A stretch of 64,000 bases of DNA from Alkalicella caledoniensis. GTDB taxonomy: Bacteria > Bacillota > Proteinivoracia > Proteinivoracales > Proteinivoracaceae. The stretch spans positions 3,410,001 through 3,474,000 of the forward strand of contig NZ_CP058559.1 of NCBI RefSeq assembly GCF_014467015.1, read 5' to 3'. Below the pieces are notes generated by a model. It saw only the letters and a list, made by a program, of their open reading frames with translations, did no database searches and was not told where the DNA came from. Of this stretch, positions 1-64,000 are shown one piece after another. Position 1 is the first letter of the stretch. Each line of letters begins with the position of its first letter. The position numbers and the translations under genes were made by a program.

Positions 1-564
1 ATTGGAGTTTATACAATTAAAGCCAGCGTAGAACAAATTCGTTATTATAAAGATGATAGTATTGTACACATTTATGTGGATACAAACGATTCAGGCTACG
101 AAATGGTGACATTCAGTAAAGAAAAGCTTAAAGAAGGAACAATTACATATCACTTTGTAAACAACCTAGGGGAAACCATAACCATGGAAGAAGACTATAT
201 ATATTCCACACCGGTGAATTATAGTATTTTAGATGAGGGAGAGAAGTATCTAGCATCTCAAGGGTTAGACCAATTTGTTATGGTAGATAGCGAGGTTAAG
301 CCTGTTATCTCATCAGCGGGCTATGACATTGAGATTTTGGAAAACCTAGAAGATAATCAAATAGGCCTATATGTATTTGGCGCTCAGATATTAACCATAC
401 AAAAGCAAGGTGACAACCTGCGAGTTTATTTCAAAGAGTCTGAAGGCTATCAGGCCATAAGCTTTGATACAACTGGCTTAAGGGAAGGGCAAAATTTTGC
501 TAAATTCGTTAGAGATAGCGACTTAAAGGAAGTAGAGACAATTAGTTTTTGGATTAACAGATAA
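1..564 (+). CDS. 3' part of an unrecognised protein gene
   Basis: The reading frame is open from the first base of the window, so the true start lies to the left and at least 187 C-terminal residues are visible. A GTG at 76 is in frame but has no ribosome site and is unlikely to be the start. The visible part is rich in short beta-prone stretches alternating with charged residues, with no cysteines and no membrane segment. It resembles an extracellular or surface beta-sandwich protein, but I do not recognise the family. No terminator-like hairpin follows the stop. Confidence 0.6.
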   Translation: MGVYTIKASVEQIRYYKDDSIVHIYVDTNDSGYEMVTFSKEKLKEGTITYHFVNNLGETITMEEDYIYSTPVNYSILDEGEKYLASQGLDQFVMVDSEVKPVISSAGYDIEILENLEDNQIGLYVFGAQILTIQKQGDNLRVYFKESEGYQAISFDTTGLREGQNFAKFVRDSDLKEVETISFWINR

Positions 565-713
565 TTTAAGTTCAAAAAGAATAAACTGTTCCACATAAGG
601 ATATAATAGAATAAATTAAATTATATAAATATTCCAAATTAAAGAAGGGATTTTAAAAAATTTGGAGAATTATTAAAAAAGAATAAAACTTATTTAAGGG
701 AGGCGGTATTTTA

Positions 714-863
714 ATGAATACTGTGGATGCCATCGAATTTATATGTTTGGGTTGTGGTCTACAAGGTATGGTACAACTAGAAGGTAAGTTTGATTGTCCT
801 AAGTGTGGTCAAAGAGTAATAAGTACTCTCAAAGAAAGTGATGCCTCCGGAGTCACCGCATAA
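714..863 (+). CDS. 49-aa zinc-ribbon protein, unknown function
   Basis: A short ORF of 49 codons starts with ATG 10 nt after a strong GGGAGG ribosome site (698-703) and is followed by its own intrinsic terminator, so it looks like a real monocistronic gene. The protein has two CxxC knuckles, CLGC at residues 11-14 and CPKC at 28-31, spaced as in rubredoxin-like zinc ribbons. This predicts one structural Zn2+. A TATAAT at 602-607 is a possible -10 box, with no clear -35 box. It lies just upstream of mraZ but is transcriptionally separate. Function unknown; a small transcription- or redox-related ribbon protein is possible. Confidence 0.7.
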   Translation: MNTVDAIEFICLGCGLQGMVQLEGKFDCPKCGQRVISTLKESDASGVTA

Positions 864-882
864 CAATAGTAGTTTTGGACTT

Positions 883-912
883 GCAGCCTTTAACAAGGGC
901 TGCTTTTTTTTT
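883..912 (+). terminator. Intrinsic terminator after the zinc-ribbon gene
   Basis: GCAGCC (883-888) and GGCTGC (898-903) form a 6-bp GC-rich stem followed directly by nine T residues. It separates the small gene from the division cluster. Confidence 0.85.
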
Positions 913-1014
913 AGGTCTTTTGGTTTAAGCCTTAATAATACTTTAGTCTTATTAAGGGGAAAATAACAAAAAAAGTTAATTATTAAGCAGGAATTTAAAG
1001 AAAAAGGTAGAAAC

Positions 1015-1052
1015 TATAATTAAGTGGTAATTAGTGGGGGAAAGTGGGGGGT
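1015..1052 (+). promoter_or_regulatory. mraZ promoter -10 box and MraZ operator repeats
   Basis: A TATAAT (1015-1020) is followed by three direct copies of AGTGG at 1023, 1033 and 1043, exactly 10 nt apart, just before the mraZ ATG at 1057. MraZ proteins are known to bind arrays of TGGG-type or AAAGTG-type direct repeats with about this period and to repress their own dcw operon. The third copy is fused to the G-run that must serve as the ribosome site, so bound MraZ could block transcription and translation together. The -35 region is weak. Confidence 0.7.
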
Positions 1053-1056
1053 AAAA

Positions 1057-1488
1057 ATGTTTTTAGGTGAATTTCAACATAACCTTGATACTAAAGGCAG
1101 AATTATTGTCCCTGCTAAATTTAGAGATGACTTGGGAGAAAAATTTATTTTAACCCGAGGACTTGATAATTGCTTATTCGTATACCCTCACAATGAATGG
1201 GCAATAATGGAAGAAAAGCTAAAGAAGCTTCCTCTTACAAAAGCTGACGCCAGAGCCTTTGTTAGGTTTTTCTTTTCTGGGGCTACTGAGTGTGAACTGG
1301 ACAAACAAGGTCGTATACTAATTCCAGCAAATTTACGTGAATATAGTAAGATAGATAAAGATGCTGTAATAATCGGGGTATCTAACAGGGTTGAAATATG
1401 GAGTAAAGAAAACTGGGAAAAATATAGCTTAACTGCTGAAGAATCATTTGAAGAAATTGCAGAAAAAATTGTAGACTTCGATATCTAG
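1057..1488 (+). CDS. mraZ: MraZ, transcriptional regulator of the division and cell wall cluster
   Basis: The 143-residue protein has the usual MraZ length and N-terminus MFLGEFQH. It carries two SpoVT/AbrB-type half-sites, [12 protein letters not shown] near residue 11 and [12 protein letters not shown] near residue 82. An in-frame upstream start at 1024 is possible, but 1057 fits the family N-terminus and the G-rich ribosome site at 1045-1051. MraZ forms ring-shaped oligomers that bind direct repeats upstream of its own gene. Those repeats are visible at 1023-1047. First gene of the dcw operon; rsmH follows after 13 nt. Confidence 0.95.
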
Positions 1489-1501
1489 GAGGGTATAAAA
1501 T

Positions 1502-2428
1502 ATGGAATTCGATCACACCACAGTGCTGTTAAAGGAAACAATAGATGGCCTAAACTTAAAAACCAATGGAGTTTATGTGGATTGTACCCTTGGTGGTGGT
1601 GGACACACCAAAGAAATTTTTCATAGACTTGATGGCCAGTGTAAAGTCATTGGTATAGATCAGGATCAATATGCACTTGATTACAACAAAAATCAGCTCC
1701 AAATTTTTGGAAATAACTTTATACCATATAAATCAAACTTTTCTAATCTGAAAGATGTTCTTGAGGATATAGGAATTGAGAAAGTGGATGGGATAGTTTT
1801 TGATCTAGGGGTTTCTTCCCCGCAATTGGATTTAGGTGAAAGAGGCTTTAGCTACAACCACGACGCACCACTGGACATGAGAATGGACAGAGGAAACAAT
1901 TTAACGGCTATGGAAGTAGTTAACAATTGGAAGGAACAAGAGATTTTCGAAATTATCAGAGACTATGGTGAAGAAAAATGGGCAAAGAGAATAGCTCAGT
2001 TTATTGTTGAATATAGGCCAATAAACACTACACTGGAATTGGTTGATGTTATAAAAAAGGCGGTTCCCAAAGGTGCACGCAAAGATGGACCTCATCCAGC
2101 TAAAAGAACATTTCAAGCAATAAGAATTGCAGTGAATGATGAACTAGGTGTTCTAAAGACGGGTATACAACAAGGCATAGATTCATTAAAAAATGGTGGA
2201 AGAATCAGTGTTATAACATTTCATTCGTTGGAAGATAGGATAGTTAAGAATATATACAAAGAAAATTTTATTCAGTGCATATGTCCTAAGGAATATCCAG
2301 TTTGTGTTTGTAATCATGAGAGAAAAGTTAAAATAATAACGAAAAAGCCAATAGAACCTAGTGTAGAAGAACTAGAAGAAAACCCCAGGGCAAGGAGTGC
2401 AAAGTTAAGGGTTGCAGAGGGAGTTTGA
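1502..2428 (+). CDS. rsmH: RsmH (MraW), 16S rRNA m4C1402 methyltransferase
   Basis: The 308-aa protein is full length for the family. It methylates N4 of C1402 in the 16S decoding centre using S-adenosylmethionine. The SAM-binding glycine loop TLGGGGHT lies near residue 30, followed by family signatures FDLGVSSPQLD and RGFSY. A cysteine-rich stretch near the C-terminus (CICPKEYPVC) is also typical. The ATG has a good AGGAGGGT ribosome site. It is the conserved partner of mraZ at the head of the dcw cluster. Confidence 0.97.
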   Translation: MEFDHTTVLLKETIDGLNLKTNGVYVDCTLGGGGHTKEIFHRLDGQCKVIGIDQDQYALDYNKNQLQIFGNNFIPYKSNFSNLKDVLEDIGIEKVDGIVFDLGVSSPQLDLGERGFSYNHDAPLDMRMDRGNNLTAMEVVNNWKEQEIFEIIRDYGEEKWAKRIAQFIVEYRPINTTLELVDVIKKAVPKGARKDGPHPAKRTFQAIRIAVNDELGVLKTGIQQGIDSLKNGGRISVITFHSLEDRIVKNIYKENFIQCICPKEYPVCVCNHERKVKIITKKPIEPSVEELEENPRARSAKLRVAEGV

Positions 2429-2457
2429 TGTTCTAAAGGTAAGGAGGAATGAATAAG

Positions 2458-2829
2458 ATGGTAGCAGCTAAAAAAGAGAGTATGAATTATCAATTTCAAA
2501 GACCAACCATAGCACCCGCACCCAAAGAAACAACTGTTAAGGCAAAAAGGACAGTTTTAAGTCCTGTTATATCTACAGGTCTACTAGTAGCATTCTTAGT
2601 GGCGGTAGGAGTCTTCATAATATACAGAGCATCGATAATTACTAGTGCCAATAGTGAATTGTTAGCATTAAAGAATGAGTACACCCAAACTGTTGAAGAA
2701 CAAAAACATTTGAGGTTAGAAGTGGCAAGATTAAGTGCCTTAACTAGAATAGAACAAATTGCAATCAATGAGATAGGTCTTAAATCACCTAATCCAGAGC
2801 AAATGATCTTCGTGGGAAGCGGAAACTAA
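2458..2829 (+). CDS. ftsL: FtsL-like septum formation protein
   Basis: A small bitopic protein of about 123 residues sits between rsmH and the class B PBP gene, the standard place for ftsL. It has a basic N-terminal cytoplasmic tail, one membrane segment (about residues 38-60), then a leucine-rich coiled coil containing LLALKNEYTQTVEEQKHL. FtsL forms a complex with FtsB/DivIC and FtsQ/DivIB and helps activate septal synthesis by the SEDS-PBP pair. An ATG at 2449 is only 1 nt after AGGAGG, while the ATG at 2458 is 10 nt away, so I prefer 2458. Sequence conservation in the family is low, so the call rests on position and topology. Confidence 0.85.
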   Translation: MVAAKKESMNYQFQRPTIAPAPKETTVKAKRTVLSPVISTGLLVAFLVAVGVFIIYRASIITSANSELLALKNEYTQTVEEQKHLRLEVARLSALTRIEQIAINEIGLKSPNPEQMIFVGSGN

Positions 2830-2875
2830 AATGGGATTAAATGATAATAATACTCGATAAATTGGGGGAGGAAGT

Positions 2876-5014
2876 ATGAAAGAACAGGTATCTAATGTTC
2901 ATGTGAGAAAAAGGTTGCTTGCAACACTAACCATCTTTACCCTTATCTTTACACTATTGTTTGTTCGTCTGTTTTGGATACAGTTTTTTAAAAGTGAAGA
3001 ATTCCTGAATAAAGCTCAAGCTCAGTGGACCAGAGACCTTGTAGTAAGGCCTATGAGAGGAGAAATTTTTGATAGAAATATGCAACTATTAGCAGGTAGT
3101 GCAACTGCAGAAACCATAGTTGCTATACCATCTGAAGTAAAAAATGCTTTGAAAGATGATCCTGGCTTAGCTGATAAAATCTCTACTGAATTGGCAGTGG
3201 TATTAGATATGGACGTTGAAACAGTTAAAGATAGAATCACTAGAGACGCTTCATCAGTATATTTGAAAAGGCGAGTTGAAGATGAAGTTGCTCAAAAGGT
3301 TAAGGAATTGAATTTTCCTGGAATAAGAACAACTATTGAAACAAAAAGATTCTACCCAAATGGAAGTTTTGCAAGTCATGTTCTAGGTTTTGCAGGTATT
3401 GATGAAGGGCTTGAAGGAATTGAGTTTCAGTATGAAAAAGAACTTAGGGGTAAAACTGGGCAGATTGTCTATGAATCTGACGCAAGGGGAAGAGAGATCG
3501 CAGACGGAGTTCAAGAATATAGAGCCCCTGAAGATGGTATGGATATTGTATTGACCATAGATAGCAGGATTCAACATATAGTTGAGAGAGAATTACAAAA
3601 AGCAATGCTCACACACGCACCTAAATCTGCAGGAGCAATTGTTGTTGATCCATATACTGGTGAGATATTAGCACTGGCCTCAATGCCAGATTATAATCCG
3701 GAAAACTATGGGCTATTCCCCCAAGCAAATTGGAGGAATCCTCTTATATCAAATAGTTTTGAACCAGGTTCCACATTTAAAATCATTACTTACGCAGCAG
3801 GTCTAGAAGAAGATATTTTTTCTATAAACGACAGCTATTACTGTAACGGATATTATGAAGTAGCTGGAACTAAACTTGGTTGTTGGAGAAGAGCTAGGGG
3901 CGGACATGGGTCCCAGACGTTTATACAAGTAGCTGAGAATTCATGTAACCCTGGCTTCATTGATTTAGGAATGAAACTTGGTAAAGAAAAGCTTTTTGAA
4001 TACATCCATGGGTTTGGTTTTGGAAGTAGAACAGGCATAGATTTGCCTGGTGAGCAAGTTGGAATTCTTTTTGATATAGATAGCCCTAGATTTAGTTTAG
4101 TTGATCTTGGGACCTCATCTTTTGGGCAAGGTAACGCAGTAACGCCTATACAACAAATAATGGGAGTAGCAGCCGTTGTAAACGGTGGTCAACTAATGCA
4201 ACCTTACATAGCAAAGGAATTTTATGATAAAGACGGAAAGTTGGTTAAAGAAAATACTCCCAGTGTAGTTAGACGGGTAATTTCTGAGCCAACGGCTAAT
4301 GAATTGATAGAAGTTTTAGAAAGTGTGATAATCAACGGTTCAGGTAGATTCGGGCAGGTTCAAGGATACTCTTCTGGTGGAAAGACTGGTACTGCCCAGA
4401 AAATTAATCCTTCTGGTGGAGGATATATGCCAGGGAGCTATATTCTTTCATATGTAGGGTTTGCACCTGTGGAAAACCCCAAGGTAGTAATCTATGTAAT
4501 GGTTGATGAGCCAAGCCAAGGACCACAGTGGGGGTCACAAGTAGCTGCCCCTATTGCTGGAAGAATATTGACAGATGTACTACAAGTACTGGATGTGCCA
4601 CCAAACGATGCTGAGATTGAGACTGAACCCCCTGCTATGTCAGTAATACCAAATCTTATAAATCTTACAGTGGAAGAAGCTTTTCCCAGTTTAGAATTAA
4701 GTGGATTTAATTTGCAAATAGAAGGTGATGGCGGATATATAGTTGCTCAAACACCAATGGCTGGTATTGAAATGCCAATCACTTCCACAATAGTAGTATA
4801 CACAAACAAACAACCTAATGGAGAAGCCGACGAAATAACTATGCCGAACCTTAGAGGTAAAACTATAAGGGAAGTAAAGGAACTACTAGGTTTACTGAAC
4901 TTAAATGTAGAAATAAAGGGTAGTGGTGTGGCAGTTGAACAAAGGCCACAACCTGGGGAAATAGTCAATACAAATACCACAGTAGTAGTGGAGTTTACTC
5001 CTCCGGTGCAATAG
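2876..5014 (+). CDS. spoVD: SpoVD/PBP2B-type class B penicillin-binding protein
   Basis: The 712-aa transpeptidase cross-links peptidoglycan at the septum or spore cortex together with the SEDS protein encoded downstream. It has an N-terminal membrane anchor (about 16-36), a PBP dimerisation domain, and a transpeptidase domain with STFK (Ser299 catalytic), SCN (356-358) and KTG (503-505). Two PASTA domains lie at the C-terminus (about 583-645 and 650-710). B. subtilis SpoVD has one PASTA and PBP2B has two. With only one such gene here it may serve division, sporulation, or both. The start has a GGGGGAGG ribosome site. Confidence 0.92.
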   Translation: MKEQVSNVHVRKRLLATLTIFTLIFTLLFVRLFWIQFFKSEEFLNKAQAQWTRDLVVRPMRGEIFDRNMQLLAGSATAETIVAIPSEVKNALKDDPGLADKISTELAVVLDMDVETVKDRITRDASSVYLKRRVEDEVAQKVKELNFPGIRTTIETKRFYPNGSFASHVLGFAGIDEGLEGIEFQYEKELRGKTGQIVYESDARGREIADGVQEYRAPEDGMDIVLTIDSRIQHIVERELQKAMLTHAPKSAGAIVVDPYTGEILALASMPDYNPENYGLFPQANWRNPLISNSFEPGSTFKIITYAAGLEEDIFSINDSYYCNGYYEVAGTKLGCWRRARGGHGSQTFIQVAENSCNPGFIDLGMKLGKEKLFEYIHGFGFGSRTGIDLPGEQVGILFDIDSPRFSLVDLGTSSFGQGNAVTPIQQIMGVAAVVNGGQLMQPYIAKEFYDKDGKLVKENTPSVVRRVISEPTANELIEVLESVIINGSGRFGQVQGYSSGGKTGTAQKINPSGGGYMPGSYILSYVGFAPVENPKVVIYVMVDEPSQGPQWGSQVAAPIAGRILTDVLQVLDVPPNDAEIETEPPAMSVIPNLINLTVEEAFPSLELSGFNLQIEGDGGYIVAQTPMAGIEMPITSTIVVYTNKQPNGEADEITMPNLRGKTIREVKELLGLLNLNVEIKGSGVAVEQRPQPGEIVNTNTTVVVEFTPPVQ

Positions 5015-5043
5015 GGTTGAGGTCTTTCCTCAACCCCTTTTTT
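5014..5043 (+). terminator. Intrinsic terminator overlapping the spoVD stop
   Basis: A perfect 9-bp stem, GGGTTGAGG (5014-5022) with CCTCAACCC (5028-5036), has a 5-nt loop and a T-run. Its first base is the last base of the spoVD stop codon. It probably reduces read-through into murE, which suggests that murE has its own start site in the 75 bp that follow, though I see no convincing promoter there. Confidence 0.85.
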
Positions 5044-5119
5044 AAATTTTTTCCAAAATAAATTCTTTTTTTTTGGAGATAATAATACCCTATATTTAGG
5101 CGGGATAGGAGGGGATATT

Positions 5120-6628
5120 ATGAAAATTAAGGATTTATTTGCTGGTTTACATGTTGAACTTTGCACTGACGAATTAAGTGAAGTTACTTCTGTAACTGTA
5201 GATTCAAGGGAAGTACTGGATGGCTCTCTTTTTGTAGCTTTGTCTGGAGCAAATGTAGATGGACATATATTCATTGAGGAGGCAATCAATAAGGGCGCCA
5301 CTGCAGTAGTAGTTAATAGATCTTTTATGAAGAACAACAAAATCGTAAGTAACCTAAGGAGTAAATTAATAATAACTAAAGACACAAATAAAATACTTGG
5401 GATTTTGGCTTCAAGGTTTTATAATAACCCAACTGGAAAGCTAAAAGTAGTTGGTGTCACTGGTACAAATGGGAAAACCACGGTTACTCATCTTATTGCA
5501 AAATTGCTAAGGGACAAAAAAAGTAAAGTGGGAATTTTGGGAACCATGGGACATAATACTGGAGATGCTACTTATGCGGCAAAGAATACTACTCCTAATG
5601 CACTTGAAACTCAAAAAATGGCCCACGAATTGCTAGTTAGTGGTGGTGAATACCTGTGTATGGAAGTTTCTTCACATGCTGTGGCAAACCATAGGGTTAA
5701 GGGGACAGATTATGATATAGCTGTCTTTACTAATATAACTCAAGATCATTTAGATTTTCATAAAACATTTGAGAATTATAGACTGGTTAAAGGAATGTTT
5801 ATTACCTCCCTAGGAACACAAGGAGAGAAAAACGGTAAGGGTAAAATGGTTATACTAAACGGAGATGATCCAAATTATAGTTATTTTCAATCAGTAAGTC
5901 TGTGCACACTGATCACTTACGGAATTGATGGGGACTTTGACGTGGCTGCACACAATATTGAAATCTCGTTGAAATGCACGAAATTTAGTCTGAAAACATG
6001 GAAAGGAAATATAGAGATTGAAACAAAATTAGTTGGGAAGTTTGGAGTTTACAACTGTTTAGCGGCTATTAGTGTTGCATTAATAGAAGGGATGTCATTA
6101 ATAGAAATACAAAAAGCTTTTCGTAACATAGATGGTGTTAGTGGGAGGTTCGAACGGGTTAGGTCTAATGGAGATTTTGTTGTTATTGTAGACTATGCCC
6201 ACACACCTGACGGATTAGAAAATGTTCTTAAAACTGCAACTATTATAAAACAAAATAGAATTATTCTTGTTTTTGGTTGTGGGGGAGATAGAGACAAAGG
6301 TAAAAGACCTATAATGGCACAAATAGCAGAAAAATACGCTGATTTTTCCATTGTAACCAATGATAATCCGAGAAATGAAGACCCTGAAAAAATTATTGAT
6401 GATATTATTGGGGGATTTAAAGATAGTAAATATGAAATAATATTAGATAGAAAAAAAGCCATCGAGAAAGCTGTAAAATTTGCCCAAAAAGGTGATATAA
6501 TACTAATTGTAGGAAAAGGTCATGAAACATACCAAATTATCGGTGATAAGACATATGAGTTTAATGATAAATCTGTGGCCGAATATATAATAAGGGAGCT
6601 TGATTTAAATGAGATTGACAGTAAATGA
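5120..6628 (+). CDS. murE: MurE, UDP-MurNAc-L-Ala-D-Glu:meso-DAP ligase
   Basis: The 502-aa cytoplasmic ATP-dependent ligase adds the third amino acid of the peptidoglycan stem peptide. The ATP loop GTNGKTT is at residues 115-121. The substrate signature DNPR at 415-418 marks meso-diaminopimelate as the amino acid added; lysine-type enzymes differ there. Length is normal. It starts with ATG after AGGAGGGG and overlaps murF by 20 nt, so the two are probably translationally coupled. Confidence 0.96.
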   Translation: MKIKDLFAGLHVELCTDELSEVTSVTVDSREVLDGSLFVALSGANVDGHIFIEEAINKGATAVVVNRSFMKNNKIVSNLRSKLIITKDTNKILGILASRFYNNPTGKLKVVGVTGTNGKTTVTHLIAKLLRDKKSKVGILGTMGHNTGDATYAAKNTTPNALETQKMAHELLVSGGEYLCMEVSSHAVANHRVKGTDYDIAVFTNITQDHLDFHKTFENYRLVKGMFITSLGTQGEKNGKGKMVILNGDDPNYSYFQSVSLCTLITYGIDGDFDVAAHNIEISLKCTKFSLKTWKGNIEIETKLVGKFGVYNCLAAISVALIEGMSLIEIQKAFRNIDGVSGRFERVRSNGDFVVIVDYAHTPDGLENVLKTATIIKQNRIILVFGCGGDRDKGKRPIMAQIAEKYADFSIVTNDNPRNEDPEKIIDDIIGGFKDSKYEIILDRKKAIEKAVKFAQKGDIILIVGKGHETYQIIGDKTYEFNDKSVAEYIIRELDLNEIDSK

Positions 6629-7988
6629 AATAGTGGATTTTACTAATGGTGAGCTATTGACAAACAATGGTGGAATTGTTATCGAAAGTTGTGTTATTGA
6701 CAGTAGAAAAGCTTCGCCCAATTCCATGTTTGTTCCTTTTGTGGGGGAAAATGTGGACGGTTACTCCTATATAAAAAGTGCTATAGAAAAGGGATGTAAG
6801 TGTGTATTAATAGAGAGCGAAAGATATTTAGATAAAGATCTTAACTGCCAATTCATATTAGTGGAAAACAATCAATCTGCACTGCAGAAATTAGCTGAAA
6901 GATATAGAGAAAAGTTGTCTACCTTTGTGATCGGTGTTACAGGTAGTAATGGGAAAACTACTACAAAGGATCTGGTTGCATCTATAGCTAAGGGTAAAGG
7001 AAAAACACTTAAAACCCTAGGCAATTTAAATAATGAGCTAGGTCTTCCTCTGATGATTCTCCAATGTGAACCACATCATGAAATAGCTGTACTGGAAATG
7101 GGAATGAGTCAATTGGGTGAAATTGACCTATTGTCAAAAATAGGAAAGCCTAATGTGGGAATCATAACTAATATAGGTGAATCCCATCTAGAACATTTAA
7201 AAACTAAAGATAATATTCTAAAAGCTAAAAGCGAAATTTTTAATCATATGTCCCAAGATGGTGTCGCTATTATAAATGGTGATGATGAATATTTAAAGAA
7301 AATATATTCACAATTACCACGAAGGATAACCTATGGTTTGTCAAAAGAAAACGATTTATGTGCATACAATATAACTAGCTATAACCATAAAACAACTTTC
7401 CAAGTTAAGGGTCTAGGATATGATTTTAGTGCATCCATACCACTTTTAGGAGATCACAACGTAATAAATAGCTTGGCCGCCATTGCAGTTGGCCATGTAC
7501 TAAAATTAGATGAAAAGCTCATAATTCAAGGATTAGTAAGTCCTGAGATGACCAGTATGAGAACCGAAATTATAAACTTAAGAGATGACTTGGTTGTAAT
7601 TAATGATTGTTACAATGCCAGTGAAACATCAACTTTAGCTGCTCTTAAGGTTTTGAAAGAGTACAAAGGCGCAAGTGGAAGAAAAATTGCTATTTTAGGT
7701 GATATGCTTGAACTAGGAGACTATAGCGAAGAGGCACATTTTAATGTTGGTGCTTTTGCTGCCTCAAATAATGTAAGTACCATCATAGCCATTGGACAGT
7801 TTAGTGGGGATATTTTAAAAGGTGCTCAAGGTCAAGGTTTCGAAGGGGAAATGGCTAAGTATAAAGACTCTCACGAGGCTGCCAGAAACATTATGCACCA
7901 TATTAGGCAAGCTGATACAGTATTAGTGAAAGGTTCCAGGGGAGTTAAAATGGAAGAAATAGTTGCGATGATTAAGGAGGAGTTTTAA
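6609..7988 (+). CDS. murF: MurF, UDP-MurNAc-tripeptide:D-Ala-D-Ala ligase
   Basis: The 459-aa Mur ligase completes the UDP-MurNAc-pentapeptide. It has the ATP loop GSNGKTT at 112-118, the central signature NIGESHLEHL, and a C-terminal ligase domain with NDCYNAS and GDMLELG. The start lies inside the end of murE. Its stop TAA shares one base with the mraY ATG, showing tight coupling. Confidence 0.96.
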   Translation: MRLTVNEIVDFTNGELLTNNGGIVIESCVIDSRKASPNSMFVPFVGENVDGYSYIKSAIEKGCKCVLIESERYLDKDLNCQFILVENNQSALQKLAERYREKLSTFVIGVTGSNGKTTTKDLVASIAKGKGKTLKTLGNLNNELGLPLMILQCEPHHEIAVLEMGMSQLGEIDLLSKIGKPNVGIITNIGESHLEHLKTKDNILKAKSEIFNHMSQDGVAIINGDDEYLKKIYSQLPRRITYGLSKENDLCAYNITSYNHKTTFQVKGLGYDFSASIPLLGDHNVINSLAAIAVGHVLKLDEKLIIQGLVSPEMTSMRTEIINLRDDLVVINDCYNASETSTLAALKVLKEYKGASGRKIAILGDMLELGDYSEEAHFNVGAFAASNNVSTIIAIGQFSGDILKGAQGQGFEGEMAKYKDSHEAARNIMHHIRQADTVLVKGSRGVKMEEIVAMIKEEF

Positions 7989-8953
7989 TGGAAGAGAGAG
8001 CACTAATATTTACAGCACTTACTACTTTTTTCGTCGGTATATTAACAGCACCTATATTCATCCCCCTTCTAACTCGACTCAAAGTTGGTCAGAGCATAAG
8101 GGAAGATGGACCCAAAAGCCACATGGCAAAATCAGGGACCCCAACTATGGGTGGTGTTATATTTTTGGCAGCCACCCTGGTGGGAGTGTTGATTTTTGGT
8201 AAAAGGGACCCATTGATATTTATTGCACTATTTGCTACCATTGGTTATGGCATAATAGGTTTTTTAGACGACTACATAAAAGTAGTCCTAAAAAGATCCT
8301 TGGGACTAAAGGCTAGGGAAAAACTAATGGGACAACTTTTAGTAGCAATACTGATTTTTGTTGCACTAAGATCCATAAATCATAGCACAGCTGTTTTAGT
8401 ACCCTTTTTTGGGGAAATTGAATTAGGTATACTATACTTACCATTTATTTTAATTGTATTACTTGGAACTAGTAATGCCACTAACTTAACTGATGGAGTT
8501 GATGGTTTGCTAGCTGGAACCTTTGCCTTTTCAATAATAGGTGGTTTTTATATTTCCATATCTCAAGGGCAGACAGGATTAGCTATCTTCTGTGTTGCTC
8601 TTTTAGGTGGAGTTTTAGCTTTTTTAGTTTACAATGTTAACCCTGCAAAAACCTTCATGGGTGATACAGGGTCGTTGGCATTAGGTGGAGCCCTTGCCAC
8701 CATAGCAATTTTAACAAAAACTGAACTACTATTAATTCCCCTAGGTGGAATTTATGTAATAGTAACATTATCTGTAATAATACAAGTTACATCCTTTAAG
8801 TTAACAGGAAAAAGAGTATTTCGCATGTCACCATTACATCATCATTTTGAGTTACTAGGATGGTCTGAATGGAAGATAGTTTTAGCTTTCTGGTCTGTAC
8901 AATTATTATTCACCTTGACAGCAATTGGTCTGTGGATGAGTTACTATAGATAA
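7988..8953 (+). CDS. mraY: MraY, phospho-MurNAc-pentapeptide transferase
   Basis: The 321-aa polytopic membrane enzyme transfers phospho-MurNAc-pentapeptide from UDP to undecaprenyl phosphate, giving lipid I. About ten membrane helices are visible. Catalytic signatures are present: FLDDYIKV, NLTDGVDGL and SPLHHHFE. AAGGAGG stands a few bases before the ATG. Confidence 0.97.
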   Translation: MEERALIFTALTTFFVGILTAPIFIPLLTRLKVGQSIREDGPKSHMAKSGTPTMGGVIFLAATLVGVLIFGKRDPLIFIALFATIGYGIIGFLDDYIKVVLKRSLGLKAREKLMGQLLVAILIFVALRSINHSTAVLVPFFGEIELGILYLPFILIVLLGTSNATNLTDGVDGLLAGTFAFSIIGGFYISISQGQTGLAIFCVALLGGVLAFLVYNVNPAKTFMGDTGSLALGGALATIAILTKTELLLIPLGGIYVIVTLSVIIQVTSFKLTGKRVFRMSPLHHHFELLGWSEWKIVLAFWSVQLLFTLTAIGLWMSYYR

Positions 8954-8965
8954 GGAGATGTATAT

Positions 8966-10315
8966 ATGGATTTTCAGGATAAAAATGTTTTAATCATAGG
9001 CTCAGGAAGAACAGGTACAGGTATAGCAAAAGTTCTAAAAAAGCTAGGAGCAAATGTTTTAGTAAACGATGGTGGAGAAGAGAGCAAGCTGGAGATATAC
9101 TTAAAACAGCTTAGGGAACTAGGTATCGAGTATGTTATTGGACACCACCCAAGTTACTTGTTAGATAATAAACCAGACTTCATTATTAAAAATCCTGGAA
9201 TACCCCTAGATACTCCCTTTCTGCAAGAATGTATCAGTAGAAACATACCCGTCTTTACAGACATAGAATTTGTAAATAGTATAAATAGCGCCCCTGTTAT
9301 AGCTATTACCGGTACAAATGGCAAAACAAGTACCACAAGTTTTGTAGGACATATGTTCAAAGAGGCTGGAAGAAAAACTGCAGTTGGAGGAAATATAGGT
9401 TTTTCTTTAGCAGAACAAGTGTATCAAAAGGATTTAGAGCTTATTGTTGCAGAAGTCAGCAGCTTCCAACTGGAATGCACAAAAAGGTTTAGACCAAAAA
9501 TATCTTTAATAACTAATTTTTCTCCAGATCATTTAGATAGACATAAAACATATGATGAATATATTAACCAGAAGAAAAAAATCTTTTTGAATCAAACCTT
9601 TGAAGACTTTGCAATACTTAACCACGAAGACTCTGTTTGTAAAAAAATAGCCAAAGAATGTAAAGCTCAAGTCTATTGGTTTGATACTAAGAATAAAGTA
9701 GAACAAGGAGTCTATGTAAAAGAGGGAAATATCTTCTGGTGTAAAGATAATATTGACGAAGTAATTTGCAGCTCAAATATTTTAAAGGTACCAGGTAATC
9801 ATAATTTACAAAACATCGCTTCAGGGATAATTATTGGTAAAATAATGGGCCTAACTAACAATCAAATTGTAGAAGCTGTATTATCCTTTGTAGGTGTAGA
9901 ACATAGACTAGAATATGTTGACACCATACAAGGGGTGAAATACTATAACGATTCAAAAGCTACTAACACAGACTCCACCCTTAAAGCCTTAGATTCATTT
10001 GAAAAGAAAGTTATAGTTTTGTTAGGTGGTTATGACAAAGGTGAAGATTTTGCCAAATTAGCCAGTTATGTTATGACAAAAGCTAAGAAAGCAATAGTTT
10101 TTGGAGCTACTGGGGATAAAATCAGAAAATCCCTAGATGACGCGAAATACACTAGCTACCATCAGGCAAAAACCTTTGAAGAAGCAGTTAAGTTGTCCAA
10201 AGAACTCTCAAGGGAAAATGACATTATTTTGTTATCACCAGCTTGCGCAAGCTGGGATGAGTTTGACAACTTTGAAGAAAGAGGGAAGGCTTTTAAGGAA
10301 CTAATCTATAAATAG
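8966..10315 (+). CDS. murD: MurD, UDP-MurNAc-L-Ala:D-Glu ligase
   Basis: The 449-aa Mur ligase adds D-glutamate to UDP-MurNAc-L-Ala. The N-terminal Rossmann motif IIGSGRTG is near residue 11. The ATP loop GTNGKTS is at 116-122, with NFSPDHLDRH and YNDSKATN further on. It starts with ATG after AAGGAG, 12 nt after mraY. Confidence 0.96.
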   Translation: MDFQDKNVLIIGSGRTGTGIAKVLKKLGANVLVNDGGEESKLEIYLKQLRELGIEYVIGHHPSYLLDNKPDFIIKNPGIPLDTPFLQECISRNIPVFTDIEFVNSINSAPVIAITGTNGKTSTTSFVGHMFKEAGRKTAVGGNIGFSLAEQVYQKDLELIVAEVSSFQLECTKRFRPKISLITNFSPDHLDRHKTYDEYINQKKKIFLNQTFEDFAILNHEDSVCKKIAKECKAQVYWFDTKNKVEQGVYVKEGNIFWCKDNIDEVICSSNILKVPGNHNLQNIASGIIIGKIMGLTNNQIVEAVLSFVGVEHRLEYVDTIQGVKYYNDSKATNTDSTLKALDSFEKKVIVLLGGYDKGEDFAKLASYVMTKAKKAIVFGATGDKIRKSLDDAKYTSYHQAKTFEEAVKLSKELSRENDIILLSPACASWDEFDNFEERGKAFKELIYK

Positions 10316-10328
10316 GGTGGTGGGAGAG

Positions 10329-11420
10329 ATGAAAAGGAAACAATCACCAGACTCTGTCCTTATAATTGTTACATTTATTTTATTAGGTATCGGTCTAGTG
10401 ATGGTCTTTAGTTCAAGTTATCATCAAGGGATGAATAGATATAATGATGGTCTTTATTTTTTGAAAAGACAAATGTTATATGCCATTATTGGACTTGTGG
10501 GAATGTATGTATGTTCTAACTTTAATTTTTGGCAATGGAGAAAATTTATTACGCTATTTTTCTTTTTAAACTTTGCACTATTAATAGCTGTAAAAATACC
10601 AGGAATCGGGGTTGTTAGAAACGAAGCACAAAGATGGATTAATTTAGGATTCATGCAATTTCAGCCCTCTGACTTTACAAAGTTTGCATTGATATTATTT
10701 TCTGCAAACTATATGGCAAACAAAGAGCGTTTAACAAAGTTTTTTACTGGAATTGTACCGCTCCTCACAGTAGTTGGTCTATCCTTTGGACTAATTATGT
10801 TACAGCCTGACTTAGGAACAGGTATTTCCATAGTGGGTACAATTGGTGTTATGTTGTTCGCCGCTGGAGCAAAGATGGGACACCTTATTGGGTTAGCATC
10901 CCTTAGTATACCAGGTCTAATTTATTTAGCCACTTCCGCAAGCTATAGGCTTAAGCGTTTAACCATATTTATGGATCCATGGCAGGACCCTACAGGGGGT
11001 GGATGGCAGGTGATTCAATCACTATATGGAATTGCAGGGGGTGGCTTGCTAGGTGTGGGCCTTGGACAAAGTAGGCAGACAATGGGTTTTTTGCCTGAAC
11101 CCCAAAATGACTTTATTTTCTCTATTATTTGCGAGGAACTAGGTTTTCTAGGAGCAACTTTCATCATAATTTTGTTTGCTATTTTAGTTTGGCGTGGGTT
11201 TGACATTGCAATAAAATCAAACGATACATTCGGAAGCTACCTAGCCATGGGGTTAACAGCAATGATTGCCCTGCAAGTTATCATAAATATAGGTGTAGTA
11301 ACTTCGTCTATGCCTACAACAGGTATAACGTTACCTTTGATTAGTTATGGTGGAACATCACTGATGATTACACTGGCAAGTTTAGGAATTATATTAAATA
11401 TATCTAGATACATAAATTAA
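10329..11420 (+). CDS. spoVE: SEDS-family peptidoglycan polymerase (SpoVE/FtsW)
   Basis: The 363-aa integral membrane protein has about ten helices and the SEDS hallmarks MVFSSS near the N-terminus, QPDLGTG in the middle and GVVTSSMPTTGITLPLISYGG (partly variable) at the end. SEDS proteins polymerise lipid II into glycan strands with a partner class B PBP, here the product at 2876-5014. An in-frame GTG at 10317 is possible, but the ATG at 10329 follows a GGTGGGAGAG site. Sequence alone cannot separate SpoVE from FtsW. murG does not follow, unlike in most Firmicutes. Confidence 0.93.
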   Translation: MKRKQSPDSVLIIVTFILLGIGLVMVFSSSYHQGMNRYNDGLYFLKRQMLYAIIGLVGMYVCSNFNFWQWRKFITLFFFLNFALLIAVKIPGIGVVRNEAQRWINLGFMQFQPSDFTKFALILFSANYMANKERLTKFFTGIVPLLTVVGLSFGLIMLQPDLGTGISIVGTIGVMLFAAGAKMGHLIGLASLSIPGLIYLATSASYRLKRLTIFMDPWQDPTGGGWQVIQSLYGIAGGGLLGVGLGQSRQTMGFLPEPQNDFIFSIICEELGFLGATFIIILFAILVWRGFDIAIKSNDTFGSYLAMGLTAMIALQVIINIGVVTSSMPTTGITLPLISYGGTSLMITLASLGIILNISRYIN

Positions 11421-11494
11421 GAATGAAATTGGTGTAACCTTTAAAAAAATTGGGCATAAAATGGATAATGTAACAGAAGGGAAATGGTTTTTAA

Positions 11495-12421
11495 ATGCAG
11501 ACACTAAAGGACCAGCTAACTAAAGTATTAGGCAAAACAGTGACTTTTGCTGAAAAAATGTATAAACATACCACAATTAAAATTGGAGGTTCTGCAGATA
11601 TACTAGTTTTAGCAGATGATGTTGACACAATAATAAAAACCATGAAACTGGCGCGCGAGAAAAACCTAGATGTATCTATAATAGGTAATGGTTCAAATCT
11701 TATAGTAAGCGACCAAGGGATCAGGGGAATAGTTATAAAAGTTTACTCTAGCGAACAAAAACCTATTGTCGACGGGCAAAAGGTTGATGTTTTCAGTGGT
11801 TTCCCATTGGGGAAATTGATTAATTTTACTATCCAAGAAGGGTTGGGTGGGCTAGAGGGATTAGTAGGTATTCCTGGAAGTTTCGGTGGGGCTTTAACCA
11901 TGAATGCCGGAACCGGAACCACTGAAATTGGTCATATGATAAACTGGGTAAAGGTGATAAATAAAAAAACACTAGAGGTTGAAACTATACCTAAAGAAGA
12001 AATGGGTTTTTCTTACAGAAAGTCTATTATTCAAAATGGTTGCCATGTGATACTAGAAGCACAACTCCAGCTTATGCGTGGAAGTTCTCGTGACCTAAAA
12101 ACCATTAAAAATGAGATTATAAAAAAGAGGAATAAGAAACAGCCAGTTCAATTCCCCAATTCTGGAAGCATATTCAAAAACCCTCCCAATGATAGTGCTG
12201 GACGGCTAATTGAAGCCACAGGTTTAAAAGGTTACACTATAGGTGATGCACAAATATCTGAACAACATGCAAACTTTATTGTAAACATAGGGCAAGCAAA
12301 AGCATCTGAAGTTGTAGAACTAATGAATGTAGCAAGAAAAGAAGTAAATAAAAAATTCAATTTAGTTTTACAGCCTGAAGTTAAGTTTATGGGCGGGGGG
12401 TTAAAATTAGAGGAGGTTTAA
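11495..12421 (+). CDS. murB: MurB, UDP-N-acetylenolpyruvoylglucosamine reductase
   Basis: The 308-aa FAD enzyme reduces the enolpyruvyl group to give UDP-MurNAc. FAD-binding motifs GNGSNLIVSD and GIPGSFGGALTMNAG are present. The catalytic serine region NSGSIFKNP and a QHANFIVN segment fit the Firmicute type. A 74-nt gap after spoVE holds no gene. The murA start follows 4 nt after the stop. Confidence 0.95.
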   Translation: MQTLKDQLTKVLGKTVTFAEKMYKHTTIKIGGSADILVLADDVDTIIKTMKLAREKNLDVSIIGNGSNLIVSDQGIRGIVIKVYSSEQKPIVDGQKVDVFSGFPLGKLINFTIQEGLGGLEGLVGIPGSFGGALTMNAGTGTTEIGHMINWVKVINKKTLEVETIPKEEMGFSYRKSIIQNGCHVILEAQLQLMRGSSRDLKTIKNEIIKKRNKKQPVQFPNSGSIFKNPPNDSAGRLIEATGLKGYTIGDAQISEQHANFIVNIGQAKASEVVELMNVARKEVNKKFNLVLQPEVKFMGGGLKLEEV

Positions 12422-12425
12422 CCCC

Positions 12426-13688
12426 ATGGAAAAACTAATTATAAAAGGAGGAAACCCTTTAGTAGGAGAAGTCACTATACCCGGAGCAAAAAACGCTGCT
12501 TTACCAATTTTGGCAGGAGTTTTATTGAGTGAAGACCAGTGTCTGATCGAAGATGTTCCTGATTTATCTGATGTTACCATGATGCTGAAAATTCTTGAGA
12601 GTCTAGGGGTTAAGGTAGAGTATAATAAAGCTCAAAAAAATATAGCCTTAGATGTAACAGGTGCTAACAATTACGTAGTACCAGATAAATTAATGCGTTC
12701 TATGAGATCATCAATATTTCTAATGGGTCCTTTGTTAGGTAGATTTAATAATGTGAAAGTATCATACCCAGGGGGATGTAATATAGGCAATAGGGCAATA
12801 GATTTACATCTTAAAGGATTAAGTGCACTAGGGGCAAAAATAGTTGAAAGGCACGGTTATATAACTGCAACCTGCGATGGTTTAAAAGGTGCGGAAATAT
12901 ATTTAGATTACCCTAGTGTTGGTGCTACGGAAAATATCATGATGGCTGCCTGCAAGGCACAAGGTGTTACAGTAATTAAAAATGCAGCTAGAGAACCTGA
13001 GATAGTTGACTTAGAAATATTCTTAAATAAGATGGGTGCAAAGGTATCCGGCGCAGGAACTGCTGAAATTAAAATCATTGGAGTAGATAAATTATCCCAT
13101 TGTCAGCATAAAATCATTTCTGATAGAATTGTAGCTGGGACTGTAATGATGGCAGCTGCCATGACCGGTGGAGATGTGACAGTGAACAATGTAATTCCTG
13201 AGCATATAGACTTAACTATCGTTAAGTTGAAGGAAATGGGAGCCATAGTTACACAGTGTGATAATAAAATCAGAGTACAAGGCTCTAAAGCTTTAAAGGC
13301 CGTTGACCATATAAGAACGGCTCCATACCCAGGATTTCCCACAGACATGCAAGCAATTATGATGATAGGTTTATCTATGGCCGAAGGAACTAGTATTATA
13401 ATAGAAAACGTATTTGATGGTCGCTTTAAGCATGTTGATGAATTTCGAAGAATGGGGGCATCCATAAAAACTGACAACAGAACTGCAGTCATTAGGGGTG
13501 TAAAACAGCTAACGGGTGCTTATGTGGAAGCAACGGATCTACGGGCAGGAGCAGCCTTAGTAATAGGTGGATTAGCAGCTGAAAACACCACCACCATTGA
13601 AGGTGTTTTCAACATCGATAGAGGTTATGAGAGAATTGAAGATCTCTTTACTCAAATTGGAGGAAATATAAGAAGAATTGATGATTAG
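12426..13688 (+). CDS. murA: MurA, UDP-GlcNAc 1-carboxyvinyltransferase
   Basis: The 420-aa enzyme catalyses the first committed step of peptidoglycan synthesis, transferring enolpyruvate from PEP to UDP-GlcNAc. The catalytic loop PGGCNIGNR carries the fosfomycin-target cysteine at residue 118, so the enzyme should be fosfomycin sensitive at this site. Motif PGAKNAALP near the N-terminus and a C-terminal LRAGAALVI segment are also typical. It directly follows murB. Confidence 0.96.
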   Translation: MEKLIIKGGNPLVGEVTIPGAKNAALPILAGVLLSEDQCLIEDVPDLSDVTMMLKILESLGVKVEYNKAQKNIALDVTGANNYVVPDKLMRSMRSSIFLMGPLLGRFNNVKVSYPGGCNIGNRAIDLHLKGLSALGAKIVERHGYITATCDGLKGAEIYLDYPSVGATENIMMAACKAQGVTVIKNAAREPEIVDLEIFLNKMGAKVSGAGTAEIKIIGVDKLSHCQHKIISDRIVAGTVMMAAAMTGGDVTVNNVIPEHIDLTIVKLKEMGAIVTQCDNKIRVQGSKALKAVDHIRTAPYPGFPTDMQAIMMIGLSMAEGTSIIIENVFDGRFKHVDEFRRMGASIKTDNRTAVIRGVKQLTGAYVEATDLRAGAALVIGGLAAENTTTIEGVFNIDRGYERIEDLFTQIGGNIRRIDD

Positions 13689-13697
13689 GGGGAGAAT

Positions 13698-14528
13698 ATG
13701 AGAAGAAGACAAAGTATTACACCAAAAAATCAGAAAAAGCCATATGCTAATAATGTGATCGACTTCTCTAAGAAAAAGAGAGATATGTCCCACATAATAT
13801 CAAACAAACCTACTAAGAAGAAAATTATAAATTTTGACGGTGTAAAAGTTATTAAGGTTGTTTCAGTATTTTTCCTGCTTTTAGTAGTAGCCCTGTCATT
13901 TCACATATTTCTAAACTCCAACCATGCCACAATTCAGAGTTTGAGCTTAGATGGGAATTTCTTGCTTGAAGAGCAAGAAATTCTCGATCATTTGCCAAAA
14001 GTAGGACAAGCCAATTTTTTTTCAACGAGTAATGATCATTTTGAGGATTCCATAAAGGAACTTAAATGGATTAAGGAAATTCATGTAGATAGGAATTTCC
14101 TGGCCAGAACCATTGATGTAAGTATAGTTGAAAGGCGTCCATTGTATAAAATCATGAGAAACAATGAGACCCAAATAATTGATGAAGAGGGTGAGGTGTT
14201 ACCCAATCTATCATCAATTGTTGGTCTAAGTGTTCCCATAGTAATTGGTCAAGAAAGTGCTAGTTCTTTTCCAGAATTAGCAGAGACGCTAAAACATTTG
14301 CCAAACCATTTTCTACACGCTGTTGCGGAAGTAAATATTGAAAGCCCCAACTCAATTTATCTTTATACATTAGATAATTTTACTATTCAAATTGGTGAAT
14401 TCAGAAATCTTACACAGGAAAAAGCGGAAGAAATTATTCAGATAATGAACATACAGAAGAATCAAAATCAAAAAGGAACTATCGACATTAGAGGCAGAAA
14501 TATAATTTTTAAACCTGTGGAGGGATAA
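13698..14528 (+). CDS. ftsQ: FtsQ/DivIB cell division protein
   Basis: The 276-aa bitopic membrane protein has a basic cytoplasmic tail rich in lysine, one membrane helix (about 52-72), then a POTRA-type domain (starting ATIQSLSLDGN) and a beta domain. It acts in the divisome with FtsL and DivIC. The family is weakly conserved; the call rests on domain order, length and position after murA. GGGGGAG precedes the ATG. Confidence 0.9.
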   Translation: MRRRQSITPKNQKKPYANNVIDFSKKKRDMSHIISNKPTKKKIINFDGVKVIKVVSVFFLLLVVALSFHIFLNSNHATIQSLSLDGNFLLEEQEILDHLPKVGQANFFSTSNDHFEDSIKELKWIKEIHVDRNFLARTIDVSIVERRPLYKIMRNNETQIIDEEGEVLPNLSSIVGLSVPIVIGQESASSFPELAETLKHLPNHFLHAVAEVNIESPNSIYLYTLDNFTIQIGEFRNLTQEKAEEIIQIMNIQKNQNQKGTIDIRGRNIIFKPVEG

Positions 14529-14532
14529 GTAA

Positions 14533-15255
14533 GTGAATAGAAAACAAAGTTCTACTTTAGCACTCACATTGATCTGTTTAATATTGGGTTTTATGATGGC
14601 CATCAATTTCAGAACCCAACAAGATGTGGAATTGACCACTGGTGTGAGAGATACAGAATTAAGAAGTAAAGTTATAGAATTGGTTAATAAAAATGAGAAT
14701 CTAGAGACACATATTAGTGAGTTGGAAAGATTGCTAAATGAGTATAGGACTAAATCCGTAAGTGGAGAGAGCACCGCAGAAATACTAACACAAGAGTTAG
14801 ATCAAATTAGACATTTAGCAGGGCTAACGGATGTGAAGGGGCAAGGTGTTGTGGTTACAATAAATGACGCCACAAGCGAGTCTAATCAGTACGAGGATCC
14901 AAACCTTTTTATTGTACATGATGAAGACCTCTTAAACGTAGTTAATGTACTAAAAGCTGCAGGAGCGGAAGCTATTTCTGTAAATGGGTTAAGGATCGTC
15001 GCCCAAAGTGAGATCTCATGTGCCGGGCCAGTAATTTTGGTAAATCAAACCAGGCTTGCCCCGCCTTACGTTGTTTCTGCAATTGGTGACATGAGGAACC
15101 TAGAAAGTTCCCTTAATATGCGTGGTGGTATAGTAGAAAAACTACGTTTTTGGGGAATAGAAATAGAAGTTGATGTGTTAGAAGATGTTTTTGTTCCTTC
15201 CTACAAGGGTAAAATTGACTTCAAATTTTTACAGCCTGTAAAGGAAGGTGAATAG
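14533..15255 (+). CDS. DUF881 family membrane-anchored protein (YlxW/YlxX-like)
   Basis: The 240-aa protein begins with GTG 4 nt after ftsQ. It has one N-terminal membrane helix (about 9-25), a coiled coil (about 37-78), and the DUF881 domain with EAISVNGLRI and GPVILVN. B. subtilis has two related genes (ylxW, ylxX) at this place; here there is one. The family is division-associated by gene context, but its molecular role is unknown. Confidence 0.88.
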   Translation: MNRKQSSTLALTLICLILGFMMAINFRTQQDVELTTGVRDTELRSKVIELVNKNENLETHISELERLLNEYRTKSVSGESTAEILTQELDQIRHLAGLTDVKGQGVVVTINDATSESNQYEDPNLFIVHDEDLLNVVNVLKAAGAEAISVNGLRIVAQSEISCAGPVILVNQTRLAPPYVVSAIGDMRNLESSLNMRGGIVEKLRFWGIEIEVDVLEDVFVPSYKGKIDFKFLQPVKEGE

Positions 15256-15256
15256 T

Positions 15257-15601
15257 ATGTTATTGCCTATATTAGGTCTGCTTGTTGGATTAACACTGGG
15301 ATGGACCTCTACAATCTCCGTACCACTTCAGTACGCACATTATTTATCCATTGCACTTTTGGCTGCCCTTGACTCAATTTTTGGTGGAGTTAGGGCATAC
15401 TTAGAGGAGAATTATGATAATTACGTTTTCATGTCAGGATTTTTTGGGAATATCATTTTAGCTGCTCTTTTGGTTAATCTAGGAGAGAGATTTGGTGTAG
15501 ATCTATACCTAGCTGCTATATTTGCTTTTGGTGTTAGACTCTTTCAGAATCTTGCAATTATGCGGAGAATACTGCTTAATAAATTTTTCTCAAAAAAATA
15601 A
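15257..15601 (+). CDS. sbp: Small basic protein Sbp (DUF1290)
   Basis: The 114-aa membrane protein has three to four helices and the family signature ALDSIFGGVRAYLE. An in-frame GTG at 15248 overlaps the preceding gene, but the ATG at 15257 follows an AAGGAAGGTG site at the usual distance, so I use it. The gene lies between DUF881 and ftsA as in other Firmicutes. Its role is unknown beyond the dcw association. Confidence 0.88.
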   Translation: MLLPILGLLVGLTLGWTSTISVPLQYAHYLSIALLAALDSIFGGVRAYLEENYDNYVFMSGFFGNIILAALLVNLGERFGVDLYLAAIFAFGVRLFQNLAIMRRILLNKFFSKK

Positions 15602-15690
15602 AAAAATATCTAAAAATAAAGAGGAAATTGACGTTAATGTGTTGAATTTATATTGTGTTAACTTTTTGTTTACCTGGGGAGGTGAAAGAT

Positions 15691-16905
15691 TTGCCACGGA
15701 ATAAATCAATTATAGCAAGCTTGGATATAGGTACATCAACCACTAAGGTTATAGTGGGAGAACAAGATAGAGATGGCAATGTTAACATTATCGGGATTGG
15801 ACAAAGTAAGTCCCTGGGATTGAGGAAAGGTTCTATAGTTGACTTAGATGGAACAGTTAAGTCAATCATAGAGGCAGTTGAACAGGCAGAAAGAATGATA
15901 GGTGTCGAAATCGATTCTGTTTTTGTTGGAATTTCCAGTGCCCATATACAAATGTTAAAGAACCGAGGAGTAGTTGCTGTTTCCGGTGAAGACAAGGAAA
16001 TCTCTGAGTATGACTATGACAGAGTACTTCAGGCTGCCAAAGTTGTTGCGATTCCTCCTGAAAGAGAGATAATCGATAGCATACCAATAAACTTTATAGT
16101 AGATGGTTATGACGGCATTAAAGATCCTGTAGGTATGATTGGTGTACGCCTTGAAGTGGAAGCTCTTATTCTTACAGCTACCACAACTGCAATGAGAAAC
16201 TTACGTAAATGTGTGGAAAGAGCAGGTCTTGCTGTTGAGAACTTTGTACTTAGTAGTTTAGCAACTGGTGAAGTAGCTTTAACACCAGATGAGAAAGAGT
16301 TAGGTGCTGTACTTGTTAACATTGGGGGAGGTACCACTGAGGTAGCTATTTTCCAAAATTCAAACCTAATGGATAAAATCGTAATTCCTGTGGGTGGAGA
16401 CCATATAACCAGCGATATCTCCAAAGGCTTGAGAATACCTCTAGCTGAAGGTGAAAAAATAAAGCTGAAATTTGGTACAACTTTATTTGATGAGAACGAT
16501 AGGGGTTTCGAAATAACCACAGTAGGTAAAGAAACTGTTACTGTAAGTACAAACAAACTTACTGGTATCATTGAGCCTAGAGTCCAAGAGATTTTTTACC
16601 TAATTAAGAAAGAGCTTAGTAAACTAGGGTATGATGAAATTATGCCAGGGGGCATAGTTTTAACTGGTGGAGTTGCTTCCCTACCAGGGATTGCTGAATT
16701 GGCTCAGTCACAACTAGGTGGTAACGTTAGAATTTATCAACCACAATTCATCGGAGTTGCTGACCCAGCATTTACAACTGGTACAGGAATTATTCAGTAT
16801 GTAGTGAGTAATTCTATACTGCCCTCTACACCTCAAAAATCAAACAGTGTAAGTCAAGGATTCTTTGACAAAATTAAAGTACTATTTAATGAATTTTTTC
16901 GTTAA
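15691..16905 (+). CDS. ftsA: FtsA, actin-like divisome protein
   Basis: The 404-aa cytoplasmic ATPase tethers FtsZ to the membrane. The N-terminal ATP motif SLDIGTSTTKV, the inserted SHS2-like 1C domain and a phosphate-2 loop NIGGGTTEV are visible. The last residues, GFFDKIKVLFNEFFR, look like the amphipathic membrane-binding helix. The chosen start is TTG at 15691, 8 nt after GGAGG. A longer frame from 15655 would add residues not typical of the family. ftsZ follows after 18 nt. Confidence 0.95.
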   Translation: MPRNKSIIASLDIGTSTTKVIVGEQDRDGNVNIIGIGQSKSLGLRKGSIVDLDGTVKSIIEAVEQAERMIGVEIDSVFVGISSAHIQMLKNRGVVAVSGEDKEISEYDYDRVLQAAKVVAIPPEREIIDSIPINFIVDGYDGIKDPVGMIGVRLEVEALILTATTTAMRNLRKCVERAGLAVENFVLSSLATGEVALTPDEKELGAVLVNIGGGTTEVAIFQNSNLMDKIVIPVGGDHITSDISKGLRIPLAEGEKIKLKFGTTLFDENDRGFEITTVGKETVTVSTNKLTGIIEPRVQEIFYLIKKELSKLGYDEIMPGGIVLTGGVASLPGIAELAQSQLGGNVRIYQPQFIGVADPAFTTGTGIIQYVVSNSILPSTPQKSNSVSQGFFDKIKVLFNEFFR

Positions 16906-16923
16906 TAACAGGAGGGAATATAC

Positions 16924-17976
16924 ATGTTTGAGTTCGATATGGATATGGAACAGTTTGCCCATATAAAAGTTATTGGTGTTGGTGGAGGCGGTAGTAACGC
17001 TGTTAATAGAATGATAAGTGCTGGGTTAAAAGGTGTTGACTTTATAGTGGTCAATACAGACGCCCAAGCTTTACATCAATCTCAAGCAGATGTAAAACTA
17101 CAAATAGGAGGGAAAATCACTAGAGGTTTAGGTGCTGGTGCAAATCCTGATATTGGCCGTCAATCTGCTGAAGAAACTAGAGAAGAGATAGCAAATGCAC
17201 TGAAGGGTGCAGATATGGTTTTTGTGACTGCCGGTATGGGTGGAGGAACAGGAACTGGTGCGGCTCCTATAGTGGCAGAGATTGCTAAAGAGCAAGGTGC
17301 TCTAACAGTTGGCGTTGTCACAAAGCCCTTTAACTTTGAAGGAAGAAAGCGTCAGAATTTCGCTGAAAAAGGTATAGAGAGCCTAAAGGAAAAAGTAGAT
17401 ACATTAATCGTGATACCAAATGATAGACTACTTCAAATTGTTGAGAAGATTTCAATGTTAGATGCCTTTAAAATGGCAGATAATGTTTTACTACAAGGTG
17501 TAAAGGGTATTTCTGATCTTATAGCGGTACCTGGTTTGATTAATCTTGACTTTGCAGACGTTAAAACAATCATGAAAGATACTGGTTCTGCTCTTATGGG
17601 TATTGGGACAGCTACTGGCGATAAAAGGGCTGAGGATGCAGCTACACAAGCTGTTTCTAGTCCACTTTTAGAAACATCTATTAACGGAGCTAAGGGTGTA
17701 CTTTTAAACATCTCTGGTGGTGCTGACTTAGGTCTTCATGAAGTTCAAGCTGCAGCTAGTGTAGTTGAGAATTTTGTGGATAGTGAGGCAAACATTATCT
17801 TTGGTGCCGTTATTGATGAAACCTTAGGTGATGAGATAAAAGTAACCGTTATCGCAACTGGTTTTGATGAACCAAAAGCAGACAAAATTAAAAGTTTCAC
17901 TGACTGGGATGTTAACACCTTCGATGGAGAAGATTACGACATACCTGCGTTTATGAGAAAAAAATCTAACAAATAA
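16924..17976 (+). CDS. ftsZ: FtsZ, tubulin-like division GTPase
   Basis: The 350-aa protein polymerises into the Z-ring. The tubulin signature GGGTGTG is at residues 106-112 and the N-terminal nucleotide motif [13 protein letters not shown] at about 18-30. The C-terminal peptide DIPAFMRKK, after a short linker, is the docking site for FtsA and other partners. AGGAGGG precedes the ATG. It ends the dcw transcription unit at a terminator. Confidence 0.98.
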
Positions 17977-17981
17977 TACAT

Positions 17982-18007
17982 AAAAAAGAGCCACTGGCTC
18001 TTTTTTT
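17982..18007 (+). terminator. Intrinsic terminator after ftsZ
   Basis: AAAAAAGAGCC and GGCTCTTTTTTT pair around a 3-nt ACT loop, followed by the T-run. It marks the end of the dcw cluster. Confidence 0.88.
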
Positions 18008-18065
18008 ATGCTCTTAAAAGGGACTTAATATATGACTTTTTATTATTGCATAGGAAATACACAAA

Positions 18066-18143
18066 ATGCGACAAAAGAAATCATTATTTTTTATATATCT
18101 CTGTCAAGTTTAGACACGTTTTGCACAATGTATGTGCTAATAT
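18066..18143 (+). promoter_or_regulatory. Candidate Spo0A-activated spoIIG promoter
   Basis: A -10 like TAATAT (18138-18143) is preceded by a -35 like TAGACA (18111-18116) at 21 bp. This over-long spacing recalls the B. subtilis spoIIG promoter, which needs bound Spo0A~P to work. Two 0A-box-like words lie upstream: TGTCAAG at 18102-18108 and, on the other strand, TGTCGCA within 18066-18074. Promoter and boxes are inferred from resemblance only. Confidence 0.45.
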
Positions 18144-18167
18144 ATCATTTAAAGGGGGGGATAAATC

Positions 18168-19031
18168 TTGATTATGTATCTAGATTTAACATTTATCGTG
18201 AATTTTCTACTTTGCTATATTATATTGCAGCTTCAAGATTTTATTTACCCACAAAAAATTCCTTTCACTAGAAAAGTAATTGCTTCAATTGTCGGTTCAA
18301 GTTACAGCATTTTACTTATGTTATGGCCAAATATTTTCAACAATTTGTTGATAAAGACAATCTTTTTTCTATTAATAGTATATATAGTTTTTGGCAATAA
18401 CCCTTTAGCTTCAATAATAAAAAAAGGAATGTCCTTATTAATAGTTTCTTTCATTGGGGCAGGGTTACTTTATTGGATGATGTTAGAGAGGGATGGACCA
18501 CTGTTTATATTAAATCCAATACTAGATGCAAGAAAAATTACTGTCATTATCATTTTATTTGTTGGTTTAGTCATATTTCCACCTATGGTAAGAATATTTA
18601 TAATAAGTGTAAAAAGTTTATTTAACAATAAGAACTTGTATTGTGACTTGGAAATCTTAATGGATAAAAGTGTTTTTAGCATCAAAGGGTTTGTTGACAC
18701 AGGTAACTCCCTCTATGACCCTATCACAAAACTTCCTGTGGTTATTGCAAGGGGGAAAATCTTTAAAAACTATCTCGGTGAAGAATGGACTAAATGGTTT
18801 GAACAAGAAGAGATGTGGTTTATCCCCACTAATTCAAAACAAAGAGTCTTTTTTGTTCCTTTTAGGTCAATGGGGGGAGAGGAGATGTTAGTGGCTATAA
18901 AGCCTAAGGAAGTTAGCCTAATTAACAAAGGTAAGAAAACAAAAGTTGAATGTTTAATTGCCCTGTGTTTAAAAGAGAAGCGGATGCATCCTGAATTTGA
19001 TGCATTGATTCATCCTAGTATAGTATTTTAA
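18168..19031 (+). CDS. spoIIGA: SpoIIGA, pro-sigma-E processing protease
   Basis: The 287-aa protein has five N-terminal membrane helices (about residues 1-150) and a C-terminal aspartic-protease-like half. Its DTGNSLYDP motif puts the catalytic aspartate at about residue 177. It cleaves pro-sigma-E after the SpoIIR signal from the forespore. The start could be TTG 18168 or ATG 18174; both follow the same GGGGGG site. sigE follows after 13 nt. Confidence 0.93.
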
Positions 19032-19044
19032 GGAGGTTTTAATT

Positions 19045-19773
19045 TTGAATTTGATGAAGAAATTAAAGTTAGAATGGAGACTTTTAAGATCTAAGATTTA
19101 CTCTTTGATTGGTCTAGAAAGAAACGATATATATTTCGTAGGAAGCACTGAAGCATTGCCTCCACCCCTTACAAATGACGAAGAAAGCTATCTGATGGAG
19201 AAATTGCAACGAGGTGATGAAGGGGTAAAAAGGCTTTTAATAGAACATAACCTTCGTCTTGTTGTGTATATTGCTAGGAAATTTGAAAACACAGGAATTA
19301 ATATTGAAGACCTTGTATCTATCGGTACCATAGGACTTATAAAAGCTGTTAATACATTTGATCCTGCTAAGAAAATAAAACTAGCCACATATGGTTCAAA
19401 ATGCATAGAGAATGAAATATTGATGTATCTAAGAAGGAACAATAAAATTAAGTCTGAAGTTTCCCTTGATGAACCCCTGAATATAGACTGGGACGGAAAC
19501 GAACTATTGTTATCAGATGTGCTGGGCACAGAACCTGATATTATACATAAAGATTTAGAACAAGAAGTAAATAGAAACCTTTTAGCAAAAGCTCTAACAA
19601 AACTATCCAAAAGAGAGCAAAGAATTATGATATTACGATTTGGGCTGCAAGATGGAAATATAAAAACACAAAAAGATGTTGCAGAAATACTGGGAATATC
19701 CCAATCATATATATCTAGGCTTGAAAAAAAGATTATTAAAAGGCTAAAAAAAGAAATAAGTAAAATGGAGTAG
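19045..19773 (+). CDS. sigE: RNA polymerase sigma-E factor precursor (mother cell)
   Basis: The 242-aa sigma-70 family protein has a basic, amphipathic N-terminal pro-sequence (about 30 residues) before [11 protein letters not shown]. This matches the pro-sigma-E processing region cut by SpoIIGA. Region 2 ([30 protein letters not shown]) and region 4 with an HTH ending [11 protein letters not shown] are present. It starts with TTG 8 nt after AGGAGG. In most spore formers sigG follows directly; here the unit ends at a terminator and an rRNA operon intervenes. Confidence 0.96.
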
Positions 19774-19776
19774 TCT

Positions 19777-19803
19777 AAACCCATGCTGATGCATGGGTTT
19801 TAT
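19777..19803 (+). terminator. Intrinsic terminator after sigE
   Basis: A perfect 10-bp stem AAACCCATGC / GCATGGGTTT (19777-19786, 19791-19800) has a TGAT loop and ends in T residues. Confidence 0.85.
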
Positions 19804-19855
19804 TTAGCTAAACTTTTTAAAAATAAATCTAAACATTTATTCCCATAAAATTACA

Positions 19856-19884
19856 TTGACCATCATGATTTTTAATGATATATT
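19856..19884 (+). promoter_or_regulatory. Upstream promoter P1 before the rRNA operon
   Basis: TTGACC, a 17-bp spacer and TATATT form a good sigma-A promoter. The predicted start is near 19891. A terminator-like hairpin begins almost at once, so P1 may yield mostly a very short RNA or be conditionally read through into the rRNA genes. Confidence 0.65.
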
Positions 19885-19891
19885 AGTCTAC

Positions 19892-19959
19892 GTTGCTTAA
19901 CACAAGCAACTTTTTATTTTCTAATAAAAATCTAATAACCCTACAATTATATTGTAGGG
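19892..19959 (+). other. Two hairpins between the tandem promoters, the first terminator-like
   Basis: GTTGCTT (19892-19898) pairs with AAGCAAC (19904-19910) and is followed by TTTTTATTTT. A second perfect 9-bp hairpin, CCCTACAAT / ATTGTAGGG with a TAT loop, lies at 19939-19959. Both sit between P1 and P2. They could attenuate P1 or block transcription entering from sigE. Confidence 0.6.
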
Positions 19960-19997
19960 GCCGGTATTTTCGAAATAAAAAATAAGTAAAAAAAGTA

Positions 19998-20026
19998 TTG
20001 ACAAGATGCATTAAAAATGATAAGAT
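19998..20026 (+). promoter_or_regulatory. Main rRNA promoter P2
   Basis: A consensus TTGACA (19998-20003), exactly 17 bp, and TAAGAT (20021-20026). The upstream DNA is A/T-rich with A-tracts, as in rRNA UP elements. The predicted start is about 230 nt before the mature 16S end. Confidence 0.85.
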
Positions 20027-20060
20027 AGTCTTTGTCGCCGAGAGGTGATTGAGTAAAAAA

Positions 20061-20100
20061 AGTAGCACGAGCTACTGACAGTTCTTTGAAAATTGAACAG
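20061..20100 (+). promoter_or_regulatory. rRNA leader hairpin and antitermination-like box
   Basis: AGTAGC-ACGA-GCTACT forms a small hairpin (20061-20076). It is followed by GTTCTTTGAAAATTGAACAG (20081-20100), the leader word seen before rRNA genes in many Firmicutes. A related ATCTTTGAAAACT occurs before 23S at about 22042. A GNRA-loop hairpin CAGAC-GAAA-GTCTG lies at 20168-20181. These probably act in antitermination and processing. Confidence 0.6.
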
Positions 20101-20204
20101 CACTATACCATAAGAAATACAACTTGGTAAAAGTTAATTTCGAATTTGAGTTTAAAGTGATTAAAACCAGACGAAAGTCTGAAGTCAGTAATCAACGCAT
20201 TAAG

Positions 20205-20239
20205 TTATTAGTATTTAGCTAACTGCTAACTGCCAATAG
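20205..20239 (+). repeat. Degenerate heptanucleotide tandem repeat, copy A (before 16S)
   Basis: Five consecutive 7-mers: TTATTAG, TATTTAG, CTAACTG, CTAACTG, CCAATAG. On the other strand the core reads GTTAGCA, related to copies at 25147-25174 and 37704-37738. It lies in the transcribed leader just before the 16S gene. Confidence 0.6.
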
Positions 20240-20269
20240 CGAAGTGCGAATGATATAACTTTTCAATTT

Positions 20270-25136
<4,867 letters not shown>

Positions 25137-25146
25137 AATATTTAAG

Positions 25147-25174
25147 CTGTCAGCTGACAGTAGTCAGCAGTCAG
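25147..25174 (+). repeat. Degenerate heptanucleotide tandem repeat, copy B (23S-5S spacer)
   Basis: Four consecutive 7-mers: CTGTCAG, CTGACAG, TAGTCAG, CAGTCAG. The first two form a perfect palindrome. Read as GTCAGCA this is one transition from the GTTAGCA core of copy A. Confidence 0.6.
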
Positions 25175-25233
25175 GAAAAACTTTAAGAATAAAACCTTTG
25201 AAAACCTTGCTATGAATTTAGTGTGATAGTTTC

Positions 25234-25350
25234 ATCTAGTGATGATGGCGAAGAGGATACACCGGTTCCCATTCCGAACACCGCAGTTAAGCTCTTCAGC
25301 GCCGATGGTACTTGGGGTTACCCCCTGGGAGAGTAGGACGTCGCTGGGTA
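25234..25350 (+). rRNA. rrf: 5S ribosomal RNA
   Basis: About 117 nt with the typical core GGTTCCCATTCCGAACACCG followed by AGTTAAGC, and a 3' GAGAGTAGGACGTCGCTGGG. It lies 100 nt after 23S and directly before a strong terminator. The ends are set by pairing and homology. Confidence 0.95.
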
Positions 25351-25358
25351 CTTAAAAA

Positions 25359-25387
25359 GCACAACTCAAATGAGTTGTGCTTTTTTT
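25359..25387 (+). terminator. rRNA operon terminator
   Basis: A perfect 10-bp stem GCACAACTCA / TGAGTTGTGC with an AA loop, followed by seven T residues. Confidence 0.93.
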
Positions 25388-25396
25388 CGTGTAGGC

Positions 25397-25447
25397 TTTG
25401 CCTTTGGCAAACAGGACCAGCTTCGCTGACAGGATTGCCTTCGGCAA
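25397..25447 (+). repeat. Array of three mini-hairpins separated by ACAGGA
   Basis: TTTGCC-TTT-GGCAAA, CAGC-TTC-GCTG and TTGCC-TTC-GGCAA follow one another, each with a 3-nt loop and joined by the same ACAGGA linker. It lies between the rRNA terminator and the vanZ-like gene and has no coding frame. It looks like a small modular repeat of the intergenic palindrome type. Confidence 0.7.
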
Positions 25448-25506
25448 CACAAACTTATCAATCCCATTTTTATCCTAAAGTTTAACTTTTTGTCCTTTTA
25501 AATAGA

Positions 25507-25535
25507 TTGACCTCAACATGTTTTTATTTTAGAAT
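25507..25535 (+). promoter_or_regulatory. Promoter of the VanZ-like gene
   Basis: TTGACC, a 17-bp spacer and TAGAAT. The predicted start is near 25542, leaving a leader of about 105 nt. Confidence 0.65.
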
Positions 25536-25647
25536 TATGCATAGGGATTCATTGCTTTTTGGACAAGCTTTGATGGGCTACTATTTTAAATTTATGTACA
25601 GTTAGCTTTATTTTTACTGATTTTTAGTTTTAGAAGGGGGATAGTGT

Positions 25648-27045
25648 ATGAGCCTACAAGTCTTAACAGGTATTATTAGAGAAAATCTATATATGGGAAT
25701 AGCAGGGGTATTGTTTTTAGGAATAATAATGTTTATAGTATACTTCGTTATCTATATGAAACTACTGGGTGGGAAAATAATAATCCCACGGAAACAACTA
25801 TTGGTGGGAGGTCTCCTTGTTGTCTATATTATCATGGTAATAGGAGTTACATTTTTAAACCGAGGAACAAGATTTCAACTTAACATGAACCTTCACTTTC
25901 TGAGTTCATATAGGGAAGCTTGGAATAATTTTAGCTTGCGACACTGGCAGTTTGTTATTTTGAACATTGTCATGTTTGTACCTCTAGGGATTCTTTTGCC
26001 CCTTTTTCATAAGAATTTCCGTAAAGCTGGTTGGACCATAGGAGTAGGTATGCTATCTACCCTAATAATTGAAAGTTTACAGCTAATTACTGGACGTGGC
26101 AGTTTTGTACTGGATGATATCTTTAACAATTCCTTAGGAGCAATAATTGGTTATGGGATAGTTATGGGTGTATTAACAATAATTAATGGGCAACGGAAGA
26201 GATTTTACAAGGCAATGGGTTATTTTTCACCCTTACTGATAGTAACTTTAACCTTTATGGGAATTTTTTTCGCTTACAATCTTCAGGAGTTTGGAAACCT
26301 AGCCATAGCTCACAGTTATAGTATTAATATGAACAGCACACAGGTTAATTTAAGTGTTCACCTTAACGATGAAAGAACATCAAATCCCATCTATCAGGCT
26401 CCAGTTCATTCTAAGTACTCTGCAAAAGATTTTGCTGTAGAGTTTATGGAAAACCTTGATATTGATACAAGTAATTTGGAGGTAATTGCTTATAGTACAA
26501 GTGCAATATACTGGTCAAGAGGCAATCCTTCATATAATATGAAGGTAAATTACCTAGATGGTAGTTATAGTTTTTCTGATTTTTCAAGTTTTGATAAAAA
26601 ACCTGTGGAGGCTGAAGAAGAGGTTCTAATTGAAGAACTAAGGAGATTTGGTATTGAGATACCAGAAGGGGCTATGTTTAGTAATAGAGATACTAGAAGT
26701 TATGAATGGGTTGTGCATAAAAAAACACCAAACAATAAGTTAATCGATGGTGTTTTATACATTTCTTATTATAATGACGGTACAATTAAGCAAATCAATA
26801 ATACTATTGTTGAATATAATAAGGTAAGGAACGTTCCAACTAAAAGTGAGAAGGAAGCATATCAGGAAATATTGGATGGCAACTTTTTTTGGTATCCCGG
26901 AAATGGGATAGAAACAATCAATGTTCATGAGGTACAATTAATGTACCATCTGGATTCCAAGGGATTCTATCAGCCCGTTTATTTTTTTTACTGTACAATA
27001 GATGGATTTGAATCCAGAATTACTATACCGGCCTTACTGAGATAA
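25648..27045 (+). CDS. VanZ-family membrane protein with a long C-terminal domain
   Basis: The 465-aa protein has an N-terminal VanZ-like domain of about five helices (about 15-190), with the characteristic NIVMFVPLGILLP and SLQLITGRGSFVLDDIFNN (partly variable) segments. A sixth helix (about 192-210) follows, then a soluble domain of about 250 residues that I do not recognise. Classical VanZ, linked to teicoplanin resistance, lacks this extension. The gene has its own promoter and terminator, so it is a single-gene unit between the rRNA operon and sigG. GGGGGATAG precedes the ATG. Its substrate is unknown. Confidence 0.8.
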   Translation: MSLQVLTGIIRENLYMGIAGVLFLGIIMFIVYFVIYMKLLGGKIIIPRKQLLVGGLLVVYIIMVIGVTFLNRGTRFQLNMNLHFLSSYREAWNNFSLRHWQFVILNIVMFVPLGILLPLFHKNFRKAGWTIGVGMLSTLIIESLQLITGRGSFVLDDIFNNSLGAIIGYGIVMGVLTIINGQRKRFYKAMGYFSPLLIVTLTFMGIFFAYNLQEFGNLAIAHSYSINMNSTQVNLSVHLNDERTSNPIYQAPVHSKYSAKDFAVEFMENLDIDTSNLEVIAYSTSAIYWSRGNPSYNMKVNYLDGSYSFSDFSSFDKKPVEAEEEVLIEELRRFGIEIPEGAMFSNRDTRSYEWVVHKKTPNNKLIDGVLYISYYNDGTIKQINNTIVEYNKVRNVPTKSEKEAYQEILDGNFFWYPGNGIETINVHEVQLMYHLDSKGFYQPVYFFYCTIDGFESRITIPALLR

Positions 27046-27084
27046 CAAAAAGAAAATACAATTGTGAAACTAGTGTCTAACTTT

Positions 27085-27110
27085 AAATAGCGCCCTTAGA
27101 GGCGCTATTT
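27085..27110. terminator. Bidirectional terminator between converging genes
   Basis: A perfect 10-bp stem AAATAGCGCC / GGCGCTATTT with loop CTTAGA lies between the converging vanZ-like and 27209-27664 genes. Short A and T tracts on both sides let it serve either strand. Confidence 0.7.
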
Positions 27111-27208
27111 CAGCTTGTAGACAAACCTAAGGCAAAGTCATTGACCCTAGGTGCGTAAAAAGCAGTACAATTCACTTAGACCACCACACTAAATTACACT
27201 ATATAATC

Positions 27209-27664
27209 CTACCTAAAACGCCATTTTATATCGCTTTCTTTAATTGCTTTAAATAAAGTATTATCATCAACTAAATAAATTTTATCAAATAACTTACCAA
27301 CTTTAGAGATTATTATCATATCCTCATATATCCATAATCTTTCATCACCACTCAAATTCATAATAAACCCTTGTGATCCTTTTTCCCTTTCGAAGATACC
27401 TTTCTTTATAGACATATCCAAATTATCTTCAAAAATTGCTTGAAATATTTCTGTGTTTTCTTCTTCGTAATCAAAATCTGAATACTTGTGGCGCTCTTCT
27501 GAAGTAAAAAAAATATTAAAAACTGTACCTTCTACCATGACATCTTCATTATCTAAAAATCCCCCAAGTGTACCTTGTCGCGTAAAAAGGAAATGCACTA
27601 AACTTGATAAAATGAACAGTGCAATAATAAGTTTAATAAATAAAAACTTCCTTTCCCTTAACAT
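27209..27664 (-). CDS. Small membrane-anchored protein, unknown function
   Basis: Encodes 151 residues starting MLRERKFLF. A GAGGGGG ribosome site is correctly placed before this ATG, so I use it rather than an upstream in-frame start. One N-terminal membrane helix (about 7-26) is followed by an acidic extracytoplasmic domain rich in Asp/Glu and aromatic residues. No cysteines and no known motif. It is the only minus-strand gene in the first 41 kb, and no partner gene is nearby. Unrecognised. Confidence 0.65.
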   Translation of the reverse strand: MLRERKFLFIKLIIALFILSSLVHFLFTRQGTLGGFLDNEDVMVEGTVFNIFFTSEERHKYSDFDYEEENTEIFQAIFEDNLDMSIKKGIFEREKGSQGFIMNLSGDERLWIYEDMIIISKVGKLFDKIYLVDDNTLFKAIKESDIKWRFR

Positions 27665-27769
27665 CCATTTACCCCCTCTTATTTTATTTAAAATTTGTGT
27701 GAACATGATTACTATATTCTATTAACTATGAAAAATTTCCTTCTAAAATATATAAAATTATATAAATTT

Positions 27770-28140
27770 TCTTTCAAAGAAGCTTAAAGTTTGCTTTTAA
27801 TAGTGCAGGCTTTTTAGTGTAAGGTAGTGGTAAAGGCCCCTAGATTCATAAAACTTGCCACTAACTTCACTAATAAACTCCTACTGATTTCACTTTAATT
27901 CCTCTTTAATTCCTCTAATTCTTTCTGTAAGTTAGTGTAAATTCTTGACCTATCATTAGTGGCTAAGATTTTTAATTACTCTTCTAATCCTCCCAAATTA
28001 ACCCCAGTTTCCCAGTAATCCGTGTAATCTCTTTTAAAAATCCGCGTTAGGCTCCTTTTACTTTAATCTTTTCCTGACTCTCCACAGCTAACCGCATCCT
28101 AACCCCTTACCCTCAACATCTCCCTGTTATAATATTTAGA
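27770..28140. other. Gene-free region with short degenerate repeats
   Basis: About 370 bp with no credible ORF on either strand. CTTTAATTCCT occurs twice in tandem (27893-27914) and a third partial copy follows. TTAGTG-type words (CACTAA, TTAGTGG) recur, and around 28005-28055 the minus strand reads GATTACACGGATTACTGGG. It may be a decayed repeat-rich remnant. The sigG promoter lies to its right. Confidence 0.4.
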
Positions 28141-28218
28141 ATATAATTATTTTGTGTATTTAAGGGTAATTTTCCTCTTATTTGGAAAAATAAAGATAAC
28201 AGGGTGACAAGATAGTGT

Positions 28219-28246
28219 GCATATTTTAACCGCACAGGGAAATAAT
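28219..28246 (+). promoter_or_regulatory. Candidate sigma-F/sigma-G promoter of sigG
   Basis: GCATA (28219-28223) fits the forespore -35 consensus. GGAAATAAT (28238-28246) fits the sigma-F -10 pattern GGnnAnAnT, with 14 bp between (about 15 is usual). It lies 30 bp before the sigG start. In B. subtilis sigG is transcribed by sigma-F and then by itself, so the match makes biological sense. Confidence 0.5.
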
Positions 28247-28275
28247 TAACTTAACAAAACTTAGGAGGACTAGCC

Positions 28276-29055
28276 GTGATAAATAAAGTAGAAATATGTG
28301 GAGTGAATACAGCTAAGTTACCAGTTTTGAAAAATGCAGAGATGAAACAGCTATTTATCCGGTTACAAAGTGGAGAATACGACGCAAGGGAAAGGTTAGT
28401 AAACGGAAATTTAAGATTAGTACTCAGTGTAATACAAAGATTTAATAACCGCGGTGAATGTGTAGATGATTTATTTCAAGTAGGTTGCATCGGCCTCATA
28501 AAAGCTATTGATAATTTTGATTTGAGTCAGAACGTTAAATTCTCAACATACGCTGTTCCAATGATTATAGGTGAGATAAGAAGATACCTTCGTGATAACA
28601 ATCCTATAAGAGTAAGTAGATCATTAAGGGATGTAGCATATAAGGCGTTACAGGTTAGAGATACTTTAATTAATCGATTCAATAGAGAACCAACTGTATC
28701 AGAGATTGCTAAGGAGCTAGAAATTGAAAGAGAAGAAGTAGTTTTTGCTTTAGATGCCATTCAAGAGCCAGTATCTTTATTTGAACCAATCTACCATGAT
28801 GGTGGAGAGCCTATATTTGTAATGGATCAAATTCGAGATAACAAAGAACTAGATGGAACTTGGATTGAGGGTATAGCCATAAGTGAGGCTTTAACCCGCC
28901 TAAATGATAGAGAAAAGAAAATATTGACTTTACGTTTTTTTGAGGGGAAAACTCAAATGGAAGTTGCTGATGAGATAGGAATCTCTCAGGCACAAGTTTC
29001 TAGATTAGAAAAAGTTGCCTTAGGACATTTGAAAAAATATGTGAGGGAAGACTAA
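28276..29055 (+). CDS. sigG: RNA polymerase sigma-G factor (forespore)
   Basis: The 259-aa protein begins VEICGVNTAKLPVLKN after a few residues, the hallmark N-terminus of sigma-G. Regions 2 (DLFQVGCIGLIKAIDNFD), 3 and 4 (EVADEIGISQAQVSRLEK) are complete. It starts with GTG 7 nt after AGGAGG. It directs late forespore transcription. The stop overlaps the next small ORF (TAATG). Confidence 0.96.
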   Translation: MINKVEICGVNTAKLPVLKNAEMKQLFIRLQSGEYDARERLVNGNLRLVLSVIQRFNNRGECVDDLFQVGCIGLIKAIDNFDLSQNVKFSTYAVPMIIGEIRRYLRDNNPIRVSRSLRDVAYKALQVRDTLINRFNREPTVSEIAKELEIEREEVVFALDAIQEPVSLFEPIYHDGGEPIFVMDQIRDNKELDGTWIEGIAISEALTRLNDREKKILTLRFFEGKTQMEVADEIGISQAQVSRLEKVALGHLKKYVRED

Positions 29056-29192
29056 TGTTAAAAGCGATGTTTATTATTCCCATACTGTTTACGATGCTTT
29101 CAATACAACTTATCCCCGAAGAAAATGGAGTAACTAGAGCATACAATGAGAACAATTTTTTTATAAGTAATATGGAAATAGGAAGTTTCTAA
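29055..29192 (+). CDS. 45-aa hydrophobic-N-terminus peptide coupled to sigG
   Basis: The ATG shares one base with the sigG stop codon, a layout that favours coupled translation. The 45-residue product starts MLKAMFIIPILFTMLSIQLI, a membrane or signal-like helix, followed by a polar tail. Its stop codon abuts the operon terminator, so the ORF fills the whole space between sigG and the hairpin. No family is recognised. If made, it would be expressed in the forespore with sigma-G. Confidence 0.55.
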   Translation: MLKAMFIIPILFTMLSIQLIPEENGVTRAYNENNFFISNMEIGSF

Positions 29193-29219
29193 AAGAACCA
29201 CATTGGTGGTTCTTTTAGT
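29191..29219 (+). terminator. Terminator of the sigG unit
   Basis: An 11-bp stem AAAAGAACCAC / GTGGTTCTTTT with loop ATTG (29191-29201, 29206-29216), followed by T-rich sequence. Confidence 0.85.
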
Positions 29220-29287
29220 TTTTGATTTTATATCTTTTTTTTGATCTTAATGCATATAATTTACTTGAAGGTGGAAGGAGTGATTAT

Positions 29288-29554
29288 ATGAGAATTTCTG
29301 ATTTGAGAAGTAGAGAAATCGTTAACTTATCTGATGGCAGGAAATTGGGTATCTTTGATGACCTAGAGATAGATACTACTAAAGGCGTAATAAAAGCTCT
29401 AATAATTACTGGTAGCAGCAGCTTCTTAGGTTTCTTTCAACAAGAGCAAGATAGTATTATACCCTGGGAAAAAGTTGTAAAAATAGGCCAAGATGTAATA
29501 ATTGCAGATTTAAGCTCCAAAGGGGAAAAATTATTTAAAAAAGGCGATGAATAA
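29288..29554 (+). CDS. ylmC: YlmC/YmxH-family sporulation-associated protein (PRC-barrel)
   Basis: The 88-aa protein is a single PRC-barrel domain beginning MRISDLRSREIVNLSDGRKL. A GGAAGGAG site lies 7 nt before this ATG; a longer in-frame reading to the left has none. The family is common in spore formers next to sigG, with no defined biochemical role. A TATAAT at 29255-29260 may be its -10 box. Confidence 0.88.
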   Translation: MRISDLRSREIVNLSDGRKLGIFDDLEIDTTKGVIKALIITGSSSFLGFFQQEQDSIIPWEKVVKIGQDVIIADLSSKGEKLFKKGDE

Positions 29555-29600
29555 TGTTATAATTATAATATTAAAATTTGGATGAATGTGGAGTGAAGGT

Positions 29601-30044
29601 ATGAAATGCCCTTTTTGCATAAACAACGAAAGTAAAGTATTGGATTCTAGACCTAATGATGATAAAAATGCAATAAGAAGAAGAAGAGAATGCCTTAAAT
29701 GTCTAAGAAGATTTACAACATATGAAAAAGTGGAAGAAGAGCCAATACTGGTTCTAAAAAAAAGTGGAAAGAAAGAGTTGTTTGATAAGAACAAGATTAT
29801 TAGAGGGTTATCTAGGGCCTGTGAGAAAAGGGATATTACCTATGTACAAATAGAAAATTTAGTAGAGGGTATAGAAAAGCAAATGGCAAATAAACTAATT
29901 TTTGAAATTAGCACAGAAGAATTAGGTGATATAGTCCTAGATAATCTTAAGGAACTAGATGAAGTAGCATATGTACGTTTTGCTTCTGTTTATAAAGATT
30001 TTAAAGATATAGAAGCATTCAAAAGAGAATTATCTAAACTATAA
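29601..30044 (+). CDS. nrdR: NrdR, repressor of ribonucleotide reductase genes
   Basis: The 147-aa protein has an N-terminal zinc ribbon (Cys3, Cys6, Cys31, Cys34) followed by an ATP-cone domain (about 49-139). It senses ATP/dATP and represses nrd operons. The start at 29601 gives the family N-terminus MKCPFC and follows a GAAGGT site. No nrd gene or NrdR box lies nearby. Confidence 0.96.
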   Translation: MKCPFCINNESKVLDSRPNDDKNAIRRRRECLKCLRRFTTYEKVEEEPILVLKKSGKKELFDKNKIIRGLSRACEKRDITYVQIENLVEGIEKQMANKLIFEISTEELGDIVLDNLKELDEVAYVRFASVYKDFKDIEAFKRELSKL

Positions 30045-30061
30045 GGATTGAGGTGAACATC

Positions 30062-31042
30062 ATGGGGAAAAGACCTCTAAACTCAAATAAAGGTTTTACT
30101 GTAATAAAAGGCGGTAATCAGAACAAAAAACTATTAAGTAATAAAGCCATGAAAATTATTATCTTTTCAGTGGTTTCTACAGTATTGTTTTTCATAGCCA
30201 TTAGGGGTATAAATACAGTTAGAGATTATTTAACAGCTAGGATGCTTCAAATAGAGTATGTGGATGTAAACTCCATGGATGAAGGGATTTATGGTACGGG
30301 ACTTTACATAAGGGATGAGAAAGTTATTGAAAGTTATGGAAACGTAGAATTAACAGGGAAACTTCCACAGTTAAGTAGAGTTCGCAAAGGTCAGTCACTA
30401 GGTAAGCAAGATGGTAACGAAGTTATAGCACCCGTTTCTGGTCTTGTCCTATACTATACTGATGACTATGAACAAATTTCCCTTGGCACAAATGTGGAAG
30501 ATATAGCAGTTCTGGATTTTTTTAACTATGAAGAGTATCAAGTCATGGAAGTATCTCAAAACCCTAATTCTGGTGACAAATTACTAAAAATTGTAAACAA
30601 CTATCATACTGAGATTATTGTTCGCCTCGATGTTACAGAGGCGGGGCAACTTTGGGATCTAGATAGGGTAAGAGTTAAATTAGAAGCTGGGGATAATAGT
30701 CTTGTTAAGTGGGTAGATATTAAAGGTACTGCCACACATGGAGACTACACCTATGTACATCTTTTTTCAGACAGAATTACAGATGATTTTATCGATGTAA
30801 GGTTTTCAAATGTGTTTTTTATTCTTGATACAATAACTGGAATAAAACTTCCAGAAGATGCCATAGTGTCTGAACAAGGTAAGACTGGAATCTACTCTCT
30901 TTCACGAAATAGGGTTGTTTTTAGAGAAGTTGTTCCCATGAAGGAAGAAGGAGGATATGTGTGGGTTACAGGATTAAGTGAAAAACAAGGAGTTATCCTT
31001 AATCCAAAAATAGTAAAAATTGGGCAAAGGATTAAGTTCTAG
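30062..31042 (+). CDS. HlyD-like membrane protein with a biotinyl/lipoyl-type core
   Basis: The 326-aa protein has one N-terminal membrane helix (about residues 29-48), then a barrel-sandwich region (NEVIAPVSGLVLYYTDD) and a C-terminal beta domain, the order seen in HlyD-type adaptor proteins. In Clostridia such genes often precede yggS-yggT-ylmH. No transporter gene accompanies it, so an efflux role is unproven. I prefer the ATG at 30062 with GAGGTG upstream; an in-frame GTG at 30053 lies inside that site. Confidence 0.8.
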   Translation: MGKRPLNSNKGFTVIKGGNQNKKLLSNKAMKIIIFSVVSTVLFFIAIRGINTVRDYLTARMLQIEYVDVNSMDEGIYGTGLYIRDEKVIESYGNVELTGKLPQLSRVRKGQSLGKQDGNEVIAPVSGLVLYYTDDYEQISLGTNVEDIAVLDFFNYEEYQVMEVSQNPNSGDKLLKIVNNYHTEIIVRLDVTEAGQLWDLDRVRVKLEAGDNSLVKWVDIKGTATHGDYTYVHLFSDRITDDFIDVRFSNVFFILDTITGIKLPEDAIVSEQGKTGIYSLSRNRVVFREVVPMKEEGGYVWVTGLSEKQGVILNPKIVKIGQRIKF

Positions 31043-31054
31043 AGGTGAAAAAAT

Positions 31055-31708
31055 ATGAGTGTATTAACTAATTATTATAATGTAGAAAATAAGATAAAAA
31101 AAATTACTCAAAGAAATATTCAAATAGTTGCAGTTTCAAAATATGCTAAAGATAGTGATGTTAATTCACTTTATCAAAGTGGTATAAGAATTTTTGGTGA
31201 AAACCGTGTTGAAAATGCTCTTAACAAACAAGGCACATTCCCTGATTCCCATTGGCATATGATAGGATCCCTCCAAACAAGAAAGGTCAAAGATATAATA
31301 GGAAAGTTTAAACTTATTCATTCCCTTGACCGTGAAAACCTGGCCCAGGAAATAGAAAAGAGATCTGCACAAAAAGAAGTTATCACAAACTGTTTGGTTC
31401 AAGTGAATATTTCTAAAGAAGAGTCAAAATCAGGTTTACATAAAGAGGAAGTTTTGGATTTTATGAAGTACCTTGAAGATTTTAAATGGATAAATGTTAA
31501 GGGGTTAATGACAATGGCTCCCTTTACTGACAATCCAGAAGAAGTTAGATATGTTTTTAAAGACTTAGCGAACTTGCAACGAGAGCTTATAACCAAAGGG
31601 TTTACAAATATTACAGAATTGTCCATGGGGATGTCAAATGACTATCTTGTGGCAATCGAAGAAGGTGCTACCATAGTGAGAATAGGTAGTGAGATATTTA
31701 GCAACTAA
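31055..31708 (+). CDS. yggS: YggS/YlmE, pyridoxal phosphate homeostasis protein
   Basis: The 217-aa single-domain TIM barrel is related to the N-terminal domain of alanine racemase. The PLP-lysine region AVSKYAK, GENRVENALNK, HMIGSLQTRK and LSMGMSND are conserved. It buffers PLP and shows no known enzymatic reaction. It lies in the ylm cluster before yggT. Confidence 0.94.
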   Translation: MSVLTNYYNVENKIKKITQRNIQIVAVSKYAKDSDVNSLYQSGIRIFGENRVENALNKQGTFPDSHWHMIGSLQTRKVKDIIGKFKLIHSLDRENLAQEIEKRSAQKEVITNCLVQVNISKEESKSGLHKEEVLDFMKYLEDFKWINVKGLMTMAPFTDNPEEVRYVFKDLANLQRELITKGFTNITELSMGMSNDYLVAIEEGATIVRIGSEIFSN

Positions 31709-31728
31709 AAGAAAGGGAGTATAAAATT

Positions 31729-32010
31729 ATGATAAATATAGTTGGCAGTCTTTTTCAGATCTTTTATTGGTTACTAATAGCAAGACTACTTCTGTCATGG
31801 ATACCAATACAATCACCTAGCAAGACTGTACGGGAAATAATAGGGGCAATTTATAATATTACAGAATTTTATTTACGCCCTTTTAGGAACTTGGTTCCTG
31901 CCATTAGAACACGAAATGGATATTTGGATATATCACCAATCATAGGTTTAGTTGTGCTTAATATTATTAGGAACTTAGTGATTTCCTTCTTGAGAAGGGG
32001 AGGTTTTTAG
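31729..32010 (+). CDS. ylmG: YggT/YlmG family membrane protein
   Basis: A 93-aa protein with two membrane helices and the YggT signature RLLLSWIP, then FYLRPFRNLVPAI. It is implicated in membrane and division processes, mechanism unknown. It directly follows yggS; sepF, usually between them in Firmicutes, is absent. Confidence 0.92.
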   Translation: MINIVGSLFQIFYWLLIARLLLSWIPIQSPSKTVREIIGAIYNITEFYLRPFRNLVPAIRTRNGYLDISPIIGLVVLNIIRNLVISFLRRGGF

Positions 32011-32012
32011 TT

Positions 32013-32795
32013 TTGGATAGAGATAGAATATATAAAATGCTCGATAACGATGTGGACAAGATAGCCATAGCCCACGGTCTAGACTGTGCAGAAATGGCAG
32101 CAGATAAAAACATGATTAAAGAGACCCATTTTCTTGACCCATATCATGTGGACATATTAACTAGAGCAACAAACTCAGTATTTGGCGTTAAAGCCCTTGT
32201 GGAGGGTGGTTTCCCCGATAGTGAGAGAAAGAAAATAGTTTTTTATCCAGATTATTTTATGAAAGAAGACATAGAACCAGAAATTGCTTTTGTTGAGATA
32301 ACTGGGACAAACCTTGAAAAGCTTACACATCGTGATTACTTAGGTTCAATACTAGGACTTGGCCTAAAAAGGGAAAAAATAGGTGACATAATTGTCACAG
32401 ACCATGGTTGTCAGGTAGTCATAAGCAAGGATATTCTAAGCTATGTTATCAATAATTTAAGTAAAGTCGGGAGTATTGATGTAAAGGTTGATGAGATTTT
32501 CCCCCATGAGCTAAAAATAACTCCTTCTAAGGTAAAGGAAATTAATGGTACAGTAGCTTCCCTTAGATTAGACGCAGTTGCTAGTTTAGGTTTCGGAGTT
32601 TCTAGAACTAAGGTGGGTGCACTAATTAAAAGTGATAAAGTAAAGGTGCAATACAAAGCTATAAATAACCCAGCCCATAACATAAACGAAGGGGACATTA
32701 TCTCCATAAGGGGAAGGGGAAGAATGGAAGTAGCAGAGGTTGGCAAGTTAACTAAGAAAAATCGTATACATCTAAATGTAAAAAAATATCTGTAA
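32013..32795 (+). CDS. ylmH: YlmH, S4-domain RNA-binding protein
   Basis: The 260-aa protein has an N-terminal YlmH-specific domain and a C-terminal S4 RNA-binding domain (about 182-240, LRLDAVASLGFGVSRTKV). B. subtilis YlmH binds 50S subunits and helps rescue stalled ribosomes alongside RqcH-type pathways; rqcH is encoded about 9 kb away. It starts with TTG after GGGGAGG, 2 nt after ylmG. Confidence 0.93.
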   Translation: MDRDRIYKMLDNDVDKIAIAHGLDCAEMAADKNMIKETHFLDPYHVDILTRATNSVFGVKALVEGGFPDSERKKIVFYPDYFMKEDIEPEIAFVEITGTNLEKLTHRDYLGSILGLGLKREKIGDIIVTDHGCQVVISKDILSYVINNLSKVGSIDVKVDEIFPHELKITPSKVKEINGTVASLRLDAVASLGFGVSRTKVGALIKSDKVKVQYKAINNPAHNINEGDIISIRGRGRMEVAEVGKLTKKNRIHLNVKKYL

Positions 32796-32875
32796 TTTTA
32801 GATTAATAAAAAGGATTTAACAGAGTTTGGTCGAATTATATACAACAAAGCTTACTATTATTTGGAGGTGTACAT

Positions 32876-33355
32876 ATGCCGTTAACCCCACTAGATATTC
32901 ACAATAAGGAATTTACCCGTGGTTTTAGGGGATATAATGAAGAAGAAGTTAATGAGTTTTTAGACAAAATTGTAAGGGATTTTGAAAGAATTATCAAAGA
33001 AAACCAAGATTTATCTGAGAAGGTTACTCAACTAAACCAAAAGCTAGAACACTACTCTAAAATAGAGGAAACTTTACACAATGCCATTGTAGTGGCTCAA
33101 GAGACTGCAGAAGAAGTTAAGCAAAACGCCAGTAGAGAAGGCGAGCTTATACGTAGGGAAGCAGAGAGGGAAGCAAAAAGAACTGTTGATGAAGCCATAT
33201 TAAAGGCTAGAAAAATCCATTCGGAAATGGAAGATATGTCAAAACAAGTTCATGTTTGCCGTACCAGATTTAAATCATTACTGGAAGCCCAGCTAGAAAT
33301 GATTACTGCAGACGACTGGACAGATCTTGCGAATAATATCAATGAAAATAGGTAA
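32876..33355 (+). CDS. divIVA: DivIVA, polar and septal coiled-coil protein
   Basis: The 159-aa protein begins with the membrane-binding N-terminus MPLTPLDIHNKEFTRGFRGY and NEEEVNEFLD, followed by long coiled coils (about 30-70 and 75-135). It recognises negatively curved membrane and recruits division or sporulation partners. TTGGAGGTG precedes the ATG. Its 3' end overlaps the next gene. Confidence 0.95.
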   Translation: MPLTPLDIHNKEFTRGFRGYNEEEVNEFLDKIVRDFERIIKENQDLSEKVTQLNQKLEHYSKIEETLHNAIVVAQETAEEVKQNASREGELIRREAEREAKRTVDEAILKARKIHSEMEDMSKQVHVCRTRFKSLLEAQLEMITADDWTDLANNINENR

Positions 33356-33761
33356 AGTAGTATTCAACGGTGGCAAAAATGGTGCCACTGTTATATGGGA
33401 GCTAGCCAAGGTGATTATTCCAATTATCACCTTGGTTAATTTTTTGGAAAGAGCTGGGTTTTTAGAACATATTGCAGAATTTTTGCAACCTGCAATGGGT
33501 ATTTTTTCTTTGCCAGGAGAGGGAGCTCTAGTATTGATTATAGGAAATTTAACTACAGTTTATGGTGCAGTTGCAGCCATGATGACACTGGACTTAACTG
33601 TTAAAGAAATAACTATTTTGTCAACTATGATTGCAATATGTCACAGTATGTTAAGTGAGACAGTAATCGCACGTAAGGTAGGTGCTAAATGGTATGTAGT
33701 GTTAGGCTTTAGAGTAAGCATGTCCCTAATAGTGGGAGTGATTTTAGGAATAATATTATAA
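33342..33761 (+). CDS. Gate-domain membrane protein, SpmA-like
   Basis: The 139-aa protein has a nucleoside-recognition (Gate) domain with about four helices and the signature GNLTTVYGAVAAMMTLDL. Together with the next gene it resembles the SpmA/SpmB pair involved in spore core dehydration, but both are shorter than the B. subtilis proteins. The start ATG lies inside divIVA and has no Shine-Dalgarno site, so coupled translation is likely. The substrate is unknown. Confidence 0.78.
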   Translation: MKIGKVVFNGGKNGATVIWELAKVIIPIITLVNFLERAGFLEHIAEFLQPAMGIFSLPGEGALVLIIGNLTTVYGAVAAMMTLDLTVKEITILSTMIAICHSMLSETVIARKVGAKWYVVLGFRVSMSLIVGVILGIIL

Positions 33762-33773
33762 GGAGCTGAAAAA

Positions 33774-34241
33774 ATGTTGCCAGATCTTTACCATAGTTTT
33801 TTAGGGTCTTTAGTTTCTTTATACAATCTTGCCATTATAATATTTCCACTGTTAATTTTTATTGAACTGCTTAAGGAAATAGGTTTAATTTCGTTGCTAG
33901 GTAAAGTTTTTGCACCACTTACAAAGTTCTTAAAACTTCCTGAACAATCGGTTTTACCTGTAACAGTAGGCTTTTTAATAGGATTGACCTATGGAGCAGG
34001 GGTTATGATTACAGTTGCTAGAGATGAAAATTTTAGTACTAGGGATTTAACTAAAATACTGGTTTTAGTTGGTATAAGCCATGCTTTGGTTGAAGAAACA
34101 GTTATTTTTGCAGGCATTGGGGCAAACGCCACTATAGTTATCGTAGCTAGGGTATTGTCAGCTCTTTTTGCCACTGTTTTATATTCTAGGTTTACAAGGG
34201 GTGGTTTAAATGCGTTACATGACAGCAGGGGAGTCTCATAA
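33774..34241 (+). CDS. Gate-domain membrane protein, SpmB-like
   Basis: The 155-aa second half of the Gate pair has four helices and GFLIGLTYGAGVMI plus a GISHALVEETVIF motif that mirrors ICHSMLSETVIA in its partner. This internal symmetry suggests that the two proteins form one heterodimeric channel or carrier. An AAGGAG site precedes the ATG. The last 32 nt overlap aroC in another frame. Confidence 0.78.
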   Translation: MLPDLYHSFLGSLVSLYNLAIIIFPLLIFIELLKEIGLISLLGKVFAPLTKFLKLPEQSVLPVTVGFLIGLTYGAGVMITVARDENFSTRDLTKILVLVGISHALVEETVIFAGIGANATIVIVARVLSALFATVLYSRFTRGGLNALHDSRGVS

Positions 34242-35328
34242 TAAAGGGCTTATAGGAGTCATTGAGGGGCTGCCAGCAGGGATAGAGATAGATGAAAAAG
34301 TCATAAACAATGAGCTTAAATTGCGACAAGGTGGGTATGGTCGAGGGAAACGGATGGAGTTTGAACAAGATACCGTTGATATAATTTCTGGAATTCGAAT
34401 GGGAAAAACCATGGGAAGCCCTGTATCCCTCTATATAAGGAACAAAGACTGGGACAACTATGAACATAAATTTCATAAGGAAGGTTTGGAATACTACACT
34501 CCTAGGCCTGGTCACGCTGATTTGCCTGGAATGTTAAAGTACAAATTTAGTGACAGTCGTAATGTATTAGAACGGGCAAGTGCAAGGGAAACGGCCATGA
34601 GGGTGGCTATAGGGAGTATCTGTCAACAATTTTTAAATTACTTCAAAATCAAAATATACTCCCATGTGAAATCCCTGGGGGCTATTAGCATTAGGGAAAC
34701 AGGTGACTTTGAGGATATATATAAATCCCCTTTATACTGTCTAGATAAAGGGGCTGAAGAAAAAATGATTGAATTAATTGATACAGCAAAAGCTAAAGGA
34801 GATAGCCTAGGCGGAACAGTTGAAACAATAATCACAAATCTGCCACCAGGATTAGGAGATTATACCCATTACGAAAATAGGCTTGATTCAAGACTTGCGG
34901 GAAGCATTATGTCCATACCTTCAGTCAAGGGAGTAGAAATTGGTGTGGGTTTTTCAGGAAGTCACATACCAGGCAGCCTCTATCATGATTGTATTTTTTA
35001 CAATGAAGGAATCAAGAGAGTTCAAAATAATGCTGGTGGTATTGAGGGCGGTATGACTAACGGTGAGCATGTAGTGTTAAGGGCTGTTATCAAACCAATC
35101 CCTACACTGAAAATGTCCTTAGGAACTTTTAACACTTTAACCAAAGAAAACTGTAAGACTGACTATCAACGAAGTGATACTACTGTAGTACCAGCGGCAT
35201 CTGTTGTTGTTAAAAATGTGGTTGCAATAGAGATTGCAAAAGCTATTTTAGATAAATTTGCAGGGGACCACATAGATGACACATTAAATACCTTTACTAG
35301 TTATTTAAAAAGGATAGAGGAATTTTAA
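34210..35328 (+). CDS. aroC: AroC, chorismate synthase
   Basis: The 372-aa FMN-dependent enzyme converts 5-enolpyruvylshikimate-3-phosphate to chorismate. Signatures GESHNKGL near the N-terminus, GGYGRGKRM and the central SARETAMRVAIG are present. The start overlaps the preceding membrane gene by 32 nt. aroB begins on the next base after the stop. Confidence 0.95.
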   Translation: MRYMTAGESHNKGLIGVIEGLPAGIEIDEKVINNELKLRQGGYGRGKRMEFEQDTVDIISGIRMGKTMGSPVSLYIRNKDWDNYEHKFHKEGLEYYTPRPGHADLPGMLKYKFSDSRNVLERASARETAMRVAIGSICQQFLNYFKIKIYSHVKSLGAISIRETGDFEDIYKSPLYCLDKGAEEKMIELIDTAKAKGDSLGGTVETIITNLPPGLGDYTHYENRLDSRLAGSIMSIPSVKGVEIGVGFSGSHIPGSLYHDCIFYNEGIKRVQNNAGGIEGGMTNGEHVVLRAVIKPIPTLKMSLGTFNTLTKENCKTDYQRSDTTVVPAASVVVKNVVAIEIAKAILDKFAGDHIDDTLNTFTSYLKRIEEF

Positions 35329-36384
35329 ATGGAAATAAACATAGCAGAAAGTTCAACTTACATTAAAGAAAATTGTTGGGAAATTTTCTCTAAATATGTT
35401 TCAAACTACGAAAAGGTGTTTTTTATTATAGATGAAAAGATTCTAAATTTATATCATGAAGATGTAAATAAAATAAGAAGTTACAAGAAAAATACTGTTT
35501 TTACCATTACTAAACCAGAAGGGCAAAAAGAATTCAGTACTATAGAGCAACTAGCCACAAAGGCCACTGAATTTGGACTGAATAGGCAAGATGCAGTATT
35601 AGCCATTGGTGGTGGAGCAACGTTAGACATTGCCGGATTTTTTTGTTCCATATACAAAAGGGGTATAGACTACTTTAGTTTTCCAACCACCCTCTTGTCC
35701 CAAATTGATAGTGCAATCGGTGGGAAAACAGGGGTAAATTTCAATGGTGTAAAAAATGTGTTTGGTAGTTTTTATGATCCAAAGGGAATTTTCATTGACT
35801 CAAAATATATAGAAACTCTTTCCAATGAAGACTATTATGGCGGTTTAGGTGAGGTATGGAAATACGCACTTTTAGACAAGGAATTATTTGAGGATATTAC
35901 CAAAGGAGCTTTAAAAATTCTCAGTAGAGATAACAGTCAACTTTATAAGGTGATTGAAAAATGTATAGTAATCAAGAAACATTACATTGAAGCCGATTAC
36001 TTTGATAATGCAGGAGTTAGGATAGCATTAAACTTAGGCCATACTTTAGGCCATTTAATTGAAAACAAAGAGCCTTATTTTTTAAATCATGGGTATGCAG
36101 TGGCATATGGGTTAAAATTTGCTTTATATATAAGCCTAAGTCTTTCTTATATCTCCAAGGAAGAATATTTAATACGAAAAAAATTCCTTAGTTTACTTTT
36201 TTCATTTATACCAGAAATAAATCTAAAGGAGCTTAACACATATATTACCTATTTGAATACTGATAAAAAATTTTCAAAAGGAAAAATCCAGTTTGTTGTA
36301 CCCACAACAGATGGGTATTCAATTATAAATTTGCTACCCCAAGAATTTAGCCAGGGGTATTTAGATTTTCAGGAGTTGATTTAA
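35329..36384 (+). CDS. aroB: AroB, 3-dehydroquinate synthase
   Basis: The 351-aa NAD+- and metal-dependent enzyme makes 3-dehydroquinate from DAHP. The motif AIGGGATLDIAGF, the SQIDSAIGGKTGVNF region and metal ligands in NLGHTLGH are visible. It sits in a compact aroC-aroB-aroA operon, 1 nt before aroA. Confidence 0.94.
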   Translation: MEINIAESSTYIKENCWEIFSKYVSNYEKVFFIIDEKILNLYHEDVNKIRSYKKNTVFTITKPEGQKEFSTIEQLATKATEFGLNRQDAVLAIGGGATLDIAGFFCSIYKRGIDYFSFPTTLLSQIDSAIGGKTGVNFNGVKNVFGSFYDPKGIFIDSKYIETLSNEDYYGGLGEVWKYALLDKELFEDITKGALKILSRDNSQLYKVIEKCIVIKKHYIEADYFDNAGVRIALNLGHTLGHLIENKEPYFLNHGYAVAYGLKFALYISLSLSYISKEEYLIRKKFLSLLFSFIPEINLKELNTYITYLNTDKKFSKGKIQFVVPTTDGYSIINLLPQEFSQGYLDFQELI

Positions 36385-36385
36385 T

Positions 36386-37684
36386 ATGATAGAAATCACA
36401 GGAAAGAAAAAACTAACGCCCTTCATTTACAGACCACAAGGGGATAAATCCATAAGTCACAGGATTGCTATTTTAGGTGCTATTTCAGGTCAAACAGTTA
36501 ACATATCTAATTTCTCTGGGGCAAAGGACTGTTTAACAACATTAAACTCACTACGAACCATTGGTGCTAGTATTGAAAATGTAGGTAGTGATGTTTCAAT
36601 TAAGTCATGGAATCCCAAGGGCGAGGAAGTACATCACATTGACTGTGAAAACTCTGGAACTACAGCTCGGTTATTGCCCTCGATACTGGGTGGTTTAAAT
36701 GTTGAAGCTGAGTTAACGGGAGATCATTCATTAAGAAAAAGGCCAATGGGAAGATTGATAGAGCCCCTTAAGTTTGTTGGTGCAAGAATAAATGATACCA
36801 ACGGAAAAATGCCCTTAAAAATACAACGGGACTGGAAGCTTACGGGTAAGAGGGTTACTTTAAAGATTGCAAGTGCCCAATTAAAGAGTGCATTGCTTCT
36901 AGCCGCTTTATTTTGTGAAGGTAGTATGGAAGTAATAGAGCCTAAAGAAACAAGGGATCATACTGAAAGGATGTTAGTGGACTTTGGTGTGAGAGTTGAT
37001 AAGTACCATAATAAAGTCACAGTGAAAGGGAAACAACAACTTCGTGCCCCTAAAACCTACTATGTTACTGGAGACTTTTCCTCTGCTGCATACTTTATTG
37101 CTTTGGGGATTTTATCTGATAAAAAAATAATTGATGTGAAAGATGTTGGGTTGAATCCCACACGAACAGGTTTTCTAAGAATAACTGAGCTTATGGGTGC
37201 TAAAATTTCAGTTCACAACAAAAGAGAGGTTCATGGGGAACCCATGGGAGATTTGGAGATTTTCCCTGCAAAAAATAATCTTAGGGGTATAGATATTCCT
37301 GAGGAGTTAGTACCAAATCTCATAGATGAACTACCTTTAATAGCAGTTATTGCAGCATTTTCTAAGGGAAAAACTAAGGTGACTGCAGCTAGTGAACTTA
37401 GAGTAAAAGAAAGCGACAGAATCACAAGTATTATCACTTGCCTTAGAAAAATGGGCGTAGATGCTTTAGAATTAGAAGACGGGTTTGAAATAACCGGTGG
37501 AAATCCTTTACACGGTTCAGAACTATTTTGTTCTGAGGACCATAGGATTATCATGTCTATGACCATAGCAGCACTTTTGGCTGAAGGTAAAACAAAAATA
37601 ATTGATAGCAACTGGGTCTCAGTATCCAATAGTCAGTTCTTTAACGACATAAAAAAAATAGCTCCAGAATCATTTTCCTCATAA
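36386..37684 (+). CDS. aroA: AroA, EPSP synthase
   Basis: The 432-aa enzyme transfers enolpyruvate from PEP to shikimate-3-phosphate. The motifs GDKSISHR near residue 19, NSGTTARLL and the C-terminal ESDRI and DHRI are conserved. The N-terminal LTPFIYRPQGDKSIS stretch is that of a standard EPSP synthase. Last gene of the aro operon; a repeat and a terminator follow. Confidence 0.95.
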   Translation: MIEITGKKKLTPFIYRPQGDKSISHRIAILGAISGQTVNISNFSGAKDCLTTLNSLRTIGASIENVGSDVSIKSWNPKGEEVHHIDCENSGTTARLLPSILGGLNVEAELTGDHSLRKRPMGRLIEPLKFVGARINDTNGKMPLKIQRDWKLTGKRVTLKIASAQLKSALLLAALFCEGSMEVIEPKETRDHTERMLVDFGVRVDKYHNKVTVKGKQQLRAPKTYYVTGDFSSAAYFIALGILSDKKIIDVKDVGLNPTRTGFLRITELMGAKISVHNKREVHGEPMGDLEIFPAKNNLRGIDIPEELVPNLIDELPLIAVIAAFSKGKTKVTAASELRVKESDRITSIITCLRKMGVDALELEDGFEITGGNPLHGSELFCSEDHRIIMSMTIAALLAEGKTKIIDSNWVSVSNSQFFNDIKKIAPESFSS

Positions 37685-37703
37685 CAAAATTTCACAAACC
37701 TAG

Positions 37704-37738
37704 CTTAGCCTTTAGCCGTTAGCTTTTAGCCTTTAGAG
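37704..37738 (+). repeat. Degenerate heptanucleotide tandem repeat, copy C (after aroA)
   Basis: Five consecutive 7-mers: CTTAGCC, TTTAGCC, GTTAGCT, TTTAGCC, TTTAGAG. The GTTAGCN core matches the reverse strand of copy A near 16S. The surrounding 233 bp hold no gene. Confidence 0.65.
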
Positions 37739-37768
37739 ATCATAAAGATCATGTAGATCTGTGGCTTG

Positions 37769-37794
37769 AAAAAATATCTTTTAAGATGTTTTTT
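37769..37794 (+). terminator. Terminator of the aro operon
   Basis: AAAAAATATCTT and AAGATGTTTTTT form a 12-bp, A/T-rich stem with one G-T wobble and a TT loop, ending in a T-run. Confidence 0.7.
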
Positions 37795-37917
37795 CGCAAA
37801 GTACTACACAAGCTATTTCATTTTGTCAATTACGGAAAGGTTTTAAAGATTTTAAAAGGTCGTATTTTATGGTTACATTTTTAATAGACTTTAGTGTAAT
37901 ACTATTTTTAGTAAGGG

Positions 37918-38229
37918 ATGGTGTTTCTTTTGAAAAAAAGTCAGATAGAGAAACATTTACTTGATAGGATTGAAGACCTTTCATTGAAAATGGAAAGGAT
38001 GCAATTAGCTGAGTATATGAATATGCTAAATGACCCTAAGAGATACCTTATGGTTAATTTTTTAGGTGGTGTAGCTAGAGGGTTAGGAATGGCTGTCGGT
38101 TTTACACTACTAGGTGCCTTAGTTATTTATTTTCTTCAAAGGGTAGTATTACTTAATCTTCCTGTAATTGGAGACTTTATTGCAGATATAGTAAGACTTG
38201 TACAAAATCAAACTCAAGGAGGATCATAA
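37918..38229 (+). CDS. DUF5665 small membrane protein
   Basis: A 103-aa protein with a charged N-terminal half and one or two membrane helices near residues 55-80 (GLGMAVGFTLLGALVIYFLQ). It resembles DUF5665 proteins of spore-forming Clostridia; function unknown. The ATG at 37918 is very close to AAGGG, and an in-frame TTG at 37930 is an equally possible start. yteA follows after 3 nt. Confidence 0.7.
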   Translation: MVFLLKKSQIEKHLLDRIEDLSLKMERMQLAEYMNMLNDPKRYLMVNFLGGVARGLGMAVGFTLLGALVIYFLQRVVLLNLPVIGDFIADIVRLVQNQTQGGS

Positions 38230-38232
38230 AAA

Positions 38233-38856
38233 TTGGATATCAGTAAGTATAAAAAACAACTATTAGACCTTAAACAAGACATAGAAGAAAATGGCCTAAA
38301 CGATATCAAGTCCTTTAAAGATAGTACAGGGGAGTTATCCCTTATAGATAACCACCCAGCTGATGTAGGGGATGAACTTTTTGAGAGAAGCAAAGATTTA
38401 AGTATAAGGGAAAATAATGATATGATGCTCGATAAAATAAATGACGCCTTAGAAAATATAGAAAAAGGGACATATGGTGTTTGTAGTAAATGTGGTAAGG
38501 AGATTGAGGGGCCAAGGCTAGATGCCGTTCCATACGCTGTTGAGTGTAAAGGCTGTAATAGCAGCAAAGGAGAGAATTTCAATAGTCGCAGACCTGTGGA
38601 AGAGGAAGTCTTAGAAGTCCCCTTTAATCGTAGCTACAGAGGGAACAAAGATGAAACACTTTATGATGGGGAAGATAGCTGGCAGGATGTGGCTAGATAT
38701 GGAACCTCTGAGACAGGGCAAGATGTACAGGAAGAATCTAAGGATATGGCCTATGAACATTCCAATGAGAGTAGAGGATTCGTAGAGGAAGTTGAAGAGA
38801 TTTTTCAAGAAGATATGGATGGTGATATTTCAACCAATAGGAAATTTAAAAAATAA
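38233..38856 (+). CDS. yteA: DksA/TraR-type zinc-finger protein, YteA family
   Basis: The 207-aa protein has an N-terminal coiled-coil region and a zinc finger CSKC...CKGC (about residues 93-117), the YteA arrangement found in spore formers. DksA-like proteins bind RNA polymerase; YteA itself is uncharacterised. An acidic tail fills the last 80 residues. It starts with TTG after AAGGAGG and ends at a terminator. Confidence 0.85.
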
Positions 38857-38893
38857 CTTGCAGGTCTTTCGTTAGACAAGCAAGTTTTTTTTT
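38856..38893 (+). terminator. Terminator after yteA
   Basis: ACTTGC (38856-38861) pairs with GCAAGT (38880-38885), enclosing an inner GTCT/AGAC stem, followed by nine T residues. It starts at the last base of the yteA stop. Confidence 0.8.
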
Positions 38894-38939
38894 GTTAGAA
38901 TTACTTAAGTATAAGAAAATATTGAACGGAGTGACAAAA

Positions 38940-39398
38940 ATGGGTATCATCATCATTATCTTAGGAATAATTTTAATCGATCAAATTAGCAAACTTATAA
39001 TTGTAAATAACATGGTTTTAGGTCAATCAATCCCTGTCATCAACAATTTTTTTCATATTACATATGTACGTAATCCGGGCGCTGCCTTTGGAATTTTAGC
39101 CTACAGAACTGAATTCTTTATTATAATAACCACACTTGTGGTTATAATCCTAGGGTACTATGTTTATAAGCTAAAAAAGGATCAACTACTTTTAAAAATA
39201 GCATTCGCCTTACAGATCGGTGGTGCAATTGGTAATTTTATAGATAGGATCCGAGAAGGATATGTTGTTGATTTTCTAGATTTCAAAGTGTGGTCCCCGG
39301 TTTTTAACATAGCTGATATGGCTATTGTTATAGGTGTAGGACTATTTGCACTGGAGGTTTTGTTAGAGTATATTAACGAGAAAAAAGCTGAGGTGTAG
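38940..39398 (+). CDS. lspA: LspA, lipoprotein signal peptidase
   Basis: The 152-aa membrane protease has four helices and removes signal peptides from prolipoproteins. The two catalytic aspartates lie in GNFIDRI and NIADMAI. The start at 38940 has a CGGAGTG site and gives the usual short N-terminus [15 protein letters not shown]. rluD follows after 6 nt, a common pair. Confidence 0.94.
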
Positions 39399-39404
39399 CC
39401 AAAA

Positions 39405-40316
39405 ATGTATGACGAGATGGAAATAATCGCAACAGAAAATAAAAGAATAGACGGCTATCTAGCTGATGAGTTACAAGGGATTTCCAGATCCCAAATTCAA
39501 AAGTTAATCATAAACGGAAATGTAAAGGTAAATGGAGTAATAATTTACAAAGTAAACCACAAGCTTAAACCAGAAGATACAGTTATAGTAACAATCCCTG
39601 ACCCTGAGGATTCCAACGTGAATCCTGAGAATATACCACTAGAGATTGTTTACCAAGACAAGGATTTAGCTGTTATAAATAAGCCCCGTGGTATGGTTGT
39701 ACATCCTGCACCAGGGCATAGCCATGGGACAATGGTTAATGCATTACTATATCATATTAAAGATCTTTCAACCATTGGTGGTGTTATAAGACCAGGGATA
39801 GTACATAGGCTAGATAAAGACACATCTGGCCTCTTGGTCATTGCCAAAAATGATGCAGCACACCAGGATTTGTCCAACCAAATGAAGGATAGAACCACTA
39901 AGAAAATCTACTGGGCTATAGCCGAGGGTATTATAAAAGAAGAGAAGGGTGTTATCCATGCACCTATAGCAAGGCATCCTGTGGACAGGCAGAAAATGGC
40001 TGTGGTAACAAAAGGTAGAACCCGAGAAGCCATAACTCATTTTAATGTCTTAGAAAGATTTAAAAATCATACCTTAGTGGAACTGAAACTGGAAACAGGA
40101 AGGACTCATCAAATAAGGGTGCATTTAAGTTATATTGGTCATCCTTTACTTGGAGATCCCACTTATGGGTTTAAGAAACAAAAATTCAAATCTGAAGGGC
40201 AAATACTTCACGCGAAAACTTTAGGACTTACTCACCCTAAGACAGGCCAGTGGATGGAGTGGGACAGCGAGATTCCACTGTATTTTAACAACATGATTAA
40301 GAAAGTAAGCCTATAA
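39405..40316 (+). CDS. rluD: RluD-type 23S rRNA pseudouridine synthase
   Basis: The 303-aa protein has an N-terminal S4 domain (about 15-62) and a pseudouridine synthase domain. The catalytic aspartate is in HRLDKDTSGLL and the motif GRTHQIRVHL is present. By homology it modifies U1911/1915/1917 of 23S rRNA, though other RluA-family targets are possible. The site before ATG is weak (GAGGTGTAGCC). Confidence 0.92.
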   Translation: MYDEMEIIATENKRIDGYLADELQGISRSQIQKLIINGNVKVNGVIIYKVNHKLKPEDTVIVTIPDPEDSNVNPENIPLEIVYQDKDLAVINKPRGMVVHPAPGHSHGTMVNALLYHIKDLSTIGGVIRPGIVHRLDKDTSGLLVIAKNDAAHQDLSNQMKDRTTKKIYWAIAEGIIKEEKGVIHAPIARHPVDRQKMAVVTKGRTREAITHFNVLERFKNHTLVELKLETGRTHQIRVHLSYIGHPLLGDPTYGFKKQKFKSEGQILHAKTLGLTHPKTGQWMEWDSEIPLYFNNMIKKVSL

Positions 40317-40350
40317 AAGTTTCATATTCATAAATAATATAAAAAAAGTG

Positions 40351-40379
40351 TTGAATAATGTCTATTTGTATGTTAATAT
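40351..40379 (+). promoter_or_regulatory. uraA promoter
   Basis: TTGAAT, a 17-bp spacer and TAATAT. The predicted start is near 40386, a few nucleotides before the first PyrR element, as in other PyrR-controlled leaders. Confidence 0.7.
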
Positions 40380-40388
40380 CTATCTAAG

Positions 40389-40473
40389 CCTTTAAACTAA
40401 TCCGAGAGATTAGTAAGGAGTGAACCTATATGATTTAGGGTATACTACTTCTTGCTAAGCAAGAAGTTTTTTT
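40389..40473 (+). promoter_or_regulatory. PyrR binding element 1 with transcription attenuator
   Basis: CCTTTAAA and AGTAAGG flank the stem-loop ACTAAT-CCGAGAG-ATTAGT (40389-40418), the PyrR anti-antiterminator type. Its 3' arm AGTAAGGAGT (40412-40421) can instead pair over 10 bp, with two G-U pairs, with ACTTCTTGCT (40447-40456). That segment is the left arm of the terminator ACTTCTTGC-TAA-GCAAGAAGT plus T7. Uridine-nucleotide-bound PyrR would thus favour termination before uraA. Confidence 0.8.
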
Positions 40474-40494
40474 ATGCCAAAAACATACAGGGAA

Positions 40495-40576
40495 CCTTTA
40501 AACTGGGTCGGGAGCCTAGTAAGGAAGTAATAGTTTCCTTATTCCCCCCTAAGGCTAAAAAAACCTGAGGAGGAAA
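40495..40576 (+). promoter_or_regulatory. PyrR binding element 2 next to the uraA ribosome site
   Basis: A second element with identical CCTTTAAACT and AGTAAGG arms encloses GGGTCGGGAGCC (40495-40524). No T-run terminator follows. TAAGGAA can pair with TTCCTTA (40535-40541) when PyrR is absent. If that pairing is lost, TTTCCTT (40534-40540) can pair with GAGGAAA (40570-40576), which covers the uraA Shine-Dalgarno site. This points to translational control; it is inference from base pairing. Confidence 0.6.
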
Positions 40577-40580
40577 TCAA

Positions 40581-41822
40581 ATGTCAGAGAGAAAATTAAC
40601 ACCCCTTAACATTTTGCCATTATCCATTCAACATTTATTCGCAATGTTCGGTGCAACAATACTTGTACCAGCCCTTACAGGTCTTGATCCATTAGTAGCA
40701 CTATTTACATCAGGTATGGGTACTATTTTATTTGCAATCATAACAAAAGGTAAGGTGCCAGCATACTTAGGATCTTCCTTCGCTTTTATAGCCCCTATTA
40801 TAGTGGTTAGAGATAGCCACTCTATTGCAGTAGCCATGGGAGCATGTGTTGTTGTAGGTTTGGTATATGTAATTGTATCAGCTTTAGTAAAAGTCGTGGG
40901 AACTAAGTTTTTTGAGAAATACTTACCAGCAGTTGTTGTAGGTCCAGTAATTATGACAATTGGTTTGTCTTTAGCAGGTGTTGCTAACGATATGGCTTCA
41001 GGGCACCTACCACTAGCACTTATTACACTATCCATAGTTATTGCCTTCACCATCTTTGGCAAAGGAATGCTTAAAATAATCCCAATACTACTGGGTATAG
41101 CCGGTGGTTATGTAATAGCTTTAATCTTCAACTTCTTGATAGTAAACAACATGGTACCAGAGTTTTTAACAGGAATTATTGGTACAGAAGCAATTTTTGA
41201 TTTTAGTGAACTTGCTAAAACAAGCTGGATGCCAGCACTTCCAAACTTCATTAAACCAGAATTTGAGATATCAGCCATGGTAGCAATAGTACCATTTGCT
41301 ATTGTTACACTAGTAGAGCACTTAGGTGATGTACTGGCTATAGGAAAAACAGTTGAGCAAGATTTCGTTAAGGAACCTGGCTTACACAGAACCATCTTAG
41401 GTGATGGAGTAGCCACCTTATTAGCTGCCTTTGTAGGTGGCCCTCCAAACACAACCTATGGTGAAAATATTGGTGTACTTGCAATCACAAAGGTTAGAGA
41501 ACCTATAGTAGTGCAAGTGGCTGCTTTAATAGTTCTTGTACTAAGTTTCTTGCCAAAATTCGGTGCCTTACTTGCTACAATCCCAGTAGCAGTAATGGGC
41601 GGTATCGTAATACTACTTTTCGGTATGATATCTTCAGTGGGGATTAGAACATTAGTTGATTCTAAAATAGATCTAGCAAACACTAGAAACCTTATCATAG
41701 TATCCTCAATTTTAATATTTGCCTTAAGTGGAATCGAAATATTAGGATTCTACGGAATGGGACTAGGTGCCCTTGTAGGTATATTCTTAAATGCTGTCTT
41801 ACCTGAAAAAGTAAGTAAGTAA
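40581..41822 (+). CDS. uraA: Uracil permease of the NCS2 family
   Basis: The 413-aa transporter has about 12-14 helices and imports uracil with protons. NCS2 signatures are the N-terminal SIQHLFAMFGATILVP, the central EHLGDVLAIG region and GGPPNTTYGENIG. The GAGGAGGAAA ribosome site lies just before the ATG. The tandem PyrR leader strongly supports a pyrimidine substrate. A terminator shared with rqcH follows. Confidence 0.94.
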   Translation: MSERKLTPLNILPLSIQHLFAMFGATILVPALTGLDPLVALFTSGMGTILFAIITKGKVPAYLGSSFAFIAPIIVVRDSHSIAVAMGACVVVGLVYVIVSALVKVVGTKFFEKYLPAVVVGPVIMTIGLSLAGVANDMASGHLPLALITLSIVIAFTIFGKGMLKIIPILLGIAGGYVIALIFNFLIVNNMVPEFLTGIIGTEAIFDFSELAKTSWMPALPNFIKPEFEISAMVAIVPFAIVTLVEHLGDVLAIGKTVEQDFVKEPGLHRTILGDGVATLLAAFVGGPPNTTYGENIGVLAITKVREPIVVQVAALIVLVLSFLPKFGALLATIPVAVMGGIVILLFGMISSVGIRTLVDSKIDLANTRNLIIVSSILIFALSGIEILGFYGMGLGALVGIFLNAVLPEKVSK

Positions 41823-41840
41823 TATAATATAATAGTAAAA

Positions 41841-41866
41841 AAAATAACCCGTGAGGGTTATTTTTT
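41841..41866. terminator. Bidirectional terminator between uraA and rqcH
   Basis: AAAATAACCC-GTGA-GGGTTATTTTTT, with A and T tracts on both sides, lies between the two converging genes and reaches the rqcH stop codon. Confidence 0.85.
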
Positions 41867-43616
41867 ATGTTCTCTCCATCTTTACAATATTTTCTTCAGA
41901 AGGTGTCACAAACAAAGTTTTATACTCAACATAATTTACCATTCCTGGTTTTGCCCCTTTGGGTTTAAAAACATTTTTTACTTCTGTGTAGTCCACTGGT
42001 ACATTAGAAGACAATTTACCTTTGCTATAGTATGCGGCGAGGAGGGCTGCCTCGTATAAGGTGTTCTCGGGAGCCCTGGAGCCATCTTTTATGATGACAT
42101 GACTACCAGGTATGCCTTTAACATGGAACCATACATCATCCTTTTTAGCCACTCTCAGAGTAAGTTGGTCGTTTTGTTTATTATTTCTACCAACTAAAAT
42201 AGTAAATCCATCACTGGATATATAGTTTAATGGTTTTGACTCCTCAGGAGTCTTTTTTTGATTTTGGCCATTTTTAAATCCCTTTTCCACTTTGTGTTTA
42301 ACATAACCCTCTTTTTCAAGTTCTTTTTCTATTTCTAATAAGCCTATTCTATCGGTATTAGTTTCAACATACAAAATCAAAGACTCTAGGTACAAGATTT
42401 CTTCATTTACTTTATTTAAGTTGTCTTGTACTATGGCAAGTCCCCTTTTTGCCTTAGAGTATTTTTTATAGTAATACTGACTATTTTGTATGGGGTTTAG
42501 GCTTGGATCGAGCTTTATTGTCTCGGTTTGAGAAGTAAAATAATTAATTACATCTATACTAGTCATTCCCTTTTTTATGAAGTGTAAGTTTGCCATTAGT
42601 AAATCACCTATGTCTTTAAAGTGATTGCTATTTGTGTAAAGGTCTAAATCCTTATTTAGAGTTTTTTGCTTTTTTTGTAACTTCTTAAGACTTTGGTTTA
42701 TGACTTTGTTAAGAATAGATTTGGTTCTATTTATAATATCTATTGACTCTTTGGTATCGTAAAATTCCCTGACTAAATCCATAAATGAAGTGTGTTCTTG
42801 ACTTTTAATTTTCCCATTTAGATGATCCAGTTGCATACAATAAAAGTCTTTCAACATTCCTTTACTGTCAATGAACATTATAGGTTTAAACTTTATATTC
42901 TGGAGAAAATCTTTATATTTATCTATTATAACACCTATTTTATTATCATCTAACTTGCCTAAGGGTTCATTTTCTAAAGAGTACTTGTATAAAAATTCCT
43001 TTACTAGTATTGGGCTAGCCTTTGGAAAGTACTTAACTATAACTTTGTCGAGGTTTAAGTTCTCATCACCTAGTGATCTAATCATGAACTCTTTGGTATT
43101 CAAATTACCTTCTGACAATTTTAATTGAGCAGGTGGGAGCGAGTACTGTCCACCTACTTTGAGCTCTCTAACGGATGACTGGATAGGCTTTAGCAGCCCT
43201 AATACTTCAAGTGTGTCTACCTGATAAAATACTACATTACTATGTTTCCCCATGATTTCAAAGGAAAGTATCCATTTAGCAACATTGCCATTTGGATGCC
43301 TTCCTTGAAAGACAAAATTTATTATCCTCTCATTTTCCACAACATTTACTTCTAGGATTTTGCTGCCTATGAGGTATTTCCTTAACAACATACAAAATGC
43401 AGGAGGATTACTGGGGTTTTCCGTAGATTTTTTTGTTATTCTAAAGTGTGTATTTTCAGCACCTGAATCAAGTCTTAAAAAAACTGTTTCGCCAGGTTTT
43501 CTAATAGAAAACAATAGCTCTAAGCTACGGGGTTGGTATATCTTATCTACCCTTGAATTTATTAAATCGTTACTTACTTCACTTACATATTTATTTAAAA
43601 ACAAAATATCTAGCAT
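41865..43616 (-). CDS. rqcH: RqcH, NFACT-family ribosome quality control factor
   Basis: The 583-aa protein has an N-terminal NFACT-N domain, a central helical/coiled-coil region (about 280-440) and a C-terminal NFACT-R domain with DDVWFHVKGIPGSHVII. RqcH binds obstructed 50S subunits and adds alanine tails to stalled peptides. The same family was also described as fibronectin-binding. GGGGG precedes the ATG. It diverges from the Ca2+-ATPase gene. Confidence 0.93.
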   Translation of the reverse strand: MLDILFLNKYVSEVSNDLINSRVDKIYQPRSLELLFSIRKPGETVFLRLDSGAENTHFRITKKSTENPSNPPAFCMLLRKYLIGSKILEVNVVENERIINFVFQGRHPNGNVAKWILSFEIMGKHSNVVFYQVDTLEVLGLLKPIQSSVRELKVGGQYSLPPAQLKLSEGNLNTKEFMIRSLGDENLNLDKVIVKYFPKASPILVKEFLYKYSLENEPLGKLDDNKIGVIIDKYKDFLQNIKFKPIMFIDSKGMLKDFYCMQLDHLNGKIKSQEHTSFMDLVREFYDTKESIDIINRTKSILNKVINQSLKKLQKKQKTLNKDLDLYTNSNHFKDIGDLLMANLHFIKKGMTSIDVINYFTSQTETIKLDPSLNPIQNSQYYYKKYSKAKRGLAIVQDNLNKVNEEILYLESLILYVETNTDRIGLLEIEKELEKEGYVKHKVEKGFKNGQNQKKTPEESKPLNYISSDGFTILVGRNNKQNDQLTLRVAKKDDVWFHVKGIPGSHVIIKDGSRAPENTLYEAALLAAYYSKGKLSSNVPVDYTEVKNVFKPKGAKPGMVNYVEYKTLFVTPSEENIVKMERT

Positions 43617-43753
43617 ATAATTTGCCCCCTTTATCTTTAGTTTAGCTAAATTTGGTTATTTAGTCAAAACATATGTAAAACGTGAAAGTTAAGTATTATT
43701 TTCTAAGTTATTGCATAAAAATTTTGTAGTAAACAAAAGGAGGTGTATAAGAG

Positions 43754-46459
43754 GTGTTAGACCTTTCTTTAAAGGAAATACAATCCAAATTAGTGACAGA
43801 CTTTGAAAGGGGATTAAACTCTAAACAGCACCAGCAAAGATTAAAAAAAGATGGTGAAAATATATTACAAAAAACCCATAGTATCTCGCCCATTAGTATA
43901 TTTTTAAGTCAGTTTAAAGATGCAATGGTGTTGGTATTGTTAATGGCAACTCTTATTTCAGGTATCTTAGGCGAAATATACGATGGTATAACAATTGTAA
44001 TAATCATTATGCTTAATGCAGTTCTTGGCTTCATCCAGGAATACAAAGCAGAAAAATCATTACAGGCCCTTTCAAAACTTACAGCACCTAAAACTAAAGT
44101 TATACGGGATGGAAAAACAGTTAATGTGGATACAAAAGAATTAGTTGTAGGGGACATAGTTTTACTGAGTAGTGGAGATAAGGTCCCAGCGGATCTTAGA
44201 ATTATTGAAGAATATTCACTGGAGGTTGACGAATCTGCCCTTACTGGCGAATCGGTACCTGTAGTAAAAGACGCCACAAAAATGGTCGATGGAATAAATA
44301 TAGCTGATGCTGTAAATTCATGTTTTAAAGGAACATCTGTTACTAAAGGTAGAGGAAAAGGTGTGGTTGTGGCCACTGGAATGGATACAGCCATGGGGCA
44401 AATTGCAGATATGATTCAAACAGCGGGAAATGAGCCTACACCCCTCCAAATAAGACTTGCACAGTTGGGTAAGATTTTGGTAACAATTTGCCTTATTGTC
44501 AGTGTCTTAGTGGTTCTCGTTGGTATATGGCGTGGTGAAGATATCTATAAAATGTTCCTAGCAGGTGTAAGTCTCGCAGTTGCTGCCATACCAGAAGGTT
44601 TGCCTGCTATAGTTACAGTGTGCTTAGCTATTGGTGTACAAAGGATGTTAAGAAGGAGGGCAATTGTTCGGAAGCTACCTGCCGTTGAGACCCTAGGTTG
44701 TGCAACAGTTGTGTGTAGCGATAAGACAGGTACCCTTACCCAAAATAAAATGACAGTTGAAAAGGTGTACTTTGATAACAGCAATATCGAGGTAACAGGT
44801 AATGGGTATGAACCTAGAGGTCAGCTATTTTTAAAAAATCAAACTGTAAGTACAGAAAATAAAATCTTAGAAAAATTAATGGAAATAGCGGTGTTGTGCA
44901 ATAATGCCACTCTACATAAAAAGGAAATTCCTATTAAGGGTATGTTTAGAAAAGGTAAAGACAACTGGTCAATTGATGGAGATCCAACAGAAGGGGCGTT
45001 ATTAGTTTTAGGAGCAAAGACTGGGTGGTGGAAAGAGAAACTCTTAACTAACTATAAAATATTTAAGGAATTCCCCTTTGATTCATCTAGAAAAATGATG
45101 AGTGTAGTTGTTGATAAGGGAGCAAGTAAATTTACACTTACAAAGGGTGCCCCTGATATTGTTTTAGATAAATGTACTAAAATTCTTGAAAAGGGCATAG
45201 AACAGCCTCTAACAGAATCAAAAAAAGAAACCATCAAAAGGGTAATTGAGGATTATGGTAAAGAAGGATATAGAAACATAGCATTAAGCTATAATACTTA
45301 TACTAACGACTATTCAGTTGAAAGCAATATGATATTTGTGGGTGTCTGCGCCATATCTGACCCCCCTAGGCCAGAGGTTTTTAGTGCTGTTGAAAAGTGC
45401 AAGAGAGCAGGAATAAAAACAGTTATGATCACTGGTGATCATAAGGATACTGCCACTGCCATAGCTAGACAACTTAAAATTCTACCTGAATATGGAAAGG
45501 TGCTGACAGGAATAGATATGTCTAGTATGAGTTTTGAGGAATTAAAAGAGGTAGTGGATGAAGTTTATGTCTATGCTAGAGTTCTACCGGAACATAAACT
45601 TAAAATTGTTAAAGCACTTAAAGCAATAGGTCACACCGTTGCAATGACTGGGGATGGGATAAATGACGGTCCAGCCATAAAAGAGGCAGATATAGGAATA
45701 GCAATGGGTATAACGGGTACTGAAGTAACAAAAGAGGCTGCATCCCTAATACTAACAGACGATAACTTCGCAACAATTGTTGAAGCTGTTGAAGAAGGAA
45801 GAAGTATTTATGATAATATTAGAAAATTTATACGTTTTTTGCTCTCGTGTAATATTGGTGAGATAATGACTATGCTATTGGCAATGCTTATGGGCTTGCC
45901 ACTACCTTTAAAGCCTATTCAAATACTGTGGGTCAATCTAGCAACAGATGGGTTGCCTGCAATGGCCCTGGGGTTAGAAAAAGCTGAAAAAGGTATCATG
46001 GAGAGAAAACCCCGGGGTAAAAATGAAAGTATTTTTTCTAGGGGGTTAGACTTTAAGATATTTAGTAGGGGGATGTTAATAGGGTTTATTACCCTTACCA
46101 TGTTCATCATTGGCTATAGAAAATCAATGGGTGATATAGAATTTGCAAGAACCATGGCCTTTGCAACACTTATATGTGCACAGTTGTTCCATGTATTCGA
46201 TTGTAAGAGTGAAGACAAGTCCATATTTGAAATAAACATTTTTAGTAATTTGTATTTAGTCTTTGCAGTGCTTTCATCATCAGTTCTTATGCTTATTGTA
46301 ATTTATCTACCAAGCTTACAAGGGGTATTCTCAACTAAACCCTTAGAGTTAACAGATTGGTTATGGATTGTCTGTATAGTTTGTATACCTTATGCAATCC
46401 AAATGATAAAATTAATACTACTGTTTGTATTCAAACCCAAAGCTGTAACTACAAAGTGA
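43754..46459 (+). CDS. P-type cation ATPase, probably Ca2+-transporting (SERCA/PMR1 type)
   Basis: The 901-aa P2-type ATPase has an N-terminal cation-ATPase domain, actuator motif TGES (164-167), helix-4 motif PEGLPAIVT, phosphorylation site DKTGT (Asp323) and hinge MTGDGINDGPA. PEGLP and the helix-6 LWVNLATDGLPA segment fit calcium pumps, although Mn2+ is possible. It starts with GTG about 10 nt after AAAGGAGG. It is a single-gene unit ending in a terminator. Confidence 0.93.
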   Translation: MLDLSLKEIQSKLVTDFERGLNSKQHQQRLKKDGENILQKTHSISPISIFLSQFKDAMVLVLLMATLISGILGEIYDGITIVIIIMLNAVLGFIQEYKAEKSLQALSKLTAPKTKVIRDGKTVNVDTKELVVGDIVLLSSGDKVPADLRIIEEYSLEVDESALTGESVPVVKDATKMVDGINIADAVNSCFKGTSVTKGRGKGVVVATGMDTAMGQIADMIQTAGNEPTPLQIRLAQLGKILVTICLIVSVLVVLVGIWRGEDIYKMFLAGVSLAVAAIPEGLPAIVTVCLAIGVQRMLRRRAIVRKLPAVETLGCATVVCSDKTGTLTQNKMTVEKVYFDNSNIEVTGNGYEPRGQLFLKNQTVSTENKILEKLMEIAVLCNNATLHKKEIPIKGMFRKGKDNWSIDGDPTEGALLVLGAKTGWWKEKLLTNYKIFKEFPFDSSRKMMSVVVDKGASKFTLTKGAPDIVLDKCTKILEKGIEQPLTESKKETIKRVIEDYGKEGYRNIALSYNTYTNDYSVESNMIFVGVCAISDPPRPEVFSAVEKCKRAGIKTVMITGDHKDTATAIARQLKILPEYGKVLTGIDMSSMSFEELKEVVDEVYVYARVLPEHKLKIVKALKAIGHTVAMTGDGINDGPAIKEADIGIAMGITGTEVTKEAASLILTDDNFATIVEAVEEGRSIYDNIRKFIRFLLSCNIGEIMTMLLAMLMGLPLPLKPIQILWVNLATDGLPAMALGLEKAEKGIMERKPRGKNESIFSRGLDFKIFSRGMLIGFITLTMFIIGYRKSMGDIEFARTMAFATLICAQLFHVFDCKSEDKSIFEINIFSNLYLVFAVLSSSVLMLIVIYLPSLQGVFSTKPLELTDWLWIVCIVCIPYAIQMIKLILLFVFKPKAVTTK

Positions 46460-46477
46460 ATACTAAAAATATAAAAT

Positions 46478-46505
46478 GAGTAGCCTTGGTTGGCTGCTCT
46501 TTTTA
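46478..46505 (+). terminator. Terminator after the P-type ATPase
   Basis: GAGTAGCC (46478-46485) and GGCTGCTC (46492-46499) pair over 8 bp with one G-T wobble, followed by TTTTT. Confidence 0.85.
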
Positions 46506-46591
46506 TATGAAAAAAAGTCAAAAAATTTAGCACTACAAAATGGCCAGTCTTTTATAAAAACGAGCAAAAACGTAGAATTTAGAGAAATAGC

Positions 46592-46620
46592 TTGAATTTT
46601 TGAGATTTATTGGTTAAAAT
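46592..46620 (+). promoter_or_regulatory. Promoter of the yicC operon
   Basis: TTGAAT, a 17-bp spacer and TAAAAT, 26 bp before the yicC start. Confidence 0.6.
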
Positions 46621-46646
46621 TATCAAGAGGGTGGTGAAACTATATA

Positions 46647-47525
46647 ATGATACGTAGTATGACAGGATTTTCAAGACAAATAGTAGAAATTGCAAGTGAA
46701 ACAGTGACAATTGAAATAAAAAGTGTTAACAATCGATATTTAGATATCGTTGTAAAGATGCCTGACGACTTTTCTTTTATAGAAGAAGAAATCAAATCTG
46801 TGGTAAGAAAATCAGTTAAAAGAGGAAGAATAGATATCAAACTGAAATGGAAAAATAATTTGGGCTCCTCGGGTCAAGAAATAAACAAAGAATTATTAAT
46901 TCACTTGGTAAATCAAAGCAGGCTTGTAGCAGAGGAATTAAATATGGATGCACCCACTAACATAGATAGATTATTGCTAGTTAATGGAGTGGTAACTGAT
47001 AAAAAGGTTGTTATAGAAGAAAACTTTATTAAAGAAAGCATTATAAGTTCTCTTAAAACAGGACTTAAGGAATTTAATTCTATGAGATTTGACGAAGGGC
47101 AAAGATTGAAAGAGGATATAGAGTATAGATTAAATGTAATAAGGGAATTATTAGCAGGTATAAAGGATAGTCAAAACACTGTAGTGGAAGAATACAGAGA
47201 AAAACTAGGTCAAAGAGTCAGCAAATTGAAAACCGAGGGTCTAGAATTTGACGAATCTAGATTGCTTAGTGAAATTGCACTATTCGCTGAGAGATGCAGC
47301 ATAACAGAAGAAATAGTACGTCTTGAAAGTCATCTGATTGAATTTGTAAAAACAGTAAATACGGGTGATTCTGTGGGAAGAAAATTAGACTTTTTATTAC
47401 AAGAGATAAACAGGGAAGTAAACACCATAGGCTCAAAGGCAAATAATTATAACATAGCTAAAATAGTTGTAGATATCAAAGGTGAGGCTGAAAAGATTAG
47501 GGAACAAATACAAAACATTGAATAA
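46647..47525 (+). CDS. yloC: YicC/YloC-family endoribonuclease
   Basis: The 292-aa protein begins [11 protein letters not shown] and contains [14 protein letters not shown] and the C-terminal DUF1732 segment [18 protein letters not shown] (partly variable). Members cleave RNA; E. coli YicC affects sRNA RyhB stability. It heads the yloC-remA-gmk-rpoZ-coaBC-priA run typical of Firmicutes. A GAGGGTGGTG site precedes the ATG. Confidence 0.93.
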
Positions 47526-47568
47526 GAATGAACTACATAGATATTTTGAGAGAGACGGAGGTAACGAA

Positions 47569-47850
47569 ATGGATATTAAATTAATTAATATAGGATTTGG
47601 CAACATAGTATCAGCAAATAGAATTGTGGCTATAGTCAGTCCTGAGTCAGCTCCTATTAAAAGAATAATACAAGAAGCAAGGGATAAGGGTATGCTTATT
47701 GATGCAACTTATGGTAGAAGGACACGGGCTGTTGTTATTACAGACAGTGAACATATTATTCTTTCTGCTGTTCAGCCAGAAACCGTGGCACAAAGACTGC
47801 AATCTAAAGAATCAAACCAAAGTAATGATCAGAGTCAAGAGGAAGAATAG
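47569..47850 (+). CDS. remA: RemA/DUF370 family DNA-binding regulator
   Basis: The 93-aa protein begins [20 protein letters not shown], the RemA signature, and contains [14 protein letters not shown] and a [11 protein letters not shown] stretch. RemA forms DNA-wrapping rings and regulates matrix and osmoprotection genes in B. subtilis; targets here are unknown. The ATG at 47569 follows CGGAGGTAA; a longer in-frame reading overlaps yicC without a site. The acidic, polar tail is slightly longer than usual. Confidence 0.93.
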
Positions 47851-47864
47851 GGAGAGGATATGAT

Positions 47865-48470
47865 ATGTCACAAGAAGGATTACTATTAGTAGTTTCTGGA
47901 CCATCAGGAGCAGGAAAAGGGACAGTATGCAAATCATTACTCCAAAAATGTAGTGAAATAAAATACTCAACTTCTGTTACAACAAGGAAACCCCGAAAGG
48001 GAGAAGAACATGGAGTAAATTATTTTTTCACATCTGTGGAAGAGTTTCAAGACATGATAAAAAATAACCAGCTCTTAGAATGGGCTAAGGTTTATGATAA
48101 CTATTATGGAACTCCAACTGAATTTGTTATAGAGACTCTAAAATCTGGGCAAGATGTTATATTGGAGATTGATGTTGAAGGTGCAAAGCAAATATTTAAA
48201 AACTTTCCTAATGGGGTCTTTATATTTTTGTTACCACCGTCCATGGAAGAATTAGCAAGCAGAATATACAAACGTGGCACTGACTCAAAAGAGGTTATAG
48301 AAAAAAGGCTAGCCGCTGCCCAAGGTGAGATAGACCAGCTTATAAACTATAACTATGTTGTGCTAAACGATGAAGTTGAAAAAGCAACTGAAAAAATCCA
48401 ATCAATCATAATTGCTGAAAAATGCAAGGTAAACCGAAATAAAGTCCTTAAGGAGGAATATTGGAAATGA
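47865..48470 (+). CDS. gmk: Guanylate kinase
   Basis: The 201-aa enzyme phosphorylates GMP to GDP. The P-loop SGPSGAGKGT lies at residues 11-20, followed by STSVTTRKPRKGE and the GMP-binding GVNYFF segment. The TGA stop overlaps the rpoZ ATG. Confidence 0.96.
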   Translation: MSQEGLLLVVSGPSGAGKGTVCKSLLQKCSEIKYSTSVTTRKPRKGEEHGVNYFFTSVEEFQDMIKNNQLLEWAKVYDNYYGTPTEFVIETLKSGQDVILEIDVEGAKQIFKNFPNGVFIFLLPPSMEELASRIYKRGTDSKEVIEKRLAAAQGEIDQLINYNYVVLNDEVEKATEKIQSIIIAEKCKVNRNKVLKEEYWK

Positions 48471-48676
48471 TATACCCATCAATTGATAAACTGTTAACTA
48501 AGGTAGACAATAAATACAGTCTAGTGGTTATAGCCGCTAGAAGATCCCGTGAACTTTTGGCAGGTAGCGAAAAACTATTGGAAAGTAGGGGTAAGAAAAC
48601 AGTAGGAACCGCTCTTGAAGAGGTTATGGGTGATAAAATAACTTATAGACGCCTTGTAGAAAATAAACTTAAGTAG
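48467..48676 (+). CDS. rpoZ: RNA polymerase omega subunit
   Basis: The 69-aa protein begins MIYPSIDKLLTKVDNKYSLV and has the omega motif AARRSREL. It stabilises the beta' subunit. AGGAGG lies 10 nt before this ATG; an in-frame TTG at 48461 is only 4 nt away and less likely. It follows gmk as in most Firmicutes. Confidence 0.94.
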   Translation: MIYPSIDKLLTKVDNKYSLVVIAARRSRELLAGSEKLLESRGKKTVGTALEEVMGDKITYRRLVENKLK

Positions 48677-48686
48677 GGAGAATGTT

Positions 48687-49889
48687 ATGGGGAAAAGAGG
48701 AACAGTGGTCCTAGGTGTTACAGGAGGTATTGCTGCTTATAAAGCTGCAGATTTAGTCAGTAAGCTAAAGAAGGCTGACTTTGATGTTTTTGTAATACTA
48801 ACTAAACACGGGAGGGAATTTGTCACAGAAACAACTTTCCAATCCCTTTCTCAAAATCAGGTTTATATGGATATGTTCAATCTTCCACAGTGGAATACTG
48901 AGCATATTGCCCTTGCTAAAAGAGCAGAACTATTTATTGTTGCTCCAGCAACAGCTAATGTCATTGGAAAAGTTTCTACAGGGATTGCCGATGACTTACT
49001 TACAACCACAATTATGGCTACAAAAGCACCTGTTGTATTTGCTCCTGCCATGAACACCAATATGTATGAAAATCCTATAGTACAAAGAAATATCCTAGAT
49101 CTTAAAGGCTTAGGGTATTGCTTTATTGAGCCTAACGCTGGAAGATTAGCCTGTGGTGATGTGGGTAAAGGAAAAATGGCAGAACCTCAACAAATACTTG
49201 ATTATGTTGAGGATTTCTTTGATAAAAGTGAAAAGCCTAAACCCTTAAATGGCAAAAAAATATTAATTACTGCGGGACCCACAAGGGAAGCCATAGATCC
49301 ATTTCGTTATATAACAAACTATTCCAGTGGAAAAATGGGCTACGCCTTGGCTATAGAAGCAGTAAATTTAGGCGCCCAGGTGACTTTGATAAGTGGACCT
49401 ACAAATTTAGAAGTTCCTAAAAATGTAAACTACTATCCTATAACTTCTGCAACTCAGATGCACGAGAAGGTTATTGAAAAGTTCACTGACACAGATATAG
49501 TTATCATGGCTGCAGCTGTTTCTGACTACAGACCTAAGGATTACAGCAAAAATAAGCTTAAAAAGGAAACATTTAATTCCATAGAACTGGCTAAGAACAC
49601 TGATATACTTATGGAACTTGGCAAAAATAAAAAAGGAAAGATTTTAGTGGGTTTTGCTGCTGAATCAATAAATCTAAAGGAATACGCTTTGGAAAAGCTG
49701 AAAAAGAAAAACCTAGACATGATAGTGGTAAATGAAATCGGTAAAGAAGAATCGGGATTTAACGCAGATACCAATAAAATCGCGATCATTGAAGATAATG
49801 GGATAATAGAGGAGTTGCCATTGTTAACAAAATCACAATGTGCCAATGAAATTCTTAAAAAAATTATTCAAAAAATACAACAAGACTGA
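48687..49889 (+). CDS. coaBC: CoaBC, phosphopantothenoylcysteine synthetase/decarboxylase
   Basis: The 400-aa bifunctional enzyme performs two steps of coenzyme A synthesis. The N-terminal flavoprotein decarboxylase half contains GVTGGIAAYKA, the active-site HIALAKRA region, and PAMNTNMYENP. The C-terminal synthetase half begins ITAGPTREAIDPFRYI near residue 192. A GGGAG site precedes the ATG. The terminator stem starts within the last codons. Confidence 0.95.
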   Translation: MGKRGTVVLGVTGGIAAYKAADLVSKLKKADFDVFVILTKHGREFVTETTFQSLSQNQVYMDMFNLPQWNTEHIALAKRAELFIVAPATANVIGKVSTGIADDLLTTTIMATKAPVVFAPAMNTNMYENPIVQRNILDLKGLGYCFIEPNAGRLACGDVGKGKMAEPQQILDYVEDFFDKSEKPKPLNGKKILITAGPTREAIDPFRYITNYSSGKMGYALAIEAVNLGAQVTLISGPTNLEVPKNVNYYPITSATQMHEKVIEKFTDTDIVIMAAAVSDYRPKDYSKNKLKKETFNSIELAKNTDILMELGKNKKGKILVGFAAESINLKEYALEKLKKKNLDMIVVNEIGKEESGFNADTNKIAIIEDNGIIEELPLLTKSQCANEILKKIIQKIQQD

Positions 49890-49909
49890 TATATCTTGTT
49901 GTATTTTTT
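49873..49909 (+). terminator. Terminator overlapping the coaBC 3' end
   Basis: AAATACAACAAG (49873-49884) and CTTGTTGTATTT (49895-49906) form a 12-bp stem with a 10-nt loop and a T-run. Confidence 0.85.
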
Positions 49910-50013
49910 ATTGGAAGTTTATTTTTTCACATTGCAGGATTTAGGCACTTTTTTCGCTAATACTTTAATATAATATAACAAATAAAAGAAAATTCCGAAT
50001 AGGAGGAATAAAC

Positions 50014-50109
50014 ATGGGTAAACAGGTAACCAAGAATGTAATGGTAAGAATGGCTATTGTTATTGGGTTAATGTTGGTAATGTTTAACCTCGTAAAATTT
50101 TTAGTCTAG
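50014..50109 (+). CDS. 31-aa single-helix membrane protein
   Basis: A 31-codon ORF has a perfect AGGAGG 7 nt before its ATG and its own strong terminator downstream, while coaBC before it ends with another. This makes it a self-contained tiny gene. The peptide has a basic N-terminus (MGKQVTKNVMVR) and one hydrophobic helix, AIVIGLMLVMFNLV. An A/T-rich TATAAT-like word near 49972 may be its promoter. No family recognised. Confidence 0.7.
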   Translation: MGKQVTKNVMVRMAIVIGLMLVMFNLVKFLV

Positions 50110-50131
50110 GCATATTAGTTTTTTTGTAGAT

Positions 50132-50167
50132 AAAACCATGGACATAGGTCTATGGTTTTATTTTTTT
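50132..50167 (+). terminator. Terminator of the 31-aa ORF
   Basis: AAAACCATGGAC and GTCTATGGTTTT form a 12-bp stem with one G-T wobble and an ATAG loop, then ATTTTTTT. Confidence 0.88.
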
Positions 50168-50225
50168 ACTGTAAAAAATAAAGTGAAAATATGATATAAT
50201 AAAATGATAATGAGGGGGTCTAATA

Positions 50226-52613
50226 ATGGAAAAAGCTGCAAAAATTGTTGTAGATTGCCCGCTTAGGGATATAGATAAAACATTTGACTATATGATTCCA
50301 CCCCACCTAGATGCATTTATAGAAATAGGCAGTAGGGTTATTGTTCCCTTCAATAGGCGCATGGTCCAAGGGTTTGTTGTAGACATTGAAGAAAACTATA
50401 TAAACAACGAAAAATTTAAATTGAAAGAAATAGATAAGGTGCTAGAATTTCCAAGTATCTTAGATGAGAAATTGGTAAAACTGGCTAAATGGCTTTCTTT
50501 TAACTATAATTCATCGTTGTTTTCATGTATCCAAAGTATGCTGCCACGGGGAATAAAGCTTCAATTATCAGAGCAGTATTCCCTAGTAAGGTCTACCTTA
50601 GATTCGGATTTTAACGATTTTTTAAGTAAACCTAGGCAGTTAGGAGATATCTTAGATAATTTTCAATTAACTAAAGATCAAATTAATAGATACTTACTAG
50701 AAGGCTATATAAAGAAAACCCTAAATATTAAAACAGTTGTCAAGGAAAAATATTTACAAGAAATAACCCTTGATAGGGACATAGATGAAATTACAGTACC
50801 TGCTACTGCCTTGAGACAACAGCAACTTTTAGAGCTTCTTGACAATCAACAACGCCTGATTTTATCTGAACTACCAGCCCCATTAAGGGGGGCTGTTAAA
50901 GTATTTCAAGAAAAAGGTTATATTAAGTCAAAAAAGATAAAAGTTTATAGAGAGCCTGACACACTTAACCTAAATGAGGTACAGCCCAAAGAGTTAAATT
51001 GCCAGCAACAAAAAATATTTGGTCAATTAGTTGAATCTATATACGAAGAAAGTACTACTACTTTCTTACTTAAAGGCATTACCGGTAGTGGTAAGACGGA
51101 GGTCTATCTTCGTTTTGTAAAAGAGTTAATTAATAATGGGAAAGATGCTATAATCTTGGTACCAGAGATTTCTTTAACTCCTATGATGGTCAGTAGGTTT
51201 AAGGAACGGTTCGGTGATATGGTGGCTGTTCTACATTCAGGTTTAACAGAAGGACAAAAATTTGACCAATGGCTAAAGATAAAAGAGGGTAAAGTCAAGA
51301 TTGCTGTTGGTGCTAGGAGTGCAGTTTTTGCTCCTTTTAAGAACTTAGGTGCCATAATAATAGACGAGGAACACGAAAGTACATATAAACAAGAGGAACA
51401 ACCCAGGTATGTGACAAGAGATGTTGCCAAAAAAAGGCTTGAGCAGACCAATGGCACCCTACTTTTAGGTAGTGCTACTCCTAGTATAGAGAGTTATTAT
51501 AACAGTAAAATTGGGAACTATAAGATATTAGAATTAAACGAAAGAGCTAATAATAAACCATTACCTAACATTGATATTGTAGACATGCGAGAGGAACTGA
51601 TAAAGGGTAATAAAAGTATCTTTAGCCACAGTCTTCATAGCGCCATTGGTGAAACACTTGGTAAAGGGGAGCAGGTAATTTTATTTTTAAATAAAAGGGG
51701 ATTCTCCGCTACAACCCTATGTAGGGAATGCGGCTTTACCTTTAAATGCCCTAACTGTGATGTTAACTTAACTTCCCATCATCAGGGTAATTTTCTAATA
51801 TGTCATTATTGTAACTATTCCTTGTCTTTGCCCAATAGTTGTCCTAAATGTAGTAGTAAACACTTACGGTTTAATGGGCTGGGTACCGAAAGGCTCAAAG
51901 AAGATATACAGAAAAATTTTCCTGGGGCTAAAATTATTAGAATGGATAACGATACCATGTCTACAGCATCAAGTTATAATGAAGTTTATCAGAATTTTTT
52001 GGAAGGCAAAGCAAATGTTCTAATAGGTACACAAATGATAGCAAAGGGATTTGATTTTCCAAAAGTTACTCTGGTAGGGATAATCCTTGCAGACATGACA
52101 CTAAATTTTCCAGACTATAAAAGTAGTGAGAAAACTTTTCAACTCATTACTCAAGTTGCAGGCAGGGCTGGCAGGGCAGATTACCCTGGTAGGGTAATAC
52201 TACAAACATATTCCCCTGAACACTATAGCATTAGAACAAGTTCGCAATATGGTTATGAGGAGTTTTATAATGAAGAGCTAGCCATGAGAAGATCCCTAGC
52301 TTATCCACCTTTTACAAGGTTGGCGAAAATTGAAGTTGTTTCCAAAAGTGAGAACACTGGAAGAGCAGTGGTTAGAGAGATATATAATAAGCTTGAGGAG
52401 AAATTAGAAAATATACCAGAGTCTATTCAACTACTTGGACCTGTGGTTCCTGCTATACCGAGATTAAAAAACAAATTTAGGTTTATGATAATAGTAAAAT
52501 TTCCACATAAAACTTCTTTTTTGAATATAATTAATCAATTAAATTTAATTAAGTTTAAAAGTGATATAATAACTAATATAAAGGTGGACATAGATCCAGC
52601 AACTTTGATGTAG
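50226..52613 (+). CDS. priA: PriA, primosomal helicase
   Basis: The 795-aa superfamily 2 helicase restarts stalled replication forks. An N-terminal DNA-binding domain is followed by Walker A GITGSGKTEVYL, Walker B DEEH, and a zinc-binding insertion with CRECG, CPNC, CHYC and CPKC pairs. The GTQMIAKGFDFP and QVAGRAGR helicase motifs follow. The ATG has GAGGGGG upstream. It heads the priA-def-fmt run. Confidence 0.95.
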   Translation: MEKAAKIVVDCPLRDIDKTFDYMIPPHLDAFIEIGSRVIVPFNRRMVQGFVVDIEENYINNEKFKLKEIDKVLEFPSILDEKLVKLAKWLSFNYNSSLFSCIQSMLPRGIKLQLSEQYSLVRSTLDSDFNDFLSKPRQLGDILDNFQLTKDQINRYLLEGYIKKTLNIKTVVKEKYLQEITLDRDIDEITVPATALRQQQLLELLDNQQRLILSELPAPLRGAVKVFQEKGYIKSKKIKVYREPDTLNLNEVQPKELNCQQQKIFGQLVESIYEESTTTFLLKGITGSGKTEVYLRFVKELINNGKDAIILVPEISLTPMMVSRFKERFGDMVAVLHSGLTEGQKFDQWLKIKEGKVKIAVGARSAVFAPFKNLGAIIIDEEHESTYKQEEQPRYVTRDVAKKRLEQTNGTLLLGSATPSIESYYNSKIGNYKILELNERANNKPLPNIDIVDMREELIKGNKSIFSHSLHSAIGETLGKGEQVILFLNKRGFSATTLCRECGFTFKCPNCDVNLTSHHQGNFLICHYCNYSLSLPNSCPKCSSKHLRFNGLGTERLKEDIQKNFPGAKIIRMDNDTMSTASSYNEVYQNFLEGKANVLIGTQMIAKGFDFPKVTLVGIILADMTLNFPDYKSSEKTFQLITQVAGRAGRADYPGRVILQTYSPEHYSIRTSSQYGYEEFYNEELAMRRSLAYPPFTRLAKIEVVSKSENTGRAVVREIYNKLEEKLENIPESIQLLGPVVPAIPRLKNKFRFMIIVKFPHKTSFLNIINQLNLIKFKSDIITNIKVDIDPATLM

Positions 52614-52627
52614 GGAGGTCATTTTTT

Positions 52628-53086
52628 ATGACAGTGAGAAAAGTGTTAAATGATAGTCATCCTCTGTTAAGAAAGAGGTCAAAGGAAGTTCAAAACATAG
52701 ATGAAGAGATAATTGAGTTGTTAGACGATATGGTTGAAACAATGGATGATTATAACGGGATTGGTTTGGCTGCTCCTCAGGTAGGTGTTCTAAAAAGGGT
52801 TATAGTTGTTAAAATCTCTGAAGAATCTGAACTTATTGAGCTGATTAATCCTAAGATTGTTAAAGAAAAGGGCCAGCATAGGGATGTTGAAGGTTGTTTA
52901 AGCATTCCAGGGATTTATGGTGAAGTGACAAGGGCAACTCAAATAGTTGTAGAAGGCTTAGACAGAAATGGTAAGAGGAGAAAATTCAGAGCCTCTGAGC
53001 TTTTAGCAAGAGCCCTTCAGCATGAAATAGATCACCTCAATGGTGTACTATTTATTGATAAAGTAGAAAAATATGTAGAGAATTAG
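52628..53086 (+). CDS. def: Peptide deformylase
   Basis: The 152-aa metalloenzyme removes the formyl group from nascent peptides. Motif 1 GIGLAAPQVG, motif 2 EGCLSIPG (metal-binding Cys) and motif 3 HEIDH (metal ligands and catalytic Glu) are all intact. It lies before fmt, its functional opposite. GGGAGGTC precedes the ATG. Confidence 0.96.
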   Translation: MTVRKVLNDSHPLLRKRSKEVQNIDEEIIELLDDMVETMDDYNGIGLAAPQVGVLKRVIVVKISEESELIELINPKIVKEKGQHRDVEGCLSIPGIYGEVTRATQIVVEGLDRNGKRRKFRASELLARALQHEIDHLNGVLFIDKVEKYVEN

Positions 53087-53095
53087 GTGATTTAA

Positions 53096-54061
53096 ATGAG
53101 AATTATTTTTATGGGTACGCCTGATTTTGCCGTGCCAACATTAAAAAAAATACATGAAAACAAACATGAAATTGTTGCCGTTGTAACAAAACCAGATCAA
53201 AAAAGAGGCAGGGGGAAAAAAGTTACTTTTTCTCCCGTAAAAGAATTTGCTTTAGAAATTGGAGTGGATGTTTTACAGCCGGAGAAAATTAAAGGTAATA
53301 CAGAGTTTATTAACAAAGTTAAAGACCTTAAGCCAGATGTCATTGTAGTTGTGGCATACGGTAAGATTCTTCCTCCTGAGATATTAAATGTGCCTCCATT
53401 TGGATGTATAAATATTCACGGCTCTTTGCTACCTGAATATCGAGGTGCAGCACCTATTCACTGGGCTTTGGTCCACGGAAAGAAGAAAACAGGTATTACT
53501 ACGATGCTGATGGATTCAGGTATGGATACAGGAGATATGCTATTAAAGAAAGAGATAGAAATAGAAAACAACGACGATGTACTTTCACTACATATAAAAT
53601 TATCAGAAATAGGAGCATCTCTACTCATAGATACATTAAAAATGATAGAAGAGAAGAACATTACTCCTATCAAGCAAGATGAGAATGCAGCAACTTACGC
53701 TCCCATGATATCAAAGGATATGGGTAAACTTGATTGGGGACTTCCAACCAATGAGTTATACAACCTTATTAGAGGTTTAAATCCATGGCCAGGTTGTTTT
53801 AGTTATCTAGGTGGTGAAAGGTTAAAGATACACAAAGCAGAAATCTTAGATCTAGACCAAAAACAATTACAACAACAAGAATGTATAGCTTCACCTGGAA
53901 TAATAACTAACTTGACTTTTGAAGGTATAATTGTTAGTACTGGGGATGGTCAAATACTACTAAAAACTGTTCAACCACCAAGTAAACCAAAGATGGATGC
54001 ATCTTCTTTTGCCAATGGTTATAAGATAAAGATAGGAGATAAATTTGAATACAATATATAA
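53096..54061 (+). CDS. fmt: Methionyl-tRNA formyltransferase
   Basis: The 321-aa enzyme formylates initiator Met-tRNA using 10-formyl-tetrahydrofolate. The N-terminal FMGTPDFAVP, the active-site INIHGSLLPEYRGAAPIHWA and a C-terminal OB-like domain are present. It overlaps the next gene by 17 nt. Confidence 0.96.
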   Translation: MRIIFMGTPDFAVPTLKKIHENKHEIVAVVTKPDQKRGRGKKVTFSPVKEFALEIGVDVLQPEKIKGNTEFINKVKDLKPDVIVVVAYGKILPPEILNVPPFGCINIHGSLLPEYRGAAPIHWALVHGKKKTGITTMLMDSGMDTGDMLLKKEIEIENNDDVLSLHIKLSEIGASLLIDTLKMIEEKNITPIKQDENAATYAPMISKDMGKLDWGLPTNELYNLIRGLNPWPGCFSYLGGERLKIHKAEILDLDQKQLQQQECIASPGIITNLTFEGIIVSTGDGQILLKTVQPPSKPKMDASSFANGYKIKIGDKFEYNI

Positions 54062-54803
54062 AAAACGTATATTTATCGTATTGATGATCCTAACAGTAGT
54101 TGTTTTAATGGCAACTATGCTAATTTTTTGGTTAGGGGTTAACAATGATATACTGGCAATAAAGCTTATTATTTGGTTTGTGGTGGCTTTAATAATAGCT
54201 TTTGTTTCTCTATTTTGCTTAGGGACCTTAATGTTGGTTCAAGGTATTTTTCTAAAATCTAAATTTGCCTTCTTTAACCCCGTAATCAAAGGGAGTATAA
54301 AGATGCTATACCCTCTAGTTATGATGTTTTGTAAGTTGTTGAAGTTAGATGAAATGCAAATAAAAGGTTCCTTTATTGAAATCAACAATCAACTGTTGTT
54401 AAACAATAAGGTTAAGTACTTACCTGAAGAAATACTTGTACTATTACCCCACTGTATACAAAACGCATCATGTACACATAAAATAACCCATGATATTGAG
54501 AATTGTACACAATGTGGAAAATGCCAAATAAAAGATATATTAATAATGTCAAAAAAATATAAGATCAATGTTTTAGTTGCCACGGGTGGAACCATCGCAA
54601 GGAGAAAAATTAAGGAACTAAAACCAAAGGCTGTTATGGCTGTGGCCTGTGAACGAGATTTAACCAGTGGTATCATAGACTGCGAACCACTACCTGTAAT
54701 AGGAGTCATAAATATTAGACCAAATGGCCCATGTTTTAACACAGGTGTTAATTTAGATGAATTTAAAATAGGCTTAGAGAGCTTATTAAAGGAGGAGATA
54801 TAA
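54045..54803 (+). CDS. DUF116 membrane protein
   Basis: The 252-aa protein has two N-terminal membrane helices (about 8-30 and 38-65). A cysteine-rich DUF116 domain follows (CIQNASC, CTQCGKC), then GGTIARRKI and a VACERDLTSGI segment. Four to seven cysteines suggest a metal or Fe-S site. DUF116 genes often sit between fmt and yugP in Clostridia; function unknown. The TTG start follows AGGAGATAAAT and lies within fmt. Confidence 0.88.
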   Translation: MNTIYKKRIFIVLMILTVVVLMATMLIFWLGVNNDILAIKLIIWFVVALIIAFVSLFCLGTLMLVQGIFLKSKFAFFNPVIKGSIKMLYPLVMMFCKLLKLDEMQIKGSFIEINNQLLLNNKVKYLPEEILVLLPHCIQNASCTHKITHDIENCTQCGKCQIKDILIMSKKYKINVLVATGGTIARRKIKELKPKAVMAVACERDLTSGIIDCEPLPVIGVINIRPNGPCFNTGVNLDEFKIGLESLLKEEI

Positions 54804-55492
54804 TGTTTTTCTTTGATCAAGGATATATTGTTTTTGTTTTGCCTGCTATGCTGTTCGCTTTTTATGCCCAAGGAAAGGTTAAAAGTGCTTATAACAAGTA
54901 CGCCCGTGTAGCCTCGAAACGTGGTTACACTGGTAAGGATGTAGCAAGAGGCCTGTTAGACAGTATGGGGCTTTATGATGTGGATGTTGAAATAACAGGT
55001 GGAAACTTAACAGACCATTATGATCCAAAGGCAAGAAAAGTAAGGCTATCAAGGGACGTGTATAACGGATCATCTTTAGCAGCCCTAAGCATAGCCGCCC
55101 ACGAAACCGGTCATGCAAGACAACATGCTGAAAGCTACTTTTTCTTGACTTTTAGGAATAACTTTTTCCCACTAGCTCGAATTGGAAGCACAATGGCTAT
55201 GCCTTTAGTTATAGCGGGTTTTTTCTTTGGTGGTAATTTGCTTTTGATGGATATTGGTATAGCTCTATTTAGCTTTGCCGTTATCTTCCAAATAATCACT
55301 TTGCCAGTTGAATTCAACGCTTCTACTAGAGCCATGGCAATGCTAGCGGAAGGAAACTATATCTACCCTGAAGAGGAAAGAGGCTCAAAGGCGGTACTTG
55401 ATGCTGCAGCTCTGACATATGTGGCAGCTACTGCTGTGGCTTTAGCACAAATACTAAGGTTATTACTTTTAAGAAATAGTAGAAGAAATTAA
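54803..55492 (+). CDS. yugP: YugP-type zinc metallopeptidase, membrane-bound
   Basis: The 229-aa protein has an N-terminal helix, a metallopeptidase core with HETGH (the HExxH motif) near residue 98, and two to three further membrane helices. It belongs to the Zn_peptidase_2 family. Substrate unknown. Its ATG shares one base with the preceding stop, and AAGGAGG lies just upstream. Confidence 0.9.
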   Translation: MFFFDQGYIVFVLPAMLFAFYAQGKVKSAYNKYARVASKRGYTGKDVARGLLDSMGLYDVDVEITGGNLTDHYDPKARKVRLSRDVYNGSSLAALSIAAHETGHARQHAESYFFLTFRNNFFPLARIGSTMAMPLVIAGFFFGGNLLLMDIGIALFSFAVIFQIITLPVEFNASTRAMAMLAEGNYIYPEEERGSKAVLDAAALTYVAATAVALAQILRLLLLRNSRRN

Positions 55493-55508
55493 GTGAGGCT
55501 TGGTAATT

Positions 55509-56807
55509 ATGAATATTAGGAGCTACTGCCTAGAAGCACTAATAAAAGTTGATAAAGATAAAGCATTTTCGAATTTAGTAGTGAAGGAATATTTAGATAA
55601 ATATTCCTTCAGCTCTGAAGACAAGGGTTATTTTACCAATGTTGTTTATGGAGTTATAACCCACAAAAAATATTTAAATTTTCTTTTGTCTAAGTATGTG
55701 AAAAGGCCACATAAACAACAATATTGGTTGAAAAACCTATTAATGATGTCAACCTACGAAATATATTTTTTAAGTACACCCCACTTCGCTATCACATCAG
55801 AAGCTGTGAATATAGCTAAAAAGCGTGGAGGTGGTGCAAAAGGAAGTTTTGTAAACGGTGTTTTACGTAGTATAATAAGGGACAAGGGTAAAGTTATTAT
55901 ACCTACAGATGATAATATAAAGTATTTAAGCTTAAAATACTCCTTAGAAGAATGGATGATTGAAGAATTTGAAGGAATTTTTACAGACAGTACGGAACTT
56001 GAAGAGTTTTGCGCTAGTCTAAACAACAAACTGCCGTTGACATTACGGGTTAACACCCTTAAAACAACTAAGGAGGAGCTAACTCAAACACTTACGAAGA
56101 TGGGTGTAGAAGCAAATGACTCTCCTTTTGTGAAAGATGCGGTAGTTTTACAAAAACATGTACCTGTTAAAACTTTAAAGCCTTTACTTGACGAGGGGCT
56201 TTGTGTAGTACAAGATCAAGGCTCTATTTTGGTGGCTGAAATTTTAGATCCTCGTCCTGACCCTGATGAGCGTGTTTTAGATATGTGTGCGGCCCCTGGA
56301 GGGAAAAGCACACATATGGCACAGCTTATGGATAACAAAGGGATGATAACCAGCTGTGATATTCATGAACATAAGCTAAAACTCATAGAGGACTTGGCTT
56401 TAAGGTTAGGAGTATCAAATATTGAAGCTAAAAAAATAGACGGTACCCATGCTCAAGAAATCTTTGAGAAAGAATATTTTGATAAGATACTGTTAGATGC
56501 ACCTTGTAGTGGATTAGGAGTAATCACTAACAAACCAGATATTAAGTGGAATAAAAGTATAGAAGATATAAGTGAGATAGCAAAAATTCAAAAGAAACTT
56601 ATAAACAATGCTGCTACTCTACTTAAGCCAAATGGTGTTTTAGTTTACTCTACTTGTACTGTGACAAAACAAGAAAATGAGGATATAATTGCTAGTTTTC
56701 TTAAGGAAAATGACAAATTTAGACTGGATACACAAAGAAGACTCTACCCCCATAGGAATAACTGTCATGGATTTTATATAGCAAAATTAATAAGAGAAGG
56801 TGAATAA
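55509..56807 (+). CDS. rsmB: RsmB, 16S rRNA m5C967 methyltransferase
   Basis: The 432-aa protein has an N-terminal NusB-like RNA-binding domain (about 1-135) and a SAM methyltransferase domain with VLDMCAAPGGKSTH. The two conserved cysteines are in DAPCSG (Cys333) and STCT (Cys383). The ATG at 55509 is 10 nt from GTGAGG; a TTG at 55500 is too close to it. Confidence 0.94.
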   Translation: MNIRSYCLEALIKVDKDKAFSNLVVKEYLDKYSFSSEDKGYFTNVVYGVITHKKYLNFLLSKYVKRPHKQQYWLKNLLMMSTYEIYFLSTPHFAITSEAVNIAKKRGGGAKGSFVNGVLRSIIRDKGKVIIPTDDNIKYLSLKYSLEEWMIEEFEGIFTDSTELEEFCASLNNKLPLTLRVNTLKTTKEELTQTLTKMGVEANDSPFVKDAVVLQKHVPVKTLKPLLDEGLCVVQDQGSILVAEILDPRPDPDERVLDMCAAPGGKSTHMAQLMDNKGMITSCDIHEHKLKLIEDLALRLGVSNIEAKKIDGTHAQEIFEKEYFDKILLDAPCSGLGVITNKPDIKWNKSIEDISEIAKIQKKLINNAATLLKPNGVLVYSTCTVTKQENEDIIASFLKENDKFRLDTQRRLYPHRNNCHGFYIAKLIREGE

Positions 56808-57824
56808 ATGATAAATGTAGTGGGTTTAACAAGGGATCAATTAGCAGAAAAAATGGCTCCTTATGTCAGTCAGAAATTTAGGATAAAGCAAATAGAAGAG
56901 TGGATATATAAGAAACAAGTTAATAATTTCATGGAAATGACGAACTTACCCCAAAAATTACGTGAGGACTTAAGTAATAACTTCATGATTGGTGAAGCAA
57001 TTATAAAAGATAAACAAGTATCTAAAGATGGTACCAAGAAGTTTTTGTTTAAGTTTAAAGACCTGAGCAGCGTGGAAACTGTACTAATGGAATATAATCA
57101 CGGACTAAGCATCTGCGTATCCACACAGGTTGGGTGTAAAATGGGTTGTGTGTTCTGCAACTCAGGTTCCGAGGGATTTCAAAGAAATCTTTCATCTAGT
57201 GAAATAATTGAACAGGTTTGGCAAGTTCAAAGAATTACCAATAAGAGAATAGGAAACATTGTTCTTATGGGTATAGGAGAGCCCCTAGACAATTATGATA
57301 ATGTAATGAAATTCATTAGATTTGTCAATGACGAAAGTACCTTTAATATCGGCATAAGAAATATAACTTTATCAACATCGGGTATAGTACCGGCCATTTA
57401 TAAGCTTGCTGATGAAGGTTTTGGTCTTACCTTGGCATTATCTTTACATGCAGCTGAAGATGAAAAAAGACGAGAAATAATGCCTATATCTAAAAGATAC
57501 ACAGTTTCTGAAATCATAACAGCGTGCAAATACTATGTAGAGCAAACTGGTAGGAGAATGACTATAGAGTATACACTAATAAAGGATTTTAATGATTCAG
57601 AGAAAGATGCGTTCAATTTAGCAAAGGCCCTTTCAGGTCTTCTTTGTAATATTAATTTAATACCTGTAAATAATTCATTTAATAAGGAACTGGAAAAAAG
57701 CAGTGATAAAGTTATAGAAAAATTCCAAAAGGTATTGAGGGATATAGGTTTTACCACAACTATAAGAAGGGAATTGGGTTCGGACATTGATGCAGCTTGT
57801 GGACAATTGCGTAAGAAGAATTAA
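56808..57824 (+). CDS. rlmN: RlmN, radical-SAM 23S rRNA/tRNA m2A methyltransferase
   Basis: The 338-aa enzyme methylates C2 of A2503 in 23S rRNA and A37 in some tRNAs. The radical-SAM cluster cysteines CKMGCVFC lie at residues 110, 114 and 117, followed by LMGIGEPLDNYDN. The C-terminal catalytic cysteine is in DAACGQL. It begins on the base after the rsmB stop. Confidence 0.95.
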   Translation: MINVVGLTRDQLAEKMAPYVSQKFRIKQIEEWIYKKQVNNFMEMTNLPQKLREDLSNNFMIGEAIIKDKQVSKDGTKKFLFKFKDLSSVETVLMEYNHGLSICVSTQVGCKMGCVFCNSGSEGFQRNLSSSEIIEQVWQVQRITNKRIGNIVLMGIGEPLDNYDNVMKFIRFVNDESTFNIGIRNITLSTSGIVPAIYKLADEGFGLTLALSLHAAEDEKRREIMPISKRYTVSEIITACKYYVEQTGRRMTIEYTLIKDFNDSEKDAFNLAKALSGLLCNINLIPVNNSFNKELEKSSDKVIEKFQKVLRDIGFTTTIRRELGSDIDAACGQLRKKN

Positions 57825-57841
57825 GGGATAGGAGAGGATTT

Positions 57842-58555
57842 GTGGTGAGAATTGCTGCCAAAACCCATACTGGTTTAGTTCGGGAAAATAATCAAGACTC
57901 TTTGTGTTACGGAGAAAGTTCCTTAGGTACATACTTAATAATTGCCGATGGTATGGGTGGTCATAATTGCGGTGAACATGCTAGTAAACTGGCAGTATCA
58001 TTATTGAAGGAAAAGCTTATTAATAGTGAAATTATTCAATTGAAAACATCCATCGCCCAGGTAAACGAAGAGATTTACCAATTTAGTGAGAAAAATGAAA
58101 CTTGCAAGGGTATGGGAACAACTCTAACTGTAGCTCTAGTCCGTAATGGGGTGTTAAACCTTGGACATGTGGGGGATAGCAGGGCTTATGTTCTCAGGGA
58201 TAATGAACTGTGCCAGCTAACCACAGATCACTCATTTGTACAAGGACTCCTAGATAATGGGCAGATTACTCAAGAAGAGGCTGAAAATCATCCCCAAAAA
58301 AATATACTTACTCAAGCATTGGGAACATCCCCTGATGTTGAAATCCAGTCTTTGAGTCAAAAACTAGAGCCCAATGATATCATTTTATTATGTACAGATG
58401 GGTTGACCAATTTAGTAACCAACGATGAAATATCTCAGGTGCTACAGGAAAATACTGTAGAAGATTCCGCAGAAGCTCTATTAGAAAAAGCCTTGGAAAG
58501 AGGAGCCACTGATAATATAACAATGATTATAGCAATGATTGAGGAGGTGAACTGA
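57842..58555 (+). CDS. prpC: PrpC, PP2C-type serine/threonine phosphatase
   Basis: The 237-aa metal-dependent phosphatase dephosphorylates PrkC and its targets. PP2C motifs are NNQDS, DGMGGH, GHVGDSRAYV, LCTDGLTN and GATDNIT, carrying the Mn/Mg-binding aspartates. It starts with GTG (57842 or 57845) after GGAGAGG. Its TGA overlaps the prkC ATG, linking synthesis of kinase and phosphatase. Confidence 0.95.
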   Translation: MVRIAAKTHTGLVRENNQDSLCYGESSLGTYLIIADGMGGHNCGEHASKLAVSLLKEKLINSEIIQLKTSIAQVNEEIYQFSEKNETCKGMGTTLTVALVRNGVLNLGHVGDSRAYVLRDNELCQLTTDHSFVQGLLDNGQITQEEAENHPQKNILTQALGTSPDVEIQSLSQKLEPNDIILLCTDGLTNLVTNDEISQVLQENTVEDSAEALLEKALERGATDNITMIIAMIEEVN

Positions 58556-60426
58556 TGATAGGACGAAAACTTGCCAATAGATATCAAATAATAGAAAAAA
58601 TTGGTGGTGGGGGTATGGCTTTAGTATATAAAGCTAGATGTACACTGCTAAACCGTATAGTGGCCGTAAAAGTTTTGCGTCCCCAGTTCGCCCACGATGA
58701 AGAGTTTGTTAAGAGGTTTAGAAGGGAAGCTCAAGCCTCTGCAAGCCTCTCACATCCAAACATTGTAGGAGTTTATGATGTAGGCCAAGAAAAATCAAAC
58801 TATTATATTGTCATGGAATATGTTGACGGCATGACTCTTAAAGAATTCATAACAAGTAAAGGATTCATAGAGCCTCGGGAAGCCTTAGCAATTGCCAGCG
58901 AAGTTGCAGACGCACTTTCTCATGCCCATGAAAACTCCATAATTCATAGGGATATCAAACCTCATAATATATTGCTTACGCAATCCAAAAAGGTAAAGGT
59001 AACAGATTTCGGGATAGCTAAGGCCATTACATCCAACACTGTTACTGCCCAAAACACAGGGTCTATAATGGGGTCTGTTCATTATTTTTCTCCAGAACAA
59101 GCTAAAGGAAACTATACAGGTGAACAATCAGATATTTATTCTTTAGGTATAGTAATGTATGAGATGCTAACTGGGCAACTTCCTTTTGATGGGGAAAGTC
59201 CTATTTCCATTGCCATTAAACATATCCAAGAAAATGTTAAGCCCATTAGGGAAATTAAAGAGGATATTCCTGATGATATTGCAGATATTGTTGAAAAATG
59301 CCTGCAAAAAAATAAAGATAGTAGATACAATAGTGTAAATGAGCTAAATGACGATATTAGTACTTGGCTTAAATTAGGTAAAGTCGATGTTGAGTTTTCT
59401 TTAGAAGATAATTCACAACATACTCAAATATTTGGAGCAGACTCTGGTACTAGGGTCTTCAATAAAAATGATGATAAAAAAGATGAAACAACTAAACCAA
59501 AAAAAATGAAAAAACCTGCTATAATTGCAGCATTGGTTATCGGGCTATTAGCCATTGGCATACTGGGTTTTTTTGGAATAAGAAGTTTATTACATGTGCC
59601 TGACGTTACAGTGCCCAATGTTGAAGGTTTACCCCTTAGGGAAGCAATTGAAATATTAAAAGAACATGGTCTAAATTACACGTTAGCTGAAGAAGTATTT
59701 CATGCCAGCATCCCTTCGAATTATGTGGTTTATCAAAGCCCTATTCCCAATAACAAAGTCAAAAGGGGTAGAGAAATACAGCTGACACTAAGTGGTGGTC
59801 CAGAGTATGTTTCAGTACCAGAAGTATTGGGGTTAGACGAAAGGCAAGCTAGGCTTAATATCGAGCAGGTAGGCTTAGAGGTTAGTTTTGCAAATGAGCA
59901 CAGTGAAAGTATCGAAGCCGGTAAAGTTACTCGCCAAACACCACTAGGTGGTAATTTACTTAAAGGGGAAACTGTTACGGTGTATATAAGCTCAGGCCCT
60001 AGACTAGTTGAGATTCCAAGGCTAGTAGGTCTTACAATTGAGCAAGCAACAGAAGCTTTAAGAAATATAAATGTATCAGTGAGATTTGTTCAATGGGAAG
60101 AGGAACAAGGGAATGCTCCTACAGGTGTTGTTGTAAGGCACTCACATCAAAATCAAACGGAGATTCAGCCGGGTACTTCCTTGGACTTAACTGTAAAACC
60201 TGTAGCTGAAAAGTCTAAAACATTAAAAGTTAATAATTCAGCTGTTCAAGAAAACTATGAACTTAAAATAATTGTCTCAACTGATTTAGGTGGTGAGAAA
60301 ACTTTCTATCAAGAGATAGTTGATCCGTTAGAGGGAGATATCACCATTAATGTTAAGTATTATGGTCAAGGAGAGATCAGGGTTTATAGAGATAATAATC
60401 TTATTGAGACCGTTTCAGTTAACTAA
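58555..60426 (+). CDS. prkC: PrkC, membrane Ser/Thr kinase with PASTA domains
   Basis: The 623-aa kinase has a cytoplasmic domain (about 10-270) with glycine loop GGGGMALVYKA, HRDIKPHN and a DFG motif. A basic juxtamembrane stretch and one membrane helix (about 322-342) follow. Outside lie three PASTA domains (about 355-420, 422-488, 490-557) and a C-terminal beta domain of about 65 residues. PASTA repeats sense muropeptides or lipid II, and PrkC controls germination and wall metabolism. Confidence 0.95.
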   Translation: MIGRKLANRYQIIEKIGGGGMALVYKARCTLLNRIVAVKVLRPQFAHDEEFVKRFRREAQASASLSHPNIVGVYDVGQEKSNYYIVMEYVDGMTLKEFITSKGFIEPREALAIASEVADALSHAHENSIIHRDIKPHNILLTQSKKVKVTDFGIAKAITSNTVTAQNTGSIMGSVHYFSPEQAKGNYTGEQSDIYSLGIVMYEMLTGQLPFDGESPISIAIKHIQENVKPIREIKEDIPDDIADIVEKCLQKNKDSRYNSVNELNDDISTWLKLGKVDVEFSLEDNSQHTQIFGADSGTRVFNKNDDKKDETTKPKKMKKPAIIAALVIGLLAIGILGFFGIRSLLHVPDVTVPNVEGLPLREAIEILKEHGLNYTLAEEVFHASIPSNYVVYQSPIPNNKVKRGREIQLTLSGGPEYVSVPEVLGLDERQARLNIEQVGLEVSFANEHSESIEAGKVTRQTPLGGNLLKGETVTVYISSGPRLVEIPRLVGLTIEQATEALRNINVSVRFVQWEEEQGNAPTGVVVRHSHQNQTEIQPGTSLDLTVKPVAEKSKTLKVNNSAVQENYELKIIVSTDLGGEKTFYQEIVDPLEGDITINVKYYGQGEIRVYRDNNLIETVSVN

Positions 60427-60441
60427 AGGGGAGGTATTTTC

Positions 60442-61317
60442 ATAAAAGGAATAATTGTAAAAGCATTGAGTGGCTTTTATTATGTTAAAGTTCCTAATGA
60501 GCCAGTATTTGAATGTAGAGCCAGAGGGAAATTTAAGAAAAATAATATTAAGCCTGTGGTGGGTGACTTAGTAGAAATTCAGGCCATTGGCAATGGCCAG
60601 GGGGTTATTGAAATAATACTGCCCCGAAAAAACTGTCTTGTAAGACCAAGTGTTGCAAATATAGATCAACTTATGGTGGTTTTTGCAGCTACAAGCCCTG
60701 AACCAGATTTTTTATTAATGGATAGGCTGACAGTGTTGGCAGAAAAGAACAAATTATTTGTTACAATCTGTATTACTAAAACTGACTTAGATGATAGAAA
60801 TAATTTCAATAAAGTAGTTGGGAGATATTCTAACACAGACTATAATATAATTGGTCTATCAAATAAGCTAAATAGAGGGATTGAAGATATAAAAGATGTT
60901 TTAGCAGGAAAGTTATCTACCCTATCTGGACCATCTGGAGTAGGGAAATCTACACTTATTAATACCATTAACCCTAATTTTAAGCTAAATGTTGGAGATG
61001 TGAGTATTAAAACAAAAAGGGGTAAGCATACAACTACCCATTGTGAGCTTTTAGAAGTTATAGAAGATGGCTTCGTTGTAGATACTCCAGGCTTTACTTC
61101 CCTGGAGCTAGAAGGTATATCTGAGTATGAATTAGCCAAATACTTTCCTGATTTTAATAAATTTAACAATTGTCAATTTGTGTCATGTGCACATGAAAAT
61201 GAAGAGCTATGCGGAGTTAAAGACGCAGTTAAATCAGGCGAACTAAGTAAAGAACGCTATAAAAATTATCTCTTGTTGTTACAAGAAGTAAGAGAAAATG
61301 GAGGAAAATATCGATGA
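60442..61317 (+). CDS. rsgA: RsgA, ribosome small-subunit GTPase, apparent AUA start
   Basis: A circularly permuted GTPase of 291 residues matures the 30S subunit. It has an N-terminal OB fold, G-motifs TKTD and GPSGVGKSTLIN, DTPGF, and a C-terminal zinc knuckle (CQFVSCAHENEELC). The family N-terminus (K)GIIVKALSGFYYV is fully encoded, but the codon at the start position is ATA (60442), exactly 7 nt after GGGGAGG. No ATG, GTG or TTG lies between. The next candidate is TTG 60466, which would cut the first beta strand and has no ribosome site. An ATT at 60436 is also in frame. Confidence 0.85.
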   Translation: MKGIIVKALSGFYYVKVPNEPVFECRARGKFKKNNIKPVVGDLVEIQAIGNGQGVIEIILPRKNCLVRPSVANIDQLMVVFAATSPEPDFLLMDRLTVLAEKNKLFVTICITKTDLDDRNNFNKVVGRYSNTDYNIIGLSNKLNRGIEDIKDVLAGKLSTLSGPSGVGKSTLINTINPNFKLNVGDVSIKTKRGKHTTTHCELLEVIEDGFVVDTPGFTSLELEGISEYELAKYFPDFNKFNNCQFVSCAHENEELCGVKDAVKSGELSKERYKNYLLLLQEVRENGGKYR

Positions 61318-61955
61318 CTATTATAGCTCCATCACTTTTAGCAGCCGATATACTAAACTTAGAAGCAGATGTAAAAATGTTGGAAACAAGTGGGGCAGAT
61401 TGGCTCCATATTGATGTTATGGATGGAGCATTTGTCCCTAACATAAACTTCGGGCCTGGGGTTGTAGAATCATTGAGAAAAGTGACAAACCTTACTTTGG
61501 ATGTACATTTAATGATAGAAAAGCCAGAAAGATATATTGAGGACTTTTGCAAGGCTGGTGCTGACTATATTACAGTACATGCTGAGGCTACCAACCATCT
61601 AGATAGGACTTTGCAGCTTATAAAATCATATGATGTTAAGGCTGGGGTTGTACTGAACCCTGCAACTGACATTAATGTGGTTAGGTACGTGTTAGACAAG
61701 CTCGATATGATTTTATTGATGTCTGTAAACCCAGGCTTTGGTGGACAACAGTTTATTGAAGCAACTTACCAAAAGCTAGAAGATTTAACTAATATGATTA
61801 AGGGAACTAATATAAAAATTCAGGTAGATGGAGGCGTTAACTCAGACAATGCTCCTAAGCTAGTAAGAAAGGGAGCTACTGTCTTAGTTGCGGGATCATA
61901 TATCCTTAAACACCAAAATCCAAAGGAAGCAATACAATTACTAAAGCGCCCTTAA
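61314..61955 (+). CDS. rpe: Ribulose-phosphate 3-epimerase
   Basis: The 213-aa TIM-barrel enzyme interconverts ribulose-5-P and xylulose-5-P. Signatures SLLAADILNLE, HIDVMDGAFVPNINFG and SVNPGFGGQQF carry the metal-binding His/Asp and the phosphate loop. Overlaps rsgA by 4 nt (ATGA). In many Firmicutes thiN follows; here an IS region does. Confidence 0.96.
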   Translation: MTIIAPSLLAADILNLEADVKMLETSGADWLHIDVMDGAFVPNINFGPGVVESLRKVTNLTLDVHLMIEKPERYIEDFCKAGADYITVHAEATNHLDRTLQLIKSYDVKAGVVLNPATDINVVRYVLDKLDMILLMSVNPGFGGQQFIEATYQKLEDLTNMIKGTNIKIQVDGGVNSDNAPKLVRKGATVLVAGSYILKHQNPKEAIQLLKRP

Positions 61956-61965
61956 GGGCGCTTTT
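61943..61965 (+). terminator. Terminator overlapping the rpe stop
   Basis: A perfect palindrome, AAAGCGCCC-TTAA-GGGCGCTTTT. The rpe TAA stop lies in the loop, so the operon ends right here. Confidence 0.88.
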
Positions 61966-62102
61966 GCATCTCTATTATTTAAGAAAATTGACAGTAAATT
62001 TCTAAAGCTAATTGTTTTTAAAAATAACCTAAAAACCATGAAATCTATTGTAAAATTTTCTCCATAGTATATAATCCCACGTTTGACACTTGATGATTAA
62101 AA

Positions 62103-62150
62103 AAAGCCTGTAATCCCTTGAAAATAAAGGGTTTGTAGGCTTTAATTTTT
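62103..62150. terminator. Long hairpin with T-runs on both strands, transposase terminator
   Basis: A 17-bp imperfect stem (62103-62119 with 62127-62143; ends AAAGCCT / AGGCTTT). On the minus strand it is followed by TTTTTTT, well placed to end the transposase transcript. On the plus strand AATTTTT follows. It may also protect the IS from incoming rpe transcription. Confidence 0.7.
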
Positions 62151-62173
62151 GTCAAAAAAGTGAATAATGTTTT

Positions 62174-63916
62174 TTACTTCTTTGTATCTTTTAGAATCTT
62201 TTTCATCTTGCTTTTTGTTACAATTTGGTAGTCTGTGCGAAAGTCAAAGGCTTCATGTAAAGCATCGGTAAAATCGGTTCTAGTATATAAGGGCTCATAT
62301 CCTTCTCCCTTAATTTCTTTGAAATTCATATCTCTTAATTCACTAATAATTTCATGACAGGTAAATTCCTCTTTAAGTCGCTTTTCTAGCATTCTATAGA
62401 TGACTAAAGATATAAAGCATGTGCTGAAATGTGCTTCAATACGGTCATCTTTTTTTAAGAATACAGGTCTTGCTTTGAATTCACTTTTCATAATCCTAAA
62501 GCATTCCTCGATTTCCCATCTCCTGTGATTTACCTTAATTATTTCAGGTACATCATCCTCAAGATTTGTACAAACTCCATAAAAACCATCAAAAGCTTCT
62601 TCTTTTTGGATGATAGCTTGATCAATGCTGTATATTTCTTTCTTTGCAATTTCACCATCAGGAGTATAGCTCGTTTTATGAATAAATCTTTTGTAATCGT
62701 TAGCATTACATTTCTTGATTTTTGTCGGGTTTGTATCTATAGTCTTTTGAGCACGTTCTATTTGTGAGTTGCGGATTTTGCGCTGATAATCCCTGTATTT
62801 GATCGAATAAGTTACAATCAATCTTTGTTCAAAGCCATTTTCTTTGATCCAACGTTCTTTGAAATAGACCTTTGCACTTATTTTTGCTTTATCTTCAGGA
62901 GTAGCCTTATCTATCATTTCATCGAGTTCAGAAATATCATAGTTTTTTTTGCTGCCTGGAAGTTTCCAGCCATCAGGATCAAGAGCCCATTTCTTCAGGT
63001 GTGCTTTTAATTTTTTAATAGATTGTGTGGTAATAAAAGCTCGACCATCCTTGTCGTTAAACTTTCGATTAGCTTCTGAAGCCAACCCAGCATCTGTGCA
63101 CACGATAAATTTAGAAAGCTCAAAATCAGAAACGATTTTCTTTTCCAATGGTTTTAGAGTCAGTTGCTCATTCATATTCCCCCTGTTAATGCTAAAAGCC
63201 AGAGGAATGCCATCCCCGTCCATGAATAGCCCCATTTGGACTATCGGGTTTGGTCTGTGTTCTTTTGACGGACCATACTGCTTTATACCATCTCCCTGCT
63301 CTATTTCAAAAAAGTAATTGGTGCAATCATAGTAAAGAACGCCGGTATTTCTTTTGGAGACCTTCAAGCTATTTTTGTACAAGGAGGACTGGATAAAGTC
63401 TGTCTCCTTAGCAAGAATTTCAAGAGCTCTGTATATTTGATGCAAATCATATTTGGGTTGTTCTATAAACTTTTTAGAAAGCTCATATGTAGCAAGTTTT
63501 GAAGAAGGGAAGATAATTCTACCGTAAATAAGCCTGGAAAGAATCGAGTCTAAATCAAAATCAAACTTATATTTTTGTGATATTTCCATACAAATCTTGT
63601 GTAGCCCAAGATCATGATATATTTTTTGCAGGAATAGGTAACCGCCGTTAAACAAGCGTGGTTCACCTTTATCAATAAGTTTTGAGGGGGAGTACTTTAC
63701 AAGAACTTCCCTTTTTTCTTCCTTTTCTTTTTTGTTAAGTTCTTCTACGTAATTTTTTGCCCATTCTATGGGATCTTGGTCGATTAATTTTTTTTCTAAA
63801 TCAGCAACGGTACCGAGCTTTTCAACAACTTTAGAAGAGCGCTTTCCATTTTCGTAAATAGACTTAACCACATATAAAGATGCGGCATTTTTTGAACTAA
63901 CAATTTGTAGTCTCAT
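62174..63916 (-). CDS. IS1634-family (IS4-like) DDE transposase
   Basis: An intact 580-aa transposase begins MRLQIVSSKNAASLYVVKS, the typical IS1634-group N-terminus. It contains DDE-type regions VLYYDCTNYFFEIE, FIVCTDAGLASEAN and the final RRWEIEECFRIMKSEF (Y1/E signature). An AAGGGTGGTG site precedes the ATG. No stop or frameshift is visible, so it may be active. It lies on the strand opposite to the surrounding genes. Confidence 0.9.
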   Translation of the reverse strand: MRLQIVSSKNAASLYVVKSIYENGKRSSKVVEKLGTVADLEKKLIDQDPIEWAKNYVEELNKKEKEEKREVLVKYSPSKLIDKGEPRLFNGGYLFLQKIYHDLGLHKICMEISQKYKFDFDLDSILSRLIYGRIIFPSSKLATYELSKKFIEQPKYDLHQIYRALEILAKETDFIQSSLYKNSLKVSKRNTGVLYYDCTNYFFEIEQGDGIKQYGPSKEHRPNPIVQMGLFMDGDGIPLAFSINRGNMNEQLTLKPLEKKIVSDFELSKFIVCTDAGLASEANRKFNDKDGRAFITTQSIKKLKAHLKKWALDPDGWKLPGSKKNYDISELDEMIDKATPEDKAKISAKVYFKERWIKENGFEQRLIVTYSIKYRDYQRKIRNSQIERAQKTIDTNPTKIKKCNANDYKRFIHKTSYTPDGEIAKKEIYSIDQAIIQKEEAFDGFYGVCTNLEDDVPEIIKVNHRRWEIEECFRIMKSEFKARPVFLKKDDRIEAHFSTCFISLVIYRMLEKRLKEEFTCHEIISELRDMNFKEIKGEGYEPLYTRTDFTDALHEAFDFRTDYQIVTKSKMKKILKDTKK

Positions 63917-64000
63917 TTTTTTACACCACCCTTACAAACAACTACTTATATCATAACACATTGTTAAACATTGTGCACTAAAAATATGTAAAGTTTGACA

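Follow-up and report, generated by a model that had tools for sequence, protein, structure and literature searches.

PyrR is the textbook protein-controlled attenuator of Bacillota. To our knowledge, translational repression by this protein is known from mycobacteria only. In Mycobacterium smegmatis, a PyrR loop lies before the start codon, no terminator is present, and translation is repressed in a single tier. This case of translational repression was reportedly described by Fields and Switzer in 2007 (J Bacteriol 189:6236). Here we analysed a 64,000-nucleotide stretch of the Alkalicella caledoniensis genome (the window), in which the leader of uraA contains two PyrR-like elements in series. 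The second of these, element 2, has the same loop architecture and putatively the same regulator as the attenuators of the Bacillus subtilis pyr operon (RF00515) and likewise belongs to pyrimidine transport or synthesis genes; however, RF00515 elements end in a terminator, whereas element 2 has none and faces the ribosome site instead. It resembles the M. smegmatis element in being a terminator-free PyrR loop ahead of a start codon, but differs from it in that the loop lies about 42 nt from the ribosome site, a third strand would be needed, and a transcriptional tier comes first. In the mycobacterial type, the 3' arm of the loop overlaps the ribosome site; this was not observed for loop 2 of uraA, but pyrB and pyrC in A. 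caledoniensis both show it.

The closest precedent for a two-tier logic at uraA is TRAP. In the trpEDCFBA operon of B. subtilis, this single protein acts at both levels: it promotes termination of transcription, and it represses trpE translation by way of a structure in which the ribosome site is sequestered (PMC12288461). The same order, a terminator tier followed by a tier of the same regulator on the read-through RNA, is found at uraA as sequence architecture only, and whereas TRAP is an 11-mer acting on NAG repeats, the uraA leader carries two separate PyrR loops. Tandem SAM-II/SAM-V riboswitches also place two sensors in series and have been described as able to act transcriptionally and translationally (PMC11508383), but they are ligand-binding RNAs of two classes with no protein. 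The open-access papers searched contained no account of PyrR leaders in tandem or in two tiers, and nothing on translational PyrR elements in Clostridia. We consider a two-tier PyrR leader, with its second tier directed at translation, to be the best explanation for the uraA locus, with a probability of roughly 0.55.

Layout of the uraA leader and its second loop

The uraA gene (40581-41822; all features of this leader lie on the forward strand) encodes an NCS2-family uracil permease (TIGR00801, 324.8 bits, over the cut-off); its best match was the uracil permease model NF007995, with a score below the cut-off of that model. A likely sigma-A promoter, TTGAAT-17-TAATAT, was read by eye at 40351-40379. 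It matches 8 of 12 consensus bases and is therefore absent from our promoter scan, whose threshold was nine; given this promoter, the leader RNA would likely start near element 1. Element 1 (40389-40418, CCTTTAAACTAATCCGAGAGATTAGTAAGG) is a PyrR binding loop, or anti-antiterminator, and has hardly changed across five genomes from three genera. By direct complementarity, UUAGUAAG (40410-40417) pairs with CUUGCUAA (40451-40458) to give an antiterminator spanning 40410-40458, and both segments are unchanged in the five family genomes. The intrinsic terminator (40447-40473) consists of a 9-bp stem at 40447-40467 followed by T's to 40473. A PyrR protein is encoded in A. caledoniensis and in all four of its relatives examined. 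Tier 1 would be a standard PyrR attenuator: at high UMP, PyrR would occupy loop 1, the antiterminator would not form, and transcription would stop near 40473.

Element 2 (40495-40524, CCTTTAAACTGGGTCGGGAGCCTAGTAAGG) was said in the preliminary description to be a second copy with identical outer arms, 22 nt after the first terminator and with no terminator of its own. The arms CCTTTAAACT and AGTAAGG are indeed the same in both elements, and element 2 does follow the terminator, at a spacing that we measured as 21 nt from the U-tract. Between 40300 and 40640, the terminator of element 1 was the only terminator-like site, and none was found after element 2. Because it lies past the terminator, element 2 cannot affect termination and can act on read-through RNA only. 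Its end is 56 nt from the uraA start codon.

Element 2 shares about three quarters of its sequence with element 1. It has the lower stem CCUU/AAGG, whose two arms we call segments 1 and 2, a 5' bulge similar to UUAAA and an upper stem of at least five pairs, as is typical of PyrR loops. When the window was searched with R1, a loop-only covariance model trained on 70 binding loops of other taxa, elements 1 and 2 were the top two matches, with 29.0 bits (E 0.00045) and 17.8 bits (E 0.18), respectively. The Rfam model RF00515 matched element 1 at 39 bits, below its gathering score of 54 bits, and left element 2 unmatched; the element 2 loops of two relatives, G003 and G004, failed to pass the R1 search. 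The terminal loop of element 2 is CGGGA closed by U-G in the window (a five-base loop) and CNGNGA closed by A x G in G003 and G004. The R1 training set demanded a C-G closing pair, which makes the invariance of that pair there circular, so an unbiased recount was made. Among approximately 171 arm-and-stem hairpins collected without the closing-pair rule, 155 were closed by C-G, 11 by A x G and two by U-G, and 15 had a CGNGA loop. Judged by its sequence, the loop of element 2 appears degenerate, with closures that are natural but uncommon, and its affinity for PyrR may be lower.

A chance hairpin would account for a score of 17.8 bits with an E-value of 0.18 over the whole window. However, the element lies directly after the uraA PyrR attenuator, where the E-value falls to approximately 1e-4 (our own scaling, to the roughly 100 nt after element 1), its arms are identical to those of element 1, and it has a counterpart in another genus. 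We regard a chance origin as very improbable, and the conservation across genomes already disfavours it. That conservation was examined in the window genome, in G003 and G004 from one other genus, and in G001 and G002 from another. Both G003 and G004, whose UraA proteins are 63-65% identical to that of the window, have the two elements, again arranged as loop 1, terminator, loop 2 and start codon, so that three sequences, two of them from one genus, carry element 2. The upper stem of loop 2 reads ACUGGGU/GCCUAGU in the window and CUGAG/CUCAG in G003 and G004, its pairing being kept through compensatory changes. Between G003 and G004, loop 2 differs at two of 37 sites, which are precisely the two N's of CNGNGA, compared with 12 of 56 sites downstream (p = 0.04). 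On these sequence comparisons, element 2 is a real second PyrR-like element.

Such an element could still be a decaying duplicate of the attenuator that does little or nothing, translation being held at a low, fixed rate by the ribosome-site hairpin alone. The extensive identity to element 1 fits this explanation, as do the loss of the terminator and of the best loop bases, the degenerate loop, and the situation in G001 and G002, two of the five family genomes, whose uraA leaders have element 1 only and retain the ribosome-site hairpin alone. Against it, loop 2 has been retained by two genera, its stem pairing compensated, and the sister species differ only at free loop positions. We consider decay unlikely, though well short of negligible.

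In the uraA leaders of G001 and G002 (L098, 1410-1490, and L099), which have no loop 2, a GCCUA segment has two possible UAGGC partners, one of them within the ribosome-site hairpin; this might be a switch that lacks PyrR features. No tandem loop was present in the 74 named uraA leaders checked from other taxa. One Clostridia metagenome-assembled genome (JAAYTB010000159.1; L081, approximately 1437-1480) has a PyrR-loop-like hairpin with the loop CACTGA before uraA, and the 3' arm of this hairpin, AAAAAGGAGG, is the ribosome site.

Predicted alternative pairings between loop 2 and the ribosome site

The uraA ribosome site, GAGGAGG, is located at 40567-40573, 7 nt before the ATG, and is separated from element 2 by the linker of about 42 nt. 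In free folds of all three genomes with element 2, the 3' arm of loop 2 paired with the segment that follows it (segment 3), as UAAGGAA/UUCCUUA in the window, GGAGG/CCUCC in G004 and GGAGGA/UCCUCC in G003. When loop 2 was locked, the state that bound PyrR would impose, segment 3 paired with the ribosome site in all three, as UUUCCUU/GAGGAAA in the window and UCCUCC/GGAGGA in G003 and G004. In the window, the 2:3 hairpin, a proposed antisequester, spans 40520-40541 (40520-40526 with 40535-40541) and excludes the lower stem of element 2. The pairing that had been proposed for the PyrR-free RNA is therefore present, and it is the lowest-energy PyrR-free state of the model. The second proposed pairing, over the ribosome site, was recovered at 40534-40540 and 40570-40576 (overall 40534-40576) in the lowest-energy fold with element 2 locked; its predicted amplitude is small and did not exceed that of shuffled sequences. 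Covariation of the pairing segments in relatives had been named as a check, and it was observed in part: GGAGG/CCUCC replaces AAGGAA/UUCCUU in the other genus, while G001 and G002 have no element 2.

Tier 2 would act on read-through transcripts. PyrR on loop 2 would keep the 3' arm AAGG from pairing with UUCCUU, and segment 3, thus freed, would strengthen the pairing over the uraA ribosome site and reduce translation. In the absence of PyrR, arm 2 would instead be paired with segment 3, leaving a ribosome site that is easier to open. PyrR binding to loop 2, an effect on translation and the size of that effect are our inferences. In the model, for the RNA from the loop to the start codon, locking costs 1.6 to 2.5 kcal/mol relative to the free state, a penalty that would be within reach of a tightly binding protein. 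The linker bases shared by both pairings exceeded those in dinucleotide shuffles of the linker in the window (p = 0.023) and in G003 (p = 0.022); in G004 the value was p = 0.13. Locking changed the cost of opening the ribosome site by +1.8, +0.3 and +1.2 kcal/mol in the three genomes, values not beyond those of shuffles. Their small size reflects other pairings that hold the ribosome site even while loop 2 is open; the site is partly paired in both the free and the locked states. One such structure, UUCCCCCCUAAGG/CCUGAGGAGGAA (40542-40575), is a hairpin formed locally across the ribosome site; it was found in the folds of the window, and counterparts can be drawn, from folds or by eye, in the other four family genomes, G001 and G002 among them. 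Effects that arise co-transcriptionally may escape equilibrium folding. The predicted direction of the switch is as proposed, its amplitude is uncertain, and the three-strand switch in its exact form, although plausible, has weak support. A small predicted switch is also what a decaying duplicate would show; against decay stands the 2:3 hairpin, re-created in other letters in the other genus.

PyrR on loop 2 might instead act in another way, for example through mRNA stability, RNA polymerase pausing or steric hindrance of the ribosome without refolding. Past the terminator, later steps alone are open to loop 2, its end is close enough to the ribosome site to be within reach of an initiating ribosome, and the static folds change little, all of which suit such an action. 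The alternative pairing with the ribosome site in three of three genomes speaks against it, as do the loops that contain the ribosome site at the A. caledoniensis pyrB and pyrC, an indication of translational control; we judge these other modes of action to be improbable. For the two-tier reading with refolding, a further candidate, an outer antisequester (AGCCU/AGGCU in the window, AGCUC/GGGCU in G003 and G004), covaries but lies 2.2-5.4 kcal/mol above the free state and was not adopted. Inspection by eye of the region between element 2 and uraA revealed no ATG, GTG or TTG at a distance usable for a leader peptide in any of the three genomes.

PyrR loops at pyrB, pyrC and in other Bacillota

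At pyrC of the same genome, a second loop comes directly after loop 1 and a terminator, and its 3' arm, AAAAGGAGG, is also the ribosome site. The pyrB gene, which is divergent, has a single loop, likewise with the ribosome site as its 3' arm, and no terminator, and in all five family genomes a loop containing the ribosome site lies directly before the pyrB start. A loop pattern ending in AAGGAGG was found in 30 of 398 Bacillota genomes, from 23 genera, with no match in the reversed control; most matches lack a nearby downstream start codon and resemble ordinary attenuators. A terminator followed by a ribosome-site loop, the two-tier order, was observed at pyrB of G358, G116 and G036, with G278 as a further case. 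This order was thus found in four families and at three genes (uraA, pyrC and pyrB), the pyrB cases being in three other families. Tandem PyrR leaders with two terminators also occur, at pyrB of G008-G012 (L172-L176) and at L177, L179, L182 and L186. A second loop is therefore not in itself translational, and the distinguishing mark of uraA is the missing second terminator.

Translational PyrR control, known in mycobacteria according to the preliminary description, seems not to be confined to them, since ribosome-site loops precede pyrB across the family and in others. The suggestion made there that the leader acts twice agrees with the terminator-free second loop in two genera and with the two-tier order at pyrC, and is weakened by a ribosome site that is partly paired in both states. 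That PyrR controls single mRNAs twice, by termination and then translation, through two loops, as a recurrent design in Bacillota with a distinct third-strand version at uraA, is in our estimate an evenly balanced proposition.

Several leaders in this family also contain short open reading frames (ORFs). At pyrC of G003 and G004 (L199 and L208) and carA of G001 and G002 (L203 and L192), the 3' arm of the loop is the ribosome site of an ORF of 31, 26, 52 and 37 codons, respectively, which continues across the U-tract of the terminator; in three of the four cases it stops at the gene start or beyond. These leaders look like PyrR-gated leader-peptide attenuation. Such a mechanism has reportedly been proposed for the pyr genes of Thermus. 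In the A. caledoniensis pyrC leader (L002, 1544-1646), an ORF that starts after loop 1 remains open across the terminator and loop 2 and enters pyrC in frame. The pyrB ORF of this genome (L002, 600-1370, minus strand) encodes 256 aa, compared with approximately 304 residues in the family model, and adjoins a transposase-like ORF (2-640, plus strand); pyrB may have been cut by an IS element.

Implications for pyrimidine control

The uraA leader probably forms a double lock, in which loop 1 can stop transcription and loop 2 shuts off translation of any message that has slipped through. The 3' arm of a PyrR loop, AAGG(AGG), itself resembles a ribosome site, which would offer a simple route for rewiring from one output to the other. 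If the two-tier reading is true, a single regulator acts on transcription and on translation within the same cell and on the same mRNA, making a tighter shut-off possible. The PyrR leaders would then also form a natural series (a terminator alone, a ribosome-site loop alone, or both) in which the rewiring of one RNA-binding site between transcriptional and translational control could be studied.
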